Positions 1-64,000 of a DNA stretch of 64,000 nt are shown here, piece after piece. Source of the DNA: Terriglobia bacterium. GTDB lineage: Bacteria > Acidobacteriota > Terriglobia > JAJPHL01. The translations under genes and the position numbers were made by a program. Where the stretch lies: positions 124,001 through 188,000 of the forward strand of contig JAJPHL010000036.1 of NCBI GenBank assembly GCA_021325275.1, written 5' to 3'. Position 1 is the stretch's first letter. Every line of letters starts with the position of its first letter. The notes under the pieces are model-generated. The model was not told the DNA's origin, did no database searches, and saw only the letters and a program-made list of their open reading frames with translations.

Positions 1-132
1 CGCGTATACCAGACGTGAATTGTTTTCCGAGACAGGCATTGGATTCCGCGCCCGTGGTTCCGATCGTTGTGCAGGGAACCGCGTACAGCTTACTACAATC
101 GCCCGGAGCCTGTGCTCTAGAGGCCACGCCGC

Positions 133-492
133 TTGATTTCGGCGGCGGACTTTGTTAGGCTCCCAAAAGTGGAACGCAGAAAAGTCCTTCGCCGCGAAGT
201 CAACTTCGAAGTAGCGTATTCGGCTGACGGGGCTCGCGGAACGACCCAAGCGAAGCAGTTGAGTGAATTCGGCATGTTGATCGGGCCCGTGGATCATCCC
301 CGATTGCTGCTCGAAAAACACATTCAACTGCAATTTACGTTGCCGGGACAAGACCCCTGCAAGGTGCGGGGATTCTGCGCCTACGTCACACCTAGCGCGG
401 CGGGAATTCGCTTCGAAACCATTCCCGACGATCTCAAACAAAAACTCGCGCGCTTCGTCAACGAAGATTCGGTTAAGGCCGCGCAGTCGTAA
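133..492 (+). CDS. PilZ domain protein
   Basis: Small single-domain protein of 119 residues that resembles PilZ proteins, which bind cyclic di-GMP and pass the signal to partners in motility, adhesion or polysaccharide export. RKVLR (residues 16-20) stands where the family's RxxxR motif belongs. QLSEFG (42-47) fits the second motif, [D/N]xSxxG, except that Gln replaces Asp/Asn, so ligand binding is plausible but not assured. There is no signal peptide or membrane segment, so it should be cytoplasmic. The TTG start has no Shine-Dalgarno sequence; a possible -10 (TACAAT) lies at 94-99. A second PilZ-like protein lies 1.3 kb downstream, beyond an opposing peptidase gene. Confidence 0.75.
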   Translation: MISAADFVRLPKVERRKVLRREVNFEVAYSADGARGTTQAKQLSEFGMLIGPVDHPRLLLEKHIQLQFTLPGQDPCKVRGFCAYVTPSAAGIRFETIPDDLKQKLARFVNEDSVKAAQS

Positions 493-501
493 CGGCTCGT
501 G

Positions 502-1779
502 CTAATTGATTCCTACCGCTGCCACCACGATCGCTAACGCCCGCTGCTGGCCCGGCACGTTGGCGGACTTTTCCATCACCGCGAACTCGTCGGGCGAATG
601 CGCGCGTTGTCCCGCGCGGCCCGCGCCGATGGTGATCGCGGGAATGCCCAAGCCGATCGGCACGTTGGAATCGGTGGAACTGTAGCGCAACTCGGGTTTG
701 CCGCCGAGCGCGCGCGTCACTTCCATGGCCGCGCGCACCAGGGCGGTCGATTCCGCGGTCTGTCCGCCGCGGCGATCGCCGACCAGTTGCGCGTCCAGCG
801 TGATCGAGCCGTTGCGCGTAGAGCGCGCTTTGTTTTCGGCCGCCACGGCATCGGCGATGTCCAAGAGAAATTTCTTTTCAATCTTGGCCAGCTCCTCCGG
901 CGACTCCGACCGCATGTCCACTTCCATCCAAACGGATCCGGGAATCGAATTCACCGATGTGCCGCCGCCGACCACTCCGACATTGAACGTGGTTTTCGGC
1001 GAGCGCGGGACGTCGGAGTGCGAAAAGCGCGCCATGGCATCGCCCATCGCGAACGCGGGATTCACCAATCCAAACGCGCCGTAGCTATGTCCGCCGGGAC
1101 CCTTGAAGGTGACGCGATAGCGCTTGCTGGCGACGCCGCCGTTGGTGATGGAGTTGTCGTCGCCGCCATCGATGGAAATGAAGTTTTTGATTTTCTCGCG
1201 ATACTCGCCTTTTTCGAGGAGAAAGTGAATGCCGCGCGAGTTGCCCAAGCCTTCTTCGCCGACGTCGGCGACAAACAGAATCTCGCCGCGCGTGGAAACA
1301 TGCGCCGCGTCCAGCGCGCGAATGATGCCCAGCATCGACGCGAGACCGTGCGTATCGTCGCCGATGCCGGGCGCGGAGTACTTGGTTCCTTCTTTGCGCA
1401 CATGGACGTCGGTGCCTTCGGGAAAAACGGTGTCGAGGTGCGCGGCCAGCGCCAGCATCGGGGCGTTGCCGGCGTTGGGGCCGGCGCCGGGGCGCTCGCC
1501 GAGAACGTTGCCTTCGGCGTCGATGTGGACGTTCTTCAGTCCGGCCTCGCGAAATTTCACTTCCATCGCGCGGGCCCGCGCGGTTTCCTTGAACGACGGC
1601 GCGGGGATTTCGGTCAAGGCCACCAGTTCGTTCACGAAGTGATCGAAATTGGCGTCGAGATGTTGAAACGCCGCCTTGACTTGCGCATTTTGCAAGACGG
1701 CCGAAGCATCTTGCGCGCCCGCCGGCACAGCGGCGAGCACCGCCGCGGCGAGAACCACAGTGGACCGAATCAGGTTCAT
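502..1779 (-). CDS. Secreted M20-family zinc peptidase
   Basis: Metallopeptidase of the M20/M25/M40 family (425 residues), which removes residues from peptides or hydrolyses acylated amino acids using two zinc ions. Residues 1-23 form a signal peptide ending AGAQ, so it acts outside the cytoplasm. The metal-site signatures are in order: AHLDT (His114, Asp116), GDD (Asp141/142), GEEG (Glu175/176, catalytic base and ligand) and a late AHSPDE histidine. The layout is closest to PepT-like and CPG70-like members. The gene stands alone on its strand between two PilZ genes. A promoter with TTGGAA and TATGAT 17 bases apart ends 10 bases before the ATG, leaving almost no leader. Substrate is unknown. 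Confidence 0.9.
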   Translation of the reverse strand: MNLIRSTVVLAAAVLAAVPAGAQDASAVLQNAQVKAAFQHLDANFDHFVNELVALTEIPAPSFKETARARAMEVKFREAGLKNVHIDAEGNVLGERPGAGPNAGNAPMLALAAHLDTVFPEGTDVHVRKEGTKYSAPGIGDDTHGLASMLGIIRALDAAHVSTRGEILFVADVGEEGLGNSRGIHFLLEKGEYREKIKNFISIDGGDDNSITNGGVASKRYRVTFKGPGGHSYGAFGLVNPAFAMGDAMARFSHSDVPRSPKTTFNVGVVGGGTSVNSIPGSVWMEVDMRSESPEELAKIEKKFLLDIADAVAAENKARSTRNGSITLDAQLVGDRRGGQTAESTALVRAAMEVTRALGGKPELRYSSTDSNVPIGLGIPAITIGAGRAGQRAHSPDEFAVMEKSANVPGQQRALAIVVAAVGIN

Positions 1780-1788
1780 AAGTGCTCG

Positions 1789-1817
1789 ATCATACCGCCA
1801 TCTGTGCTACATTCCAA
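1789..1817 (-). promoter_or_regulatory. Promoter of the M20 peptidase gene
   Basis: Read on the minus strand, TTGGAA (1812-1817), a 17-base spacer and TATGAT (1789-1794) form a sigma-70-type promoter. The predicted transcript start is only two or three bases before the ATG at 1779. Confidence 0.55.
1805..1813 (+). promoter_or_regulatory. Extended -10 of the second PilZ gene
   Basis: TGCTACATT is an extended -10 (TGn followed by TACATT). The GTG at 1820 is 7 bases beyond its end, where transcription should begin, so the mRNA would be leaderless. It overlaps the -35 region of the opposing peptidase promoter. Confidence 0.5.
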
Positions 1818-1819
1818 GC

Positions 1820-2167
1820 GTGGGACGGGAACTTCTCAGCGAACTTCGACGCTCGCCACGGATTGTTTGCCGCTTCCCACTCGTGTTGATCTCCGACGGC
1901 GCACCGGTAGTAGCGTATTCGGCGGTGATCAGCCGCCACGGCGCGATGGTGCTGACGTCGATGGCCTATCGCGCGGGAACCACCGTGGAAATGCAAAACC
2001 AAAAGACCAAGGAAAGCACCTTGTGCCGCGTGGTGTGGTCGGGCGGCGAAGAGCGTCCCGGCGTGTACAAGTTAGGTTTGGAAATGCTCGAGGACCATCC
2101 ACACTTTTGGGGACAGGATTATCCACAGTTGGGGCCGGAAGAGCCGATCGAGAATCCAGCAAAGTAG
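1820..2167 (+). CDS. PilZ-like domain protein
   Basis: Protein of 115 residues that I read as a second, more divergent PilZ-type domain. It opens with ELRRSPRI, an arginine-rich stretch in the position of the RxxxR motif, continues with strand-like segments, and has VISRHGAMV where the xSxxG motif would sit. It then shows the usual RVVW...GxYKLGLEM strand near the end. The frame is open further upstream, but the GTG at 1820 sits 7 bases after a clear extended -10 and removes an alanine-rich leader that is only antisense to the peptidase signal peptide. It is divergent from the M20 peptidase gene with a 40-base gap. Confidence 0.6.
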   Translation: MGRELLSELRRSPRIVCRFPLVLISDGAPVVAYSAVISRHGAMVLTSMAYRAGTTVEMQNQKTKESTLCRVVWSGGEERPGVYKLGLEMLEDHPHFWGQDYPQLGPEEPIENPAK

Positions 2168-2301
2168 GTCCTGCGCGAGCAAGCCTCGCGCATCCATGCT
2201 TGGCGGGGCGGTGGCAAGCCCACTCCAAGAGACGCATTTGTTAATTCTTGCTCCCTCATTGCAACTCCGCGCGGCCATCCGCCATCTATTCGAAGACCAC
2301 A

Positions 2302-2310
2302 TGTTATGAT
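2302..2310 (+). promoter_or_regulatory. Extended -10 upstream of bshC
   Basis: TGTTATGAT has the form of an extended -10. It contains the ATG at 2306, so if it is used that ATG cannot start translation and the in-frame TTG at 2327, about ten bases after the predicted transcript start, is the better choice. Confidence 0.4.
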
Positions 2311-2326
2311 CGGTTTCGGAATTCCC

Positions 2327-3967
2327 TTGAGCGAAACTCCCGCACAGCCCGCATGTCCGTGTATTAGCCAAACGGAAATTCCGCACGCCGCTCCGCTTTT
2401 CACCGACCTCCTTTACCATTACGATCGCGTGCGCCAGTGGTATCCGCACGCGCCGCTGGACCTGGCGTCGTATGCGGACGTTGCGCGATCGCTGAAATAC
2501 TCCGCGGCGACGCGCGCCGAGGTCGCTACGGTGCTCGAGGAGCAGTCGCGCGAGTTCGCTGCGCCGCGCGCGGTGTTCGCCTCGATCGAGCGGCTGCGCC
2601 GCGGCGCGGGTGCGATCGTCACGGGGCAACAAGTAGGATTATTCGGCGGACCGGCGTTCACGTTTTATAAGGCGCTCAAAGCGATCAAGATCGCGGAGTC
2701 GCTGACGGCGTCGGGGACAGAGGCCGTGCCGATTTTCTGGCTGGCGGCGGAGGATCACGATCTCGAGGAAATCAATCACGTGAGGTTGTTGACACGCGAT
2801 GGCCGCGTGGAAGTGGTGCGGTCGAGCGCGAAGTCGCCGACCGAACATGCGCCCGTCGGCGAGATTGTTTTCGGCGAAGAGATTGGCGCACTGGTGGAGC
2901 AAACGGCCGCCATGCTGCCCGATGGCGACGGTCACGGCGAGATCGCCGCGCTGTTGCGCGAAACGTATCGCGCGGGCGAAACGCTGGCGTCCTCGTTCGG
3001 GCGATTCATCACCCGGCTCCTGGGACGTTTCGGCGTGATCGTGATGGATCCGCGCGACGCACGCCTGCGCCGGCTGGCCGCGCCGGTGTTTCATCAAGCG
3101 ATCGAATCGGCCGCTGAGTTTCATCAGGCTCTCGAGGCGCGAAATCGCGACCTGCAAGCGCGCGGGTATCACAATCAGGTGTTTGTGTCCGACGAAACGT
3201 CGCTCTTGTTCGTGCGTCGCGGCGGGCAGCGCGTGCCGTTGCGGCGCAACCGCAGCGGGTTCACGCTGTCGGGCGCGGCGGTGGATGCGCGGGAGTTGCT
3301 GAAAAACGTCGAGCATCGGCCGGAAGATTTTTCACCGAACGCGCTGCTGCGGCCGGTGGTGCAGGATTCGCTTCTGCCCACGCTGGGATACATCGGCGGT
3401 CCCGGCGAGCTGGCGTACTTCGCGCAAGCGGGCGTGATTTACGATCGCGTGCTCGGCCGCATGCCGGTGATTGCGCCGCGCGCGAGTCTCACCCTGGTCG
3501 ATGCGCATTCCGCGAAAGCGCTGAAGCGCTACAACCTGACGTTGCCGCGCATTTTTCACGAGGACGAAGCGATCCGTCCGGCGATGGCGCGCCAATTCCT
3601 TCCGCCGGAACTTTCCGTCACGCTGGCGGATTCGCGAACGCAGCTTGACGCGATGCTGGCGGCGCTGCGCCACGACTTGAAGGCACTCGATCAGACCCTC
3701 GACGACGCCGCGGCGCGCGCCGGCCGCAAGATGACGCACCAACTCACGCGCCTAAGCGACAAAGCAAATCGTTCCGTGCTGCGCCGCAACGCGCAAGTGG
3801 AACGCGACGCCACCCATTTGCTGAATCACCTATATCCCAACCACGCTTTGCAGGAGCGCGTGATCGGCGGGATTTCTTTCTTGTCGAGATACGGGACCTC
3901 ACTCCTGGATGTGATTCACGACAAGATGTCGATCAAGTCGCCGGACCATCAACCGTTGTTTCTGTAA
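2327..3967 (+). CDS. bshC: Putative bacillithiol biosynthesis enzyme BshC
   Basis: Resembles BshC along its whole length (546 residues from this TTG; 553 from the ATG at 2306), close to the family's usual 540. BshC is the proposed enzyme that joins cysteine to glucosaminyl-malate in the last step of making bacillithiol, the low-molecular-weight thiol of Firmicutes, Bacteroidetes and Acidobacteria. The N-terminal nucleotidyltransferase-like core carries VTGQQVGLFGGP (about residue 95), followed by EDHDLEEINH and a C-terminal helical, coiled-coil-like section from about residue 430. The start was moved because the upstream ATG lies inside an apparent -10 box. bshA and bshB are not in the window. 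The next gene follows after about 20 bases but seems to have its own promoter. Confidence 0.9.
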   Translation: MSETPAQPACPCISQTEIPHAAPLFTDLLYHYDRVRQWYPHAPLDLASYADVARSLKYSAATRAEVATVLEEQSREFAAPRAVFASIERLRRGAGAIVTGQQVGLFGGPAFTFYKALKAIKIAESLTASGTEAVPIFWLAAEDHDLEEINHVRLLTRDGRVEVVRSSAKSPTEHAPVGEIVFGEEIGALVEQTAAMLPDGDGHGEIAALLRETYRAGETLASSFGRFITRLLGRFGVIVMDPRDARLRRLAAPVFHQAIESAAEFHQALEARNRDLQARGYHNQVFVSDETSLLFVRRGGQRVPLRRNRSGFTLSGAAVDARELLKNVEHRPEDFSPNALLRPVVQDSLLPTLGYIGGPGELAYFAQAGVIYDRVLGRMPVIAPRASLTLVDAHSAKALKRYNLTLPRIFHEDEAIRPAMARQFLPPELSVTLADSRTQLDAMLAALRHDLKALDQTLDDAAARAGRKMTHQLTRLSDKANRSVLRRNAQVERDATHLLNHLYPNHALQERVIGGISFLSRYGTSLLDVIHDKMSIKSPDHQPLFL

Positions 3968-3971
3968 GCAC

Positions 3972-3980
3972 TGATAGACT
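3972..3980 (+). promoter_or_regulatory. Extended -10 upstream of the membrane protein gene
   Basis: TGATAGACT (TGn + TAGACT) ends 8 bases before the TTG start at 3988, the spacing expected of a leaderless transcript. Confidence 0.45.
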
Positions 3981-3987
3981 GTAGCTG

Positions 3988-6303
3988 TTGTATCGTAACC
4001 GCTTTACCGACGTGGCGATCGTCTTGGCGGTCTTCACCGCCAATCTGCTTGTCGTATTCCCGTACGCAACCCGCAACCTGAGCGCAACGCCCTGGAACAA
4101 CGACTACGCGTACTGCGCGATGGCACGTTTGTTCCGAACCCTTCCGTGGACGTGGAATCCGCTGTGGTATTGCGGCGCGCCGTTCCGCTACATTTATCCT
4201 CCACTGTTCCACGTTTTCGTCGCGGGGGCGCCGCTGCCGGTCGGACGCGCTTTTCATCTGGTCAGCGCGATCAGCTACGCCCTGGTTCCGGTTGCCTGCT
4301 ATGTGCTGGGATGGGCGCTGTTTCAATCGCGTTCCGTGGCGCTCGTAGCTGCGGCGGCCTACAGTTTTTTCCCCTCGCCCGTCTACCTCTTGACGGACTG
4401 GGCTGACGCTGCGCAGGGATACCATCACGCACCGTGGCCGTTTGTCGCGCTGGTGGCGCACGCGGAGTCTCCTCATACGGCGGCACTGGCCGCATCGCTG
4501 TTCGGCCTGGCAGCGATTTGGCGAGGACGAAATATCACGGCGGTGATTTGTCTGGCGCTGGTCTTCTTGCTCAACTGGGCCGGCCTTCGCGGACTCGCGC
4601 CTGCGCTCGTCGCCGTAGTGATCGCCAAGGGACGCGAGCAGGGATACGGGAGGTCCGCGAAACTCGTTTTCGCGGTGCTCGGCTGCGCCTATGGACTCTC
4701 GGCTTTTTGGATCACGGCGGGATTCGTCCGAAATGTACAACTGTTCGGTGAAACGTTTTCCGAGTATGAAATCCACCAGAAACCGTGGAGTACCGCCACC
4801 TGGCTCGTGATCGGTGTGACGCTGCTGTTGCTCGCATTGGCCTTTTGGCGCAGGATTTCTCCCGTCGCGGCATTTTGCCTAGCGTGGGTGGCCGTTTCGG
4901 GAGCCCCAATCCTGGCTCTCGCGATTGGCGGCGACGCGCTTTTCCTGGAGCCGCATCGCGGTATTTTGGAATTCAATGCCGCGCTGCTTTTTGGACTTTG
5001 CGCGAGCCTCGCCGCCGCGCCCCGTGTACGGTGGGCGGCGCTCGCGGTCGGCGTCGCGGGACTTGTCATCTCCGGCGGTTTTCTTCGCCACGCCTGGGAA
5101 CTGCAGCCGGAAAGCACTCGCCCGCAGGAGTTGCCGGCTTTTCAGATATCGGACTGGTTGGCGCAAAACGCGCCGCAAGAACGGGTGGTGGCCGCTGGGG
5201 AATTGAACGGCGCGCTCAACCTCTGGACCAACGTGGCGCAGACTCGCGGCGGGCACCAAGGCATTTCGAATCTGTTGACGCTCGCCGCACACCGCGAGAT
5301 GGAAGCGGGATGCACCAAGGGCCCGGATGCGTCCCGGCTCACCGAGCTCTGGATGCGTGCGCTCAACGCGCGAATGGCAGTGGTGCACGGTCCGGCATCG
5401 CAAGAGCATTTCCATTGGTTCACGCAGCCCGAAAAATTCGCCGCGTTTCCGGTCGCGTGGACCGATGGGCGCGGCGACACCATTTACCGGCTGCCGGGCG
5501 CTTTCGACGAAGCGGTGGTGGTGGATTTAGACGCCGAAACCACGCTTCCGAAGATGCGATCAAGCGACGACGCAGCGTTTCTTGAAGCGTACGTACGGTG
5601 GGCCGCAGGAAAACGCGCGGCTCGCGTACACTGGGATTCAACGGGACGCGCGGAAATCGCCATGTCCTCGCCGCTGGCCCCGCGCGAAGCGGTGCTGCTA
5701 AAGATCAACAACGACGCCGGCTGGCGCTCGAACGCCGGCAGCAAACGCGACGATCCGATTGGATTCCTTTTGATCGAGCTTCCCGCCGGAACCACAAACG
5801 CCACCGTCGATTTTCACAATTCGTGGGACGTTTGGCTCGGATGCATCGTCCCGCTCGCCACTCTCGCGGCCCTGCTCGCGCGCCTGCCGTTATGGCGCAT
5901 CGCGATCGCTGTTGTGATACCGACGGCGCTGGCCTTCGCGATCCTCGCCAGTTCGTCGCCGCCTCGAAACACAATCGCGGAAGACGCGTACCGGCGTATT
6001 CATCCGCCCATGATTAATCCTGGGGTGTTCAATTCAGGGGTGTTCAATTCAGGCGTGTTCAATCCTGGCGGTGCCCCTGTCACTCTGCGACGCGGGCAGA
6101 AGGCTTCGATCTACGGCACAAATCTCGGTGCAACCGGCGATGCCGTTCGCGTGCTGGTCGGCGATCGCGAAGCTCCGATCCTTTACCGTAGTTTCGGCCA
6201 GATTGATTTCACCGTTCCTAGCGATGGGCCCTCGCCCGCAGACCTCAGCGTGGAAGTCAACGGATGCCGAGGCAACGCGTTTGAGATTCGGATCGCAAAC
6301 TGA
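3988..6303 (+). CDS. Polytopic membrane protein with C-terminal TIGR03437-like domain
   Basis: Protein of 771 residues. About ten hydrophobic segments fill the first 370 residues, with a soluble loop rich in aromatic residues, as in the 6-pyruvoyl-tetrahydropterin-synthase-related and YfhO-like membrane families often found with glycosyltransferases. A large soluble region follows (370-610), then two more membrane segments near 615-660. The last 75 residues contain the GxxxSIYGTNLG and GQIDFTVPS signatures of the TIGR03437 domain usually found on secreted Solibacter proteins. A linker of repeated VFN[S/P]G units joins the parts. The start is a TTG directly after an extended -10, without a Shine-Dalgarno sequence. 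The function is unknown; glycan lipid handling is a guess from architecture. Confidence 0.65.
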   Translation: MYRNRFTDVAIVLAVFTANLLVVFPYATRNLSATPWNNDYAYCAMARLFRTLPWTWNPLWYCGAPFRYIYPPLFHVFVAGAPLPVGRAFHLVSAISYALVPVACYVLGWALFQSRSVALVAAAAYSFFPSPVYLLTDWADAAQGYHHAPWPFVALVAHAESPHTAALAASLFGLAAIWRGRNITAVICLALVFLLNWAGLRGLAPALVAVVIAKGREQGYGRSAKLVFAVLGCAYGLSAFWITAGFVRNVQLFGETFSEYEIHQKPWSTATWLVIGVTLLLLALAFWRRISPVAAFCLAWVAVSGAPILALAIGGDALFLEPHRGILEFNAALLFGLCASLAAAPRVRWAALAVGVAGLVISGGFLRHAWELQPESTRPQELPAFQISDWLAQNAPQERVVAAGELNGALNLWTNVAQTRGGHQGISNLLTLAAHREMEAGCTKGPDASRLTELWMRALNARMAVVHGPASQEHFHWFTQPEKFAAFPVAWTDGRGDTIYRLPGAFDEAVVVDLDAETTLPKMRSSDDAAFLEAYVRWAAGKRAARVHWDSTGRAEIAMSSPLAPREAVLLKINNDAGWRSNAGSKRDDPIGFLLIELPAGTTNATVDFHNSWDVWLGCIVPLATLAALLARLPLWRIAIAVVIPTALAFAILASSSPPRNTIAEDAYRRIHPPMINPGVFNSGVFNSGVFNPGGAPVTLRRGQKASIYGTNLGATGDAVRVLVGDREAPILYRSFGQIDFTVPSDGPSPADLSVEVNGCRGNAFEIRIAN
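6016..6066 (+). repeat. 15-bp tandem repeat inside the membrane protein gene
   Basis: Three and a half direct copies of a 15-base unit (core GGGGTGTTCAATTCA) encode the linker NPGVF-NSGVF-NSGVF-NPG. The period is a multiple of three, so copy-number changes would keep the frame. Confidence 0.85.
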
Positions 6304-6372
6304 CCTGCCGTCGCGTTATACTGACCCGGTGCCTAGTTTGTACACAGAGGCGGTACTGCCCCTAGTGATCCA

Positions 6373-6402
6373 GTGACAGCACTTAGGTAAGGGGTGTATT
6401 CT
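6373..6402 (+). promoter_or_regulatory. Promoter with overlapping dyad, upstream of the Kelch protein
   Basis: GTGACA (6373-6378), 18 bases and TATTCT (6397-6402) resemble a sigma-70 promoter, giving a leader of about 32 bases that ends in a good Shine-Dalgarno sequence (ACGGAGG) before the ATG at 6441. A broken dyad, CCCCTAGTG with CACTTAGG then GGGG, surrounds the -35 and could be an operator or a leader hairpin. Confidence 0.4.
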
Positions 6403-6440
6403 GCGGCACGTTAGATAAATTTGTACGGAGGTTCTTTACT

Positions 6441-9410
6441 ATGAGGAGACGCGTAGCGGCGTCGTTGTGTGTAGTTTCCTTCTTTGCGATTTCTCTCTTC
6501 GCGCAATCCCCGAAATCGCGACATCGTCAACACAACTTTGTTCCCGCTCCGGCTCCGCCCTCGGCGGAAATCGTCAAGGGCGCGGCGACCAGTTCCTCGT
6601 GGACGCCTCTGGTCAACACCCCCAACTTTCTCGCCGACACCGCGCTGCTGATGACCGACGGCACGGTGCTGGTGCACGAAGAGTGCTCGCCAAACTGGCA
6701 CCGCTTGACGCCCGACAACACGGGTAACTACGTCAACGGCACGTGGTCGACGGTGGCGCCGATGCCGGCGGGCTATGGACCTCTCTATTTCGCCACCGGA
6801 GTGCTGGCCGATGGCCGCATCGTGGCGATCGGCGGCGAGTACAACGTAGCCGACAATTGCAACAATGCCGTGTTGACGAATCTCGGCGCGATCTACAATC
6901 CCACGACGAACACGTGGTCGTCGTTGGCCGGACCCGGTTGGAGCCAAATCGGCGACGCGAATAGCGCCGTGCTTCCCAACGGCCAGTTCATGCTGGCGGA
7001 TATTTTCAACGGCTCGGTGGCCACGCTCGATCCCGCGACCTTGACGTGGTCGTTTCCGTCGTCGGCGGGCAAGGCGGATCGCAACGACGAAGAAGGCTGG
7101 GCGCTGCTGCCGAATGGCACGCTGCTGGTGGCCAACATCATCGCCGCGCCGGGATCGCAGACCTTCGATCCTTCGACGGGCGCATGGACGAACGCCGCAA
7201 GTCTCCCGATCAGCGTGACGGCGCCTTCCTCCCAGGAAATCGGACCGATCGTGCTGCGTCCCGACGGCACGGTGATCCAGTTTGGCGCGAATGGACAAAA
7301 CGCCATCTTCAACACCGCGACCGGTACATGGAGCGCGGGTCCCGCGTTTCCCACCACGAGCAATGGACAACTGGCCGTAGCCGATGGTCCCGCGGCATTG
7401 CTGCCAAGCGGCAATGTTCTGGTAGGCGCGAGCGCTTTTGTCGATAGCTCGTACACCTATGTCGGCGGTACGTCGTACTTTGAGTTTGACGGAACGAATC
7501 TGAATCCCGTGCCGGGACCGCCCAACGCCCCGGCCGTGCCGACATTCATCAGCCGCATGTTGGTACTTCCCTCGGGACAAGTGCTGTACACCGGCGAATC
7601 GTCTGATATCGAGATTTACACGCCCGCGGGATCGCCGAACGCAGCGTGGGCGCCCACCATCACTTCGGCGCCCAGCGCGGTGAGCCCGGGCAGCACGTAT
7701 TCCATCAGCGGAACGCAGTTCAACGGATTGTCGCAGGCGGTGGGATACGGCGACGACACACAAGCGGCCACCAACTATCCGCTGGTGCGCATCACCATGA
7801 CCGCCACCGGCCACGTTTTCTATTGCCGCACACACGATCACTCGACGATGGGCGTCGCCACGGGATCGGCCACCGTGTCCACTTCGTTCGACGTGCCCGC
7901 GTCGATCGAAGCGGGCGCCGCCGGCTTGCAAGTCGTCGCCAACGGAATCGCTTCGTCGCCGTTTCCGATCACCATCGCGGGAATGGCCGTGACCGTGAAC
8001 ACGTCGCCGCAAGGTTTGCAGATTGTGGTCGACGGAACTACCTACACCGCGCCGCAAACGTTCAGTTGGGCCGCGGGATCGCCGCACACGTTGAACGTCG
8101 CCTCGCCGCAATCGGGCGGAGCGGGCACACAATACGTTTGGGCGTCTTGGAGCCAAGGCGGTACGCAATCGCAGAGCGTTTCGCCGACCTCCTCCACTAG
8201 CTACACCGCGAATTTCAACACGCAATATCAGTTGACCACCGCGGTGACACCTTCGGGCAGCGGCACGATCACGCCTTCGTGCTCCAGCGGATGCTGGGAA
8301 TCGAGCGGCGCCATTGTGAGTCTCACGGCGCGAGCGAATAGCGGATTCACGTTCAGTTCGTGGTCCGGCGGGCTGACCGGAAATCCCACGTCGGTGACGA
8401 TGACCGCGCCGCAAACCGTGACGGCCACGTTTGTGGGCGCGACGATTTCGGTGACGGTGGGCAGTTCGCCCAGCGGCCTGCAAGTAATCGTCGACGGCAC
8501 AACGTACACCGCGCCGCAAACGTTTAGTTGGACGGCCGGATCGTCGCATTCACTGAACGTTTCTTCGCCGCAAAACGCCGGTGCGGGCACGCGATATGCG
8601 TGGGCATCGTGGAGTCAAGGCGGCGGGCAATCGCAAAGCGTGCATCCGACCTCGTCGACTACATACACGGCGAACTTCAACACGCAATATCAGTTGACCA
8701 CCGCCGTAACTCCGGCGGGCAGCGGCACGGTGTCGCCGAATTGCCCGAGCGGCTGCTGGTACAACAGCGGGTCGAACGTGAGTCTACAAGCTTCGCCCTC
8801 CAGCGGATTCTCGTTCAGTTCATGGTCGGGCGGATTGACGGGCAATCCCACATCGGTGCCGATGACCGCGCCGCAAAACGTCACGGCGACGTTCGTGTCG
8901 AACGGCAACCTGGTGGCGATTACCATAGCGAGCTCGCCGAGCGGACTCACCATCACCGTCGACGGCTCGAACGTCACCACGCCGCACACGTTCAACTGGT
9001 CGCCGGGAACCGCGCACACCATCGCGACGACGGCCACGCAAAACGCCGGACAAAGCACGCAGTATGTGTTCACTTCGTGGAGTGACGGCGGCGCGCTTTC
9101 GCACAGCATCAACACGCCGTCGTCGGCCGCGACGTTCACCGCGTCGTTTACGACGCAGTATCAACTGACCACACAGCATAGTCCGCACGGCAGCATCAGC
9201 GTCTCACCTACGTGCAGCGGCTCCGGCTGCTACTTCGCCGCCGGCACCGTGGTCACGCTGACCGCGATTCCCGACAGCGGCTACTCGTTCACGGGATGGA
9301 GCGGCGCGACGACCGGCACCGCGAATCCCACGACGATCACGATGACCGCGCCCGCCAGTGTGGGAGCGTCGTTCGCGCGGGGTGCGTCGCGTCCCGGTGC
9401 TTCGAAGTAG
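6441..9410 (+). CDS. Secreted Kelch/galactose-oxidase-like protein with InlB-type repeats
   Basis: Surface or secreted protein of 989 residues with a signal peptide (1-22, ending LFAQ). Residues of about 50-390 form a Kelch-type propeller with recurring 'lpdGrvLv.gG' strands. At 400-510 is an Ig-like domain carrying GHVFYCRTHDHSTMG, similar to the C-terminal domain of galactose-oxidase-like proteins. The rest (510-985) alternates three 'VDGTTYTAPxTFSW' modules with three divergent InlB B-repeats of the form 'YQLTTxxxPxGSGxxxPxCxSGC...GFxFSSWSGGLTGNP...VTATF'. The propeller may be catalytic or purely binding; I could not identify a copper site. A promoter and a strong ribosome site precede it, and the repeat modules are recent duplications at DNA level. 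Confidence 0.85.
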   Translation: MRRRVAASLCVVSFFAISLFAQSPKSRHRQHNFVPAPAPPSAEIVKGAATSSSWTPLVNTPNFLADTALLMTDGTVLVHEECSPNWHRLTPDNTGNYVNGTWSTVAPMPAGYGPLYFATGVLADGRIVAIGGEYNVADNCNNAVLTNLGAIYNPTTNTWSSLAGPGWSQIGDANSAVLPNGQFMLADIFNGSVATLDPATLTWSFPSSAGKADRNDEEGWALLPNGTLLVANIIAAPGSQTFDPSTGAWTNAASLPISVTAPSSQEIGPIVLRPDGTVIQFGANGQNAIFNTATGTWSAGPAFPTTSNGQLAVADGPAALLPSGNVLVGASAFVDSSYTYVGGTSYFEFDGTNLNPVPGPPNAPAVPTFISRMLVLPSGQVLYTGESSDIEIYTPAGSPNAAWAPTITSAPSAVSPGSTYSISGTQFNGLSQAVGYGDDTQAATNYPLVRITMTATGHVFYCRTHDHSTMGVATGSATVSTSFDVPASIEAGAAGLQVVANGIASSPFPITIAGMAVTVNTSPQGLQIVVDGTTYTAPQTFSWAAGSPHTLNVASPQSGGAGTQYVWASWSQGGTQSQSVSPTSSTSYTANFNTQYQLTTAVTPSGSGTITPSCSSGCWESSGAIVSLTARANSGFTFSSWSGGLTGNPTSVTMTAPQTVTATFVGATISVTVGSSPSGLQVIVDGTTYTAPQTFSWTAGSSHSLNVSSPQNAGAGTRYAWASWSQGGGQSQSVHPTSSTTYTANFNTQYQLTTAVTPAGSGTVSPNCPSGCWYNSGSNVSLQASPSSGFSFSSWSGGLTGNPTSVPMTAPQNVTATFVSNGNLVAITIASSPSGLTITVDGSNVTTPHTFNWSPGTAHTIATTATQNAGQSTQYVFTSWSDGGALSHSINTPSSAATFTASFTTQYQLTTQHSPHGSISVSPTCSGSGCYFAAGTVVTLTAIPDSGYSFTGWSGATTGTANPTTITMTAPASVGASFARGASRPGASK

Positions 9411-9442
9411 CGATTCGTTTTTTCTCGCCTTTTCGAGCCGGC

Positions 9443-9451
9443 TGGTAGAAT
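9443..9451 (+). promoter_or_regulatory. Extended -10 of the acylphosphatase gene
   Basis: TGGTAGAAT ends 7 bases before the TTG start at 9458, which would therefore be the first base of the mRNA. The same nine bases recur upstream of the TTG at 25934. Confidence 0.5.
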
Positions 9452-9457
9452 GCTTTC

Positions 9458-9739
9458 TTGGGCAGACTCCAGTCGGCTCGCCGCTTTATCGTCCATGGCC
9501 GCGTGCAAGGCGTGGGATTCCGCTGGTTCGTGCAGCGCCGGGCATCTTCGCTGGGACTCACCGGTTACGTGAAGAATCTCGCGGATGGCAGCGTGGAAGT
9601 GCTGGCCGTGGGCGAGCGGAAGCAAATCGACGCCTTGCGCGATCACTTGCGCGAAGGTCCCGTGGGCGCGGCGGTTGGGGAAGTCGTGGAGAGCGACGCG
9701 CCCGCTGAATCGTTTCGATCTTTTGAAATTACCTACTGA
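9458..9739 (+). CDS. acyP: Acylphosphatase
   Basis: Small cytoplasmic enzyme (93 residues) that hydrolyses carboxyl-phosphate bonds such as those of acetyl- or carbamoyl-phosphate. The family signatures are complete: [13 protein letters not shown] with the phosphate-binding Arg22, and [12 protein letters not shown] with the catalytic Asn40. Length and the C-terminal FEITY are normal. The start is a TTG placed exactly where an extended -10 would begin transcription. The adenine phosphoribosyltransferase gene follows after 22 bases and is probably cotranscribed, although no functional link between the two is known. Confidence 0.95.
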
Positions 9740-9761
9740 GGAAAGGCGTCAGGAAAAAAGA

Positions 9762-10283
9762 ATGGACCACCTGAAGAAATTGATCCGCGAAGTGCCCGAT
9801 TGGCCGAAGAAAGGCATTTTGTTTTACGACATCACCACGCTGTTGAAAGATCGCGACGGATTGCGCGGACTCATCGACGGCCTGGCGGCCAACTACGCAT
9901 CGGTTCCGGTCGACGTGGTGCTCGGCGTGGAAGCGCGCGGATTTATTTTTGCGCCGGCGATCGCCTATCGCTTGGGAGCCGGTTTCGTTCCGGTGCGCAA
10001 GCCGGGCAAACTTCCCGCGGAAACCACGCGCATCAGTTACGCGCTCGAATACGGCTCGGACACTCTGGAGATTCACAAGGACGCGATTCAACCGGGACAG
10101 CGGGTTCTGATCGTCGACGATTTGCTGGCTACCGGCGGCACCGCTGCGGCGTGCGTGGAGTTGGTGAAAGGCTTGGGCGGACACGTGGTCGGCGCGGCGT
10201 TCGCCGTGGAGTTGCTGTTCCTGAGCGGCCGAAAGCGTCTGGAGGGCGTGGACGTGTTTTCCCTCTTGGAGTATGCTTCCTAA
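9762..10283 (+). CDS. apt: Adenine phosphoribosyltransferase
   Basis: Purine-salvage enzyme that joins adenine to PRPP to give AMP. It has 173 residues, the usual length. The PRPP-binding motif [13 protein letters not shown] lies at 115-127, preceded by GVEARGFIF (55-63) and the flexible-loop lysines of RKPGKLP (79-85). The frame is open upstream to 9585, but the ATG at 9762 starts exactly where the family begins and has AGGA-type ribosome-binding sequence a few bases before it. It follows acyP closely, suggesting one transcript. Confidence 0.95.
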
Positions 10284-10349
10284 CTCTTCCGGCGGCTCAA
10301 ATTCGGCACGGTCCAGCGCGTCTTGAGACCGTGAGAACCCGGCCGCCTG

Positions 10350-10358
10350 TGGTATCGT
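10350..10358 (+). promoter_or_regulatory. Extended -10 of the 292-residue membrane protein gene
   Basis: TGGTATCGT (TGn + TATCGT) ends 7 bases before the ATG at 10365, implying a leaderless mRNA. Confidence 0.45.
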
Positions 10359-10364
10359 TTTCCA

Positions 10365-11243
10365 ATGCAGTACCCCCCACTGGACGAGCGGATTTCCGCT
10401 TGGAGCGAATTCGTATCGAAGGATACGGAGCAACTGTTCCACCGCTACCATCGTCCCCAGGAGGTTCGCCAACTTCGCTTAGCCCTGGGATTGGCCATCG
10501 CCTCGATTCTTCCGTTCATTCCCATCGACTATCGCGCCTACGGCGGATTCACGCTCAAGTTTTCGATCCTGTTGAGCATGCGCACGATTTTCATCGCCTA
10601 CGCGATTGTGGCGCTACGGCTTTGCATGAAGGAAAGCTATGCCACGCGAATCAATCGCATCTTGCTGCCGTGGAGCATGGCCGCATCGGTGGGAATTCTC
10701 GCCGTGGGATACACGCGTCCGCCGCAGTACGTGATCGGGTTTTTGATCAGCGTGCTCACACCCCTGCTGATCACGTATTTCGTCCTGCCGCTGAATCTCA
10801 AATGGCAAGTGGGATTGTGCATGTTCGGTATGATCGGCGACATCGGGCTGGTGTGGATCCATCGCGACGTCTTGAACGCGGTGGCGCGGATTTCGATTGT
10901 GGTGAACTATATTGGCGCGAACGTCATGGGCGGCGCCGTCGCGTGGCAGTTGCATCGTTTGTCGCGGCATCAATTTCTGAACTGGCGTCACGAACTGGCG
11001 CTGCGTTGGGGTCTCGAGGACGCGTTGACCCACGTGAAGACGCTGCAAGGCTATTTGCCGATCTGCGCGCATTGCAAGTCGGTCCGCAATGACGAAGGAT
11101 ATTGGCAAGCGGTGGAAGTTTACGTCCGCGAACACTCCGAGGCGGAATTCACGCACGGCATTTGTCCCGATTGCATGAAGCAGCATTACGGCGACGCCCT
11201 GGCCGGCCGCGGTGGCGACGCGCTCGCCGCACGCGCCGGTTAA
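10365..11243 (+). CDS. Membrane protein with C-terminal double-CxxC module
   Basis: Protein of 292 residues with six or so membrane helices between about 40 and 210, then a short linker helix (ALRWGLEDALTHVKTLQGYLP) and a C-terminal module containing ICAHCKSVRNDEGYW and HGICPDC. That module, with two cysteine pairs and a HSEAEF segment between them, is common at the ends of PAS-containing sensor proteins and response regulators, where it directly follows a helix as here. No kinase, cyclase or DNA-binding domain is present, so this would be a sensor lacking its usual output, or a redox/metal switch. Function unknown. The RlmB-like gene starts 10 bases after it. Confidence 0.7.
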   Translation: MQYPPLDERISAWSEFVSKDTEQLFHRYHRPQEVRQLRLALGLAIASILPFIPIDYRAYGGFTLKFSILLSMRTIFIAYAIVALRLCMKESYATRINRILLPWSMAASVGILAVGYTRPPQYVIGFLISVLTPLLITYFVLPLNLKWQVGLCMFGMIGDIGLVWIHRDVLNAVARISIVVNYIGANVMGGAVAWQLHRLSRHQFLNWRHELALRWGLEDALTHVKTLQGYLPICAHCKSVRNDEGYWQAVEVYVREHSEAEFTHGICPDCMKQHYGDALAGRGGDALAARAG

Positions 11244-11253
11244 TCCCAATTCC

Positions 11254-12012
11254 ATGAACGCATCGACAACCGTACTCGCCGGCTTGCATCCGGTGCGCGA
11301 GGCCCTCCGCGCCGGACGCAAGATCGAGCAGGTGCAAATCCAAACCGGCCCACCAAATAGCCGCACCGCGGAAATCCTCGACCTGTGCCGCGCCGCCGGC
11401 GTGCCCGTGCATCGCGTGCCGCGCCAAGCGCTCGATCGCCTCGCGGCAGGCGCGGTGCATCAAGGCGTCGTCGCGATCACGGGCGGATTTGCGTACGCCG
11501 ATTTGGACGACGTGCTCGCCGCGCTCGACGCACCCGGATTGTTGGTGGTTCTCGACGGCGTAGAAGACCCGCACAACCTGGGCGCGATCGTACGCACGGC
11601 GTACGCCGCCGGCGCCGACGCCGTGATCATTCCCGAGCGTCGCGCGGCGGGAGTCACGCCGGTCGCCGCGAAGGCCGCCGCGGGAGCACTCGAGCATCTG
11701 CCGGTGTGCCGCGTGACCAATGTCGCGCGCACGCTCGATCAGTTGAAGGAAAAACATTACTGGGTCACGGGACTCGCGTCGGAAAGCGACGCCGGCGGTG
11801 AAGCCGCCGAAAAGCTCAAGAGTTTCCGCGAAATCGATTATCGCGGCGGGTGTATCATCGTGCTGGGCGGCGAAGGCGCCGGATTGCACCGCCTGGTCGG
11901 CGAGAAATGCGATTGGATCGCGCACATCCCGATGGCGGGCCGTCTCGGTTCGCTGAACGTATCGGTGGCCGCCGGCATCGTGCTGTACGAAGCACAACGG
12001 CAACGCGCGTAG
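11254..12012 (+). CDS. rlmB: SpoU/TrmH-family RNA 2'-O-ribose methyltransferase (RlmB-like)
   Basis: SPOUT-class methyltransferase of 252 residues, most like RlmB, which methylates the ribose of G2251 in 23S rRNA using S-adenosylmethionine. A small N-terminal substrate-binding domain (1-80, with LAGLHPVREALRAG) precedes the knot domain. The three SpoU motifs are present: DGVEDPHNLGAIVRTA (101-116, with the conserved Asn and Arg), IVLGGEGAGLHRL (near 205) and IPMAGRLGSLNVSVAAGI (near 225-242). The ATG at 11254 is preferred over the in-frame start at 11212, which lies inside the preceding gene. Confidence 0.9.
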   Translation: MNASTTVLAGLHPVREALRAGRKIEQVQIQTGPPNSRTAEILDLCRAAGVPVHRVPRQALDRLAAGAVHQGVVAITGGFAYADLDDVLAALDAPGLLVVLDGVEDPHNLGAIVRTAYAAGADAVIIPERRAAGVTPVAAKAAAGALEHLPVCRVTNVARTLDQLKEKHYWVTGLASESDAGGEAAEKLKSFREIDYRGGCIIVLGGEGAGLHRLVGEKCDWIAHIPMAGRLGSLNVSVAAGIVLYEAQRQRA

Positions 12013-12014
12013 TT

Positions 12015-12152
12015 TGGAGTGCGGCGGTTTGCCGCCGCCTTCACCGTGCGAGGCTTGACGCGCACGGCACCGAGAATCGCGCAAACGCGAACGCGTCCGA
12101 GGCAAGCGTCCGAGGCAGGACATCCAAAGCGGCGACACGTCGCCGCACTCCA
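12015..12152. repeat. REPIN-like inverted repeat (family A)
   Basis: Two palindromic hairpins face each other: TGGAGTGCGGCGGTTTGCCG at the left end and its near mirror, ending CGCCGCACTCCA, at the right end. About 85 bases lie between them, including CGCACGG and two copies of CGTCCGAGGCA. Paired inverted REP hairpins are typical of REPIN-type non-autonomous repeats. It begins two bases after the rlmB stop and ends two bases before the start of the next gene. Confidence 0.7.
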
Positions 12153-12154
12153 CA

Positions 12155-13048
12155 TTGATCTCCATCGTCATTGTCACGTATAACTCGGCCGGCGTGCTCG
12201 CGGATTGTTTGCGATCGCTCGACAACGCCGAAATTGTGGTAGTCGACAATGCTTCGTCCGACGATTCCGCCGGCATCGCGAAAAATGCCGGCGTGCGCGT
12301 GATCGCCAATCGCGAGAATCGCGGATTCGCGGCGGCATGCAATCAAGGCGTCGCGGCGACGTCGGGTGATTTGGTGCTGATCCTCAATCCCGATACCGTT
12401 TTGCTTGAAGGATTGGACGCGCTCGCAGAAACCCTAGCGCAAGATCCACAAGCAGGCGCGGCGGCGGGAGTGTTGGTCGACGCGTCGACCAGCCGAACGC
12501 AAGCTGGATTCTCGGTGCGCCGATTGCCGACGTTCGCCTCGCTCGCGTGCGAAGTGCTGGGCGTGAATCGCCTGTGGCCGGGGAATCCGGTGAACCGGCG
12601 ATATCGCGCGCTCGACATCGATTTGCGCCAACGCCAGAAGGTGGAGCAACCGGCGGGCGCGTGTTTGTTGGTCAAGCGCCGGGTTTGGGATCAACTCCAC
12701 GGCTTCGACGAGCGTTTTACTCCTTTGTGGTTTGAAGACGTGGACTTTTGCCTCCGTTTGCAGCAGGCCGGTTTTGCGATCTGGCTTGAACCGCGCTGCC
12801 GGTGGCGTCACTGTGGCGGGCATTCTCTTGAAAAGATGGGCCTTAAAGAAAGGCAGCTTTACTGGTATGGAAATCTGGTCTATTATGTGGAGAAGAATAT
12901 AGGTTCCGCCGCCGCGCTAGGAATGCGTGTGTTTATTGGTATTGGTGCTTGTGCGCGGATTGCGGGAGCCTTAACCTCCGGCCGAAAAGGCCAGACAGGG
13001 GCTTTCCGGGCAGTATTGAAGTTAGCGTGGAAGGGTCAAGCGTCCTGA
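12155..13048 (+). CDS. Family 2 glycosyltransferase
   Basis: Glycosyltransferase of the GT-A fold (297 residues), of the rhamnosyltransferase-like type (WbbL/RfbF), expected to move an activated sugar onto a lipid-linked glycan at the inner face of the membrane. It starts with the classic ISIVIVTYNSAGVL, followed by VVDNASSDDS, a DXD-like LILNPDT and the acceptor-side acidic motif WFEDVDFCLR near residue 195. A hydrophobic stretch near 250-275 may hold it to the membrane. The TTG start abuts a REPIN-like repeat and has no clear ribosome site, so expression may depend on the upstream transcript. First gene of a glycan cluster. Confidence 0.85.
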   Translation: MISIVIVTYNSAGVLADCLRSLDNAEIVVVDNASSDDSAGIAKNAGVRVIANRENRGFAAACNQGVAATSGDLVLILNPDTVLLEGLDALAETLAQDPQAGAAAGVLVDASTSRTQAGFSVRRLPTFASLACEVLGVNRLWPGNPVNRRYRALDIDLRQRQKVEQPAGACLLVKRRVWDQLHGFDERFTPLWFEDVDFCLRLQQAGFAIWLEPRCRWRHCGGHSLEKMGLKERQLYWYGNLVYYVEKNIGSAAALGMRVFIGIGACARIAGALTSGRKGQTGAFRAVLKLAWKGQAS

Positions 13049-13099
13049 CACGCAACTTTGCTGCCCGAGCAGTGCTGAACGTAACAGAATTGGACCGAA

Positions 13100-14193
13100 A
13101 TGCAGCCTCTGGTCAGCGTCACGATCGTAACCTACAACAGCGGCAAACACATGGCCGCGTGCCTGGAAGCGCTCTGCTTGCAGGACTATCCTTCGCTGGA
13201 AATCGTGGTCGTCGACAACGCATCCGCCGATCACTCTTGCGCCCTCGTTGCGGGATTCGCGCGACGCTTGCCGCTGCGCTTGATTCGCAACAGCGTGAAT
13301 AGCGGATTTTGCGGCGGCCAGAACCAGGCCATCGCGGAGAGTCGCGGCGAGTGGGTGCTGGTGCTGAATCCCGACGTTGTGCTGGCGCCGAAATTTATCT
13401 CCGCACTCATTGCCGGCCTCGACACCCGGAACGATTCGGCGATCGGCATGGCGTGTGGACGCCTGGTGTCCACCGTCCCCGGACGCCTCGACTCCACGGG
13501 CATGTACTTCACGCCGCAATTGCGGCACTTCGATCGCGATGGACGCCAGGAAGACCGCGGCCAGCACATGCAACCGGAGTACGTTTTCGGATCGACGGGC
13601 GCGGCAGCGTTGTATTCGCGGGCCATGATCGATGCGATCTCGATTCCCGCGTCCCACGGCGCACCGGAATTTTTCGATCACGACTTTTTCGCGTATCGCG
13701 AAGACGCCGATCTCGCCTGGCGCGCGCAGTTGATGGGCTGGAATTGTTTGTATGTCCCCACCGCCGTGGGATCGCACGTGCGCACGTGTACGCCGGAGAA
13801 TCGCCGCCAGATGGCGCCGGCCGTGAACATGCATTCGGTGAAGAATCGGTTCCTGATGCGGATCAAAAACATCGGCGCGGGGCTTTACCTTCGGCATCTG
13901 GTTTCGATCACGGCGCGCGACCTCTCGGCGATCGCGTATTGCTTGCTGCGGGAGCGGACTTCCCTGCCCGGCCTTTGGTACGTTCTAAAAAACTGGAACA
14001 AGACGTGGACCAAGCGCCCTGGATCCAGAGCCGCCGCCTCCGCTCCGATGACCTGCTGGCGCGCTGGTTCAGCACCGAGCCCGTGGCGCTGGCCGAACCT
14101 TTGCCCCTTTCGCTCGATCGCTCCCCCGCGATGGAACAGGAACATGCCGCCGCGCCCAAGGCGCTGGCCGCGGGAGCGAGCAGGCGCCCATGA
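13100..14193 (+). pseudogene. Family 2 glycosyltransferase, single-base frameshift near its end
   Basis: GT2 enzyme very like its neighbour: SVTIVTYNSGKHM at the start, VVDNASADHS, LVLNPDV, and AYREDADLAWRAQLMGWN near residue 205. Read straight through, the frame runs on to 15079 and buries the next gene, losing family sequence after NWNKTWTKR (about residue 306). The neighbouring frame supplies the expected ending (PWIQSRRL...DLLARWF) and stops at 14193, overlapping the next ATG by four bases. One extra C in the CCC at 14017-14019 would join the two frames into a normal 364-residue protein. It is therefore either a sequencing or assembly error or a fresh mutation; only the last 60 residues are affected. 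Confidence 0.75.
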
Positions 14194-15287
14194 AGATTGC
14201 GATTCTCGGCACGCGCGGCATTCCCTCCGGCTATGGAGGATTCGAAACATTCGCCGAAGAATTGTCCGCGCGCCTCGTCAAACGCGGCCATCAGGTGCGC
14301 GTGTATTGCCGCCCGCACGGCGTGGCGCATCGCCCGCCCGACGGGATGCATCGCGGCGTGAAACTGGTTTTTCTACCGACCATCCGCCACAAATATTTCG
14401 ACACTGTGGCACACACGTTTCTCTCCGTTTTTCACGTGCTGCCCGGCGACGAAGAGATCGTGCTGATCTGCAACGCGGCGAACAGCATTTTTTCGTGGAT
14501 TCCGCGCGTCGTGGGCAAGAAAGTGGTCGTCAACGTCGACGGCCTGGAGCGCAAGCGCCGCAAATGGAACGCCGCGGGCAAGGCCTATTACTGGATGTCG
14601 GAGTGGCTCTCGACATTCTTGCCGACGGCCATCGTCACCGATGCGCGCACCATCCAAAAATATTACTTGCAGCGCTACAAGAAAAATTCCAACTTCATTC
14701 CCTACGGCGCGCTGGAGCCCGACGGCGCGGGACGCTCGGTGGTCGAACGCCTGGGATTGCGTCCGGGAAAATATGCCCTCTACGTCAGCCGCCTGGAACC
14801 GGAGAACAATGCCGAGCTGGTGGTAAAAGCATTCGCGCGCGTGCCGGGCGACGTGCAACTCGCCGTGGTCGGCGACGCGCCCTACGCCGAGGAGTACATT
14901 TCGCGCGTGCACGCCGCCGCCGATTCGCGCGTGGTCTTCACCGGTGCGGTCTATGGTCCCGGATATCGCGAGCTGCTGGCGCACGCGCAGTTCTATGTGC
15001 ACGCCACCGAAGTCGGCGGCACGCATCCCGCGTTGATCGAAGCGATGGCCGCCGGACGCGCGGTGTTGTATCTCGATAACGCGGAGAATCGCGAAGCCGC
15101 GGGAGATGCCGGGTTGCCTTTCAGTCATTCCGAAGAGGCGCTCGCCGCGCAAATGGACCGGCTCATCAACGATCCCGAGGAGCGGCGGCGCCGCGGACAA
15201 CTGGCGCAAGCGCGGGCCCGGGAATTCTTCGACTGGGAACGGGTCACCGACGAGTACGAAGAATTATTCAAACGACTCAGCAATTAG
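14190..15287 (+). CDS. DUF1972-type glycosyltransferase (GT4 fold)
   Basis: Glycosyltransferase of 365 residues. The N-terminus MKIAILGTRGIPSGYGGFET is the hallmark of the DUF1972 group, seen in rhamnosyl- and related transferases of capsule and cell-wall polysaccharides. The C-terminal half has the GT4 signatures YALYVSRLEPENN (donor site) and ATEVGGTHPALIEAMAAGRAVL with a glutamate in the E-x7-E position. It is cytoplasmic and peripheral. The ATGA overlap with the frameshifted GT2 gene implies translational coupling, which is a further reason to believe that GT2 ends in the shifted frame. Confidence 0.9.
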   Translation: MKIAILGTRGIPSGYGGFETFAEELSARLVKRGHQVRVYCRPHGVAHRPPDGMHRGVKLVFLPTIRHKYFDTVAHTFLSVFHVLPGDEEIVLICNAANSIFSWIPRVVGKKVVVNVDGLERKRRKWNAAGKAYYWMSEWLSTFLPTAIVTDARTIQKYYLQRYKKNSNFIPYGALEPDGAGRSVVERLGLRPGKYALYVSRLEPENNAELVVKAFARVPGDVQLAVVGDAPYAEEYISRVHAAADSRVVFTGAVYGPGYRELLAHAQFYVHATEVGGTHPALIEAMAAGRAVLYLDNAENREAAGDAGLPFSHSEEALAAQMDRLINDPEERRRRGQLAQARAREFFDWERVTDEYEELFKRLSN

Positions 15288-15301
15288 CCAGCGGCACTTT
15301 T

Positions 15302-15325
15302 TGATTCAACATGTGATTCAACATG
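15302..15325 (+). repeat. 12-bp tandem duplication at a start codon
   Basis: TGATTCAACATG occurs twice in a row. The second copy supplies the ATG at 15323; the first copy's ATG is in the same frame but is followed at once by TGA. Confidence 0.8.
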
Positions 15326-16357
15326 CCCACCGTTTCCGTCGTGATCCCGCACTGGAATCGCCGGGATTATCTGCGAAACTGCCTGCGCTCGCTCGACGCC
15401 CAAACGCTGGCCGATCATGAAGTGATCGTGATCGATAACGCGTCGACGGACGGATCGGCCGAAATGGTCGAGCGCGAGTTTCCCCGTGTGGCGATCATCC
15501 GCAACCCAGAGAATCGCGGCTTCTGCGGCGCGGTGAATCAAGGCATTCAAGCGTCGCGCGGCGATTACATCGCGCTTCTGAACAACGACACCGAAGCCGA
15601 TCCGCGCTGGCTTGCCGCGCTGGTGGACGGCGTGCGCTCGCAACCCGGCATCGGCATGGCGGCCACAAAAATCCTGTACTACGATCGCCGTGACATCATC
15701 GACAAAGTTGGGCATTTGATCTATCCCGACGGACAAAATCGCGGGCGTGGCTCGGGGGAACGCGATCGCGGCCAGTTTGACACCCCGGAACCAGCGCTGT
15801 TGCCCGATGGCTGCGCGGCGCTCTACGACCGGCGCGTTTTTGAAACCGCCGGGCTCTTCGACGAAGATTTTTTCGCCTACGCCGACGATGCCGAACTGGG
15901 ATTACGCGCGCGACTCGCCGGCTGGGGTTGTTTGTATATCCCCGGCGCAGTGGTCTATCATCATCATGCGACCACCATGGGGCGTTTTTCGACAGACCGT
16001 TTGGTGCTGGTGGAGCGCAACCGCATGTGGTTGGCAATGAAGCTTTTCCCTTGGCCGTTGCTCTGTCTGAACCCGTGGTATTCTACCCTCCGCTGGGGTG
16101 GTAACGCCTGGGCGGCGATCACCGGGAGAGGCGAGGCCGGGCAAGTACCGCCGGCCCGGCTGATCTGGTGCGCGTTGCGGGCTTGCGGTGAAGCCGTAGC
16201 GGGGCTTCCCCGGATGTGGCGGAAACGCCGCCAGGTCCGGCGGAAGATTTCGGATCGCGAATTCATGAATCTCCTTGCCAAATTCCGTATTCCACTTGCA
16301 GAATTGGTGTTTCACAGCCAGCATCTTCGCAAGAACGCAGCGAAAGGAGACGAGTGA
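15323..16357 (+). CDS. Family 2 glycosyltransferase
   Basis: GT2 enzyme of 344 residues in the rhamnosyltransferase-like group. It has VSVVIPHWNRRDYL, VIDNASTDGS, ALLNNDTEADPRW (the metal-binding DXD region, near 92), LPDGCAALYDR, and FFAYADDAELGLRARLAGW (near 185). A hydrophobic patch at about 235-250 (FPWPLLCLNPWYSTLRWGG) and a basic C-terminal tail suggest membrane contact. The ATG is the second of two copies of a 12-base duplication, and there is no convincing Shine-Dalgarno sequence. The next gene overlaps its stop codon, so the two are translationally coupled within the glycan operon. Confidence 0.88.
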   Translation: MPTVSVVIPHWNRRDYLRNCLRSLDAQTLADHEVIVIDNASTDGSAEMVEREFPRVAIIRNPENRGFCGAVNQGIQASRGDYIALLNNDTEADPRWLAALVDGVRSQPGIGMAATKILYYDRRDIIDKVGHLIYPDGQNRGRGSGERDRGQFDTPEPALLPDGCAALYDRRVFETAGLFDEDFFAYADDAELGLRARLAGWGCLYIPGAVVYHHHATTMGRFSTDRLVLVERNRMWLAMKLFPWPLLCLNPWYSTLRWGGNAWAAITGRGEAGQVPPARLIWCALRACGEAVAGLPRMWRKRRQVRRKISDREFMNLLAKFRIPLAELVFHSQHLRKNAAKGDE

Positions 16358-17355
16358 GAGGCCAGCACGCCTGCCCGATGTGCGGAGTCTACTTGGTGAA
16401 CCCCAAGCACCAATTGCCGGACCGTCTCTATCACACCACCGAAGAGATGTTCACGGTGATCGAGTGCCGCGGCTGCGGCCTCATGCGCCTGGACCCGCGT
16501 CCCAAGGACGCGGACATGCCCAAGTATTATCCGGACCGCTACTGGGCCTATGGCGCCACCCGTCACGGCCCGGCCGGATTCTATCGCCGCTTCGTGCTGC
16601 GCGATCACGCCCGTTTCGTCAAAAAAGCGCTGAAGTCGGTGGACGCGCCCTCGGTGGCGATTCTCGATGTTGGTTGCGGCGCCGGCGACCTCTTGGCGTC
16701 GCTTCGCAAACAGGGACACTCCGCCATCGGAATGGACGTTTCGCACTCCGCGCTGCGCTCGGCGAAAGAACTGGACGTTCCCGGCGTGCACGGCAGCTAT
16801 CGTCAAGCGCCATTCCAGGACCAAATCTTCGACGTGGTGATGATGTTCCACGTGCTCGAGCACATTCCCGATCCCGACGCCGCCATCGCCGGCGCGCGCA
16901 AATTGCTGAAGCCCAACGGACGCCTGTTGATCCAAGTGCCCAACGCCGATTGCATGCAGTACACGATCCTGGGCCGGAAATGGATGGGCCTGGACGTTCC
17001 GCGCCATTTGTACGACTATCGCCGCCAAGACATCGAGAATCTCCTGGCCCGCAACGGATTCGCCATCGTGCGCCGCAAGTATTTTTCCTGGCGCGACAAT
17101 GCCCCGTGCCTGGCGACCAGCGTTGCGCCGTGGCTCGATCCCATGTCGCGGCGCGTGCGTCAACCGAACCGCAACAAGTTGCTGCGCCTGATCGGCGATT
17201 CCATGTATTTCGGCTTGACGATGGCGTGCTGGCCGTTCGCGCTCTTCGAGTCGATGTTGCGGCGCGGCGCGACCCTGATGGTGGACGCCGAGAAACTGCC
17301 GCAGGAAGCCGTGGCGAAATGGACCGGCGGCGGCATGCCACCACTGGGACAATGA
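16354..17355 (+). CDS. SAM-dependent methyltransferase with N-terminal zinc-ribbon
   Basis: Class I methyltransferase of 333 residues. An N-terminal four-cysteine ribbon (CPMC at 6-9 and CRGCGLMRLDPRP near 39-51) is the kind found on methyltransferases of polysaccharide clusters (Methyltransf_23/Hypr type). The SAM site follows: ILDVGCGAGDLL near 103-114, then DVVMMFHVLEHIPDPD near 165-180 and GRLLIQVPN. A hydrophobic segment near 285-305 may associate with the membrane. The GTG start at 16354 shares bases with the preceding stop (GTGA) and has AGGAG five bases before it. Likely methylates a sugar of the growing glycan or its lipid carrier; the substrate cannot be told from sequence. Confidence 0.87.
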   Translation: MRGQHACPMCGVYLVNPKHQLPDRLYHTTEEMFTVIECRGCGLMRLDPRPKDADMPKYYPDRYWAYGATRHGPAGFYRRFVLRDHARFVKKALKSVDAPSVAILDVGCGAGDLLASLRKQGHSAIGMDVSHSALRSAKELDVPGVHGSYRQAPFQDQIFDVVMMFHVLEHIPDPDAAIAGARKLLKPNGRLLIQVPNADCMQYTILGRKWMGLDVPRHLYDYRRQDIENLLARNGFAIVRRKYFSWRDNAPCLATSVAPWLDPMSRRVRQPNRNKLLRLIGDSMYFGLTMACWPFALFESMLRRGATLMVDAEKLPQEAVAKWTGGGMPPLGQ

Positions 17356-17370
17356 CGCCCCGGTATTTCT

Positions 17371-17630
17371 GACACTGAGATCACCGAGAACACAGAGATT
17401 ACTGAGATCACTGAGATCACTGAGATCACTGAGATCACAGAGAACACAAGACTGAATTTAAACAGAATGTACAGGATATACAGATAGGCGATCCCGATGG
17501 GAGGCTTCGCTCCGCATCCTGTTCATCCTGTTAAGATCCTTTCTTGTTTTTCTCTGTGTCCTCTGTGTTCTCAGTGATCTCTGTGTCAAACTTTCTGTGT
17601 CAAACTCTCTGTGTCAAACTCTTTGTGGCC
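17371..17630. repeat. Nested short-period inverted repeat (families B and C)
   Basis: The outer arms are built from 9-10-base units: CACTGAGAT/CACAGAGAA on the left (17371-17452) and their complements TCTCTGTGT/TTCTCAGTG on the right (about 17550-17630). Between them is an inner pair from another family, TGTACAGGATATACAG facing ATCCTGTTCATCCTGTT. The left arm contains five near-identical GAGATCACT steps. It fills the whole gap between the two methyltransferase genes, so it may act as a terminator-like structure. No ORF or tRNA is visible in it. Confidence 0.8.
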
Positions 17631-17632
17631 GA

Positions 17633-18346
17633 ATGTTAAATCCCCGTCTCAAATCGACGATTGAAAAACTGTTGCCGCGGTTTCTGGTTCGAGCCCTCGA
17701 TCCCTTCACGGCCAAAATGAATGACTCGGTGGCCGAGTGGGCTGGCGGATTGCCGGCGGGCGCGCGCGTGCTCGACGCCGGCGCGGGGGAATCGCGCTAC
17801 GCGCCGCTGTTCACGGCGCAGCGCTACACGGCGATCGATCTGGCGGTCGGCGACGCCGCGTGGAACTACGCGGGACTCGATTTGCTCGGCGATCTGGAGT
17901 CGCTGCCGCTCGGGGACGCCACGTTTGACGCCGCGCTCAACGTGGTGACGCTCGAGCATGTGCGCCGCCCGCAGGCGGTGATCGTGGAACTGGCGCGCGT
18001 GCTCAAGCCCGGCGGGCGATTGCTGATCGTGGCGCCGCTCGAATGGGAAGTCCACCAAGCGCCGCACGATTATTTCCGGTACACGCGCTATGGTCTCGAG
18101 CATTTGCTCACCTCGGCGGGCCTCAAAACGCGGCGTCTGGAAGCGATGGGAGGATTTTTCTGGTTGATGGCGCGGCGCAGTGTAAATTTCTTGAGCTTTT
18201 TTCAGGGCGGCGCGGGCTGGATCGTTTTCCTGCTGCTCGCGCCGTTTTTCGGACTGCTGATTCCGCTTGTTCTCTACGCGCTCGATCCTCTCGACCGCCG
18301 CCGCGATTTCACGCTAGGCTATCTCTGTGAAGCGACGAAACCGTAG
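17633..18346 (+). CDS. SAM-dependent methyltransferase, type 11
   Basis: Methyltransferase of 237 residues. VLDAGAGESRYAPLF (near 45-59) is the glycine-rich SAM loop; DAALNVVTLEHVRRP (near 100) and GGRLLIVAPLEWEVHQAPHDYFRYT are the later Methyltransf_11 motifs. Two hydrophobic segments close to the C-terminus (about 185-225) could anchor it to the membrane, which suits a lipid-linked substrate. The ATG at 17633 is preferred to an upstream in-frame start because the extra 12 residues would come from the repeat element. WecB follows after three bases, so they form one operon. Confidence 0.87.
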   Translation: MLNPRLKSTIEKLLPRFLVRALDPFTAKMNDSVAEWAGGLPAGARVLDAGAGESRYAPLFTAQRYTAIDLAVGDAAWNYAGLDLLGDLESLPLGDATFDAALNVVTLEHVRRPQAVIVELARVLKPGGRLLIVAPLEWEVHQAPHDYFRYTRYGLEHLLTSAGLKTRRLEAMGGFFWLMARRSVNFLSFFQGGAGWIVFLLLAPFFGLLIPLVLYALDPLDRRRDFTLGYLCEATKP

Positions 18347-18349
18347 GCC

Positions 18350-19516
18350 ATGCAGTACCCTCTGACGCCGCGCCGCCGCATCCTGCTGATCGCCGGCACG
18401 CGTCCGGAAGCCGTGAAGCTGGCTCCGGTGTATCGCGAGTTGCGCGCCCGCGCGGATTTTGACGCGCGCCTGTGCGTGACGGGACAACATCGCAGCATGT
18501 TGGCGCAAGCGCTCGAAGCGTTTTCGATCGTCCCCGACTACGATCTCGACGTGATGCGCGACGGCCAGGATCTTTTTTCCCTTTCTTCCAGGTGTCTCGA
18601 CGCGCTGGGCGATTTACTGCGCGGCGATTGCGGCGTTGGCGCCTGGCGCCCGCACTGCGTCGTCGTGCAAGGCGATACCACAACTACGCTCACCGGCGCG
18701 ATGAGCGCCCTCTACGCCGGAATTCCCTTGGCCCACGTCGAAGCCGGATTGCGCTCGGGCGACTTGGCGCGGCCATTTCCCGAGGAAGCGAATCGCCGCA
18801 TGGTCTCGCGAATCGCCTCCTTGCACTTTGCGCCGACCGAACGCGCGGCCCTGGCGCTTCGGAATGAAGGCGCGCCGGCGGCCTCGGTTTACACGACGGG
18901 CAACACGGTCGTCGACGCGCTCCTGGATGCGCGCCGCCGCGCGCCCGTGTGGCCGCAAACAAATGGGCGAAAGCTGGTGCTGGTCACCGGACATCGCCGC
19001 GAAAGCCTCGGCGAAGGCTTTCAGCGCATCTGTAAGGCGCTTGACCGCATCGCGCGTCGCGGGGACGTGGAAATCGTCTATCCGGTGCATTTGAATCCGC
19101 AGGTCCATCAACCGGTTCATGCCATTTTGGGAGGACATCAGAACATTCGCTTGATCGAGCCGCTCGGCTATCTTCCCTTTGTGGGACTGATGGAAGCGTC
19201 GTCGATTATCTTGACCGATTCGGGAGGCGTGCAGGAAGAAGCGCCGACGCTCTGCAAGCCCGTGCTGATCATGCGCGACGTCACCGAGCGCCCCGAGGCC
19301 GTGGAGGCGGGCGCGGCGAGAATTGTGGGAAGCGACCCGGAGAGTATTGTGGCGGCGGCGAACGAATTGCTCGACGACCCGAGCGTCTACGCGAAGATGT
19401 CCGCCGCGAAGAATCCCTTTGGGGATGGGCGCGCGGCGGGGAGGATCGCGGATATCCTGGCGGGCTTCTTGGAACACGGAAGAGACGGAAACACACCGCA
19501 AGACACGGAAAAGTAG
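18350..19516 (+). CDS. wecB: UDP-N-acetylglucosamine 2-epimerase (non-hydrolysing)
   Basis: Interconverts UDP-GlcNAc and UDP-ManNAc, supplying ManNAc or ManNAcA for surface polysaccharide. Its 388 residues carry the full set of family signatures: GTRPEAVKLAPV (16-27), TGQHRSML, VVQGDTTTTLTGA (near 103-115), HVEAGLRSGD, RPFPEEANRR, TGHRRES (near 208) and DSGGVQEEAP (near 287). The last 16 residues (HGRDGNTPQDTEK and just before) are unusual: they are encoded by a short-period sequence of GACGGAAACAC-type units resembling the dispersed repeats downstream, so the C-terminus seems to have been overwritten by repeat DNA. The catalytic core is untouched. The kinase gene starts directly after the stop codon. 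Confidence 0.95.
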   Translation: MQYPLTPRRRILLIAGTRPEAVKLAPVYRELRARADFDARLCVTGQHRSMLAQALEAFSIVPDYDLDVMRDGQDLFSLSSRCLDALGDLLRGDCGVGAWRPHCVVVQGDTTTTLTGAMSALYAGIPLAHVEAGLRSGDLARPFPEEANRRMVSRIASLHFAPTERAALALRNEGAPAASVYTTGNTVVDALLDARRRAPVWPQTNGRKLVLVTGHRRESLGEGFQRICKALDRIARRGDVEIVYPVHLNPQVHQPVHAILGGHQNIRLIEPLGYLPFVGLMEASSIILTDSGGVQEEAPTLCKPVLIMRDVTERPEAVEAGAARIVGSDPESIVAAANELLDDPSVYAKMSAAKNPFGDGRAAGRIADILAGFLEHGRDGNTPQDTEK

Positions 19517-20341
19517 ATGGCCAAGGCCCTCGAGCACATCGTTCGGATGCGGGGAGGCGCGCAAGCGCACTTGTTGCGCTGCTGGCATCGCGCGGCGACG
19601 GGCGAGGCGCGCGACGACGGTTACTTCGTTGTCAAGTTTCGAAACAATCCGCAACACGTGCGCATCTTGGCGAATGAATTGCTCGCAGCACGGTTGGCCG
19701 ATCTGGTCGGCCTTCCCGTTCCCCATGTGGAACAGGTGGAGGTGCCGGAAGAATTGATCGCGGGCACGCCGGAGTTGTGCGTGGAGCTCCCCGGCGGCTC
19801 GCAGCCGTGTGCCTGGGGGCGGCAAGTCGGCTCGAAGTTCCCGGGCGATCCGCGCTACACGGCGGTTTTCGATTGGGTGCCGGACGAAACGCTGGCCCGC
19901 GTGGTGAACCTGGAAGCATTTTGGGGCGCGCTGGTTTTCGACCAGTGGGTTTGCAACACCGATGGGAGGCAAACGGTTTTCTATCGCGAGGCGGGCGAGG
20001 ATCGCTATCGCGTCTTGATGATCGATCAAGGATTCTGCTTCAACGACGGCGAATGGAATTTCCCCGATGCGCCGCTCCGCGGATTGTATCTGCGCCGGCA
20101 GGTGTATCGCGGAATCACCGGTTGGGCGTCGCTAGAAAAATGGCTGACGCGCATCGAGTTGATGGATCCTGGGACGATGGAGCGCGTTTTCACGGACGTG
20201 CCGCCGGAGTGGTGCGGTCCAGGGTGGGAAGAAGGTTTGGAAGATTTGTACACACGATTGCTACAGCGTCGCGGAAGATTGCGGGAACTGTTGACGGCGG
20301 TGAGGAACTCGTCGGTGAATCCGTTTCCCGGGTGGAAGTGA
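19517..20341 (+). CDS. HipA-like kinase
   Basis: Protein of 274 residues that I assign to the compact HipA-like kinase family (HipA_2 type), not to classical HipA toxins of about 430 residues. Visible kinase-like elements are VVKFRNNP with Lys40 as candidate ATP-binding lysine, Glu54 in the following helix, the catalytic-loop-like DQWVCNTDGRQ (142-151; Asn147 and Asp149), and MIDQGFCF with Asp170 in the place of the Mg-binding DFG aspartate. There is no HipB-like DNA-binding partner. Its partner appears to be the DUF3037 gene, 89 bases downstream beyond a long hairpin. It starts immediately after the wecB stop. Target, and whether it is a toxin, are unknown. Confidence 0.7.
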   Translation: MAKALEHIVRMRGGAQAHLLRCWHRAATGEARDDGYFVVKFRNNPQHVRILANELLAARLADLVGLPVPHVEQVEVPEELIAGTPELCVELPGGSQPCAWGRQVGSKFPGDPRYTAVFDWVPDETLARVVNLEAFWGALVFDQWVCNTDGRQTVFYREAGEDRYRVLMIDQGFCFNDGEWNFPDAPLRGLYLRRQVYRGITGWASLEKWLTRIELMDPGTMERVFTDVPPEWCGPGWEEGLEDLYTRLLQRRGRLRELLTAVRNSSVNPFPGWK

Positions 20342-20344
20342 ATG

Positions 20345-20416
20345 AGCCACCGAGACACCGAGAACACCGAGAAGAACAAACCTGTTTTTCTCGGTGTTCT
20401 CGGTCTCTCGGTGGCT
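20345..20416. repeat. Near-perfect inverted repeat between the kinase and DUF3037 genes (family D)
   Basis: AGCCACCGAGACACCGAGAA at the left is mirrored by a right arm ending CTCGGTGGCT; about 30 bases pair with one or two mismatches around a short loop, and the right arm is preceded by five Ts. It starts three bases after the kinase stop and ends 14 bases before the DUF3037 ATG. It could stop or slow transcription between the two genes. Confidence 0.85.
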
Positions 20417-20430
20417 AAAGAAAGGTGAAC

Positions 20431-21201
20431 ATGAATTGCCGATTTTCGTTGTTGCGCTACACGCCCGATCTCGTCAAAGGCGAGTTCGTGAACCTCGGCG
20501 TCGCGGTCTTAAGTGAAGCAGGCGATTTTCTGGGGTCGCGCGCGGCGGGCGAGGCGGAGATGCGGCGGCTGCGCTGTCTTCATCCCGATGCCGACGTCGA
20601 CTTGCTGGTGCAAACGCGGGAAGCGTGGTCGAAGGGCGACATGCCGTGGGAAACGCTCGAAGCGTGGCGCGACACGCTGGGCGATTCGCTCACCGTGACC
20701 GATCCCAAGGCCGTGATCACGCCGGATTGGCGCGTCGAAATGGACGCGATGTATCGCCGCTACGTGGCCGCGCCGCCTCGTCCGCGCGAGGAGCGCACCG
20801 CGCATCCGCGGGGCGAGTTGCGCCAGCGCCTGCATGACCGGCTGTTGATCGCGGGATTGCTCGACCGACTGCAACCCTTTCCAGTCGATCGTTTTACAGT
20901 CCCAGGAGACAGCTTCAAGATCGATTACGCCTATGTGCCGGCGTCCAACGGACGCCGCAAGTATCTTCACGCCGTCACGCTCGACCGCGCCATGCCCCAG
21001 GCCGCGCGCCTCGCGCTGGTCTTCGAGCGCATACGCCGTACGAGTTCCGGCGATCAACTCACGGCGTTGTACGACGATCGGGCTTTGCGGCAAAACGACA
21101 CCCCGATCCGGGGACTGCTGGAGACGTCGGGGATCAAGGTTCGGCCTTACGCGGAGGTCGATTCGCTGGTGAAGGAGATTCGCGTGGATCTAGCGGCATA
21201 A
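20431..21201 (+). CDS. DUF3037 domain protein
   Basis: Protein of 256 residues. The N-terminus, CRFSLLRYTPDLVKGEFVNLGVAV, is the signature of DUF3037, a family without known function in which this first 100-120 residues is the conserved part. The rest is predicted soluble and mixed, with an arginine-rich stretch near 110-130. DUF3037 genes are, as I recall, often next to HipA-like kinases, as here, suggesting the pair forms a functional unit (modifier and target, or toxin and antidote). The ATG at 20431 has an AAAGG ribosome site just upstream and is chosen over the GTG six bases earlier. The gene is bracketed by two copies of the same inverted repeat family. Confidence 0.75.
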   Translation: MNCRFSLLRYTPDLVKGEFVNLGVAVLSEAGDFLGSRAAGEAEMRRLRCLHPDADVDLLVQTREAWSKGDMPWETLEAWRDTLGDSLTVTDPKAVITPDWRVEMDAMYRRYVAAPPRPREERTAHPRGELRQRLHDRLLIAGLLDRLQPFPVDRFTVPGDSFKIDYAYVPASNGRRKYLHAVTLDRAMPQAARLALVFERIRRTSSGDQLTALYDDRALRQNDTPIRGLLETSGIKVRPYAEVDSLVKEIRVDLAA

Positions 21202-21204
21202 AGA

Positions 21205-21357
21205 TTAGCCACCGAGACGCCGAGAACACCGAAAAAAACAGATATTTGTCACCACAAAGACACAAAGAACACAAAGAAAAACGAGGACTCAACCAGCAAC
21301 CAGCACCAGCAACCTTGTTCTAGTTCTTCTCGGTGTTCTCGGTGTCTCGGTGGCTAA
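21205..21357. repeat. Inverted repeat between convergent genes (family D, long copy)
   Basis: The ends, TTAGCCACCGAGACGCCGAG and a right arm finishing CTCGGTGTCTCGGTGGCTAA, match those of the 20345-20416 element, but the centre is longer and holds ACACAAAGA and CAACCAGCA direct repeats. It lies between the convergent DUF3037 and tricorn genes, begins three bases after one stop and ends three bases before the other, and could terminate both transcripts. Confidence 0.85.
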
Positions 21358-21360
21358 TTC

Positions 21361-24300
21361 CTATTCCTTGTGCCCCAGCGCGAGCTGTCCCTTCAGCACC
21401 TCGACCGCCTTCTCCACCTGCCGGTCGCGGCCCGCCAGGAAATCGCTCGGCGTGTTATCGACGTAGACGTCGGGCGGCACACCGTAGTTCTCCATGTTCT
21501 GGCCGCCCATCGCCCACACGCCCGATCCCGGCGTGCGGATCGTGGAGCCGTCCACCAGCGTGTACGAGCCGGTGCCGATCACCGCGCCGTAGGTGTGAAC
21601 GCCGACCACCAGGCCGAGCTTCAGGTCTTTGAAACCTTTGGGGAACATCTCGGCGTCCGAGGCGGAGCGCTCGTTCTCCATCACCACCATCGGTCCGAAG
21701 AACGCGCGCAACGGACGATCCACATCCACTTCGCTGTTGCGATTGCGGGTGTACTGATAGCGCGTACGCTGGCTCAGGATTTGCAGCAGCTCCTGATCGA
21801 TTCCGCCGCCGCCGTTGAAGCGCTGGTCGATGATCAGCGCTTTCTTGGCGTGATTCTCCGCCAACTCGCGCTCAAAGCGCCGCAAGGACGGCTCATCCAT
21901 CGCGCGGATGTGCACGTAACCGATTTCGCCGTTCGACGCCTTCTCGACCATTTCGCGGCGGTCGCGCACCCACTTCTCGTATTGCAAAGTGGTGAACGCG
22001 CCTTGATTGATCGGCTCGACTCGAACATCCCACGCTCCCTCGCGCGACGGCTTGTCGTTCACCAGGAATTTGAACTTGCGTCCCGGCGCGATGGTCAGGT
22101 TCTTCCAGTAGTTCTCACCCGATTTCACTTCTTCGTCGTCGATGGCGATGATGTAGTCGCCCTTGCGGATCTTCACGTACTCGTGATCCGCCGGGCCGTC
22201 GCGATAGATGTAGCTGACTTTGTAGTAGCCCGCGGGATCCGCCGCCAGATCGAAGCCCGGATAGCGGGTCTGCAACTCGCGCTGCGTTCCCAGGTTCGGC
22301 GTAAATCCGGTGTGCGAGGCGTTCATCTCACCGATCATCTGGAGAATCACGTTGGACATCTCTTCTTTGTCGTAGACGTCGTGCAGCAGCGGCTCGTAGA
22401 TTCCCTTGGCCTTATTCCAATCGGCGCCGTGCATGTTGGCGTCATAGAAGCGATGCTTCATGACGCGCCAGCTCTCCTCGAAGATTTCGGTGCGCTCGGC
22501 GCGCTTGTCGAGTTCGATCTTCACCGTAAAGTTGATGCGGCGCGCCTCGCCCGTGGCCGCCGCCGCTGTGGTCGTGGGAGCGGCCCCTGCTCCACCGCGG
22601 CCTCCGCGGCCGCCTGCGGGAGCGGCCGCCGCCGGCGCTGCCGCGGCGTTGCCTCCGCCCACCGGCGATGAATAAATCCCGCGCCCGGAGCGGAAATACA
22701 ACGTCCGTCCGTCGCGCGACCACGCAATGTTGGAGATGCCGCCGCCGAATCCGCCGCCCGCCGCCGGCGCTTCGCCCGCCGCGGGCGCTTGTGGGGTGGG
22801 CGTGGGAATGCGCGTCAACGTGCCGGTGTCGACCGAGACCGTGTAGAGTGCCGCACCACCGCCTGCTCCGGCGCCGCCGCGCCCGCCACCGCCGCCACCT
22901 CCATTCGTGAATGCGGCCGAGCGGCCGTCGGGCGACGACACGATGTTGCCGATGCCGCCGGTCATTTCCTGCAACCGGCGTCCGCGGCGCTCGATGCCGT
23001 CCCAGTCAAACTTCACCTCGGGCATGCGATCGGCCGCCGCGCCCGCGCCGCCGCGTCCGGCTCCGCCAGCGGCCGCAGCCGGCAACGGTTCTTCTTCATC
23101 CACGTCGCGATCCGCGGGATTCTTGTCGAGATGCGTGGTCGACACGATCATCAAGTCGGACGTAGCGCCCGCGGCGCCGCCCACGCTGGCGATCCCGCCG
23201 CCGGGCGTCCCGCCGGCCACGTACAACAACGCCTTGCCGTCGCGCGTCCACGCCGCGCCGGTCGAGCTGTACACGTCGTCGGAGTCGATGCGATGTTCCT
23301 CTCCGCCTGCCGCCGACGCCACGTACACATGGGCGCGTTGATCGACGCCCGGACGCGTAAAGCTCACCCATTTTCCGTCGGGCGAAAAGCTGTAGCCCTG
23401 GGGAAGATTCGCTTTCGCCGTGGCGACCACGTTCACTTTGCCGTCGGCGATCGACACGCGATTCAAGTTGCGTTCCGAATCGCTGAAAAGCAGATACGCC
23501 GAGTCGGGCGACCATACCGGCTCGCCTTTTTCCGTGGCCGCGGTTGTGAGTTTCTTCAGTTTCTCACTCGACTGATCGCAAATCCAAATTTCCTCCTGAC
23601 CCGAGCGGTCGGAGATGAACGCGATCCACTTGCCGTCCGGCGACCATTGCGGCACGGTCTGCCGCCACGGCGCGGCGGCCAATGGAGTAACATCTCCACG
23701 TTCAGTGGCGATGGTAAAAAGAGACCCGCGCGTCGAGATCACGGCGCGGCGTCCCGAGGGCGAGAGCGAAAAGTGATCCGCTTCGTTGTTCACGGTGATC
23801 GTTTCGTCGTTGTTTTCCTTGTCGTCGGTGTCGAGATTCACCTTGATCTGGTGCGTTTGCCCGGTGGCGGTGTCCAGCTTCCACAATCCGAAATCTTCTT
23901 CATACACGATCACTTTGCCGTCGGACGACGCCGACGGCCAGAAGACCCGCCCGTCGGTGTGATGCGTCACTTGCACGGGTTTTCCTCCGCCCGCGGGGAT
24001 TTTCCAAATGTTGTTGACGCTCTTCATCACCTCGGGTCCGCCGAACTTAAGCCCCTTCTCGGCGTTGGTGCGATCGGTCACGAAGAAAATCTCGTTGCCG
24101 GTTCCGAACATCGGCCAAAAACTATTCGCGCCTTGCTGTTCTTCGGGCAGCAGTTTCTTGAACGTCTTCGCGGCGACGTCTTCCACCCACAAATCCGCCG
24201 AGTAGCTGCCGCGATAATGCTGCCGCCACCAAACCGAAGGATGGCGATTGAAGGCGAATAGTTTTCCGTCCGGCGAGTAGGCGCCGAAATATCCCCAGTC

Positions 24301-24762
24301 GAGATTCATCGGCTGTTCCAGGCCGCCGTCGACGGAAACTTCAAACAACGTCGCGACGCCCGGAAACACCCCGTTGCGCGCGGCGCGGAAAATCACTTTC
24401 TTGCCGTCGGCCGACCATCCCACCACTTCATCGCTGCCGCTGTGAAAGGTGAGCTGCTTCACTTTGCCGCCCGTCGACGGCACGATGAAAACGTCGTAGT
24501 TCCCGTTGCGATTGGAGGAGAAGGCGATCCATTTGCCGTCGGGCGAAAAGCGTGGATACACTTCGCGCGCGCGATTGTCGGTGATGCGCCGCGGGTTGGA
24601 GCCGTCTTCATTCACCACCCAGATGTCGCCGGCATAGCTGAAGGCGATTTTCCCGGCGTGATAACTGGGGTGACGGATCACTTTGATCTCGTCGGCTGAA
24701 GCGATGGAAGAGAACAGCAAAACCATACCGCAGATGAACGCAGATGAACGCAGATAGCGCAT
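21361..24762 (-). CDS. Tricorn-type protease (S41) with beta-propellers and PDZ
   Basis: Large periplasmic or secreted serine protease, 1133 residues. After a signal peptide (about 1-24) come two WD40/TolB-like propeller regions (25-330 and 330-770; 'SPDGKxIAFxSxR' blades), a helical domain from KIELDKRAERTEIFEESW, a PDZ domain (about 870-950, GPADHEYVKIRKGDYI) and the S41 core with QRFNGGGGIDQ and ENERSASDAEMFP, the latter holding the likely serine nucleophile. Three Ala/Gly-rich inserts interrupt the second propeller. The ATG at 24762 has TGGAGG at the right distance and is chosen over one 24 bases upstream. The codons of the signal peptide are partly made of a dispersed repeat. It probably degrades peptides left by other proteases. 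Confidence 0.9.
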   Translation of the reverse strand: MRYLRSSAFICGMVLLFSSIASADEIKVIRHPSYHAGKIAFSYAGDIWVVNEDGSNPRRITDNRAREVYPRFSPDGKWIAFSSNRNGNYDVFIVPSTGGKVKQLTFHSGSDEVVGWSADGKKVIFRAARNGVFPGVATLFEVSVDGGLEQPMNLDWGYFGAYSPDGKLFAFNRHPSVWWRQHYRGSYSADLWVEDVAAKTFKKLLPEEQQGANSFWPMFGTGNEIFFVTDRTNAEKGLKFGGPEVMKSVNNIWKIPAGGGKPVQVTHHTDGRVFWPSASSDGKVIVYEEDFGLWKLDTATGQTHQIKVNLDTDDKENNDETITVNNEADHFSLSPSGRRAVISTRGSLFTIATERGDVTPLAAAPWRQTVPQWSPDGKWIAFISDRSGQEEIWICDQSSEKLKKLTTAATEKGEPVWSPDSAYLLFSDSERNLNRVSIADGKVNVVATAKANLPQGYSFSPDGKWVSFTRPGVDQRAHVYVASAAGGEEHRIDSDDVYSSTGAAWTRDGKALLYVAGGTPGGGIASVGGAAGATSDLMIVSTTHLDKNPADRDVDEEEPLPAAAAGGAGRGGAGAAADRMPEVKFDWDGIERRGRRLQEMTGGIGNIVSSPDGRSAAFTNGGGGGGGRGGAGAGGGAALYTVSVDTGTLTRIPTPTPQAPAAGEAPAAGGGFGGGISNIAWSRDGRTLYFRSGRGIYSSPVGGGNAAAAPAAAAPAGGRGGRGGAGAAPTTTAAAATGEARRINFTVKIELDKRAERTEIFEESWRVMKHRFYDANMHGADWNKAKGIYEPLLHDVYDKEEMSNVILQMIGEMNASHTGFTPNLGTQRELQTRYPGFDLAADPAGYYKVSYIYRDGPADHEYVKIRKGDYIIAIDDEEVKSGENYWKNLTIAPGRKFKFLVNDKPSREGAWDVRVEPINQGAFTTLQYEKWVRDRREMVEKASNGEIGYVHIRAMDEPSLRRFERELAENHAKKALIIDQRFNGGGGIDQELLQILSQRTRYQYTRNRNSEVDVDRPLRAFFGPMVVMENERSASDAEMFPKGFKDLKLGLVVGVHTYGAVIGTGSYTLVDGSTIRTPGSGVWAMGGQNMENYGVPPDVYVDNTPSDFLAGRDRQVEKAVEVLKGQLALGHKE
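24727..24755. repeat. GCAGATGAAC-type repeat inside the signal-peptide codons
   Basis: ACCGCAGATGAACGCAGATG continues as a 10-base direct repeat (GCAGATGAAC, about 2.5 copies). On the minus strand it encodes residues LRSSAFICG of the tricorn signal peptide. Units of this kind usually occur in intergenic repeats of GC-rich soil bacteria. Confidence 0.75.
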
Positions 24763-24782
24763 GGGGAACCTCCAGGGAAATC

Positions 24783-25934
24783 TCATTTTTTCACGGGCGC
24801 GGGGACAATCGCAATGTCCGCGGGACCACGACCAACTGGAATCATCGTCAATAGGAAGATCGAGGAGCTCGAGGCGCCGCGCAGACGAATCACCGAGACG
24901 TCGTTCGAGCGCGTGTTGGCCGCCAGCAAATAATTGCCGTCGAGCGAAAGGCCCAGACGCACCGGCCCGCTGCCGGCGGGCACCGCCGCCAGTGTCTTGC
25001 GATTGTCGATATCCATGATGGACACGTTGTCCGACCCGCTATTCGCCACGTAGAGCGTGCTTCCGGTGGGATCGACCAGCCCAAATGTAGGCTGCACTCC
25101 CGAAGGCATGGTCAGCGCGACTTCGTCATTATACGCCGTCAGAATGGAAACGGCGTTGGAAGCGGAATCGAGACTATAGATTTCGCCGCCGTCCGGTTTG
25201 GGCGCCAGCATCGCCGTCCCGCGTCCAACTTGGATGCGCACGACGAGCTGCGAATGTTCCGGATCGATCGCCGCAATCTGACCGATCCCCGGCATCGCGG
25301 CAAACAATCGTTTGTTGTCGGCGCGGAACGCCAGCGCGGTGGGCGCTTCAGGAAGCGCGACACGTCCGATGATGCCGTACTTCCGGGCGTCGAAAAGCTC
25401 GACTTCCTGGCGATCCGGCACGCTGATCGCGCCAAGCTTGCCGTCGGCGGAAAGCGCGAACGCGGCGGGAGCGGCGTCGGGAAGAACCGTGGCGATGGCG
25501 CGGCCCGTCTTTAGTTCGAGCAGCGTCACGCTTTTCCCAGCGCGACTCGCCACCCAGACACGCTCGCCATCGGCTTTGCTTGATTCGCCTGCGGGAAACG
25601 CCCACGTGAACGGCTCGCGCGGCGTGCGCACGGTCGCGGTGACGGCCAGGGTCTTCACGTCGATCGCCTGCAACTGCGCGGCGTCTTTTTCGAGGACCCA
25701 AACACGATCCGTTCCTGCGGCCGCCAGCGCTACCGGACCTGCGCCAACGCGCACGGTGGAAGTCACCCTCATGCGCGACAAATCGATGACGGAAACCGCG
25801 CTTTCCTGGGAGTTAGCGACAAACGCCAGAGCCTGGGAAGGCGCGACGGCCTGCCGGGAACAACCGGTCGCGATGAGAACGACGAGGAGCGCCAAGCGAC
25901 TGACCGGCAGTCGTCTGAAAAGGATCAGCTTCAA
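24783..25934 (-). CDS. YVTN-type beta-propeller lipoprotein
   Basis: Protein of 383 residues with a lipoprotein signal peptide (lipobox IATGC, Cys near 25), so it is probably anchored to a periplasmic membrane face. The mature part is a run of YVTN-family propeller repeats: FVANSQESAVSVIDLSRMRV, LYVANSGSDNVSIMDIDNRK and LAANTRSNDVSVIRL are clear blades. Such propellers usually bind partners and are not enzymes. The TTG start lies 8 bases after an extended -10 identical to that of acyP, with no Shine-Dalgarno sequence. Its stop lies 21 bases before the chosen tricorn start, so the two are probably cotranscribed, which hints at assistance to the protease. Confidence 0.85.
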   Translation of the reverse strand: MKLILFRRLPVSRLALLVVLIATGCSRQAVAPSQALAFVANSQESAVSVIDLSRMRVTSTVRVGAGPVALAAAGTDRVWVLEKDAAQLQAIDVKTLAVTATVRTPREPFTWAFPAGESSKADGERVWVASRAGKSVTLLELKTGRAIATVLPDAAPAAFALSADGKLGAISVPDRQEVELFDARKYGIIGRVALPEAPTALAFRADNKRLFAAMPGIGQIAAIDPEHSQLVVRIQVGRGTAMLAPKPDGGEIYSLDSASNAVSILTAYNDEVALTMPSGVQPTFGLVDPTGSTLYVANSGSDNVSIMDIDNRKTLAAVPAGSGPVRLGLSLDGNYLLAANTRSNDVSVIRLRGASSSSIFLLTMIPVGRGPADIAIVPAPVKK

Positions 25935-25941
25935 CTCGCCG

Positions 25942-25950
25942 ATTCTACCA
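25942..25950 (-). promoter_or_regulatory. Extended -10 of the YVTN lipoprotein gene
   Basis: Read on the minus strand, TGGTAGAAT ends 8 bases before the TTG start at 25934, as for a leaderless transcript. Confidence 0.5.
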
Positions 25951-25965
25951 TGCGCTCGCGAGACC

Positions 25966-28900
25966 CTATTGGATAGCGATGGTCGCCGTGTTCGACGCCA
26001 CGCCGTTCATCGTGAGCACCACCGGCACCGCACTTCCGCTTTGGACTCCCGCGGGAATCGTGACGTTCACTTGATACAGTCCCGCGAAGCCGGGCGCAAG
26101 TCCCGAGTAGGTGACTGTCGCGGAAATTCCGCCGACGGTCGCTTGCACCGCCGTCGTGGTCTTGATATTTTCCGACGTCATCAGCGGCGACATCGGCGAG
26201 AAGGTCGGCAGCGCAGCGGCGGCATTTCCGTCGCTCACGTTCTCTCCCACCGCGCCGAGACCCGTGCAGTAGATCGAGATGCTCTTGCCCACAGCGGTGG
26301 GTTGGCTCGTCACGCCGGGGATGCTGTTGACGGGCGCGACGAATGTGCCCGTGCTCGAGTCCTGGATTGCGCCCTGGCCCGTGCCTTGTGAATTCAACGT
26401 GAAAATCGCCGGCGCGTACGTCGTCAGTGGAACCGTCATGGCTACGCTCGAGACGCCGTTCACCGTCACAACGATCGAGGCTTGTTGCTCGCCGAGCGTC
26501 CGCCACGGCATCTGAAAATTGATCTGGCCGGGCGAAACGTACAGCAACGCCGCGGGAATCCCGTCCACCAGAACTTGCGTTCCGCCCAACGTGAAAGGCA
26601 ACGGAAGACTCGACGCGAAAACAGTCGAGGCCGTCAGATTCGTTCCAAACAGCGACGCCAAGCCGCCGCCCGCCAAATGGATTTTGTAGTCGGCGCCATC
26701 TACGACTCCATTCGCACCGATTCCCGCCGGCGCCGCGGACGTAATCAGAAAAGCCAGCGCCGAAGACGTTCCTCCGCCCGGCGTGGGATTGACGACGGAG
26801 ACTTGCGCTATGCCCGCTGATTGCGAATCGGCGGCTGAGATCGAAACTTGAAGCTGCGTCTCGCTGACAAAAGCGGTCGGGCGCACGCTGCCGTTCCACA
26901 ACACTGTGGATGCCGCGTCAAAACCCTGACCGTTAACGGTCACTGTGCCGCCCGCGCTCCCCGGCGCTGCGCTCGATGGATACAGCCACGAGACAACCGG
27001 CGACGGATTGCCGACCGTGATCGTTCCGACCACTCCTGGTTGCAGCATATAAAAGAGATATCCGTTTGCGTAAACCGCCGGCGGCAGAAAGCCCGAGGCA
27101 ATGCTCACTTGATACGTTTGTCCCGCGACAGCGCTCGCCGGGATCGGCACGATCAACTCGCCCAGTTGCACGGTCTGCGTCAACTGCGGCCAAAACGAAC
27201 TCCACACCACGGCGGTGGTTCCGGAGGGGCCCGGATGCATGCTCGGCGCAGCGAAGGCAGCGACTGGTTGGAAAGAGAATGCGGAAGTAATCGGCGGCGC
27301 GCTTCCGACTGGGGTGACCGAGACGTTAAAATTCACGCCGAAAAACGGACTCTGTTCGTCGATGTTCAGAGTAATGGGCACACGCGCAATCTGACCAGCC
27401 GCTCCCGATGCGCTACCGGCGTCCACGTGATTCGGCGCGGTCTGGTTGACGGTCAACGACGCTCCGGCAAATTGAACGGCGCCGGATCTGGTGGCGAGTC
27501 CGGAATTGGCAGCGACGCCGACCATCACTTGAGCGATTCCCGCGCCGCTCGCGGGCGTTGACGTAATCCAGGACGCGTTGCTCGATGCTTGCCAGGAACA
27601 GGTCCCCATGTTGGCCGTCACGGTGGCCTTGAAACTGTTCGCTATGGAAGAGACGGAAAGGCTCGGGGTCACGAAAAATGAGCAGCTCGAAGCCGCGGCG
27701 TCGCTGATCTTCGCCAAGACGCCATCTCCCGCGCCGGCCGGCGCCGGAAAGGCGGCATTCAACACCGGAAAATTGTAGCTTGCAACGCCCACGGCCAAGA
27801 ACGCATTTCCCGCGCCGTCCAGTGCGACCGCTGCGGCGTTGCCGCTGCCGAACAGTGTCGAATAGAGAGCTTGACCGCCGCCCGGCGCGAACTTGGTAAG
27901 GAATGGCGAGGGATTGAACTGAGTCGGCTGCCCGAAAATCACTAACCCGGAGGGATACAGGCTCGCTTGCAGCGAATTGTTCAGCGGAAAATTGGACGAT
28001 GCCGCTTGACCGGCGAAATAAACGTCGCCCAGAGAATCGACCGCCAGCGACTGACATGTGTCACTCGCGCTGCCGCCCCAATACGTGGAGAAAACCAAGG
28101 CCGATCCCGCCGCGTTGATCTCCGAGACAAACGCGTTCGTCGCACCCGGCGTCGTCCCCGCGAATTTGGGCTGGATCGCTTGCACGGTGGGGAAATCGGG
28201 CGATTGCGCGGTGCCGCACACATAGGCATTTCCCGCGGCGCTCACGGCGATTCCGAAAACAATGTCCTGGACGCTGCCGCCGAGATACGTAGAATAAACC
28301 ACGGCTCCGGCGGCGCTGTACTTGGTCACGAAACCGGTAGGCGCGCCATTGTTCACGCCGGTGTGTCCATAGGTTGCCTGTATGGGATTCAACGTCGGAA
28401 AGCTTCCCGTTACTTGGCCGCCCACGTAGGCGTTGCCGGCCGCGTCCACCGCGATGGCGCGAGCCGTTGCGCTCGATCCCAGGAATGTCGAGAACACCAG
28501 AGCCGTTCCCGCAGCGTTGAACTTGGTGACAAACGCTCCGGGTCCCGTGGACTGCGCGGCGTTCGCGACAGGGAAGTCCTGCGAGTCTGCTTCTCCGGCG
28601 ATGTACGCTTCTCCCGCGGCATCGACGGCAATGGCATAAGGAAGATCGCTGACCGAGCCGCCCAAGTACGTCGAGTAAACCAGCGCCGTGCCCGCCGCAT
28701 TCAACTTCGCGACAAATCCCGTCGGAGAGTTTGTTCCCAAGGCTCCGGGAAATACCGGCTGACGGTCCGTGGATTGAAAAGCATTGACGGTGGGAAAGTC
28801 GAACGAGCGCGTGGTTCCCGTCACGTAAGCATTTCCCGCGGAGTCGATGGCGATGCCGCTGGGACTTTGCAAGAAAGATCCGCCGAAGATCACCGCATAA

Positions 28901-29187
28901 ACGATTTGGCCGGCGGGATTGAATTTCGTGACGAAGACACAAGTTAGCAAATCCCGCGGCACGCACGCGCCGGGATTGAGTTGATTCGTGACAGGGAAAT
29001 CCGCCGATCCTGTAAATCCTGCGACGTAAGTATTGCCGGCCGCATCAGACGCAACCGCGGTGATGCCGTCGTAAGTTGATCCGCCCAAAAACGTGGAATA
29101 CACGAGCGAAGGTCCCGTGGCCGCGGGAAGTGACGGGGAGAATCCGAAAAGCAGCGGAAGAAATAACCAAAAACCGGTGGCTTTCAT
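25966..29187 (-). CDS. Secreted SBBP-repeat / BACON / TIGR03437 surface protein
   Basis: Extracellular protein of 1073 residues with a signal peptide (1-23). Residues of about 25-490 are SBBP beta-propeller repeats ('YSTYLGGS..D...IAVDAAGNAYVxGxTxSxDFP'). Next are a BACON domain (about 495-580, SWITSTPASGxG), a cohesin-like beta domain (585-735, with AGQIARVPITLNI), an IPT/TIG Ig-like domain (740-830, YPSSAAPGSAGGTVTVNGQGF) and a C-terminal TIGR03437 domain (835-1073; GGGLASLFGTNL, SPGQINFQMPW, YCTGLGAVG, GLAPGFAGLYQVNVTIP). BACON domains are thought to bind mucin or other carbohydrate. It is monocistronic, with a consensus-like promoter and a GAGAGGA ribosome site. Confidence 0.92.
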   Translation of the reverse strand: MKATGFWLFLPLLFGFSPSLPAATGPSLVYSTFLGGSTYDGITAVASDAAGNTYVAGFTGSADFPVTNQLNPGACVPRDLLTCVFVTKFNPAGQIVYAVIFGGSFLQSPSGIAIDSAGNAYVTGTTRSFDFPTVNAFQSTDRQPVFPGALGTNSPTGFVAKLNAAGTALVYSTYLGGSVSDLPYAIAVDAAGEAYIAGEADSQDFPVANAAQSTGPGAFVTKFNAAGTALVFSTFLGSSATARAIAVDAAGNAYVGGQVTGSFPTLNPIQATYGHTGVNNGAPTGFVTKYSAAGAVVYSTYLGGSVQDIVFGIAVSAAGNAYVCGTAQSPDFPTVQAIQPKFAGTTPGATNAFVSEINAAGSALVFSTYWGGSASDTCQSLAVDSLGDVYFAGQAASSNFPLNNSLQASLYPSGLVIFGQPTQFNPSPFLTKFAPGGGQALYSTLFGSGNAAAVALDGAGNAFLAVGVASYNFPVLNAAFPAPAGAGDGVLAKISDAAASSCSFFVTPSLSVSSIANSFKATVTANMGTCSWQASSNASWITSTPASGAGIAQVMVGVAANSGLATRSGAVQFAGASLTVNQTAPNHVDAGSASGAAGQIARVPITLNIDEQSPFFGVNFNVSVTPVGSAPPITSAFSFQPVAAFAAPSMHPGPSGTTAVVWSSFWPQLTQTVQLGELIVPIPASAVAGQTYQVSIASGFLPPAVYANGYLFYMLQPGVVGTITVGNPSPVVSWLYPSSAAPGSAGGTVTVNGQGFDAASTVLWNGSVRPTAFVSETQLQVSISAADSQSAGIAQVSVVNPTPGGGTSSALAFLITSAAPAGIGANGVVDGADYKIHLAGGGLASLFGTNLTASTVFASSLPLPFTLGGTQVLVDGIPAALLYVSPGQINFQMPWRTLGEQQASIVVTVNGVSSVAMTVPLTTYAPAIFTLNSQGTGQGAIQDSSTGTFVAPVNSIPGVTSQPTAVGKSISIYCTGLGAVGENVSDGNAAAALPTFSPMSPLMTSENIKTTTAVQATVGGISATVTYSGLAPGFAGLYQVNVTIPAGVQSGSAVPVVLTMNGVASNTATIAIQ

Positions 29188-29226
29188 ACAGCCGTCCTCT
29201 CAGCCACCGGCGCAGTGACTATCTTA

Positions 29227-29256
29227 AATATATCGTGTCGAGATTGAAGCTGTCAA
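29227..29256 (-). promoter_or_regulatory. Sigma-70 promoter of the SBBP surface protein
   Basis: On the minus strand, TTGACA (29251-29256) is followed 18 bases later by TATATT (29227-29232), or 17 by ATATAT. The leader is about 30 bases and ends in GAGAGGA before the ATG, so this gene is conventionally initiated, unlike many neighbours. Confidence 0.65.
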
Positions 29257-29344
29257 TGAATGGCGGCCGTGGGTCGTAGCTCGATTTGAATTTGATCCCT
29301 GTGGAACTGTGAGCCAATCGACTACTCAGCCGCTTTGTATCTCT
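29257..29344. other. Non-coding spacer
   Basis: Part of the 389-base gap between the SBBP gene and the DAHP synthase gene. Apart from the promoter on one side and the inverted repeat on the other, I see no gene or structure in it. Confidence 0.6.
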
Positions 29345-29518
29345 TTTGTATCAGGGCACGGCTTCAGCCGTGCCGACCCAGACTTTTGGAAATAATCGGC
29401 TTTAGCCCCCGGCAAACAACGGCTGATCCACAGTCTTGCCAAGTGGAGAGCCGCAGGGGCTAAAGCCCCAGAAACAAGACCTGCTGGCGGCACGGCTGAA
29501 GCCGTGCCCTGATACAAA
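29345..29518. repeat. REPIN-like inverted repeat (family E)
   Basis: A 31-base arm starting TTTGTATCAGGGCACGGCTT (29345-29375) is mirrored exactly at 29488-29518. Each arm contains the palindrome GGCACGGC-TTCA-GCCGTGCC. An inner pair, GGCTTTAGCCCCC against AGGGGCTAAAGCCCC, lies between. The whole can fold into one long cruciform or two hairpins. It sits downstream of the DAHP synthase gene and upstream of the SBBP promoter. Confidence 0.85.
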
Positions 29519-29576
29519 GCATACCTACGCGCAAGGGTTCGATTTCCGCAATGTGATCGCGATTCAAAGTGAAACA

Positions 29577-30599
29577 TTACACCGCAATGGATCGCGACCG
29601 CACCAGTTCGGCGATTTGCGAAATTTCCGCCATCATCTGCTCGAATCCCGCGGGCGTGAGTGACTGCGGCCCGTCGGACATGGCGCGATCGGGATGCGGA
29701 TGCACTTCCACGATCAAGCCGTCGGCGCCCACGGCGACCGCGGCGCGCGCCAGCGGGATCACTTTGTCGCGCTTCCCCGTACCGTGGCTCGGGTCGACGA
29801 TGATCGGCAGGTGGCTGAGCGCTTTCACAAACGGAACAACGGAAAGGTCGAGCGTGTTGCGGGTGTGATCGGCAAAGGTGCGCACGCCACGTTCGCACAT
29901 CACGACCTGATAATTCCATTCCGACAAGATATATTCGGCGGCCATCAAGAATTCTTCCAGCGTCGCCGACATGCCGCGCTTTAAGAGCACCGGAATGCGC
30001 GCCCGTCCGGCGCGTTTCAAGAGCGAAAAATTCTGCATGTTACGCGCGCCGATCTGGATGCAATCGGCATAGCGCTCCACCGCATCGAGCGACGCTTCGT
30101 CGACCGCTTCCGTCACGATGCCCATGCCGGTTTCCTCGCGAATTTCCGCGAGAATCTTCAGACCCTCCACGCCCATGCCTTGAAACGCGTACGGGGACGT
30201 CCGCGGCTTGTACGCGCCACCGCGGAACAAATGCGCGCCGGCGCGTTTCACGGCGCGCGCCGCTTCAAACGCTTGCTCGCGCGATTCCACCGCACACGGT
30301 CCCGCGATTACGACGAGCTCGGGCCCGCCAATTTCGGCGCGTCCGATGCGCACGCGCGTGTCGTCGGACTTTACTTCGCGGCTGACTAATTTATATGGCT
30401 TGGAAACACGGATCGCCTCGGCGACGCCCGGGAGATCCTCGAACTCCACCGGATCGATCGCCCCGGGATTGCCGGTAATTCCGATGGCCGTGCGCGTCGC
30501 GCCGGGCATCACGTGCGGGCGATAGCCCAACGACTCGATGCGCGCGCAAACGGCGGCGATGTCTTCTTCGCGCGCGGTGGCGCGCATCACGATCAGCAT
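29577..30599 (-). CDS. aroF: 3-deoxy-7-phosphoheptulonate (DAHP) synthase
   Basis: First enzyme of the shikimate pathway, condensing phosphoenolpyruvate with erythrose 4-phosphate. Its 340 residues match the type I-beta, Bacillus/Thermotoga-like form: an N-terminal ferredoxin-like regulatory domain (1-70, [12 protein letters not shown]) and a TIM barrel. Barrel signatures are AGPCAVES (near 98-105), [14 protein letters not shown] (near 128-141), [18 protein letters not shown], and [10 protein letters not shown] (near 270) with [20 protein letters not shown] near the end, which provide PEP and metal ligands. The regulatory domain implies feedback control. The ATG is 8 bases beyond an extended -10 that overlaps the stop of the preceding small gene. 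Confidence 0.95.
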
Positions 30600-30606
30600 G
30601 CGTCGA

Positions 30607-30615
30607 ATTTTATCA
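30607..30615 (-). promoter_or_regulatory. Extended -10 of the DAHP synthase gene
   Basis: Read on the minus strand, TGATAAAAT ends 8 bases before the ATG at 30599. Its TGA is also the stop codon of the upstream small gene. Confidence 0.5.
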
Positions 30616-30906
30616 CGCGCGGACTCGCTCCTCGGTTGCAGCGCGCGATGGACGCCGGGGCGGCAGCCGATTCTGACCAGGCGACGCCTTTGCGGTCGGC
30701 TTGCGGCTCGTCTTCCGATGGATCGTTACGGTATGTTTTCCCGGCCGATAGAACTTCCCGATCGCCGCGTCTTTCCAATTTGCCGCAGCCGGGATGTCCG
30801 TCAGATCAATGGCTTCGTTCGTTAACGAATCGACTGCCTGAAGGTCTTTAACTTGGCGCTTGGTCATTTTCATACAATCAATAGTTGCGGAGTGTTGAGA
30901 ATTCAT
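30613..30906 (-). CDS. Small BrnA-antitoxin-like protein without a toxin partner
   Basis: Protein of 97 residues (84-86 if it starts at the internal ATGs). Residues of about 14-55, [13 protein letters not shown]...[23 protein letters not shown], resemble the N-terminal half of BrnA-like antitoxins, where a DxxDIPE-like stretch precedes FYRPxKxxVTxR. The usual C-terminal ribbon-helix-helix ending is missing; instead there is a basic tail ([14 protein letters not shown]...). No BrnT- or RelE-like gene is adjacent. The ATG at 30906 overlaps the preceding peptidase stop as ATGA, which argues for translation. It may be a remnant antitoxin or a separate small protein; the assignment is tentative. 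Confidence 0.45.
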
Positions 30907-32333
30907 CTTCGCTGGAGATACTCGATCAATCGATTATCCGCTTCGCCGATGGAGTAATGCAGTACGTCGCGCATCGCTCCGTCGACCGTCGCGCCGGCGG
31001 CGAGGCGATCGAGAATCCGGCCGATGTCGGCCATGCCGTCTTCGTCGCGGATCATTTCCGTCGCCGCGAGCGACACTACGTACGCCGCGCGCGCCGACGG
31101 TCCATCCAGTCCGCCGAAGTTGCCGCCCAGCGCCGCCAGCGGCACGCGATGCTCCTGCAAGCCTTGTAACAATGCCTTGGTCTCACGTCGAGAAGTTCGC
31201 CCCTCTTCGATCTGCGCTAGTCCTTCGTTCAGCCACGACGGGCATTTGCCCTGCGAGCGCACGCGCACGAAACTGTGCGTCATTTCGTGTTTCAACACGG
31301 CGCTCAATTCCGGCGTCACGTTGTTCAGGCCTTCGATCGGCACGCGAATCTTGCCGTCGAACAGCGCGCCGGTCCACGACGCCGCTTGCGTCACGTCGTA
31401 AAACGCCTGCGCGGGATACAGGATCACCGTGATCGGCTCGTGCGGCGAGGTGTCGAGGTCGCGCTCCAGCTCCTGAAAATCACGCTCCAGGGTGTCGAGA
31501 ATGGCGGTGGAAAACGCGTGCGACACTTGGCCGCCCTCGAAGCGCAGCGTGAAATGATTGCTGTTCGCTTCTACGAAGCGGTCCTCGGCGGCCGACTCGC
31601 GTTGCGCACGCTCCAAGAGTTTCTGCACCTCGGGATCGCGCGCGATACTGAGCGATTTCTTCCAGCTTTCGACGGCGTCCGGCACGCGGTCCGTCGAGTA
31701 TTCGACAAATCCCAAATACTTCCACACTTCCGCCGAGTTCGGCGCGACGGTTCGCGCGCGCAAGAGCGTGTCGCGCGCCTGGCGATAGTCCTGACGCTGT
31801 AGATAGACGATCGACAACCCGACCAGCAGCCGCGCGTCGCCCGGCACCGTAAAAACCGGCGGAGCTGTCGCGCCGGTTCGCGCGATTTCCAGCGCCGCGT
31901 CGAGACGACCATGGGTAATCTCGAAATCTTCGGCGGTAAGATACGCCGCCACCATGAACTCGCGCTGCACCGCGTTGGGATTCGCCTGGCGGACGATTTC
32001 GTCGAGATACTTGCGATCCACTTGACCGCCGGAGATCACGCGCGGCGGGCGCATGCCCACGTTCATGGAGGGCACGGGCGCGTCATGCTTGCGCGAATCG
32101 CTGGAACTTTGCGGCGGCGCGCTCGGCGACGTTCGCGCGTCGTCGCGTTCAATGTGGTCCACAAGCGACTTGGGGAGCGTGACTTTCCCTTGCGATGTCT
32201 CGTAGATGTAGCGCGTTTCTTCTTCCACCACGCTGTCCGCCACGATGCGGCGTCCGTTTTTCAGGTAGATGGTGTCCGCATTCACCCATGTAAAACCCAG
32301 CAAAATCGCGGCGGACGCGAGGAGAGCTCGCAT
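30903..32333 (-). CDS. Secreted gluzincin metallopeptidase with TPRs (peptidase MA-like)
   Basis: Protein of 476 residues with a signal peptide (1-19). After a short beta segment (DTIYLKNGRRIVAD, typical of Acidobacteria envelope proteins), a TPR region (about 160-245) leads into the catalytic domain. HEMTHSF at 349-354 gives the zinc ligands His349 and His353 with Glu350 as base, and NEGLAQ places the third ligand at Glu370, the HExxH plus NEG pattern of the MA-family gluzincins. It probably works in the periplasm; substrate unknown. It is divergent from an M1-family gene only 23 bases away and shares promoter bases with it. The ATG lies 8 bases after the -10. Confidence 0.85.
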   Translation of the reverse strand: MRALLASAAILLGFTWVNADTIYLKNGRRIVADSVVEEETRYIYETSQGKVTLPKSLVDHIERDDARTSPSAPPQSSSDSRKHDAPVPSMNVGMRPPRVISGGQVDRKYLDEIVRQANPNAVQREFMVAAYLTAEDFEITHGRLDAALEIARTGATAPPVFTVPGDARLLVGLSIVYLQRQDYRQARDTLLRARTVAPNSAEVWKYLGFVEYSTDRVPDAVESWKKSLSIARDPEVQKLLERAQRESAAEDRFVEANSNHFTLRFEGGQVSHAFSTAILDTLERDFQELERDLDTSPHEPITVILYPAQAFYDVTQAASWTGALFDGKIRVPIEGLNNVTPELSAVLKHEMTHSFVRVRSQGKCPSWLNEGLAQIEEGRTSRRETKALLQGLQEHRVPLAALGGNFGGLDGPSARAAYVVSLAATEMIRDEDGMADIGRILDRLAAGATVDGAMRDVLHYSIGEADNRLIEYLQRR

Positions 32334-32340
32334 TTCCTCT

Positions 32341-32350
32341 ATGCTAACAT
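32341..32350. promoter_or_regulatory. Bidirectional, overlapping extended -10 boxes
   Basis: The ten bases ATGCTAACAT read as TGCTAACAT on the plus strand (ending 7 bases before the GTG at 32357) and TGTTAGCAT on the minus strand (ending 8 bases before the ATG at 32333). Both are extended -10 boxes, so two divergent leaderless mRNAs could start from one site, and RNA polymerase could occupy only one direction at a time. Confidence 0.5.
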
Positions 32351-32356
32351 GGGCCA

Positions 32357-34930
32357 GTGAAGCTTCTTCCGGCCCTGTTCCTGATTGGGCAACTGTGCTC
32401 TGCCTCGTCTCCCGCGCAAGAAAAACCTGCCGACGCCTTCCCCGCCGAGCAGGAACTGCTGAACAAGATCCGCCACAATCACGTCGACCCCAACGCGGTG
32501 TACCACGTTCGCGATCTGCCGCTGGTCCGCGAAGACGTCCGCTTTTATTTCACCGACGGAATTCTCGCGCTGCTCGAGCCGGTGGAAGGCCGCGTGACGG
32601 GTGCAGTCTTCGTGGGCGAAGGTGAAACGCTGGTCATGCCGCCCGATCCTTCCGAGAAACGCCACTTGGCGCGCTTCGCCGGCGCGCCGGTGTTAAACGA
32701 AAAATTCAACGCGGCTTTCTTCCGCTTCGGCGACGACTCCGGCGCGCAACTCACCGAAGGAATCAAGCAGCACACCGCCAAAGTGCCGCTCGACAAGCAG
32801 GAATTTCTCGACCAGTGGTCGGCGGTGGTGCAGAATCTTTCGCTGGTTTACGATCTGCGCCTGCTTGACGACCTGCTCGTTACGCCCGGGCCGAAAGGCG
32901 ATAACGATCGCGGATTTTTCCTGGCGCATTTGTTCGGCGTGAAACTGGGCGCGTTCGACATCGCCGTCGATCCGCTGGGCGCCGAGCAGGTCACGGTTGC
33001 GCAAATCAATTGGAACGAAGGACGCCGCTACGACGACATATGGCTGTCGTTCCCGTCGGCGTCGGCGCGCCAGCGCCGGCACGCGAAAGATCCCAACGCC
33101 TCGCCGCTCGACGGCGCGGCGTTGCCGGAGCAGATCGACGTGCGTAGCTACAAGGTCGATTCCACGATCAACGCCGAGCGCCAGATGGAAGTCACCGCCA
33201 CCGTGGACTACGACGGCGCGCAGCCCGGCGAACGCATGCTGGCCTTCCACATTTCGCGATTCCTGCGCGTGTCGCAAGTGGAAATGGACGGCGTGAAGCT
33301 GCTCGCGTATCAAGACGAGGGATTGAGCCCCGAAGACGCGCTGCACGGCAACGATCAGATCACCGTGCTGCTGCCCAAGCCTATTGAACGCGGACGACAT
33401 TATTCGCTGACCTTCAAATACGCCGGCAGCGTGATCGGCGACGCCGGGAACGGCGTGCTCTATGTGGGCGCGCGCGGCATTTGGTATCCCCAGCGCGGTT
33501 TTCGCTCCGCGATGTACGATCTCACGTTCCGCGTGCCGCGCAAATTGACTTTGGTGGCGACGGGCCAGCGCGTTTCCGAAACCGAAGACGGCGATTCGCG
33601 CGTGTCGCACTGGAAATCGCCCACGCCGATCCGCGTCGCCGGCTTCAACATCGGCAACTACAGCGAGAGTTCGGTGAAAAGTGCGAGTGGCGTCACGGTG
33701 ATGGTCTATGCGAACCGCGGTCTCGAACCGGCGCTGGAAGGCAACCGCGCCGCCGCGCCGCGGCCGCCGCTCGGTCCGCCGACGAATCCGATCCGGCGCC
33801 GCGATCCGATCGTTCCACCCGACGCCTCGCGAGGCACGCCCGATTCCGACGACGAAGCCGCGAACATGGCGCGCAACCTCGCGCCGGTGATGGACTATTT
33901 CTCGCGGACGTTCGGCTCGCTGCCGTTGGAGTCGCTGCGCGTTTCGCCGATCCCGGGAAAATTCGGCCAAGGCTGGCCCGGCCTGATCTACTTGTCGACG
34001 CTCTCTTATCTCCCCGCCGACGATCCCGCGATGCCGGCGAAGGAACGCATCGGTGTTTTTTTCCGCTGGCTGTTGCCGGTGCATGAAATCGCGCACCAAT
34101 GGTGGGGACACGCGGTGATTCCCGCCACTTATCGCGACGAATGGATCAGCGAAGCGCTGGCCAGCTACTCGGCGCTGCTGTGGCTGGAGCAAAAAGACAA
34201 GTCGGGCGCGCGCGACGTGCGCGACATGCTCGAGGTCTATCGTCGCGAGTTGCTGGAAAAGCGCAACGACGAAACCGTCGAGTCGGCGGGACCGCTGGCG
34301 ATGGGATTTCGCCTCGACAATTCGCGCACGCCGCTGGGCGTCGATCGCGTTTTCTACGACAAGGGACCGTGGGTGATCCACATGATGCGCCAGTTGATGC
34401 GCGATCCCAAGACCGGCTCGGACGCCCCGTTCTTTCAGTTCCTCCACGCCCTGCGCGAGGAATACGCGGCCAAGCCGCTTACCACGGCGGGATTCCGTGA
34501 ACTGGCGGAGCGCTACGTGTCGCCCGCGTTGAACGCGGAGCCGGGCAACAAGGGACGATCGCTGCAATGGTTTTTCGAGCAGTGGATCTACGGCTCGGGG
34601 ATTCCCGACCTCAAGGTCGAGGCGAAGATCGACGCGCGCTCTGCCGCGCCGGCGGGTGGCAAGACCCCAGCGCGGCGCGTTCCCCCAGCGGCGGCATCGG
34701 CGGCCGGGAAAATTTCGGGAACCGCCACGCTAACGGGCGTCGAGGAATCGTGGATCGTCCCAGTGCCGATCTACGTGCAAACGGCGCGCGGTGAAAGCGT
34801 GTTCGCCGGTATCGCGCTGGCCGCCGTGCCGGGTGGCGCCGACGATCCGCATTTCTCGCTACCGCTTCCGCCGGGTGGTCAAAAGATCGTGGTCGATCCG
34901 GGCCAGGCCGTTCTCGCCGTCTTCAAGTGA
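32357..34930 (+). CDS. Secreted M1-family peptidase
   Basis: Gluzincin of 857 residues with a signal peptide (1-20). The catalytic domain carries HEIAHQWWGH (His576, Glu577, His580) and DEWISEALASYSA with Glu599 as third ligand, the HExxH-18-E spacing of M1. The exopeptidase GAMEN motif is not evident, so aminopeptidase activity is uncertain. Unlike typical M1 enzymes, it has about 270 extra N-terminal residues of mixed structure before the M1 beta-saddle. The C-terminus holds an Ala/Pro linker followed by a small beta domain. The GTG start is 7 bases after an extended -10 and lacks a ribosome site. Divergent from another envelope peptidase. Confidence 0.85.
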   Translation: MKLLPALFLIGQLCSASSPAQEKPADAFPAEQELLNKIRHNHVDPNAVYHVRDLPLVREDVRFYFTDGILALLEPVEGRVTGAVFVGEGETLVMPPDPSEKRHLARFAGAPVLNEKFNAAFFRFGDDSGAQLTEGIKQHTAKVPLDKQEFLDQWSAVVQNLSLVYDLRLLDDLLVTPGPKGDNDRGFFLAHLFGVKLGAFDIAVDPLGAEQVTVAQINWNEGRRYDDIWLSFPSASARQRRHAKDPNASPLDGAALPEQIDVRSYKVDSTINAERQMEVTATVDYDGAQPGERMLAFHISRFLRVSQVEMDGVKLLAYQDEGLSPEDALHGNDQITVLLPKPIERGRHYSLTFKYAGSVIGDAGNGVLYVGARGIWYPQRGFRSAMYDLTFRVPRKLTLVATGQRVSETEDGDSRVSHWKSPTPIRVAGFNIGNYSESSVKSASGVTVMVYANRGLEPALEGNRAAAPRPPLGPPTNPIRRRDPIVPPDASRGTPDSDDEAANMARNLAPVMDYFSRTFGSLPLESLRVSPIPGKFGQGWPGLIYLSTLSYLPADDPAMPAKERIGVFFRWLLPVHEIAHQWWGHAVIPATYRDEWISEALASYSALLWLEQKDKSGARDVRDMLEVYRRELLEKRNDETVESAGPLAMGFRLDNSRTPLGVDRVFYDKGPWVIHMMRQLMRDPKTGSDAPFFQFLHALREEYAAKPLTTAGFRELAERYVSPALNAEPGNKGRSLQWFFEQWIYGSGIPDLKVEAKIDARSAAPAGGKTPARRVPPAAASAAGKISGTATLTGVEESWIVPVPIYVQTARGESVFAGIALAAVPGGADDPHFSLPLPPGGQKIVVDPGQAVLAVFK

Positions 34931-34932
34931 TG

Positions 34933-34941
34933 TGATAGACT
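34933..34941 (+). promoter_or_regulatory. Extended -10 upstream of the phosphatase gene
   Basis: TGATAGACT, identical to the box at 3972-3980, here lies 33 bases before the ATG at 34975, giving a short untranslated leader. Confidence 0.4.
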
Positions 34942-34974
34942 CCAGATTTTCGTCCCCAGCCGCTGAGACAAGAG

Positions 34975-36621
34975 ATGAGTGTAAACATTAAATTGATCGT
35001 CACCGACCCTTCCGGCAAGAGCCGCGAAGTGGAAGTCCAGAAGTTTCCCTACACCATCGGCCGCCTCGGCGACAACGAACTGCTGCTGCGCGACAATCGC
35101 ATTTCGCGTCATCAGGCGCAAATCGTGGAGGAAGAAAATCAATATTTCCTCGAGGATTTGGAGAGCCGCCACGGCACGTTCGTAAATGGCGAAAAGGTCA
35201 CGCGCCACCGGCTGCAGCCGAACGATCGCATCGACTTCGGCGTAGCGGAATCGTTCGTGCTGACGTACTCGAGCGATCAGCCGGACATGAGCAAGCTGCT
35301 CGACCGCTTCCGGGCGTCTTCGGGCGAAGGAAGCTCGGTCGCCGAGTTGCAGCAACTCAACGCCATGTTGGAAGTCAGCCGCGTGCTGCACGCGGGACTC
35401 GCGCTTGACGACATTCTGACGCAAGTGGTGGATTCGTGTCTGCAGATCGCGCAAGTGGATCGCGGATTGCTTCTGCTGAAAGACGAAAGCGGCAAGCTGG
35501 AATTTCGCGTGGCCCGCGATCGCGCGCGCGGAACGCTGGGCGGCAAAAATTTAAAGGTGTCCAAGACGGTGGTCGATCGCGCCATCGAAACCCGCCGTCA
35601 CGTGATCCAAACCGACGTGGGCGGTGAAGCCGACGATCCGTTGGCCGCGCAGCATTCCATCGCCGATCTCGAAATCCGAACGGTGATTTGCCTGCCGCTG
35701 ATGCGCATGCAGGTGACGGCGGCGTCGGAAACCACATCGTACGGCTCGGCCGCCGACGTGATCGGCGTGCTGTACATGGATAGCAAGCGTCCCACGTCGA
35801 CGTTCTCGGACACCAGCCGCGAAATCTTGCAGAGCCTGTGCTTGGAAGCATCCACGGTTGTGGAAAACGCCAAGCTTATGGCGTTGTCGCGCGAGAGAGA
35901 AAAATTCGAGCAGGAACTGAAGATCGCGCGCACCATTCAGCAGAAGCTTTTGCCGCGGCGCTTCCCGGAGGGCTTGGCCTACCAAGTGACGGGCACCAAC
36001 GTGGCGTGTCACGAGGTCGGCGGCGATTACTGGGATGTTTTCGAACTCGGCGATGGCCGCTGCGGTGTCGTGATCGCCGACGTTTCGGGTAAGGGCATGT
36101 CGGCGGCGTTGCTGGCCTCTATGCTGCAAGGCGTTTTTTGGGCCACCGCGATGGCCGGACGGCGTCCCGCGGAAGTGGCGCGCGTGGTGAATTCCTACGT
36201 GTGCGAGCGGTCGACGCCCGACAAATACGCAACGCTGTTTTACGGTATTCTCGATCCGGCGGGACAAATCATCTACGTGAATGCCGGACACAATCCCCCG
36301 ATGCTGGTGGGTCCGGGCCGCATTCATCCGCTTGGCTCGGAGAACCTGCCGATCGGAATGTTCCCGCAAGCGCAGTACACCGACACCACGCTCGACTTCG
36401 CCTGCGGCGACACGCTGGTGCTCTACACCGACGGAGTCACGGAGGCCGCTAATGGCGGCGACGAAATGTTCGGCGAGGATCGCTTGAAAAATTTCCTGGG
36501 ACCATGCTCCGGCAACTCCTGCGAACAATTGCGCGACAGCCTGCTGCAAGCCGTGAAGGTTTTTGCCGCGGGCGCGCCGCAAAACGACGACATTACCGTA
36601 GTGATTGCCCGCCGCTGTTAA
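34975..36621 (+). CDS. FHA-GAF-PP2C (SpoIIE/RsbU-type) protein phosphatase
   Basis: Cytoplasmic signalling protein of 548 residues. An N-terminal FHA domain (about 1-100; YTIGRLGDNELLLRDNRISRHQAQI, then SRHGTFVNG) binds phosphothreonine peptides. A GAF domain spans about 140-305, a coiled connector (LSREREKFEQELKIARTIQQKLLPRRFP) links it, and a SpoIIE-type PP2C phosphatase fills 345-548, with the metal-binding aspartates in VGGDYWDVF, VIADVSGKGM, LYTDGVTEA and NDDITVVI. Such proteins dephosphorylate anti-sigma-factor antagonists in partner-switching pathways or reverse Ser/Thr kinases. A Ser/Thr kinase gene lies 2 kb away and may be linked functionally. No anti-sigma gene is adjacent. Confidence 0.92.
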   Translation: MSVNIKLIVTDPSGKSREVEVQKFPYTIGRLGDNELLLRDNRISRHQAQIVEEENQYFLEDLESRHGTFVNGEKVTRHRLQPNDRIDFGVAESFVLTYSSDQPDMSKLLDRFRASSGEGSSVAELQQLNAMLEVSRVLHAGLALDDILTQVVDSCLQIAQVDRGLLLLKDESGKLEFRVARDRARGTLGGKNLKVSKTVVDRAIETRRHVIQTDVGGEADDPLAAQHSIADLEIRTVICLPLMRMQVTAASETTSYGSAADVIGVLYMDSKRPTSTFSDTSREILQSLCLEASTVVENAKLMALSREREKFEQELKIARTIQQKLLPRRFPEGLAYQVTGTNVACHEVGGDYWDVFELGDGRCGVVIADVSGKGMSAALLASMLQGVFWATAMAGRRPAEVARVVNSYVCERSTPDKYATLFYGILDPAGQIIYVNAGHNPPMLVGPGRIHPLGSENLPIGMFPQAQYTDTTLDFACGDTLVLYTDGVTEAANGGDEMFGEDRLKNFLGPCSGNSCEQLRDSLLQAVKVFAAGAPQNDDITVVIARRC

Positions 36622-36634
36622 CTACCGTCCCTGT

Positions 36635-37116
36635 GGAGTCTGTGTGACAACTCAGCGCCGCAGGAGCCTCTTTGAAAATTCAGCCCCGAAGGAGTCTGTG
36701 TGACAACCCAGCCCCGAAGGAGTCTGTGTGACAACCCAGCCCCGAAGGAGTCTGTGTGAAAACTCGACCCAAAGGAGCCTGTGTGAAAATTCAGCCCCGA
36801 AGGGGCGCGCTATGACAGCCCAGGCTGAAGCCGGAGCCGTTTTTGCTCCGGCGCAGGCCTGGGTCAGAGGGCCAAAAAACGAAGCGCTGAAGGCGCGATT
36901 CAAATAATAGGAATGCGAGCAAGAATTTCTTAGGCCGTCCTTTCAGGACTCGCTTTATCACGCAAACACGACCCAGGCCCACGCCGGAGCAAAAGACGCT
37001 CCGGCTCCGACCTGGGCTGTCATAGCTCGCCCCTTCAGGGCTGAGTTGTCACACAGACTCCTTCGGGGCGAGTTTTCACATAGACTCTTTCGGGGCTGGG
37101 CTGTCACACAGACTCT
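36635..37116. repeat. Large compound inverted repeat with 28-bp tandem arms (family F)
   Basis: Left: six tandem units of 28 bases (one of 27) at 36635-36801, consensus beginning GGAGTCTGTGTGACAACCCA and ending GCCCCGAA. Then comes a core of about 55 bases (about 36812-36866) holding the hairpin CCGGAGC...GCTCCGG. A loop of about 100 bases follows, then an inverted copy of the core (about 36970-37024) and three inverted 28-base units at 37034-37116. The arms pair almost throughout. It occupies the whole 512-base gap between the phosphatase and B3/4 genes. The loop contains GCGCTGAAGGCGC and shows no gene. Confidence 0.85.
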
Positions 37117-37133
37117 TGTGGAGTGCGTCCAAA

Positions 37134-37841
37134 TCACCACTCAAACGCCGGCTGCTCACGACTCAGAACGCACGCCGTGGTCTCGCCACCGCAATGCTGA
37201 CGCACCAACTCGGCAAGCCGCGCCATCGGCGCCGCTAAGTCTTCGGGCGCGAACGGCGGCGACATCAGGTCCACGTTGATGGCGAGATTCCGCGTGGCCG
37301 CCGTGAGTTTGCTGAAATCCGCGTTGCGCCACGTCCAGCGGCGGCACATCACGCGGCGCGTTCCCGGTGTGTAGTAGATGATTTCGCCGGGCGCGGGGTT
37401 TTCCACTGCCGCCGGTTTGAACAGCGGCGCGAAAGTTTCGTCGCCGCGCGAGAGACCCAAACACAAATCGCCTGCGACAGAATCCAGATCGTCGCCGCCG
37501 CACGGCAGCGTCCAGCTAAGACTGATGGTGTTCATGATGTCGACGGCACGGTTGATCGAACGCGGCGACTTTCTTTTGCGGATTTGGCTGTGCAGAAAGC
37601 GAATGCTCGGAGTGAACTTGGCAGGATCCGCGCCGAACTTCACGTACGCCGCATCCCACGCCGCGATGCGCTCCTCCTCCTGTGAAGTAGGAATCGCTCC
37701 GACTCGCGCCACAGCGTCCGTGAGCAATCGCGCCGTTTCCAGATCGCCTTCGTGGTTCGCGATTCCCGTGGCGATCACCACACCGCCGCGAAATCCTGGG
37801 AACATTTCGAAAATCGCCGGCTCAATGTTGTAGTTGGGCAT
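37134..37841 (-). CDS. B3/B4 tRNA-binding-domain protein
   Basis: Free-standing B3/4 domain of 235 residues, related to the editing region of the phenylalanyl-tRNA synthetase beta subunit. PAIFEMFPGFRGGVVIATGI opens the domain; KRKSPRSINRAVDIMNTISL (near 88-107) and a late GxRRVMCRRWTWRNAD segment match the family. Free-standing members are thought to act on mischarged tRNA or as accessory nucleic-acid binders, but this is not settled. It is soluble. Its start lies 20 bases inside the MaoC-like gene, so it is translated from the same mRNA by coupling. Confidence 0.8.
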   Translation of the reverse strand: MPNYNIEPAIFEMFPGFRGGVVIATGIANHEGDLETARLLTDAVARVGAIPTSQEEERIAAWDAAYVKFGADPAKFTPSIRFLHSQIRKRKSPRSINRAVDIMNTISLSWTLPCGGDDLDSVAGDLCLGLSRGDETFAPLFKPAAVENPAPGEIIYYTPGTRRVMCRRWTWRNADFSKLTAATRNLAINVDLMSPPFAPEDLAAPMARLAELVRQHCGGETTACVLSREQPAFEW

Positions 37842-38568
37842 TTGGCTTCAGTCCGTAGATAAACGTATGCCGCACTTGCGCCAGGGGACGCCCTTCGCGG
37901 CCCGACATCGCCAGCGCCGCGACGGCGAACGTCCGTCCTTTGCGCTCGAAGGCGTCGGTCATCACGCCGCGCACCGTGACCGTCTCGCCGGGGTCGGCGG
38001 TGTTGAAGTGTCGCACGTGGCTTTCGGTGTGGATCCAGGGATTCAGCCGGAAATTCTGCACGAGAATCTGGTTGGCCATCCACAAGAGGGCTTCGGGTGC
38101 CGCCTCCGCGCCGGTGATCTGAAGGACCGAAGTCATACTTCCGAGCGGCGTGCCCGGTGCGAGCGATTCCGCCGATGCCTTGGGGCGATCATCGTGCGAA
38201 GGCGCGGGACAATCGCGGTATTCAGTAAATTCGCCCGCGCCCTCGAGCGCCGCCGTCGCCGCGGCGCATACCGTGCCGTCGTCGCGCTCCGCCGTGACCT
38301 TGACACGATCGCCTTCGTGGACATATCGCGTCACGACCCATTCGTCTTCGTAAATCGGCGCGTGAAATCGCACCTGGACCGTGCCACGCTCGAGCCACGC
38401 CCTGCCAAGCGCGTGAATCATCGCCGGGACCATGTAGCCGTACACTGTGACTCCCGGGACCAGGCCACCGCGAAATCCATAGGCGGCCGCCACGCGATCG
38501 TCGTGGATCTTGTTTTCCGAATCGGCGGCGGTGTTGCGCGCCTGTACGCGCCAGCTTCTGTCGGACAT
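37822..38568 (-). CDS. MaoC-like hotdog-fold protein
   Basis: Protein of 248 residues containing a hotdog-fold domain of the MaoC dehydratase kind. The ENKIHDDRVAAAYGFRGGLVPG stretch (18-39) has the Asp/His pair and glycine-rich turn of enoyl-CoA hydratase-like MaoC domains, and a second, degenerate hotdog-like half follows from about 145 (NPWIHTESHVRHFNTADPG). It probably acts on a CoA-thioester or is a binding-only member. It leads a two-gene operon with the B3/4 protein. TATCAT on the minus strand lies just upstream of the ATG together with GAGGG. The pairing of these two genes has no obvious metabolic logic. Confidence 0.75.
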   Translation of the reverse strand: MSDRSWRVQARNTAADSENKIHDDRVAAAYGFRGGLVPGVTVYGYMVPAMIHALGRAWLERGTVQVRFHAPIYEDEWVVTRYVHEGDRVKVTAERDDGTVCAAATAALEGAGEFTEYRDCPAPSHDDRPKASAESLAPGTPLGSMTSVLQITGAEAAPEALLWMANQILVQNFRLNPWIHTESHVRHFNTADPGETVTVRGVMTDAFERKGRTFAVAALAMSGREGRPLAQVRHTFIYGLKPNAQLQH

Positions 38569-38613
38569 GAACCCTCATGATATAAGATAGCGAGACGGCG
38601 CGGGCGGGTGTCC

Positions 38614-40770
38614 ATGGCTCAGGAAATCATTTCTCATTACTGCATCAATGAAAGACTTGGCGGTGGCGGGATGGGTGTGGTCTATCGGGCTACGGATACG
38701 AAACTCGGCCGCGAGGTGGCGCTGAAGTTTCTGACCGAAGCGCTGTCGCGCGATCCATCGGCCGTTGAGCGATTTCGGCGCGAGGCACGCGCGGCGTCGT
38801 CGCTGAATCATCCGCATATCTGCACGATCTACGAGATCGACGAGCACGACGTTCGCCTGTTCATCGCGATGGAGTTGCTCGACGGACAGACGTTGAAGCA
38901 ACGCATCGGCGGACAGGCGTTGCCGCGGGAGACCGTGCTGGCTCTGGCGATCCAGATCGCCGACGCGTTGGACGCGGCACACTCCAAAGGAATCGTGCAT
39001 CGCGATATCAAGCCGGCCAACATTTTCGTCACACCGCGCGATCAAGCGAAAATCCTCGACTTCGGACTGGCCAAACTCGGTCCAACTCCCAGCGACGCTT
39101 CCGAAACCGCCGATGGCCTGACGAGTCCGGGCATGGCGCTCGGCACCGCCGCCTACATGTCGCCGGAGCAAGCGCGTGGCGAAGAACTCGACGCCCGCAG
39201 CGATCTTTTCAGTTTTGGCGCGGTGCTCTATGAAATGGCCAGCGGGCAAGAAGCATTTTCCGGCGCGACCGCCGCGGTGATCCACGAGGCGATCCTCAAC
39301 CGCACACCGGTCTTCACGTCGAAGGATTACCCGCCGGAGTTTACGCGAATCTTGCAAAAAGCGCTAGAACGCGATCGCCGCCTGCGCTACCAAAGCGCCG
39401 CCGATCTTCGCGCCGACTTGGAACGCGTGAAGCGCGACGCGGGAAATTCCTCAGGATCGGCGGCAGCCCGTGCGCCAGGAGCGTCGGTGGCGGTTTTGTA
39501 TTTCGAGAATCTCAGCGGAGTGAAAGAAGACGAGTACTTTCGCGACGGCATCACCGAGGACATCATTACGGAGCTATCCAAAATTCAGGGCTTGCGCGTC
39601 TTTCCGCGCTCCGCGGTGATGACGTATCGCGACAAACCGGCGACCGCGCCGGAAATTGGCCGTCAGTTAGGCGCGACGCACATTTTGAGCGGAAGTTTGC
39701 GGCGTGCGGGCAATCGCTTCCGCTTTAACGCGCAACTGGTCGAAGGCGCCGGTGGGACTACGTTGTGGGCGGAGCGCTACGATCGCGAAATGGCCGATGT
39801 CTTCGAATTGCAGGACGAGATTGCGCGCACCGTCAGCCAGGCGCTGCGCATCCAGCTCACTCCGCAGGAAGAGCAGGCGATCGCCAGCAAGCCTACCGAA
39901 AACACGCAAGCCTACGATTCCTACTTGCGCGGACGCAGTCACCTGTTCCGGCAAACTCGCACCGATCTCGAGTTCGCGCGGATGATGTTCGAGTTTGCCA
40001 TCACGCTGGATCCCGATTTCGCGCTGGCGCATGCCGGCATCGCCAATATCTGCGCGACCATGTACGAGTGGCACGAGCGCAGCGCCCACTGGATCGAACT
40101 GGGCGTGGATTCGTGCCAGCGTGCCTTGCAACTAGAGCCTGGACTCCCGGAGGCGCTGGTGGCGCGGGCGCGAATGGCCTATGCTCAACGCCAGTTTCCG
40201 CAGGCTCTGACCGACGCGCTGGAGGCGATCGCCCGCAAGCAGGATTGTCCGGGCGTTTACAGCGTCTTGTTGCGCAGCTACTTTTCGCAGGATCGCCTGG
40301 AAGAAGTCGCGGGCTGGGCCGATCGCGCACTGGCGGCGAACGGCGACGACTATAACATTTTCAGCCCCATCGTAAATTCGCTGCATCGCTTAGGCAAAGC
40401 AGAGAAGGCGATGCAGTTTCGCAAACAGACGATCCTCGTCCTGCAGCAACACTTGGAGCGTGTTCCGGAGGATGTCCGGGCGCGGATTCTGTTGTCTTCC
40501 GATCAGGCTTACGTCGGAGATCGAGAAAGCGCCATGCGCCAATTGCAGATCGCCGTCGCGCTTCGCCCGCAGGATTCCAACGTGCTTTACAACGCCGCGT
40601 GTACCTACGGACTCCTGCAAATGAAAGCCGAGTGTCTGGTCACGATCCGGGCGGCGGTCGCCGCGGGCTATAACCAGGTGGAATGGTTGGCGCGCGATCC
40701 CGACTTTGCCTGCGTGCGCGACGAGCCCGAATTTCAAGCCCTTCTCGCTACGCAGAGAAACGCGGAATGA
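38614..40770 (+). CDS. Soluble Ser/Thr protein kinase with TolB-like domain and TPRs
   Basis: Hanks-type kinase of 718 residues. The kinase domain (about 10-275) has a complete active site: [11 protein letters not shown] glycine loop, VALKF lysine, HRDIKPANI catalytic loop, DFGLAK and a [10 protein letters not shown] activation segment. A domain of about 130 residues follows (290-420; [22 protein letters not shown]), the TolB-like/FlgO-like module often found between kinases or cyclases and TPRs. Then TPR-like helices run to the end. Unlike most bacterial relatives there is no membrane segment, so it is cytoplasmic. The ATG at 38614 was chosen over the GTG two codons earlier. The next gene overlaps its stop. 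The phosphatase at 34975 is a candidate opposing enzyme. Confidence 0.92.
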
Positions 40771-41459
40771 GCAAACCACAACTCTTGGCCTTCGACGTCT
40801 TGGGCACGCTGGTGGATCCCTCCGGCATGGAGGCTCACCTCCGGCCGTGCTTTGGAGAATCCGCGGGCCGCGCCGCCGCGTTGTGGCGCGCGAAACAATT
40901 GGAATTTGCGATTCGCCGCGCGCTGATGCGCCGCTACGTAAACTTCGACGTTTGCACCGCGCACGCGCTCACCGCGACGGCCGGCGAGTTGGGACGCGAC
41001 CTTTCGAGCCAGGAGTCGCGCACCTTGCTCGACCAATATCTCACGTTACCGGCGTTTCCCGATGTCGCGCCGGGACTGCGCGCGCTCGCCGAAAAGGGCC
41101 ATCGCCTAGTGGCCTTCTCGAATGGCACGCCGCGGACCTTGCGACTGCTCTTTGAGCAAACGGGCATCCTCGGATGCTTCGAGGAAATCGTCAGCGTGGA
41201 TGAAGTGAAAACTTACAAACCCGATCCCGTGGTCTACGAGCATCTCGCCGCGCGGATGGCGCGGCAATTCGGTGTAGAAAAAGACCTCATCTGGCTCGTC
41301 TCCAGCAATCTTTTCGACGTGATCGGCGCGAAATCGAGCGGACTGCGCGGCGTGTGGATCCGCCGCGATCCGAAGCGCGTGATTGAGCCGTGGGAGTTCG
41401 CGCCCGATCTGATCGTGGAGAGTTTGGGCCACCTCGCCCTCGCATGGGGTGAACTCTAA
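40767..41459 (+). CDS. HAD-family hydrolase, haloacid dehalogenase type II-like
   Basis: Soluble hydrolase of 230 residues. HAD motifs are present in order: [11 protein letters not shown] with the nucleophilic Asp near residue 9, [10 protein letters not shown] (motif II serine), [15 protein letters not shown] (motif III lysine), and [24 protein letters not shown] in place of motif IV, as in L-2-haloacid dehalogenases, where an Asn and an Asp replace the acidic pair. This suggests a dehalogenase or a phosphatase of that branch. The ATGA overlap with the kinase gene implies coupled translation, so the kinase and HAD protein are made together for unknown reasons. Confidence 0.85.
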
Positions 41460-41594
41460 GGTACGGTCTGCGTTACTGAACGCGAACATTCCGGCCTTAG
41501 AAAAAGGCAAGCACACCCGAATTTCGTCAGAATATAGGAGACCGCATTTGCGGGCCCTTGGCAGAGGCCCCAGCTCTGCAGAAACGGAGTTGCG

Positions 41595-41954
41595 ATGCCG
41601 GTCAATACGAAGTCAGAGACGAAGACGCGTGGTTGCCCGCCCGAGAACGTATGGGTGGGCGTCGCTGCGGGACTCGTGCCCAATAGCGACGCCGTCGTTT
41701 GGATCGCGCATGCTTCGGAGTGCGATCCCTGCGCCGCGCTTTTGCGCGAGGCATTACAAGATGTGGGGCAAGATGTTGGGCCAAACGCAGCGCTGGAGCC
41801 CTCCGCCGAGGACATCGCGCAAATCGAGCCCATCGATACGCCGGCGTGGCGCAATCGCATGGCGCGAATGTTGAGTGACGTGTCGGGCCAACGCCGCGCA
41901 GGAACCGCGCGGCAAGGCGGATGGCGCGATTGGCCGCGGCGTCCCGCACGTTAG
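41595..41954 (+). CDS. Short protein resembling an anti-sigma-like N-terminal zinc finger, probably truncated
   Basis: Protein of 119 residues. CPPENVWVGVAAGL at 14-27 followed by WIAHASECDPCAALL (HxxxCxxC, residues 36-50) is like the zinc-finger N-terminus seen on putative anti-sigma factors and on TPR/CHAT proteins of Solibacter relatives ('CP.E..W..LAAG...AHA..C..C...L'). In those proteins a membrane helix and a long C-terminal part follow; here the sequence ends after an Arg-rich stretch (QRRAGTARQGGWRDWPRRPAR), which looks like out-of-frame readthrough. A good ribosome site (CGGAG) precedes the ATG. Likely the front end of a lost larger gene, or a small stand-alone regulator. Confidence 0.5.
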   Translation: MPVNTKSETKTRGCPPENVWVGVAAGLVPNSDAVVWIAHASECDPCAALLREALQDVGQDVGPNAALEPSAEDIAQIEPIDTPAWRNRMARMLSDVSGQRRAGTARQGGWRDWPRRPAR

Positions 41955-41975
41955 CGCGTCAACAGGGCCGCGCCA

Positions 41976-41984
41976 TGTTAAGTT
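41976..41984 (+). promoter_or_regulatory. Extended -10 of the DUF3303 gene
   Basis: TGTTAAGTT (TGn + TAAGTT) ends 7 bases before the ATG at 41991; a leaderless arrangement. Confidence 0.4.
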
Positions 41985-41990
41985 CGATCC

Positions 41991-42266
41991 ATGCTCTTCA
42001 TGGTCATCGAACGCTTCCGCCATCGCGATCCCAAACCAATCTACAAACGTTTTGCCGAAAGCGGCCGCCAAATGCCCGAAGGACTTTCCTACGTGGGCAG
42101 TTGGATCGAAGCGAATTTCGATCGCTGCTGGCAACTGATGGAAACGAACGACCCGAAACTCCTTCAGCGGTGGATCCTGCATTGGTCCGACTTAGTGGAG
42201 TTTGAAGTTGTGCCCGTCACGCCGTCGAAAGATCTCACCGAAATGATGAAAGATTTCGTGCGTTAG
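41991..42266 (+). CDS. DUF3303 family protein
   Basis: Protein of 91 residues starting MLFMVIERFR and continuing with YKRFAESGRQMPEGLSYVGSW and CWQLMETNDP, the pattern of the DUF3303 family of small single-domain proteins. They resemble dimeric alpha-beta barrel (YCII/NIPSNAP-like) folds; no function is established. It is soluble. It is convergent with the GH20 gene, whose stop overlaps its own by four bases. The ATG has no Shine-Dalgarno sequence but lies 7 bases past an extended -10. Confidence 0.85.
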   Translation: MLFMVIERFRHRDPKPIYKRFAESGRQMPEGLSYVGSWIEANFDRCWQLMETNDPKLLQRWILHWSDLVEFEVVPVTPSKDLTEMMKDFVR

Positions 42267-44266
42267 GGCGCCGTCTTCAACCCGACCGCCTCGGCCGGCG
42301 GCAAGATGCGATTGGTACGATATGCCGCGGCGGCGCGCCGGATCGTGTCGATTTCCTCGAGCCACATCCGCGCCTCGCGATCGTAGAGGATCATCACGTT
42401 GCCGAGCCAGTACGGGCGATTCTCCGCCAGCCACAAGCGTCGATATTCCGCAGCCAGCGCGGTTGTCGCATCGCGGCCGTCTTGCAAGAGTCCGTTGACG
42501 CTGTTCAGCTTGCTTGTGGCGCGATTCACACGCGCTGGCGTGTCCTGATTCGCGTAGGCGTCCTGCCAGGCATCGGCCATTACTTTGGCGTAAAGGGATT
42601 TCATCCCAACGTAATCCAAGCGACGCGCTGCGAAGACGTGAGCATCGAGAAGGTCGGCGTTGCGGCGGGCTTTACTGCGGTTCTTCTCGATCAGCTCGAT
42701 GGCCTCTTCCGAATTCAAGCGAATCTGCGAAGCGACCGGCAGCATCTGTTCAAGATTCTTGCGTTCCCCGGCGTCGAAGGGGTTCAACCACGCGACGTTG
42801 TTGTAATTGGCGTCGCCCAGGCGCGCGGAAATCAGCAGGCCGTGCACCGAATTGATTTTCCAAATCGCGCGCGAGAACTCGTCTCCGGGATTGCGGAAGA
42901 ACGACCAATCGAAGGCCGCGCGAAATCGCTCGGAATCGCTGTCGCCTTGCTGCCACGCGGCCGCCGCGCCGTAGATCACCGGATACCAAGTCATGCTGAA
43001 GAGCGCGTCGCCCCAATCGTCCCACGTGGTATTGAATTGACCGATCGCGCCGGCCGCCTGACCCTCGCGCGTGAAGACGCGAATGTTGGGAATCGCTTGA
43101 TCGAGATTCGGAAAAATGCGATTCCAATTGTTCACGCCGGGGCACACCATCAAATCGAGTCCGGCGTCGCGGAACGGTTTGATCTGCCGCGTGAAACTGG
43201 GCGCGGCGTTGTAGCCCCAGCTCATCACGATGATGTCTTTCGGCAAATCCTTCAGGAATTCCGGATGATTCAGCGCGATGTCGCCCCAGAACATCAGGCG
43301 TTTCTTGTACGGCGCAAGAATCTCCGACACTTTTTTCATGTGATCGAAGTAGACGCGCCCCACGCCTTCTCTGTCGGCCAGTTCTTTCGTTTGGCCCTGT
43401 CCCAACTCCGCCGTTTCGTCGCCGCCCACGTGAAGGAACGGCCCCGGATAGAGCGGAACGATTTCCGCGTACAACTCCTTGATGAAATCGTACGTCTTGG
43501 GATTCGCCGGCGAGAGTACATGACCATACGGCGTCTCGGCCATCGGCGCGTATTTTTCCAGCTTCAGCACGTGATGCAGATGGCCGAACGTTTGCTGCTC
43601 GGGAACGATGTCCACGTGGAATTGCCGCGCGTACTTCACCAGCTCCTTCACTTCGTCCTCGGTGAGCGACCCGCCGGGCGGACCGATCAGCGGCTCGCTT
43701 TTGTACGCGTAGGTGTGCTCGATGTAGAACGAGTACAGATTGATCTTGTATTCGGCGGCGGTGCGAATCTGGCGCTTGATGTAATCGGTGGTCGGCACGG
43801 GGCCGCGAGACAAATCGTCGTGCAATCCGCGCCAACGCATCGCCGGCCAATCGGTGATCGTGGCGGCAGGAATTCCCGTGGGTTCCACCATTTGCCGCAA
43901 CGTTTGTACGCCGTAGAAAATGCCGGCGGCGGTACGCGCGGTGATGCGCACTTGCTTCGCACTGCTCTCGATGCGATATCCTTCGTCGCCCAATTCCGCC
44001 GACGCGTCCTTGCGAGTCAGTACGATTTGGCCGCCCGATCCGCCGCCGATCTTCACTTTGCTCTTGGTCGCGGACGTAATTTCCTCGGCGAGCAAGCTGG
44101 CCGCGAAGCGATCTTCGGGATCGTTCGAGGCCACGGAAATCGTGACGCCGGAGCGAAGTGCCATCCGGCCGTCGTGCAGTTCGACGTTCCGGGGATAGGG
44201 GATGACGCGTAGATCAGCCGCCATGGCCGCCGATGCCGCTAGACACACAGCCAAAATGTATTTCAT
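42263..44266 (-). CDS. Secreted beta-N-acetylhexosaminidase (GH20)
   Basis: Glycoside hydrolase of 667 residues that removes terminal GlcNAc or GalNAc, as in chitin or peptidoglycan fragments. It has a signal peptide (1-16, ending AMA), an N-terminal GH20b domain (17-135), and a barrel starting at MRWRGLHDDLSRG (143-155). The catalytic pair is in LHVGGDETAE (Asp283 and Glu284), the substrate-assisted mechanism of the family. The C-terminal 170 residues are helical. The ATG at 44266 overlaps the stop of the M1 peptidase gene by one base (TGATG) and has GAGG upstream. Cotranscription with an aminopeptidase suggests joint digestion of glycopeptides or cell-wall debris. Confidence 0.92.
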   Translation of the reverse strand: MKYILAVCLAASAAMAADLRVIPYPRNVELHDGRMALRSGVTISVASNDPEDRFAASLLAEEITSATKSKVKIGGGSGGQIVLTRKDASAELGDEGYRIESSAKQVRITARTAAGIFYGVQTLRQMVEPTGIPAATITDWPAMRWRGLHDDLSRGPVPTTDYIKRQIRTAAEYKINLYSFYIEHTYAYKSEPLIGPPGGSLTEDEVKELVKYARQFHVDIVPEQQTFGHLHHVLKLEKYAPMAETPYGHVLSPANPKTYDFIKELYAEIVPLYPGPFLHVGGDETAELGQGQTKELADREGVGRVYFDHMKKVSEILAPYKKRLMFWGDIALNHPEFLKDLPKDIIVMSWGYNAAPSFTRQIKPFRDAGLDLMVCPGVNNWNRIFPNLDQAIPNIRVFTREGQAAGAIGQFNTTWDDWGDALFSMTWYPVIYGAAAAWQQGDSDSERFRAAFDWSFFRNPGDEFSRAIWKINSVHGLLISARLGDANYNNVAWLNPFDAGERKNLEQMLPVASQIRLNSEEAIELIEKNRSKARRNADLLDAHVFAARRLDYVGMKSLYAKVMADAWQDAYANQDTPARVNRATSKLNSVNGLLQDGRDATTALAAEYRRLWLAENRPYWLGNVMILYDREARMWLEEIDTIRRAAAAYRTNRILPPAEAVGLKTAP

Positions 44267-46857
44267 CAGTGTTTCCTCAAGAATTCCGCCACCGATGGGC
44301 CTTCGCGTTTGCGCAGACTCACGCAATTCGCCACCGAGTCGGCGACTTTCGCGAGTTCCTTCTGCGTGCCTTCCACTTGATGCGCCGGATCGGCGAAGAA
44401 CTTCGTGGCGCGTTCAAGGCGCGCTTCCGAGCAGCCGTCGGCGAATTGAGGCAGAAACGCCGCCACATCCGGCGGAATGCGCTTCACGATGGCCGCGTAG
44501 TTCGCAGTCATCCACTCAAATGCGCGATCTTCGTTCACCAGATCGCCTTCGCTGATCACATTGGGAATGGTCAACACTTCTTGCGGACGCGTCTTGGAAT
44601 CGAGCGCGTACTCCAGCGCGCGCCCCACCAACGCCGGATCGCGGAACTCGCCGAGCGAAAGGAGGTAGCGCTGGCGGTCCGCGGGAATTTGCGTGGTTTC
44701 AAAGCGGCGCTGGTATTCGCTGAACAACGCGCCGTCGCCGCGCATGGCGGAGAGCCGCAGGGCGTTGGTGGCGAGCGCGGGATCGATCGACGCGGCGTCG
44801 TGCGCGTACGCGTGCGCCAGGCGTTGCGCTTCTTTCATCAGCGCGGCATCGCGCCCCTCGTTGGCCAGCCGATAGAGCAGGCGCGGGCGCAGGAAACTCA
44901 CGGCATCGGGCTCGCCGGATTTTTTCTCCAGACCCCAGCGATCGAACGCCGGCCGCAGCGTCTTGCGCAAATACGCCGCATACGCGCCTTCCAGCGGTTC
45001 GGTGACGAACGCGATTTCCACTTTGCTCAAACCGTTCAACAGCGAGTTGATCACCTGCGGTGCGGTGTCGTCCGCGAAGCGCCCGAGCACGCGCAAGTAT
45101 TCGTCGCCGTGAATTTCGCCGGCATCGAGGAGCGCGGTGACGTTGGCGATCAAGCCGACGCGTTCGCGAACGCTCAGGTGGGCCCGCGCCGGCGCCTCGG
45201 TCATGGCGTCGAGCATCGATCCGGGAACTTTCCAGCGGTAGTAGCCTTCTTCGCCGGCATTCGGATGCACCCACGCGATTTCCTTGCCGAGCGCCACGTG
45301 CTGCTCGCGTCCCGTGAGCAAAACGGCGTACGTTTCTCCCGACGAAGTCTTCAGCACTACGGGAATCTGCCACATCTCGCCGTTCCCTTTGACGCCATAG
45401 TTCACGAAACGATGCTGCCGCAGCGTGATTCCGTCTTTGGCAGGCTCCACGCTGACCAGCGGCACGCCGCCTTGATCGAGAAACGTGGCCATCGGCGTGT
45501 TGATATCTTTTCCCGCGGCGGCGCCGAGCGCTTTCCACAAATCCGCGGCGGCGGCGTTCTTCCACTCGTGCGCCTTCAAATAATCGATGACGCCCTGGCG
45601 GAATTTCTCCGGTCCCATCCAACGCTCGAACATGCCGAGCACGCGCTGGCCTTTCTGATACGCGAGTTCGTCGGCGGCTTGCAGGAAGTTTTCGTTGGCC
45701 GACACCGGCTGGCGGATCGCGCGCGTCGACGGCTTGGCGTCGGTGAGCATGGCGCGATCGGCGCCGGCGATCTCTTCGGTATCGATGCTCAGTTCGGGAT
45801 AAAGCTGATGCGTGATCTTGTCGCCCATCCAGGAAGCGAATGATTCGTTGAGCCACAAATCGTCCCACCATTCCATCGTGACCAGATCGCCGAACCACAT
45901 GTGCGACAACTCGTGCGCCATCACCGCGCAGAGATTCCGTTTTTGCACCACGCTCGCAGCGCGCGAATCGACAAGAAGAATGCTGTCGGCGTAGGTGACC
46001 AGTCCCGCATTCTCCATCGCGCCGGGCCAAAATTCCGGCACGGCGATCTGATCGAGTTTTTCGTACGGATACGGCCGTTGAAAATATTCTTCGAGGGCCG
46101 CGAGAATCGGCGCGGTAACTTTCATCGCTTCCGCCGTCAGCGCCGCTTGCCCCTTTGGCGCGATGATGCGTCCGGGAATTCGCAGATCCGGAACAGGCAC
46201 CGTTTCGAGCGGTCCCACGGCGATGGCCAGCAAGTACGTCGGCATCGGCGGAGTTTTCTTGAACCTGATGATTGTCGAAACACCTACAGGCTTAACCCAT
46301 TCGATGGGCGTGTTGGTCACCGCGAGATCGCCGCACGGGACCGTGAGCGTGATTTGAAACGGATACTTGAATTCCGGCTCGTCCCAGCAGGGGAAGGCGC
46401 CGCGCGCATCGTCGGATTCGAATTGCGTGAAGGCGTACGCCGCGCCGCCCGTTTCCATGCGATACAAACTGGTGGCCTGCGTGTTGAACGGCGCGGAAAA
46501 CTCGATTTCGAGAATGTACGATCCAGGGACCAGCGGGCGAGACGCGCGCGCCGTGACGAGTCCCTTCGAAACGCCCGATTCGTGCGCAACTTCGATGCGT
46601 TCCGTTCCATGGTGCAGCGTCACGCGATCGAGTTTCATGTCGCGCGCGTGAAAGCGGAATTGACTGACGCTTTCGCGGACTTCCAGGTCGATCACCGTTT
46701 GCCCGCTAAATTCTTGACGGCGCGGATCGACGGTCAGTTGAATGGATTGAGATGCCGGGATTACTTCGCGGGTCAACCGCAAAGGGTCCTTCATTTGTGC
46801 ACTGGCAGGCAAAGTCATAAGCGAGACGAGCGGCAACCCCACACGCCTGTCGTACAC
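44266..46857 (-). CDS. M1-family aminopeptidase (ERAP1/PepN-like)
   Basis: Zinc aminopeptidase of 863 residues with all classic signatures: WPGAMENAG (GAMEN exopeptidase motif, 279-283), HELSHMWFGD (His315, Glu316, His319) and LWLNESFASWMG (Glu338), then an ERAP1_C-type helical domain (about 540-840). The first 21 residues (YDRRVGLPLVSLMTLPASAQ) look like a weak signal peptide, so it is probably exported. The GTG start follows the stop of the O-antigen ligase gene with no gap. GH20 follows with a one-base overlap, so the glycan locus, the peptidase and the hexosaminidase may lie on one long minus-strand transcript. Confidence 0.93.
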   Translation of the reverse strand: MYDRRVGLPLVSLMTLPASAQMKDPLRLTREVIPASQSIQLTVDPRRQEFSGQTVIDLEVRESVSQFRFHARDMKLDRVTLHHGTERIEVAHESGVSKGLVTARASRPLVPGSYILEIEFSAPFNTQATSLYRMETGGAAYAFTQFESDDARGAFPCWDEPEFKYPFQITLTVPCGDLAVTNTPIEWVKPVGVSTIIRFKKTPPMPTYLLAIAVGPLETVPVPDLRIPGRIIAPKGQAALTAEAMKVTAPILAALEEYFQRPYPYEKLDQIAVPEFWPGAMENAGLVTYADSILLVDSRAASVVQKRNLCAVMAHELSHMWFGDLVTMEWWDDLWLNESFASWMGDKITHQLYPELSIDTEEIAGADRAMLTDAKPSTRAIRQPVSANENFLQAADELAYQKGQRVLGMFERWMGPEKFRQGVIDYLKAHEWKNAAAADLWKALGAAAGKDINTPMATFLDQGGVPLVSVEPAKDGITLRQHRFVNYGVKGNGEMWQIPVVLKTSSGETYAVLLTGREQHVALGKEIAWVHPNAGEEGYYRWKVPGSMLDAMTEAPARAHLSVRERVGLIANVTALLDAGEIHGDEYLRVLGRFADDTAPQVINSLLNGLSKVEIAFVTEPLEGAYAAYLRKTLRPAFDRWGLEKKSGEPDAVSFLRPRLLYRLANEGRDAALMKEAQRLAHAYAHDAASIDPALATNALRLSAMRGDGALFSEYQRRFETTQIPADRQRYLLSLGEFRDPALVGRALEYALDSKTRPQEVLTIPNVISEGDLVNEDRAFEWMTANYAAIVKRIPPDVAAFLPQFADGCSEARLERATKFFADPAHQVEGTQKELAKVADSVANCVSLRKREGPSVAEFLRKH

Positions 46858-48300
46858 CTATCCTATACCAGGGATTTGCCGGCGCGCGGCACGGCGGCTT
46901 TCCCGAAATGCCACGCCGAGAATCGCCAGATACACCGCGGTGACGCGCCAAAACGTGAGGATGTCGCCGGAGAGCATTTGCACCATTTCGCCGAGCCAGA
47001 AACAAAAAAGGAATCGGCCGAGTCCCGCGAGATCGTCGCGCTCCGCATGCGCGAGCCGCCGCGACCACGCGAGTACCGCCGAGCAGAAGGCGAGCAACGC
47101 GAACAATCCCGGCACACCCGTCTCCATCAGCATCGCCAGATACATGTTGTCGGCGACCATGGGACGCGCAAAGTAATTCGTGTACGGCAACGACTTGTAA
47201 CCGATGCCCAAAATAATTTGCGCGGGATGATCGAGGATGAACGCGCCGAGATTCGTCCATGTATCGAGCCGCTGCGACAGCACTTCGTTGGGATTCGCGA
47301 AAAACGCCGTGACGCTGTACTGCAATCGCGAGCCGTAAGGCAGTAGTAAATCGGGCGCCACGAGCAGGCCCGTTACGGCGATCGCGGCGATCAGCGCTAC
47401 CAGCATGGCCATCGAGCGAAGGCGCAGCGTGCCGCGGCGCATCCAGGCGAGCGCCCCCAGCGCGACGATCAGGCTGGCCAGCGATCCACGGGAAAACGAC
47501 AGAACCAGCGCCAGCGCCAGCGCCGGCACGGGAGTCCACAGAAGCCACGCCGGCAAGCGAAGCGCGCGTCGCGCGTCGCGGCCGAGCGCGAGGATGAACG
47601 TTAGCATCATCGCGCAAAAATTCCCGAGCGCGCTGGCGTCATAGAAGACACCTTGGGCGCGACGGACGGGAGCCGTCTGGCCGCCGTAGATATATTGCTC
47701 GGAAAATCGCACGCTGCGTGGCAACTGATACTGAAAATCGATCACCGCGAAGACCGCCGTAACCAGCGCCGCGGCGAGAATCATTCGCAACAGCGGGGCG
47801 TGATCCCAATCGGCATCGAGCGGGCCGCCAGCCAGCCAAAACATCAACACAAATCCCGACGCCAGCAAGACCCAACGTATGAACGATTGGCCGGCCACCC
47901 CTGCATTCGAGTAATACAAAGTCCACGGCAGTGAGACCAGCGACGCGCCGAGCAGCAATGCCGAAGCCGTGGCAACGGGCCCGCGCTCGATGCGCCATTC
48001 GCCCAGGCGCACCCAGATGACAAGGAGTCCCGCGGCGAAGACGGCCATCGCGGGATGAAACGGCAATTCAACGCCCGCGATGGTCAGCGGCAGCGGCGGC
48101 AGCAGCAATCCAGCGAACACGAACCACCACGTCCACGCGGCGGGACGCGCGAGAAAATAAAATGCCGCCACCGCCGCCGCGGCAGCGACCCAGATCACCG
48201 CCGCGGCCGGCACGTCGCGGACTAGAGCCGCGGCGGCCGCTGCCGCGGCCAGCGCCGCGAGGACCCAACTGTTGCGATCGCGCGCGGATGCGGCCGTCAT
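46858..48300 (-). CDS. O-antigen ligase/polymerase family membrane protein
   Basis: Integral membrane protein of 480 residues with about twelve hydrophobic segments, of the Wzy_C/RfaL family, which polymerises glycan repeat units or attaches them to a lipid acceptor at the periplasmic side. The family's central part is recognisable: ALVLSFSRGSLASL (near 265-278) before a hydrophobic run, then a periplasmic loop with the conserved basic residues (SQRLDTWTNLGAFILDHPAQIILGIGYKSLP), followed by VADNMYLAMLMETGVPGL. It lies in an operon with GT4 and Wzz, overlapping the GT4 gene by four bases. A second ligase-like protein is encoded 3 kb away. Confidence 0.88.
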   Translation of the reverse strand: MTAASARDRNSWVLAALAAAAAAAALVRDVPAAAVIWVAAAAAVAAFYFLARPAAWTWWFVFAGLLLPPLPLTIAGVELPFHPAMAVFAAGLLVIWVRLGEWRIERGPVATASALLLGASLVSLPWTLYYSNAGVAGQSFIRWVLLASGFVLMFWLAGGPLDADWDHAPLLRMILAAALVTAVFAVIDFQYQLPRSVRFSEQYIYGGQTAPVRRAQGVFYDASALGNFCAMMLTFILALGRDARRALRLPAWLLWTPVPALALALVLSFSRGSLASLIVALGALAWMRRGTLRLRSMAMLVALIAAIAVTGLLVAPDLLLPYGSRLQYSVTAFFANPNEVLSQRLDTWTNLGAFILDHPAQIILGIGYKSLPYTNYFARPMVADNMYLAMLMETGVPGLFALLAFCSAVLAWSRRLAHAERDDLAGLGRFLFCFWLGEMVQMLSGDILTFWRVTAVYLAILGVAFRESRRAARRQIPGIG

Positions 48301-49406
48301 GCCACAACCTCGCGTAGCGCCGGGATCGACGCGCGAATCGCTGCTTCAAAGTTGGCGCGCGTGAAACGCAGACTATTTCGCCGCGCGATGGATGGATCAA
48401 AGAACATTCCCTCAAACTTTTGCATCGCCGCGCACAGCGACTCCACCGTTTGCTCGCCGAAAAACACGCCCGTCTCGTCCGGGATCACGCTTTCGAGCGC
48501 ACCGCCTTGCCCATACGCGATTACCGGACGGCCGCACGCCTGCGCTTCCACCGGACATATGCCGAAATCCTCGAGTCCCGGAAAAAGCAGCGCGCGGCAA
48601 CCGCGATAGAGTTCGCGCAAACGCGCATCGTCGATCCATCCCGTGAATTCGACGCGGCGCCCCGCGATCTTCCGGAGCGCCACCGTTTGCGTGCCGCGTC
48701 CCGCGACGATCAAGCGGCGATCAAGCGTTTCCGCGGCGCGAATCGCCAAGTCGACCCGCTTATAAGGCTCAAGCGCCGAAACGACCAAGTAGTAGTCGCC
48801 CGCCGGCGCAACGTCAGGCGTGAAGAAGCCGGTATCCACAGGCGGATACACCACCTGCGCGTCGCGACCGTAAACATCGGCGATGCGCCGGCGCACATTT
48901 TCCGAGTTCGCCAAAAATCGCGAAACGCCTCTCGACGCCGCGAGATCCCAGCGGCGCAGCCAGGGCTCCAAGAGCTTGAGCGCGGGCCGCTTGATCGCCG
49001 CGCCCAAGCCAAACTTGAAGTAGTCGCTTTGCGCGGCCCACAGGTAACGCATCGGCGTGTGACAGTAACAGACGTGCGGAACACCTTTTGGCACGCGCAC
49101 GCCCTTGGCTACCGCGTGACTGCTCGAGATCACGAGATCGTAGCCGCGCAAATCGAACGACTCGACGGCCCGCGGCATCAGGGGCAGCAGATTGCGGTAG
49201 TAGCGGAGCACGCCGGGCAATCGATTCAGCGGCGACGCGATAATTTCGTGGGCGCGAATTTCCTCGCTGACTCGCTCAGGAGTGTAGAAGAGAGTGAAGA
49301 TGGTGGCGCCGGGAAAAATCGCGCCGAGCGCAGCCAAAACTTTTTCGCCGCCGCGCATGCCGGTGAGCCAGTCGTGGATCAGCGCCACGCGCATGCTTGG
49401 GTCCAT
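48297..49406 (-). CDS. Family 4 glycosyltransferase
   Basis: GT-B glycosyltransferase of 369 residues (365 from the internal ATG). MRVALIHDWLTGMRGGEKVL opens the acceptor domain, with HVCYCHTPMRYLW near 118 typical of a mannosyl/glucosyl-transferase subgroup. The donor domain has YYLVVSALEPYKRVDLAI (near 207), and the E-x7-E-like motif appears in FPGLEDFGICPVEAQACGRPVIAYGQGG (near 280-305). It is cytoplasmic and peripheral. It overlaps the ligase gene by four bases and lies 10 bases after wzz. Probably adds a sugar to the lipid-linked repeat unit. Confidence 0.9.
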   Translation of the reverse strand: MDPSMRVALIHDWLTGMRGGEKVLAALGAIFPGATIFTLFYTPERVSEEIRAHEIIASPLNRLPGVLRYYRNLLPLMPRAVESFDLRGYDLVISSSHAVAKGVRVPKGVPHVCYCHTPMRYLWAAQSDYFKFGLGAAIKRPALKLLEPWLRRWDLAASRGVSRFLANSENVRRRIADVYGRDAQVVYPPVDTGFFTPDVAPAGDYYLVVSALEPYKRVDLAIRAAETLDRRLIVAGRGTQTVALRKIAGRRVEFTGWIDDARLRELYRGCRALLFPGLEDFGICPVEAQACGRPVIAYGQGGALESVIPDETGVFFGEQTVESLCAAMQKFEGMFFDPSIARRNSLRFTRANFEAAIRASIPALREVVA

Positions 49407-49416
49407 AACGCCAGGC

Positions 49417-50520
49417 TTACCACCGCGCCGCCGTGGGCCGGCGTTCTTCGGAGGGTTCGCGGATCGCAGTGGCGCGTGCCGCGTTGGCGTTCCACAATTC
49501 GTACAGCGACGCCGCCAGCAATCCCAGCAGCACGGCGAGAATCGTGTTTTGCAGCGGATGCGGACTCGCCGGCTGCGACGGCACGGCGCCAGGATCGGCG
49601 ATTTCCATTTCCTCGCGGCGCACGGCGCCGGAAGAAATGTCGGTGACGCGCCGGGCCAACGACGAATAACGATCGTCGGCGGCTTGCAGTTCGCTGTCCA
49701 ACACGGTTCGCCGCGTGTCGATTGCCGCGTAATCGGCTTGGCTCTTGGCCAGCGCCGCTTGCATGGACGCCAGCGCCGTTTTCACGACCTGCACGTGCGC
49801 GCGCAGCGCGGTGGTCATGTTTCGCGCCGCTTCCGCCGACGCTCCCGAGGAAGTCGCGCGCCCTTCCTGCTCCGCCAGGCTCATCTCAGAGTCGTTGAGA
49901 TCCTGCTCCAAGCGTCCCTTGCGCTCGATTTGCGCTTCCGCCTCGCGCCGGACCTCGTCCTCGCGGCTGGTGCGGCGAAATTGTTCAGCGACCGATTGCA
50001 CCGCGAGCAACGTCTTGTGCGCCTCCTCGGCGTCCTTCACCGCCAAGGCGCGGATGCGGTCGCCCTCCTCGCGGTTCATGCGCGCATTTTCGTCGCGCAA
50101 GATTTGTCCCAAGCGCAACGCCGTTTCGTGCGCCTTCGCGGGATCGGCGAGGATCACCGAAACTTGCAACACGCGCGTGCCCTTCAACACAGACGCCCGA
50201 AGCGCCGACCGCCGGAATTGCTCCGGAGAGAATTGCGTGTCGAGATGGGTGTCGTGCAGGAGCGTGGTGAGCACGCCGTCGCTCTCCACGAACGGCTCGA
50301 AACTGCGCAGGGAGTCGAGATAGGCGGGGCTGAGTGCCGCTGCGGCGTTCGCTCCCAAAGGCGGCTGGATCAACACCAGCGTAGTCGCTTCGTACTTCTT
50401 GGGAAGGAGCAAACTGATGGCGAGCGCGATCACTCCGGCGCCCACGCCGACCGCAAGAATCCGCTTCCAGCGGCGCGGCAGCGCGCTCAAGGACTCCAAG
50501 GGCTGGAGCGAATCCGGCAT
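49417..50520 (-). CDS. Wzz-type polysaccharide chain-length regulator
   Basis: Inner-membrane polysaccharide co-polymerase of 367 residues. One membrane helix lies near 20-40 (ILAVGVGAGVIALAISLLLP), followed by the Wzz N-terminal YEATTLVLIQPP segment. Long periplasmic coiled-coil helices cover about 120-310, and a second helix lies near 327-345 (NTILAVLLGLLAASLYELW). There is no cytoplasmic kinase domain, so it is the short, Gram-negative Wzz/GumC-like type that sets chain length with a Wzy polymerase. The ATG is preceded at 7 bases by TAAAAT and has no ribosome site, so it seems to begin the minus-strand transcript wzz-GT4-ligase. Confidence 0.85.
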   Translation of the reverse strand: MPDSLQPLESLSALPRRWKRILAVGVGAGVIALAISLLLPKKYEATTLVLIQPPLGANAAAALSPAYLDSLRSFEPFVESDGVLTTLLHDTHLDTQFSPEQFRRSALRASVLKGTRVLQVSVILADPAKAHETALRLGQILRDENARMNREEGDRIRALAVKDAEEAHKTLLAVQSVAEQFRRTSREDEVRREAEAQIERKGRLEQDLNDSEMSLAEQEGRATSSGASAEAARNMTTALRAHVQVVKTALASMQAALAKSQADYAAIDTRRTVLDSELQAADDRYSSLARRVTDISSGAVRREEMEIADPGAVPSQPASPHPLQNTILAVLLGLLAASLYELWNANAARATAIREPSEERRPTAARW

Positions 50521-50526
50521 AGCGAC

Positions 50527-50532
50527 ATTTTA
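50527..50532 (-). promoter_or_regulatory. -10 box directly upstream of the Wzz gene
   Basis: TAAAAT on the minus strand ends 7 bases before the ATG at 50520. No -35 or TGn extension is obvious, so it is weaker evidence than the other boxes. Confidence 0.35.
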
Positions 50533-50586
50533 GCTTAGTCGGCGCGGGGGTGTATGATTCTCGCTCGGAAGACCCAAGTGATTTCC

Positions 50587-51273
50587 TTAATCCGCGCCGA
50601 TCATGTCGTGAGCGGCGCTGGGGAACTGACGAGGCTCGGATTGCGGCGCGGCGTCTCGCGGGGAGCGCAACAAGCCGAGAGGCGTGAGCAGCAGGATCTG
50701 CAGGTCGAGCCACAGCGACTGATGCTTCAAGTAATGCAGATCGAAGCGCAAACGCTCGCCGATGTCGCAACGCCCACGCAGTCCATGGACTTGCGCCCAG
50801 CCGGTGATCCCCGGCTTCACTTGCAAGCGTTGTTTGTAGCGCGGATACTCGCGGCGGAAGCGCTCCGCAAACGTCGGCCGCTCCGGCCGCGGACCCACCA
50901 GACTCATGTCGCCGCGCAAGACGTTCCAAAGTTGCGGCAGCTCGTCGAGGCCGGTGCGGCGCAGCCAGCGGCCCAGCGCGCCCGCTTCGGCGGGCATCAC
51001 TTCGGTCCATTGGGCGTCCGATCGCGACGCCGGTTGCGGCGGAAGCGTGCGGAATTTGTAGATGGTGAAGCGCCGGCCGTTTTTTCCCAAGCGCATCTGT
51101 GAGAAAATCACGGGGCCGGTGGAAGTTACGCGGATCGCGGCGGCGATAAGCGCGCCGAGCGGCGCGGCGACAAGAACTCCGGCGCCCGAAAGCGCGATGT
51201 CAAGAAAGCGCTTCGCGCCGTCGCGGACGGAGTGGTCCTGGAAACTGCGTGTATGCTGGTTCACTTCTTTCAC
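50587..51273 (-). CDS. Undecaprenyl-phosphate sugar-1-phosphate transferase
   Basis: Initiating transferase of the bacterial sugar transferase family (PF02397, WcaJ/WbaP catalytic domain), which loads the first sugar phosphate on undecaprenyl phosphate. About 227 residues from this start: KRFLDIALSGAGVLVAAPLGALI is the membrane hairpin, then the catalytic signatures MRLGKNGRRFTIYKFRTL, RRTGLDELPQLWNVLRGDMSLVGPRPERP, and KPGITGWAQVHGLRG. It is a short form without the four N-terminal membrane helices of WcaJ. The frame is open to an ATG at 51318, but a perfect TATAAT lies inside that extension, so a GTG near 51273 (AAGGTGG upstream) is more likely. Confidence 0.9.
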   Translation of the reverse strand: MKEVNQHTRSFQDHSVRDGAKRFLDIALSGAGVLVAAPLGALIAAAIRVTSTGPVIFSQMRLGKNGRRFTIYKFRTLPPQPASRSDAQWTEVMPAEAGALGRWLRRTGLDELPQLWNVLRGDMSLVGPRPERPTFAERFRREYPRYKQRLQVKPGITGWAQVHGLRGRCDIGERLRFDLHYLKHQSLWLDLQILLLTPLGLLRSPRDAAPQSEPRQFPSAAHDMIGAD

Positions 51274-51303
51274 GCCCACCTTCACTTGACCGATACTGAG
51301 TGA

Positions 51304-51331
51304 ATTATACCCCGCCATGGAACAATTGCAA
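51304..51331 (-). promoter_or_regulatory. Consensus-like promoter of the sugar transferase gene
   Basis: On the minus strand TTGCAA (51326-51331), 16 bases and TATAAT (51304-51309). The predicted transcript start near 51297 is downstream of the ATG at 51318, which argues against that start codon. Confidence 0.6.
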
Positions 51332-51336
51332 CCAAG

Positions 51337-53154
51337 GTGAAAAATAGGACCATCGGCGGAGGGACTGTCACGGCAGCTCTGGCCGCGGCGACCTTATTTA
51401 TCGTGCCGCTCGCGCTGACGCCGGCACTGGTCGCCTCCGACGTCACGCCGAAATTGCTCGCGCTGCTCGCGGGTGCGTGCGCCGTGTGGATCGCGTTCAC
51501 CGTCGCGGGTGCGCGCCCGCAAGGTCCGCGGTGGTTCTTCGCAAGCCTCGCGGCGCTGGCGGTCTGCGGCGCGTTGTCGACGATTTTCTCCAGCGACCAC
51601 GTGCTTTCGATCGCCGGATCGGAGTGGCGGCGGCTCGGCCTTCCCGCGTGGCTGGCGTGTCTCGCGATCGCAGCCGCGATTCCCGCGGCCGGCGCGCGAC
51701 GCATGCTGCACGGCGCGATCGCCGCGGCCGGCACAATCGCGGCCATCTACGCGTTTGCGCAGTACAGCGGCCACGATCCGTGGATCAACGCGGCGCTCTA
51801 CCATATCGGCGAAGGCGAGTGGCAGATCGTACGGCCGCCGTCGACATTCGGATACGTAAGTTATTTCGCACTCTACGAAGCCGCGGCCGTTTTCGTAGCA
51901 GCGGGTCTGGCGCTGGACGAGCAGTCGCGCGCGTGGCAATGCGTTTGGGGTGCGTCGGCCGCGGCGATGACGCTGGCCGTGATCCTCTCAGGATCGCGCG
52001 GCGTGTTGGTTGGCGTGGCGGCGGGAGCCGTCGCGTTGGGCGCGCGTGTGGCGCGCGACGCACACAAACGCCGCGCCGTGCTGGCGGCGGCACTGGCGAT
52101 CGTGGTGGCGGCGGGCGCTTTTGTCGCGAGTCCTTGGGGACAGCCGGTAAGAAGTCGCGTGAAGTGGTTCGTGGAGGATCAAGAGGGTGGCGGGCGATTG
52201 CTGCTATGGCGCGATTCCGCCAAGTTGATCGGCGCGCATCCGCTTTTCGGTACGGGCCTCGAGACATTCGGGCGCGAGTTCGCGCCGGTGGAATCCCTCG
52301 ACCTGGCGCAGCGCTTTCCGGATCGCTACGTGGAATCGCCGCACAATACGCTCCTCGATTACGCGACATCGGCGGGACTGCCGGCGCTCGCGGCGTTCGC
52401 GGTGCTGATGACCGGCGCGCTGCGTTCCGCCGATCCCGCGACGTTCGCCGCGCTCGTCGCGGGACTGGTGGCCGCCCAGTTTGTCGCCGACACCATTACG
52501 ACGCGATTGCTGCTGATGTCGCTTGTGGGCTTGGCGATTCCGCCGGCGCCGCCGGCGCGATTCACGCGAGGTCCGCGATGGGCCGTTGGCGGCATCGCTG
52601 TCGCGGCGGCCATTTTCGCCGGCGTCTTCGGCGCGCGACTCATCTCCGCCGACCGTCACGCAGTTCTCGCGGAGCGCGCGATCGCTCGCGGCGATCTTGA
52701 CGCGGTGGTGGAGGAAGGACGCGCCTCGTCGCAAGCGTTTCCGTGGGGCGGCGTGTATGCGTTCCGGCAATCGCGATTACTGGGACAGGTCGCGATGCTC
52801 GCCGCCGTTCCGCCGGCAGCGCGGTCATTCCTATTGCTGCAAGCCGGCGCAGCGGCGGGCGACGCTCTGGCGCACGTGGAGCAGCAAGCGGCCGTGCACC
52901 TGCAACTCGCCTCGATTGCCGGACTCGGGGGCGATCTCATCCAGGCGCAGGCGGAACTGGAGGCCGCAGTGCGCGCTTCGCCGGCGTGGTTCCGTCCGCA
53001 CTGGCAACTGGCGCTGCTACTCGCGCAGGCGTCGAAACCAAAGGAAGCGGCCGAGCAGGCTACCGCAGCGCTCGAACGCGGCGCCCGGGCCTTTCCCGAC
53101 GTGGAAGCCCAATGTGTAAGAATCCAGACATCGGCGCGCCCGGCGCATCCCTGA
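51337..53154 (+). CDS. O-antigen ligase-like membrane protein with C-terminal TPR region
   Basis: Protein of 605 residues. About ten membrane segments fill the first 430 residues. Wzy_C/O-antigen-ligase signatures include ILSGSRGVLVGVAAG (near 207) and the periplasmic loop with RLLLWRDSAKLIGAHPLFGTGLETFGREF (near 288-316) followed by YVESPHNTLLDYATSAGLPAL. The soluble C-terminus (about 440-605) looks like TPR helices (DALAHVEQQAAVHLQLASIAGLGGD, SKPKEAAEQATAAL). This architecture is also found in glycosylating PglL-like enzymes. It is divergent from the sugar transferase with 18 bases between the longest frames, so both promoters lie within coding sequence. The GTG start has little ribosome-site support. 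Confidence 0.82.
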   Translation: MKNRTIGGGTVTAALAAATLFIVPLALTPALVASDVTPKLLALLAGACAVWIAFTVAGARPQGPRWFFASLAALAVCGALSTIFSSDHVLSIAGSEWRRLGLPAWLACLAIAAAIPAAGARRMLHGAIAAAGTIAAIYAFAQYSGHDPWINAALYHIGEGEWQIVRPPSTFGYVSYFALYEAAAVFVAAGLALDEQSRAWQCVWGASAAAMTLAVILSGSRGVLVGVAAGAVALGARVARDAHKRRAVLAAALAIVVAAGAFVASPWGQPVRSRVKWFVEDQEGGGRLLLWRDSAKLIGAHPLFGTGLETFGREFAPVESLDLAQRFPDRYVESPHNTLLDYATSAGLPALAAFAVLMTGALRSADPATFAALVAGLVAAQFVADTITTRLLLMSLVGLAIPPAPPARFTRGPRWAVGGIAVAAAIFAGVFGARLISADRHAVLAERAIARGDLDAVVEEGRASSQAFPWGGVYAFRQSRLLGQVAMLAAVPPAARSFLLLQAGAAAGDALAHVEQQAAVHLQLASIAGLGGDLIQAQAELEAAVRASPAWFRPHWQLALLLAQASKPKEAAEQATAALERGARAFPDVEAQCVRIQTSARPAHP

Positions 53155-53161
53155 CCCCTGC

Positions 53162-53191
53162 TTGACACGAACGGCGAGAATGCGACAGAAT
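53162..53191 (+). promoter_or_regulatory. Promoter of the TIGR03437 protein gene
   Basis: TTGACA (53162-53167), 18 bases, CAGAAT (53186-53191). The ATG at 53198 is 7 bases past the -10, so transcription and translation appear to begin at the same base. Confidence 0.55.
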
Positions 53192-53197
53192 TTGATT

Positions 53198-54004
53198 ATG
53201 AAACGAACTTGGTGGGCTGCGGTTCTCCTTTTAGTTCTCAGTGTTCCCGTCTGTCAAACAGTGGCGCAATCGCCGACGCTGGGCGCCGGCTCGATTGTGA
53301 ACGGCGCGAGTTTCGCGCAAGCTAGTGCCGTGAACGGCGCCATCGCACCCGGAACGATCGTGAGCGCGTTTGGCACCAACCTCGCTTCACAGACGCAAGG
53401 CGCCTTGACCGTGCCGCTGACCACCACGCTGAACGGCAGTTCGCTGACGTTCTTTGCGGGGTCCTCGGCGTTTGCCGCGCCGCTGTTTTTCACATCGGCC
53501 GGGCAAATCAACGCGCAGGTTCCGTTCAACGTTCCCTTGAATTCTTCGATCACCGCGCAAGTGACGCTCAACGGACAAGCCAGCTCCCCGATCTCGGTGA
53601 GCGTGGTCGCGGTGTCGCCGGGAATCTTTTTCAATGCGGACGGTCAAGGCCATAACGTCGGCGCGATCATCCACAACTCCGGCGCCCCCACGATCAACGT
53701 TTCCAATCCTGCCGTGCAGGGTGAATTCGTGGACATCTTCTGCACCGGATTGGGCGCTGTGAGTCCGCCCGCGGCTTCGGGCGCGGCCGGACCATCGAGT
53801 CCCACGTCGAACACCGTGGCAACTCCCACGGTGACCTTGGCGGGCCAAACGATTACGCCGGTATTCTCGGGATTGGCGCCTGGATTTGTGGGACTCTACC
53901 AAGTGGCGTTCCAAGTTCCCGCCAATGCTCCGTCCGGCTTCCAGAACGTATCGCTCACGATCAACGGAATCACCAGCAATGTGGTGACAATGAACGTGAA
54001 ATAG
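53198..54004 (+). CDS. Secreted TIGR03437-domain protein
   Basis: Protein of 268 residues: a signal peptide (1-25, ending TVAQ) and one TIGR03437 domain filling the rest. Its signatures are all visible: GAIAPGTIVSAFGTNLAS, TSAGQINAQVPFN, SPGIFF, DIFCTGLGAVSPP and SGLAPGFVGLYQVAFQVP. The same domain ends the large SBBP protein at 25966, but here it stands alone, as if a secreted anchor or adaptor. Two upstream in-frame starts lie inside the promoter and are rejected. It is inserted between a ligase and a glycosyltransferase gene, so a role in surface assembly is possible but unproven. Confidence 0.88.
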   Translation: MKRTWWAAVLLLVLSVPVCQTVAQSPTLGAGSIVNGASFAQASAVNGAIAPGTIVSAFGTNLASQTQGALTVPLTTTLNGSSLTFFAGSSAFAAPLFFTSAGQINAQVPFNVPLNSSITAQVTLNGQASSPISVSVVAVSPGIFFNADGQGHNVGAIIHNSGAPTINVSNPAVQGEFVDIFCTGLGAVSPPAASGAAGPSSPTSNTVATPTVTLAGQTITPVFSGLAPGFVGLYQVAFQVPANAPSGFQNVSLTINGITSNVVTMNVK

Positions 54005-54011
54005 TGGGAGG

Positions 54012-55136
54012 GTGGACAAGCCCTCCATCCTTTTCGTCGATCAGTTTTCGGGACTCGGCGGATCGCAGCGGACGCTGCTCGATCTGTTGCCGGCACTCGA
54101 CGATTTCACACTGGAATTCGCGCTTCCCGGCGAAGGACCGCTCACCGCGGCCCTGCAACGCCGCGGCCATTCTTGGACCCCAGTAGAAATTGGAGAATAC
54201 TCGCGCGGACGGAAGTCGCTGGCTGACGTCGCGCGCTTCGCGCTGCGCCAGCCGGCCGCCGCGGCGGCCCTGACGAAGCTGGCACAGGGTAAATCGCTCC
54301 TCTACGCGCTTGGTCCGCGCGTGTTTCCCGCGGCGGCCGCCGCGGCGCGACGAGCCGGCGTGCCTTCGATCTGGCATTTGCAACTGGAAATCGAGTCGTG
54401 GCGCGATCGCAAGGTGCTGGAAGCCGCTTGCCGATGGGCGCACCCTCGCGTGATCGCGTGCAGTGAAGCGTGCCTCGACGTTTTCCCGGAAAAGGGCGCG
54501 GTGCGCCGCAACGCGTGCGTTGTCTACAACGGCGTGGAGGACGTGCGATTACCGGCCACGGCGCCGAATGCCTCGCCGGTCATCGGCATGATCGGTCACA
54601 TTCATCCCGACAAAGGCGTGCTCGATTTGCTCGACGCGATTCCCGAGATTACCTGTGCGTTTCCCGATACGCGCTTCCGTTTCATCGGCCCCGCGGACGA
54701 CGACGCGTTCGCCAAGCAAGCCGCCGCGCGCGCCGTTGAACTCACCGTGGAATGCCACGCGCGAATCGATTTTCCCGGCGAAGCCGCCTCACCGAACGCG
54801 GCATTCGCGGGACTCGATTTAGTCGTGGTGCCGTCGCGCCGCGAAGCCGCGAGTCGCGTGGTGCTGGAAGCATTTTCCGCGGGACTTCCGGTAGTGGCGT
54901 CCGACGCCGGCGGATTGCCGGAAGTCGTGGGGCGCGACGGCCTGCTGTTTCCCGCCGGCGATCCGAGCAAACTGGCGGCGGTGATTATTCGTGTGCTGCT
55001 CGATCCGTCCCTGCGGCGGCGAATGGCGGAAGCGGGCCGGCGGAGTTATGAACAGCGCTGGCGGGCGGATCGTTTTCGTCAAGGTGTGCGCGCCGAGATA
55101 GAAAAGCAAATCGCGATCGCGCGGGTGGGGGGTTGA
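54012..55136 (+). CDS. Family 4 glycosyltransferase
   Basis: GT-B glycosyltransferase of 374 residues. The acceptor half begins ILFVDQFSGLGGSQRTLLDLLP, with the GG turn of the family; the donor half has PVIGMIGHIHPDKGVLDLLDAI (near 181) and VVVPSRREAASRVVLEAFSAGLPVVASDAGGLPEV (near 274-308), where a glutamate pair seven residues apart contacts the nucleotide sugar. The GTG start has a strong GGGAGG just upstream, in contrast to the preceding leaderless gene, and begins eight bases after its stop, so it is probably the second cistron. Likely part of surface glycan synthesis. Confidence 0.9.
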   Translation: MDKPSILFVDQFSGLGGSQRTLLDLLPALDDFTLEFALPGEGPLTAALQRRGHSWTPVEIGEYSRGRKSLADVARFALRQPAAAAALTKLAQGKSLLYALGPRVFPAAAAAARRAGVPSIWHLQLEIESWRDRKVLEAACRWAHPRVIACSEACLDVFPEKGAVRRNACVVYNGVEDVRLPATAPNASPVIGMIGHIHPDKGVLDLLDAIPEITCAFPDTRFRFIGPADDDAFAKQAAARAVELTVECHARIDFPGEAASPNAAFAGLDLVVVPSRREAASRVVLEAFSAGLPVVASDAGGLPEVVGRDGLLFPAGDPSKLAAVIIRVLLDPSLRRRMAEAGRRSYEQRWRADRFRQGVRAEIEKQIAIARVGG

Positions 55137-55139
55137 TCT

Positions 55140-56291
55140 TCACGGCTTTACCGTCATACGCAGGAATTTCACGAACGAGACCAAGTGGAATGCGGCGCGG
55201 CGGGGCAGATTTTCGCGCGGAACATGCAGCGGCGCGAGCCTCCGCTGCAGAACGACAACACGATCGCGCCACTTCGGCACGAAAGCGAGCTGCAACAACA
55301 GTTGCTCCTTGCCGCGGCGCCCGGAATCCATGGTCGTCAGCGAGTGCCGATCGATCCATTCGAGTGCGCGAGGCGGCAGCGAGGCGCGTGCCGCATCAAG
55401 CGTTGCCGGCCACGGCGCATGGAACACGCGCGCGGCGATCGCCAGTCCGGTGACGCACAATTCGCGAAGCGGTTTTTGCGGCGGCTGCGTGTTGTCGGCG
55501 AGCCATCCGCGCCAAAAAGATGAATCCTCCACATGACGATCGAGGAATCCCGCGATCTCGTAAAGATTCGACGGGCGCAAGCTGCCGCGAAAAATGTGAC
55601 GCATCGCATGCAACACGCATGCCGAAAGCTGATCGCGCGCGTCGAGCGCCGGCAGGCCTTCGCACAGCGTCACACGCGTCAAGGGATCGGGCGAAAACTC
55701 CACCGCGATGCGCTCGAACTCCGACGGCCATTGTCGATCGTGCAACTCGACAACCGGCGGTGTCCGCGGATTGAAAAAATCGCCGTCCCGATGCGTGAAG
55801 TCCAGCGGAAGCAACATCGGCAGATGCACGGCCGGTCCTTCCGGCTCGCCCTCCAGGGCGCGATAGCCATTCGCCAGAAGAAGCGTGAACGCTTTCTGCG
55901 CGTCGGCAGGCGACAACAGGAAATCGATATCGTTCTGCAAGCGGTCTTCGGCGACGGGCACGTAATCGGGCGCCAGGAGAAACCCTTTGAGCACGGCGAG
56001 GCGCAGACCTGCAGCCTCGAGCAAACCCGCAAGCCGTCCCGCGATAGCGCGGAACTTCGTTAGGCGAATCGCGTTCTTCCGCCGCCGTTCGCGGTACTCG
56101 TCGTCAAGAAGCAGGCTGATACCGGATTCTTGCGCGGCGCGCCAGAAATGCAGCGACAATCCGGCGCGATCGGTCCATCCCAGCCAGTCGCGCTGCGCGC
56201 TCTCCGGCAGGGCGGCGAATTCGATTAGCGCAGCCCGCGCTTGCGCGCGATCGTAGGAAAGGCAGCGCGCCAAATGTTCCAGATCAACCAT
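55140..56291 (-). CDS. Nucleotidyltransferase-fold protein (NTP_transf_5)
   Basis: Protein of 383 residues of the uncharacterised nucleotidyltransferase family NTP_transf_5 (PF14907), often found near glycan or peptide-modifying genes. After a helical start, LAVLKGFLLAPDYVPVAEDRLQNDIDFLL (about 97-126) carries the lysine-glycine and the DIDFL acidic motif expected of a polymerase-beta-like active site. HLPMLLPLDFTHR and VELHDRQWP follow, and HAMRHIFRGSLRPSNLYEIAGFL near 228-250 is the family's second half. It is soluble and convergent with the GT4 gene, with a three-base gap. The substrate is unknown. Confidence 0.75.
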   Translation of the reverse strand: MVDLEHLARCLSYDRAQARAALIEFAALPESAQRDWLGWTDRAGLSLHFWRAAQESGISLLLDDEYRERRRKNAIRLTKFRAIAGRLAGLLEAAGLRLAVLKGFLLAPDYVPVAEDRLQNDIDFLLSPADAQKAFTLLLANGYRALEGEPEGPAVHLPMLLPLDFTHRDGDFFNPRTPPVVELHDRQWPSEFERIAVEFSPDPLTRVTLCEGLPALDARDQLSACVLHAMRHIFRGSLRPSNLYEIAGFLDRHVEDSSFWRGWLADNTQPPQKPLRELCVTGLAIAARVFHAPWPATLDAARASLPPRALEWIDRHSLTTMDSGRRGKEQLLLQLAFVPKWRDRVVVLQRRLAPLHVPRENLPRRAAFHLVSFVKFLRMTVKP

Positions 56292-56315
56292 TGCGGCTGC
56301 TACAACTATGTCCGC

Positions 56316-59300
56316 TCAGAAGCCGAGGCGCAAGGAAAGTTGCACTTGGCGCGGCGGACCCACGGTTTCAATCGCGCCGAACGCCGGACCAAAATCCTTG
56401 TTGTTGCCGGGAATGCCGAGATCGGGATGATTGAACAAATTGAAGAACTCGGCGCGGAAATTCAGCGACACTTTCTCGTTCAGCGCAAAGCCGCGCGTCA
56501 CCGCGAACGAATACACTTTATTCGACGGCGTGGGCAACAGATCGCGTCCCGCGTTTCCGTAGGTAAACGGCGCGGGATCGGAGAACGCCGCCGTGTTGAA
56601 CCACTGCGCCAACGAGCGCTGTCCCGGCGGCAGCGAGATCGCTTGGCCCGGTACGATGTTTGGACGATTCGGCGTGTCGGTGTTCGCGGGATCGAACGTA
56701 AAGTAGAAAGAATTTTCCGGCGTTCCGTCCTGCATGAGGCCCGTGCCGCTGACCGTCCATCCGGAAACGAGCGGCGTCACGGCCGTCGCTTTCATCCAAC
56801 GGCGTCCGCGGCCCAGCGGCAGATCGTACGCGAAGTTCATCACGAAGCGCCGCGGCACGTTGAAGAACGATGGTCCGCGCTCCAAGCGTAAATTGCCTTC
56901 ATTCTGCGCGCCCACACTGTCGAACAATCCTTGAACGATGCCGTCCGCGTCGTCCAGCGACTTCGACCACACGAACGACGCTTGCATCGAGAATCCACTC
57001 GACCAGCGGCGCTCGGCGCGCAGTTGCAGCGAGTGATAAATCGAGTTGGCGATGTCTTGGTATTGAATCAGCGGCCCGAGCGACGGAAAAGTTCGCAGCG
57101 ACTGAATGTCGCCGGGACGCGGCGCTAAATCCTGGCCGATCTCCACGTGTTGCGGCGTGTTGAATTTGCGAAAACGTCCCAGATGCGTGCCCTTGGTTCC
57201 CACGTATCCCGCTTCGAAGAGAAATCCGTGCGTGCCGTATTGCCACGCGCCGTTCCACTGCTGCGCGTAGGGACTCTTCTCATGGGGATCGATGCCGAAG
57301 TAGCCGGGAAATCCTGTCGACGCGCTGGTGATAAACGGATTCTTCAGTGTGAGCAGCGGAGTGACGCCCACACCCGCGGGTGGCGCGGTGTCCTGCTCGG
57401 TGCGCACGCCGTTCAGAACCAAATCGTAGGATTGCTGCGCGATTTCCGGACTGTAGTACAAACCGTAGGCCGCGCGAAAAACCAAATCGTGCGACTTCAG
57501 CGGACGCCACGCCAGTCCCGCACGGGGCGCGAAGTCGGCGCGATTCGGCGCGACAAGATCCGCCGGCATCGTCGCCACGTTGGCGCCTTCCTGCACCAGT
57601 TTCGGTTGCGCCGGCAGCGTCGAGTAATCGAGGTTGAACATGTGATTGTACTTTTCGCTGAACGGCGAGTTGTAGTCGTAGCGTACGCCGGCGGTCAGCA
57701 CCAATCGCTCCGTCGCGCGAAATTCGTCTTGCACGTACGCCGCCGCGCCCACTTGACGCAAATACGCCTGCGGCTGGCCAACGGTCCGCTGCGTGACGCC
57801 GGGAATTCCCAACAGGAAATCGCCGAACGCGTCGTTCGAGAATCCGCCGGTGAAGGTGAGATATCCGCGGCTGTTCATGCGATCTTGGTAGGCCAGCGAA
57901 TAATGGCGAATCTCGGCGCCCGCTTGCAGCGTGTGCCGTCCACGGCGCGTCGACCAGCGATCAACGCCCTGATACGTGTCGCCCGCCTGCGTCAGCGGCA
58001 GCGTGGGATCGTCGGATGTGATCAGCAAATTGCTTTGCAGAATGAATGCCGGCAATCCGTAGTTCACCGGATCCTGATCGATGCCGTTGATGCCCAACTT
58101 CCCCACGTAGTTGTTGGTGAATGCGTTGAAAGAAATGTCTTGGATCTTCAGGCGGTTGAATCCCAGGCGAAATTCGTTGACCCAATCGCTCGACGAGAAC
58201 GTGTGACCCACCGCGACTTGCTGCGCGCGCACGCGCAAGTGCGTCGGCTCGAGCAAGCGGCCGTTGCCGGCGTCGGAACGCTCGTCGTTGATGGAATAGC
58301 GCGCGAACAAAGTGCCGCGCGACGCGGTGTCCCAATCGACGCGCCCGCTGACGCTGTCGTTGCCGTTGAGAATCGGCGTGGTGCTCAAGTAATTCGGCCG
58401 GCCGGGTTGATTTGCTTGCGGCTCGAATTGCGTGATCACGGTTTGCGCAATCGAATCGAGGCGCGCGGCGGGAATCGTGTCGTTCGCGAACGGCAATCCC
58501 GTCAGCGGATCTTTCACCGTGTCGGTTCCGGTAAAGTTTCCCCCGCGCAACAGCGTGTTGGGAACGTTGCTGGCCTTCGACTGGCCTTGATTCAACTGCA
58601 ATCCTTCGTAAGCGGCGAAGAAAAACAGCCGCTTCGAAGAGGGAATGCGGCCGCCCAACTCGCCGCCGAACTGATTCTGCCGAAAGACCGGCTTCGGCGC
58701 CGTGCCCGAGGCGAAGAAGTTGCGCGCGTCGAGCGCTTCGTTGCGAAAATAATCGAACACGCCTCCATGCAAACGCTCCGCGCCCGTGCGCGTGACCACG
58801 TTGACCACGCCACCGCCGTTGTATCCGAAATCGGCGGAAGAGGCCGACGTTTGCAGGCGAAATTCCTGGATCGCATCGATGGGCGGATTCACCACGATCG
58901 CGTGAACGTTGGAATCGGTGTTCAGCACGCCATCGAGCAAATACGTGTTCATCGTCGAGCGCATGCCGTTGACGGGAGGATTTTCGGCCACGTTCCCGCG
59001 CGACGGCTCAACGCCGGTCACGCTGTCGCCATTAAATCCGCCGAGTTGCCGTGGGATCGCGCCGGGCGATAGCGTCGCGAGGCCCGCCACGTCGCGCTGC
59101 GGCAACGGCAGGCGGTCGAGTTGCGGCTGATCGACGTTGAATCCCATGGGGCTCGATGCGGCCTCCACCGGTTCGACAATTTCCGCCACTTCCACCGCCG
59201 TACTCTGCGACGCGAGTTTCAGATGAATGTCGAGATTCAATTCCTGGCGCACTTCGAGCGAGACACGTTCGATGCGATACGCTGCAAATGAATCGGCCTT

Positions 59301-59536
59301 GACCTCCAGACGATACTCGCCGGGCGGCAATCCGGCGATACGGAACGCGCCGGCGCCTGACGCTTCGCGCGAAATCTCCAACGCCGTATTGAGCGATGAA
59401 GCGACGACGTGCGCCTTCGGTACCGGGAGTCCGCTGGATCGAGCACGGCGCCGGCGATGGTCGCCGACGGCACTTGAGCGCAAAGACTCGCCGCCGCGGC
59501 GAGAAGAACAGCCGCGGCGATCAAACGATGGGTCAT
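56316..59536 (-). pseudogene. Oar-like TonB-dependent receptor, single-base frameshift after the signal peptide
   Basis: Outer-membrane transporter. The signal peptide MTHRLIAAAVLLAAAASLCAQ starts at 59536 with AAAGGA upstream. It leads into a carboxypeptidase-regulatory Ig domain (SATIAGAVLDP...GLPVPKAHV... GLPPGEYRLEV), a plug (NPPVNGMRSTMNTYLLDGV and the following GGGVVNVVTRTGAERLHG), and a 22-strand-type barrel ending in the terminal phenylalanine of VQLSLRLGF. The signal and the rest lie in different frames. They switch where GATCC[C]AGCGGA lacks one C (a GG pair at 59436-59437 on the plus strand); restoring it gives a 1073-residue protein. This is either a base-calling error or a disabling mutation. 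The rest of the frame is intact over 3 kb, which favours error or very recent loss. Confidence 0.8.
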
Positions 59537-59693
59537 GGATGTTTCCTTTCCGTCAGCCGGGAGTCGTGTACGCGCCGACTCCGGCGCCCTCGCGCCCAAT
59601 GGATCGTAGACGGTGCGCAGAGGGGTTTCTGTGCCCCGCAAGAGCGGGCTCGGGAAATTGTTGTATCGCGCATAACAGTTGCAAGCTTGACCG

Positions 59694-61529
59694 TTATCGT
59701 GATTTTACATCAGCCGGCGCGGCGACGCCAATCCGGTTGTGATGTAATCCTAATGCCCCATCCACACCTTGCCCCATCCACATCTTGAAAATCGCCGACT
59801 GCGACCGTGACGGGTTGGCGACCTGCTGGAGCGCGAAAGTGCGCAGGGGAGTCGCGGCGAGGTCCACCTCCACCGTGCGACTGGCGAGCCGTAGCGACAA
59901 TTTGTCACCCGGTTTGCGTGACGCGATCGCGTCGCTCAGCGATTTCGCGGAGGCCGGAGCGCCCGCGACTTCGAGGATTTCGTCTTGTTCGGTGATCCCG
60001 GCGGCCGCGGCGGGCGATCCCGCGAGGACGCTGGTGATGCCGAGCTTTCCATCGAGCGCGCGCACGTTCACGCCGAGGAACGCGGCGTCGCCGGGCTTGG
60101 CCGCGAGATCGATCGACAATCCCGCCAGGGAGACATACTTTGCGTAGTCGATTTCCTTGGTCGTCGCGGCATATTCGAAAATTTCAGCGAGTGATTCACC
60201 CGCGGCGCCTTCGCATTCCTCGCGAAACTCGGCGTCGGTATAGCCGCGCTTCTTCTGCTGATAGAACTTGCGATACAGCGCGCGCATCACGTCGTCGAGC
60301 GATCGCTTGTTGCCGCTTGCCGCGCGAATCTTGAGGTCCAGCAGCATGCCGAGCGCGGGACCTTTGTCGTAATACGAAATCGTGATCTTGCGGTCGGGCG
60401 CTCCTAAGCCGCCCCCGCCGTAAACGGCCCACGTGTACCAACTCGATTCGGTCGCCGATTGATAGCGATGTCCCGTGGCGTTTTCGACGCCGGCGATCGT
60501 GCGCGTCATCTTGGCGAGATATTGCTCGGGCGTGGTGAGTCCCGCGCGCACCATCAAGATGTCCTGATAGTAGACGTTCAGACCTTCCGAAACCCACAAC
60601 ATGTTGGTCAAATTCTCGCGATCGTAGTCGAACGGTCCGAGCGCCAGCGGGCGAATGCGCTTTACGTTGAAGTTGTGAAAATATTCGTGCGCCACGTAGC
60701 TCAGCCAGCCTTGATAGCCCGCCGGCGTTTGGAGACTGTTGCCGTTGAAGAAGACCGAAGCGGAATTCAAATGCTCGATGCCGCCGTTGCCCTGCCCGAT
60801 CATCAGGAATGTGTAGTGCGAATAAGGAATGTCGCCGATGAGTCCCGTGCCCGCCTCCACGAGCTTCTGCAAGTCGGCGAGCATCTTGTTTCGATCCACC
60901 GACGCCGGAACGTTTTCGATCACCACGTCGTGCGGAACGCCCTTCACCGTGAAGCGCAACGTTTCCTGATTGCCCAGCAAGATCGGCGCGTCGTAGAGTA
61001 CGTCGAAGTCCGACGCGAAGTAGGTATTCTCGAGACCCGACACGCGTTCAAGCCCCGTGGCGATGCTCGACCATCCTGAAGGCGGAACGAACGTGACGGT
61101 CGCGCTGTGCGTGAGCGAGCCTGAGAGATGCATGTAGATTCCCGGCGGCGCCAGATACGCTCGCGTCTCGTTCACCAGCGTGGCCGCCGGAAAATTCCGC
61201 GTGCTGGCGACATCGTAGTCGAGCGTGACGGTCGCGGCGCCCGCGCTTACGACGCGCCAGGTATTTTTCGTTGTTTTCTCCCAGGCAAGCGGGTGGCCGG
61301 CGCCGCCGGCGGCGTGAAAATTCGAAACGTAACGGGCGTAGTCCTGAATGCCGTAGAATCCGGGCATCCAAACGGGCATTTTGAAATCTTCAGTCTCGCC
61401 ACGTAGTCCGTCGCAGTGGAATTGCACGTGGACCGAATGCGAGGCCGGTTGGGGAGAAACGACGAAGGACATTTGCGCGGCCGGAGAACATGCCGCGAGA
61501 AAAAGGACCAGCACCAGAAGCTTTTTCAC
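59694..61529 (-). CDS. M61-family glycyl aminopeptidase-like lipoprotein with PDZ
   Basis: Peptidase of 611 residues, preceded by a lipoprotein signal (LAAC, Cys14). An N-terminal beta domain leads to the M61 core with HEYFHNFNVKRIRP (His281, Glu282, His285) and WVSEGLNVYY (Glu315). A PDZ domain follows at about 490-575 (FLGVNVRALDGKLGI... AAGITEQDEILEVAG). M61 enzymes prefer small N-terminal residues such as Gly or Ala. A 16-base tandem duplication at 59755-59786 alters the C-terminus: with one copy the protein would end after KMWMGH, whereas the duplicate shifts the frame and adds about 25 residues. The GTG start is 8 bases past an extended -10. Confidence 0.88.
   Translation of the reverse strand: MKKLLVLVLFLAACSPAAQMSFVVSPQPASHSVHVQFHCDGLRGETEDFKMPVWMPGFYGIQDYARYVSNFHAAGGAGHPLAWEKTTKNTWRVVSAGAATVTLDYDVASTRNFPAATLVNETRAYLAPPGIYMHLSGSLTHSATVTFVPPSGWSSIATGLERVSGLENTYFASDFDVLYDAPILLGNQETLRFTVKGVPHDVVIENVPASVDRNKMLADLQKLVEAGTGLIGDIPYSHYTFLMIGQGNGGIEHLNSASVFFNGNSLQTPAGYQGWLSYVAHEYFHNFNVKRIRPLALGPFDYDRENLTNMLWVSEGLNVYYQDILMVRAGLTTPEQYLAKMTRTIAGVENATGHRYQSATESSWYTWAVYGGGGLGAPDRKITISYYDKGPALGMLLDLKIRAASGNKRSLDDVMRALYRKFYQQKKRGYTDAEFREECEGAAGESLAEIFEYAATTKEIDYAKYVSLAGLSIDLAAKPGDAAFLGVNVRALDGKLGITSVLAGSPAAAAGITEQDEILEVAGAPASAKSLSDAIASRKPGDKLSLRLASRTVEVDLAATPLRTFALQQVANPSRSQSAIFKMWMGQGVDGALGLHHNRIGVAAPADVKSR
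59755..59786 (-). repeat. 16-bp tandem duplication near the end of the M61 gene
   Basis: GCCCCATCCACACCTT is followed by GCCCCATCCACATCTT (one mismatch). The 16-base period is not a multiple of three, so the duplication moves the downstream reading frame past a stop codon. Confidence 0.85.
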
Positions 61530-61536
61530 GGGAGAG

Positions 61537-61545
61537 ACTATAACA
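61537..61545 (-). promoter_or_regulatory. Extended -10 of the M61 peptidase gene
   Basis: On the minus strand TGTTATAGT ends 8 bases before the GTG start at 61529. Confidence 0.5.
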
Positions 61546-61587
61546 TCAACGCGCGAGCTGAGCGGGGATACGTGACAGCTACTTGTT

Positions 61588-62022
61588 TCAGGCAGCTTCG
61601 CTTGGATGACGCGATGCGATCTCGTCCAGTGTCTCTAAGGCGAGTTTGCGGCCGGCAAATCCGGATGCACATTTGGCGAGTTGGCCTCGAACCCACACTC
61701 CGACGGCTGGCGTCTGGTAAACGGGCGTGATGCCAGGAATATACTTTTCGAAATCCTGCATGCTCGTAACATCCTGCACATCGAAGAAGTCGACCGCAAG
61801 CGATCGGGAGTGTTGGAGCGCCTCACCAACGACTTGCTGAGCCAATTCGACATCAGGCCCGTTGTAAGCCGCGATGCCTATCAGTAAGCGCGTTTCCTGC
61901 GAGCAAACGTCTGAGGTCGGGCGCCATTTCGCGAAACCCTTTTGCGCGAGCCCGGCCCAAAAGCGCTCTGCGGCTGATGCCTGTTGCTCAGCGACTTCCG
62001 AGGTGGAGTTTTCCGTGGTCAA
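61588..62022 (-). CDS. Small protein, possibly thioredoxin-fold
   Basis: Protein of 144 residues that I do not recognise with confidence. The middle, LLIGIAAYNGPDVELAQQVVGEAL, then AVDFFDVQDVTSMQDFEKYIPG and the proline in QTPAVGVWVRGQL, follow a beta-alpha-beta then cis-Pro-like pattern seen in thioredoxin-like folds, but no CxxC is present; its two cysteines (CSQE and KCAS) are single and far apart. It is soluble. The TTG start has GGGAG upstream, lies just after the aspartokinase stop codon (nine-base gap) and is probably cotranscribed with it. Function unknown. Confidence 0.6.
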   Translation of the reverse strand: MTTENSTSEVAEQQASAAERFWAGLAQKGFAKWRPTSDVCSQETRLLIGIAAYNGPDVELAQQVVGEALQHSRSLAVDFFDVQDVTSMQDFEKYIPGITPVYQTPAVGVWVRGQLAKCASGFAGRKLALETLDEIASRHPSEAA

Positions 62023-62031
62023 ATCCGCTCC

Positions 62032-63447
62032 CTACGCGGGCTGCAGTTCGTTGCTGTCCACCAACGCCTGATGCACCGCGCGGACGCCCGAAGCCAGCGC
62101 CGACTCCTGGACGATCACCGAAATATTGGTCTCTGACGATCCTTGCGCGATCGCCAGAATGTTCACGTTCTGATCGGCGAGCGCGGCAAAAAGTTTTCCC
62201 GCCATGCCGACGGCTCCGCGCATGCCGCTGCCGACGAGCGCCAGCACGCCCACGCCTTCCTGCACGTCGAATTGCGAAATGTAGCCGTGCGTCAATTCCA
62301 GATGGAACGTTTCGCTCAGGCGGCGCAACACCAATTCCTTATCGCGTTTGTTCACGGCGAAGCAGAAGCTTTCCTCGCGCGAGGCCTGCGAGAGCATCAG
62401 CACGTCGATGTCTTCCAAGCCGAGCACGGTGCAGGCGCGGCCGATCAACTGCACGGCACTCAACTCGCCGCGGCTTTCGATGGTGATCATCACCACGTTC
62501 TTCAGCGCCGTCACGGCGCGTCCGCCGGAACTGTGGCCGTTCTTGGTGATCAGCGTCCCGGTCTTGGCGGGCTCGAAGCTGTTCTTGATGTAGACAGGAA
62601 TTCCGCGATCGGCGAGCGGCGCGAGCGTCTTGGGATGCAGAACTTTGGCGCCGTAGAAAGAAAGTTCCGCCGCTTCTTGATAGGTCACCGAACGCAACGC
62701 GCGCGCTTCCGGGACCAAGTTCGGATCTGCGGAGAAAATTCCTTCGACGTCGGTCCAAATCCAAACTTCCGCCGCGTCGAGGCAGGCGGCGACTAACGAC
62801 GCCGAATAGTCCGAGCCGCCGCGCCCCAGCGTGGTCGGCGCACCGGCGGCCGTCGCGCCGATGAATCCCGTGACAACGGGAACGATTTTCTTTTCCAGAA
62901 TCGGCAGCAACACCGCTTTCCCGCGTGGGGCCGAGGGTTCCATCAACGGCGCGGCTTCGCCGAAGTTGGCGTCGGTCACGAGGAACGATGTTGCTTCCAC
63001 ATCCTGCGCCGCCACTCCCAACTGCTCGATCGCCGCGCTCAGCAACGGCGTGCTCAGACGCTCGCCGCAGCCGATGATCACGTCGTTGGCGCGCGCCGGA
63101 CAATATCCCAACTGACTAACGCCGCGGCACGTCGTTTCGAGTTCCGCCAGAATACGGCCGGCGGCTTGGTCGTACTTTTCGCGCGCCGCGGACGGCAACA
63201 ATTCTTCTGCGGCTTGGCGATGGCGCTGGTGGAGCGCCGCCAGGTTGGCATCCAAATCCGCGATCTCGCCTCGAGCCGCCGCCTGCGCGCTCCGCACCAA
63301 AAGATCGGTCACGCCGGACATCGCCGAAACCACTACCACGGTCGGCTGCGACGTGCCGAAATCCTTCACAATCGCGGCGGCCGCGGCAATGCGCTGGGCG
63401 CTGCCGACAGATGTCCCGCCGAATTTCATGACGCGAATGTTGTTCAT
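62032..63447 (-). CDS. lysC: Aspartate kinase
   Basis: Phosphorylates aspartate, the first step towards lysine, threonine, methionine and isoleucine. The protein has 471 residues, the length of the LysC/ThrA-type monofunctional enzyme. Motifs: VMKFGGTSVGS (near 6-16), CGERLSTPLLSAAI, LGRGGSDYSASLVAACLDA (near 220-238) with WTDVEGIFSADPN, and two ACT domains from about 310 (MITIESRGELSAVQLIG; NVNILAIAQGSSETNISVIV) for feedback control. The ATG at 63447 is chosen because the open upstream frame has no family sequence. The citramalate synthase-like gene ends 10 bases upstream, so the two form an operon supplying branched-chain and aspartate-family amino acids. Confidence 0.95.
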   Translation of the reverse strand: MNNIRVMKFGGTSVGSAQRIAAAAAIVKDFGTSQPTVVVVSAMSGVTDLLVRSAQAAARGEIADLDANLAALHQRHRQAAEELLPSAAREKYDQAAGRILAELETTCRGVSQLGYCPARANDVIIGCGERLSTPLLSAAIEQLGVAAQDVEATSFLVTDANFGEAAPLMEPSAPRGKAVLLPILEKKIVPVVTGFIGATAAGAPTTLGRGGSDYSASLVAACLDAAEVWIWTDVEGIFSADPNLVPEARALRSVTYQEAAELSFYGAKVLHPKTLAPLADRGIPVYIKNSFEPAKTGTLITKNGHSSGGRAVTALKNVVMITIESRGELSAVQLIGRACTVLGLEDIDVLMLSQASREESFCFAVNKRDKELVLRRLSETFHLELTHGYISQFDVQEGVGVLALVGSGMRGAVGMAGKLFAALADQNVNILAIAQGSSETNISVIVQESALASGVRAVHQALVDSNELQPA

Positions 63448-63457
63448 CGGGAAAAAA

Positions 63458-64000
63458 TCAAACGCCCCAGCAGTAATCCTCGGTGGCGTGCTGACCCACG
63501 TGCGGATGTCGCACCGACTCGCGCACCAGCCACAAGCGATACGAATCGGCCAGCGCTTGCCAGCTTGCTTCCAAGATGTTTTCCGACACACCCACGGTGG
63601 TCCACACGCTGACGCCGTCGGTGCATTGCACGTCCACTTGCGCGCGCGCCGCGGCGCCGCGATCCGACCCCAGCACGTGAACTTTGTAATCGCGAATTTG
63701 CACGACTTTCACCATCGGAAAAAACGCGGAAAGCGTTTTGCGCAAGCAATCGTCGATGGCATGAACGGGGCCGGGATCGTTGGCGGTCGAACTGTACGAA
63801 CGTCCCGCGACGTGCAAGCTGAGTTCGGCGTGCGAAACGGCGGGGCCGCTAAAGCCCTTTTCCACGGAAATTTTCAGTTCTTCCAAGCGGAAAAACTCCG
63901 TCGGCGTGCCCGAAGCTTGATGCGACAGCAATTCCAGCGTGCCGTCGGCGTTATCCAGGTCGTAGCCCATGGCGCGCAACTCGCGCGTCATTTTTTGGAG
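63458..64000 (-). CDS. cimA: Citramalate synthase / 2-isopropylmalate synthase-like, C-terminal part
   Basis: The last 177 or so residues of a gene that continues beyond the window edge. LRAMGYDLDNADGTLELL is the end of the catalytic helical region, and the remaining 140 residues form a LeuA-type dimer/allosteric domain (VEKGFSGPAVSHAELSLHVAGR, NDPGPVHAIDDCLRKTL, DYKVHVLGSDRGAAARAQVDVQC, VGVSENILEASWQALADSYRLWL). The GYDLDNADGTLELL wording and the order suit the citramalate synthase branch (pyruvate plus acetyl-CoA to citramalate, for isoleucine) more than LeuA. The N-terminal barrel is outside, so the symbol is a best guess. Followed by lysC in the same direction. Confidence 0.8.
   Translation of the reverse strand, partial: LQKMTRELRAMGYDLDNADGTLELLSHQASGTPTEFFRLEELKISVEKGFSGPAVSHAELSLHVAGRSYSSTANDPGPVHAIDDCLRKTLSAFFPMVKVVQIRDYKVHVLGSDRGAAARAQVDVQCTDGVSVWTTVGVSENILEASWQALADSYRLWLVRESVRHPHVGQHATEDYCWGV

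Follow-up and report, generated by a model that had tools for sequence, protein, structure and literature searches.

Between two convergent genes, the window (the whole 64,000-nucleotide stretch of DNA analysed here) contains a palindrome of about 0.5 kb at 36635-37117, composed of six 28-base units, a core of two hairpins, a loop, a mirrored core, and three mirrored units (Table 1). The palindrome occupies the gap between these genes, with 13 and 16 nt separating it from the gene ends. Each arm has the same order of parts: hairpin H1 (GCCCCGAAGGGGC), a stretch of about 12 nt whose last bases are AG, H2 (CCCAGG...CCTGGG), a spacer, and H3 (GCGCTGAAGGCGC), all mirrored on the right. TRF reported 6.1 direct copies with period 28 (36635-36803, score 226) and 3.0 inverted copies with period 27, and all nine units found by a unit scan of the 64-kb window were in the element, whereas none of three mononucleotide shuffles contained any. 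The six and three units are as assembled, and the element is interior to a contig of 197,533 bp (C2).

The main inverted repeat has arms of 146 nt each (36720-36865 and 36970-37115), which are 88% complementary and separated by a gap of 104 nt. RNA folding of 36620-37130 gave -321.9 kcal/mol compared to -179.4 (sd 7.0) for dinucleotide shuffles (z -20.5), and none of 100 shuffles folded as well. The initial annotation of a compound inverted repeat with 28-bp tandem arms, six units against three, is therefore upheld by TRF, arm complementarity, and folding. It also described a 55-base palindromic core; an inverted core is present, but the supposed single palindrome is actually two hairpins, H1 and H2.

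Table 1. Coordinates of the palindromic element and neighbouring features in the window.
Feature	Position	Strand	Remarks
Neighbour gene, FHA-GAF-SpoIIE protein	34975..36621	+	3' end toward element
Left flank CCTGTGG	36630..36636	.	7-base direct repeat with one mismatch; target duplication possible
Left array, six 28-bp units (unit 5 = 27 nt)	36635..36801	+	Consensus GGAGTCTGTGTGACAACTCAGCCCCGAA
Left-array unit starts	36635, 36663, 36691, 36719, 36747, 36774	+	Unit scan, TRF
H1, left arm hairpin 1 (GCCCCGAAGGGGC)	36794..36806	+	Overlaps unit 6 end
H2, hairpin 2 (CCCAGG...GCCGGAGCCGTTTTTGCTCCGGC...CCTGGG)	36819..36863	+	Immediately 3' of AG
H3, hairpin 3 (GCGCTGAAGGCGC)	36884..36896	+	Sequence, core alignment
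Central loop	36897..36936	.	No transposase gene; alignable among core copies
H3', diverged inverted partner of H3	36937..36949	-	Sequence, core alignment
H2', inverted H2	36972..37016	-	Sequence, descriptor
H1', inverted H1	37029..37041	-	Sequence, descriptor
Right array, three inverted units, 27-28 nt	37034..37117	-	TRF, unit scan
Right flank CTTGTGG	37115..37121	.	6/7 match to left CCTGTGG
Neighbour gene, B3/4-domain protein	37134..37841	-	Convergent with FHA-GAF-SpoIIE gene

Several identities were considered for the element and rejected. It is not a CRISPR array, because its units abut head to tail and there are no unique spacers. It is not an insertion sequence with its own gene (IS200/IS605 tnpA), because the only open frame of at least 80 aa inside it is one of 83 aa with no Y1 motif. 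A search of the window against Rfam returned no match, which excludes a known Rfam family. Together with its membership in a dispersed family, these results agree with the first description of the element as neither CRISPR, IS, nor simple terminator. Three short neighbouring tandem arrays (CACTGAGAT; TTCTCAGTGACCTCTGTG; TCTCTGTGTCAAAC) occur elsewhere in the window (17373-17627), and they are different from the 28-bp unit.

The repeat family in its own genome and in relatives

Dispersal was assessed in the element's own genome (G000, 6.86 Mb), which has 74 BLAST matches to the element. Besides the window, 28 further regions of this genome were retrieved for comparison, eight of which lie at contig ends (L013, L017, L018, L021, L023, L029, L031, and L033). 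The refuting outcome named at the outset, a sequence confined to this locus and missing from relatives, does not apply in its first half. Its second half is largely borne out, as only 3 of 41 genomes matched, own genome included, in a set without genomes of the same genus or family. The exact unit pattern had one match in the contig database genome_contigs, a Terriglobia MAG; the own genome is possibly absent from that database. Genome G008, which belongs to one class with G000, contains the matching stretch of that MAG on one of its contigs, which makes Terriglobia the probable class of G000. The element is one copy of a scattered, gene-less repeat family, which is probably mobile.

The central part of the element, core A (36794-37041, about 240 bases), was aligned in the window and 12 other loci, and 8 of the 13 copies are complete. 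Core A aligns across loci with its loop included, and it therefore recurs as one block. The loop motif was initially taken for a nested element, which the alignment contradicts: GCGCTGAAGGCGC is the H3 hairpin of the same arm, with its inverted partner H3', and it is present in 12 of the 13 aligned copies (the remaining one is truncated). Two other cores, B and C, are also surrounded by the same 28-base units, and L022 and L025 have units without any core. Matches to core B longer than 200 nt occur at 15 places. By eye, units are on both sides in 10 of these and three are cut off at contig ends; in L107 and L121, the unit is degenerate or missing on one side.

Other repeated sequences meet the cores at contig ends. 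Two multi-copy sequences join core B, one ending in TTTTGGACAACAGT (L021, L029, and L117) and the other in TTTTGGACAGCAGTG (L031 and L033), each at its own fixed point beside H1. They seem to be insertion sequences targeting the core B repeat. At three contig ends (L017, L018, and L023), core A is joined next to H2 by another repeated end, GGCGCTTTCATACA, as if an IS targets the core A hairpin.

Y1 transposase genes, their flanking hairpins, and sister families

The initial annotation suggested looking for a RAYT-like transposase elsewhere in the genome, and five Y1_Tnp matches are present in G000. Two of the genes (L049 and L050) are intact and encode DHVH, WQ, and Y---Q--HH motifs; their proteins score above the NCBIfam cut-off for IS200 and below that for REP transposases. 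Proteins P0001, P0002 (from L050), and the L041 protein carry DH[IV]H, WQ, and Y---Q--HH, and all are encoded outside the window element. The HUH and Tyr residues of P0002 align with transposase 2xm3, which we take to be ISDra2 TnpA. Another Y1 copy in G000, on C14, is a remnant in which the Tyr motif is missing.

Flanks of Y1 genes were compared in a first set of 36 loci (from a scan of 61 genomes plus seven other loci), of which 26 were kept and 10 were dropped because they had no motif by pattern. All 19 Y---Q--HH genes (17 with strict HH; L075 and L080 near) are flanked by inverted repeats above all 100 mononucleotide shuffles, compared to one of the seven other Y1 genes in the same test. 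Hairpins per 160-nt side averaged 2.45 for Y---Q--HH genes (0.49 in dinucleotide shuffles) and 1.14 for other Y1 genes (0.32 in shuffles), and at least two hairpins on both sides were found in 15/19 and 1/7, respectively. By eye, most Y---Q--HH flanks in this set have the H1, AG-H2, H3 order of the window element.

A descriptor of H1 and AG-H2 was built with the window element and the first-set flanks in view; H3 was outside the descriptor and judged by eye. In the window it gave four matches, both element arms among them (mean 0.8 in 20 shuffles). In the first set it matched 19 of 38 sides of Y---Q--HH genes, with 5 of 38 on the wrong strand, and none of the seven other Y1 genes. The frozen descriptor was then applied to later loci picked by similarity to P0001 alone. 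Searching 249 genomes with this one Y---Q--HH protein gave matches in 102, some of them weak, and 17 of the 21 loci in the later set were evaluable. Inverted repeats above 100 dinucleotide shuffles flank 16 of these 17, and 11 have at least two hairpins on both sides. The frozen descriptor matched 24 of 34 sides (0.05 expected from shuffles), and wrong-strand matches were 3/34. The window element and the Y---Q--HH genes of Terriglobia thus have a common end architecture, although most of the Y1 genes seen have a shorter H2 than the window element.

Links between gene and repeat differ among families. In genome G019, a core-A-like H1-H2-H3 lies immediately before an intact Y1 gene (L041, L073), and the L041 arm has 35 matches in that genome, itself included. 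In G000, inverted repeats flanking a Y1 gene are matched by a repeat family for L050: its arm has ten further copies (89-97%). Nine gene-less copies were examined, with lengths of 272-377 bases and both arms present. All nine retain 48-135 aligned nt of the 3' end of the transposase gene, well above shuffles, and six have a common deletion point at gene nt 302. They are copies of internally deleted elements, and the gene-less L050 family is derived from an autonomous Y1 element. For core A in G000, a match of this type is limited to part of an H2 next to the disrupted C14 gene (90% over 30 nt). No intact Y1 gene flanked by core A's own ends was found in G000, which is the main gap for core A parentage.

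Nesting of elements as such, which had also been proposed, is real and is seen in core B and in L050-type copies. A repeat of about 190 bp with ends GGTGTCTCAGTTTGAAT and flanking direct repeats of 6-9 bases occurs at L143, L144, L146, L147, L149, and L152. Its hairpins resemble those beside the L052 Y1 gene, and L050-type elements are nested inside it. A search for an empty site of the L050 family in L052-type repeats showed nested copies and no clean empty junction, and the outer frame common to L013 and L016 was found in just those two copies, both filled. At L051 (1290-1965), an inverted repeat encloses a Y1 gene remnant, and a 9-base direct repeat bounds the outer ends (ACTTGTYCCTGGAGTTTGGACATTT) of the inverted repeat.

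Origin of the core and of the unit arrays

We consider it rather probable that the core at 36794-37041 arose as a miniature, without a gene, from a Y---Q--HH HUH/Y1 transposon and is nested in a second, unit-ended repeat. In Terriglobia, transposons of this kind have a transposase gene of about 150 aa with two to three small hairpins on each side, always in the order H1, AG-H2, H3, and mirrored. When the region becomes single-stranded, the transposase would bind the end hairpins and could move or copy the whole palindrome in trans; a Y1 enzyme would have moved core A in this way. The 28-base units may be the ends of the second repeat (AGTCTGTGTGACAAC...), which is possibly target-duplicating. 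Core A and other cores would have nested into or around this unit-ended repeat, and the number of units would then have been altered separately on each side. A broader proposal is more tentative, and we hold it with somewhat less than even confidence: Y---Q--HH enzymes, whose descriptions to date give them no IS features, may be the transposases of a distinct three-hairpin-ended class widespread in Terriglobia, with miniatures nesting at palindrome centres and stacked end units recording successive insertions, so that giant palindromes would be layered insertion records.

Local tandem duplication of a single unit, originally supposed to have made the arms grow, may coexist with a Y1-derived core, and we regard it as unlikely to be the general explanation of the arrays. 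Some duplication of units has likely occurred, given that 5 of 38 neighbour pairs have identity of at least 0.90; units 3 and 4 of the window element are identical, and the other four pairs are at 0.90-0.92. Unit number per arm ranges from 1 to 6 and is commonly unequal between arms, indicating that arms change independently. L013 and L016 have the outer frame and core A in common and units on opposite sides, so that units are gained and lost without regard to the core (L016 has a 55-base unit/inverted-unit palindrome inside the left H1, and L013 has two units, 57 bases, beside the right H1). Such changes may come about through nesting at palindrome centres, slippage, or loss of units from older arrays. 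Against tandem growth, neighbours resemble each other no more than they resemble units at other loci (identity 0.733 within arrays compared to 0.727; 82 units; 671 of 2000 permutations as high), and the subtypes follow an order within the arms. At position 14, 44 of 52 innermost units have C and 22 of 38 outer units have A (p 6.5e-6 in a Fisher test of C and A; 52 arrays and 90 units at a looser threshold). Innermost left-right pairs also average 0.825, compared to 0.758 for neighbours within one arm; this mirror similarity was reached in 94 of 4000 permutations overall and in 1060 of 4000 within core type, where it is not significant. With this mirror similarity weak and many arms unequal, a purely nested origin of the arms is a candidate at most. 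Unit sequences for the most part do not support tandem duplication as the way in which the arms grew.

The element could also be an ordinary MITE of a DDE transposase, with the units as terminal inverted repeats, a duplicated target, and the inner hairpins as passenger sequence; we see this as unlikely. Direct repeats do flank several of these sequences. L052-type sister repeats have terminal direct repeats of 6-9 bases in six of six copies, four of them 7 or more (cross pairs 0/30; 2 of 2000 re-pairings as high), and such repeats are not expected from an IS200-type enzyme and count against the Y1 reading. The C14 element has a 9-base direct repeat at its outer ends, and the window element is flanked by CCTGTGG/CTTGTGG. 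Seventeen unit-ended loci average 5.41 bases in common across their ends, a mean reached in 10 of 2000 re-pairings (cross pairs, 4.72), and 5 of 17 have 7 or more compared to 15 of 272 cross pairs. At fixed register, however, k=7 is the sole outlier among five lengths (97/5000). Y1 loci as a group also show no flanking direct repeats (26 usable loci out of 37; as high a value in 1494 of 5000 re-pairings), with ends that are uncertain because they were set solely by where the inverted repeat stops. IS200-type Y1 enzymes are not known to leave a target duplication, and the group result is in keeping with this. A selected regulatory role, whatever the origin, would make the element a two-way transcription terminator or an mRNA-protecting hairpin between gene 3' ends. 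The strong fold and the closeness to both convergent gene ends fit such a role, as do the contexts of 21 loci (9 convergent, 10 tandem, 0 divergent, 2 unknown, from a rough codon-usage caller). However, insertion tolerance near 3' ends would produce an equal bias, and REPs too are described as lying mostly between convergent and unidirectional genes (PMC3733652). Copies also differ in core type and unit number, and the arms show no pair-keeping within copies: among eight core A copies, left and right arms of one copy match each other no more closely than arms taken from different copies (8305 of 10000 re-pairings did as well), and co-variation as a sign of selected pairing was not seen. We therefore find a regulatory explanation quite improbable.

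If the derivation of core A from a Y---Q--HH transposon is right, subclass 1.2 HUH/Y1 proteins would gain ends and miniature derivatives, hence a mobility assay, and palindromic repeats of Acidobacteriota would be tied to these proteins. The element would also be a setting in which to study how target-duplicating elements and single-strand transposases build upon each other.

Comparison with known repeat systems

REPINs and BIMEs moved by RAYTs are described as inverted hairpin pairs that are intergenic, repeated, found in tandem clusters, and linked to Y1 enzymes, all of which resemble the present family, and some REPIN clusters have been ascribed to insertion into existing REPINs (PMC3116915). 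Compared to those descriptions, the window element has three hairpins per arm, a core of about 240 bp, and 28-bp end arrays, and the enzyme linked here is of the Y---Q--HH kind rather than a class 2 RAYT. Like REPs, the family consists of short palindromes in many intergenic copies, arranged as inverted pairs. The REP foot GTAG/GTGG is absent (the foot of H2 is ACAG, and no GTAG precedes H1 or H3), and sister core C carries GTAG. Of the features that define a MITE, the element is gene-less and dispersed with inverted ends; derivation from an autonomous element is seen for the sister L050 family, and no parent of core A was found.

TnpA-Y1 proteins have been divided into classes, and IS200-kind enzymes among them act on hairpins in single strands (PMC6006769). 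P0001 and P0002 resemble subclass 1.2 in their DHVH, WQ, and Y---Q--HH motifs and length of about 150 aa; that subclass is listed as REP "no", with terminal structures "generally without", mostly in Cyanobacteria and Bacteroidetes (PMC6006769). In contrast, structured ends and miniature copies are found here, in Terriglobia. Class 3 occurs in several phyla including Acidobacteria, has atypical hairpins and a 5' foot CnGA, and reaches about 600 copies in Solibacter; its Y motif, as given, is Y----Q without HH, unlike Y---Q--HH (PMC6006769). A search by title and start of abstract, with most subscription journals outside it, returned no literature on three-hairpin ends of Y---Q--HH genes.

TIRtrons (TIRYT) are described as Y1 genes with long, partly self-complementary inverted repeats, including in Koribacter and other acidobacteria, and one Koribacter TIR family is repeated within its genome (PMC3733652). 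In a later classification, 20 of 26 TIRYT were assigned to subclass 2.1 (PMC6006769). The fixed H1-H2-H3 order, gene-derived miniatures, and end arrays seen here do not figure in the TIRtron description consulted (PMC3733652). By the criterion defined in this analysis, H1-AG-H2 ends as at Y---Q--HH genes are present in the window element.
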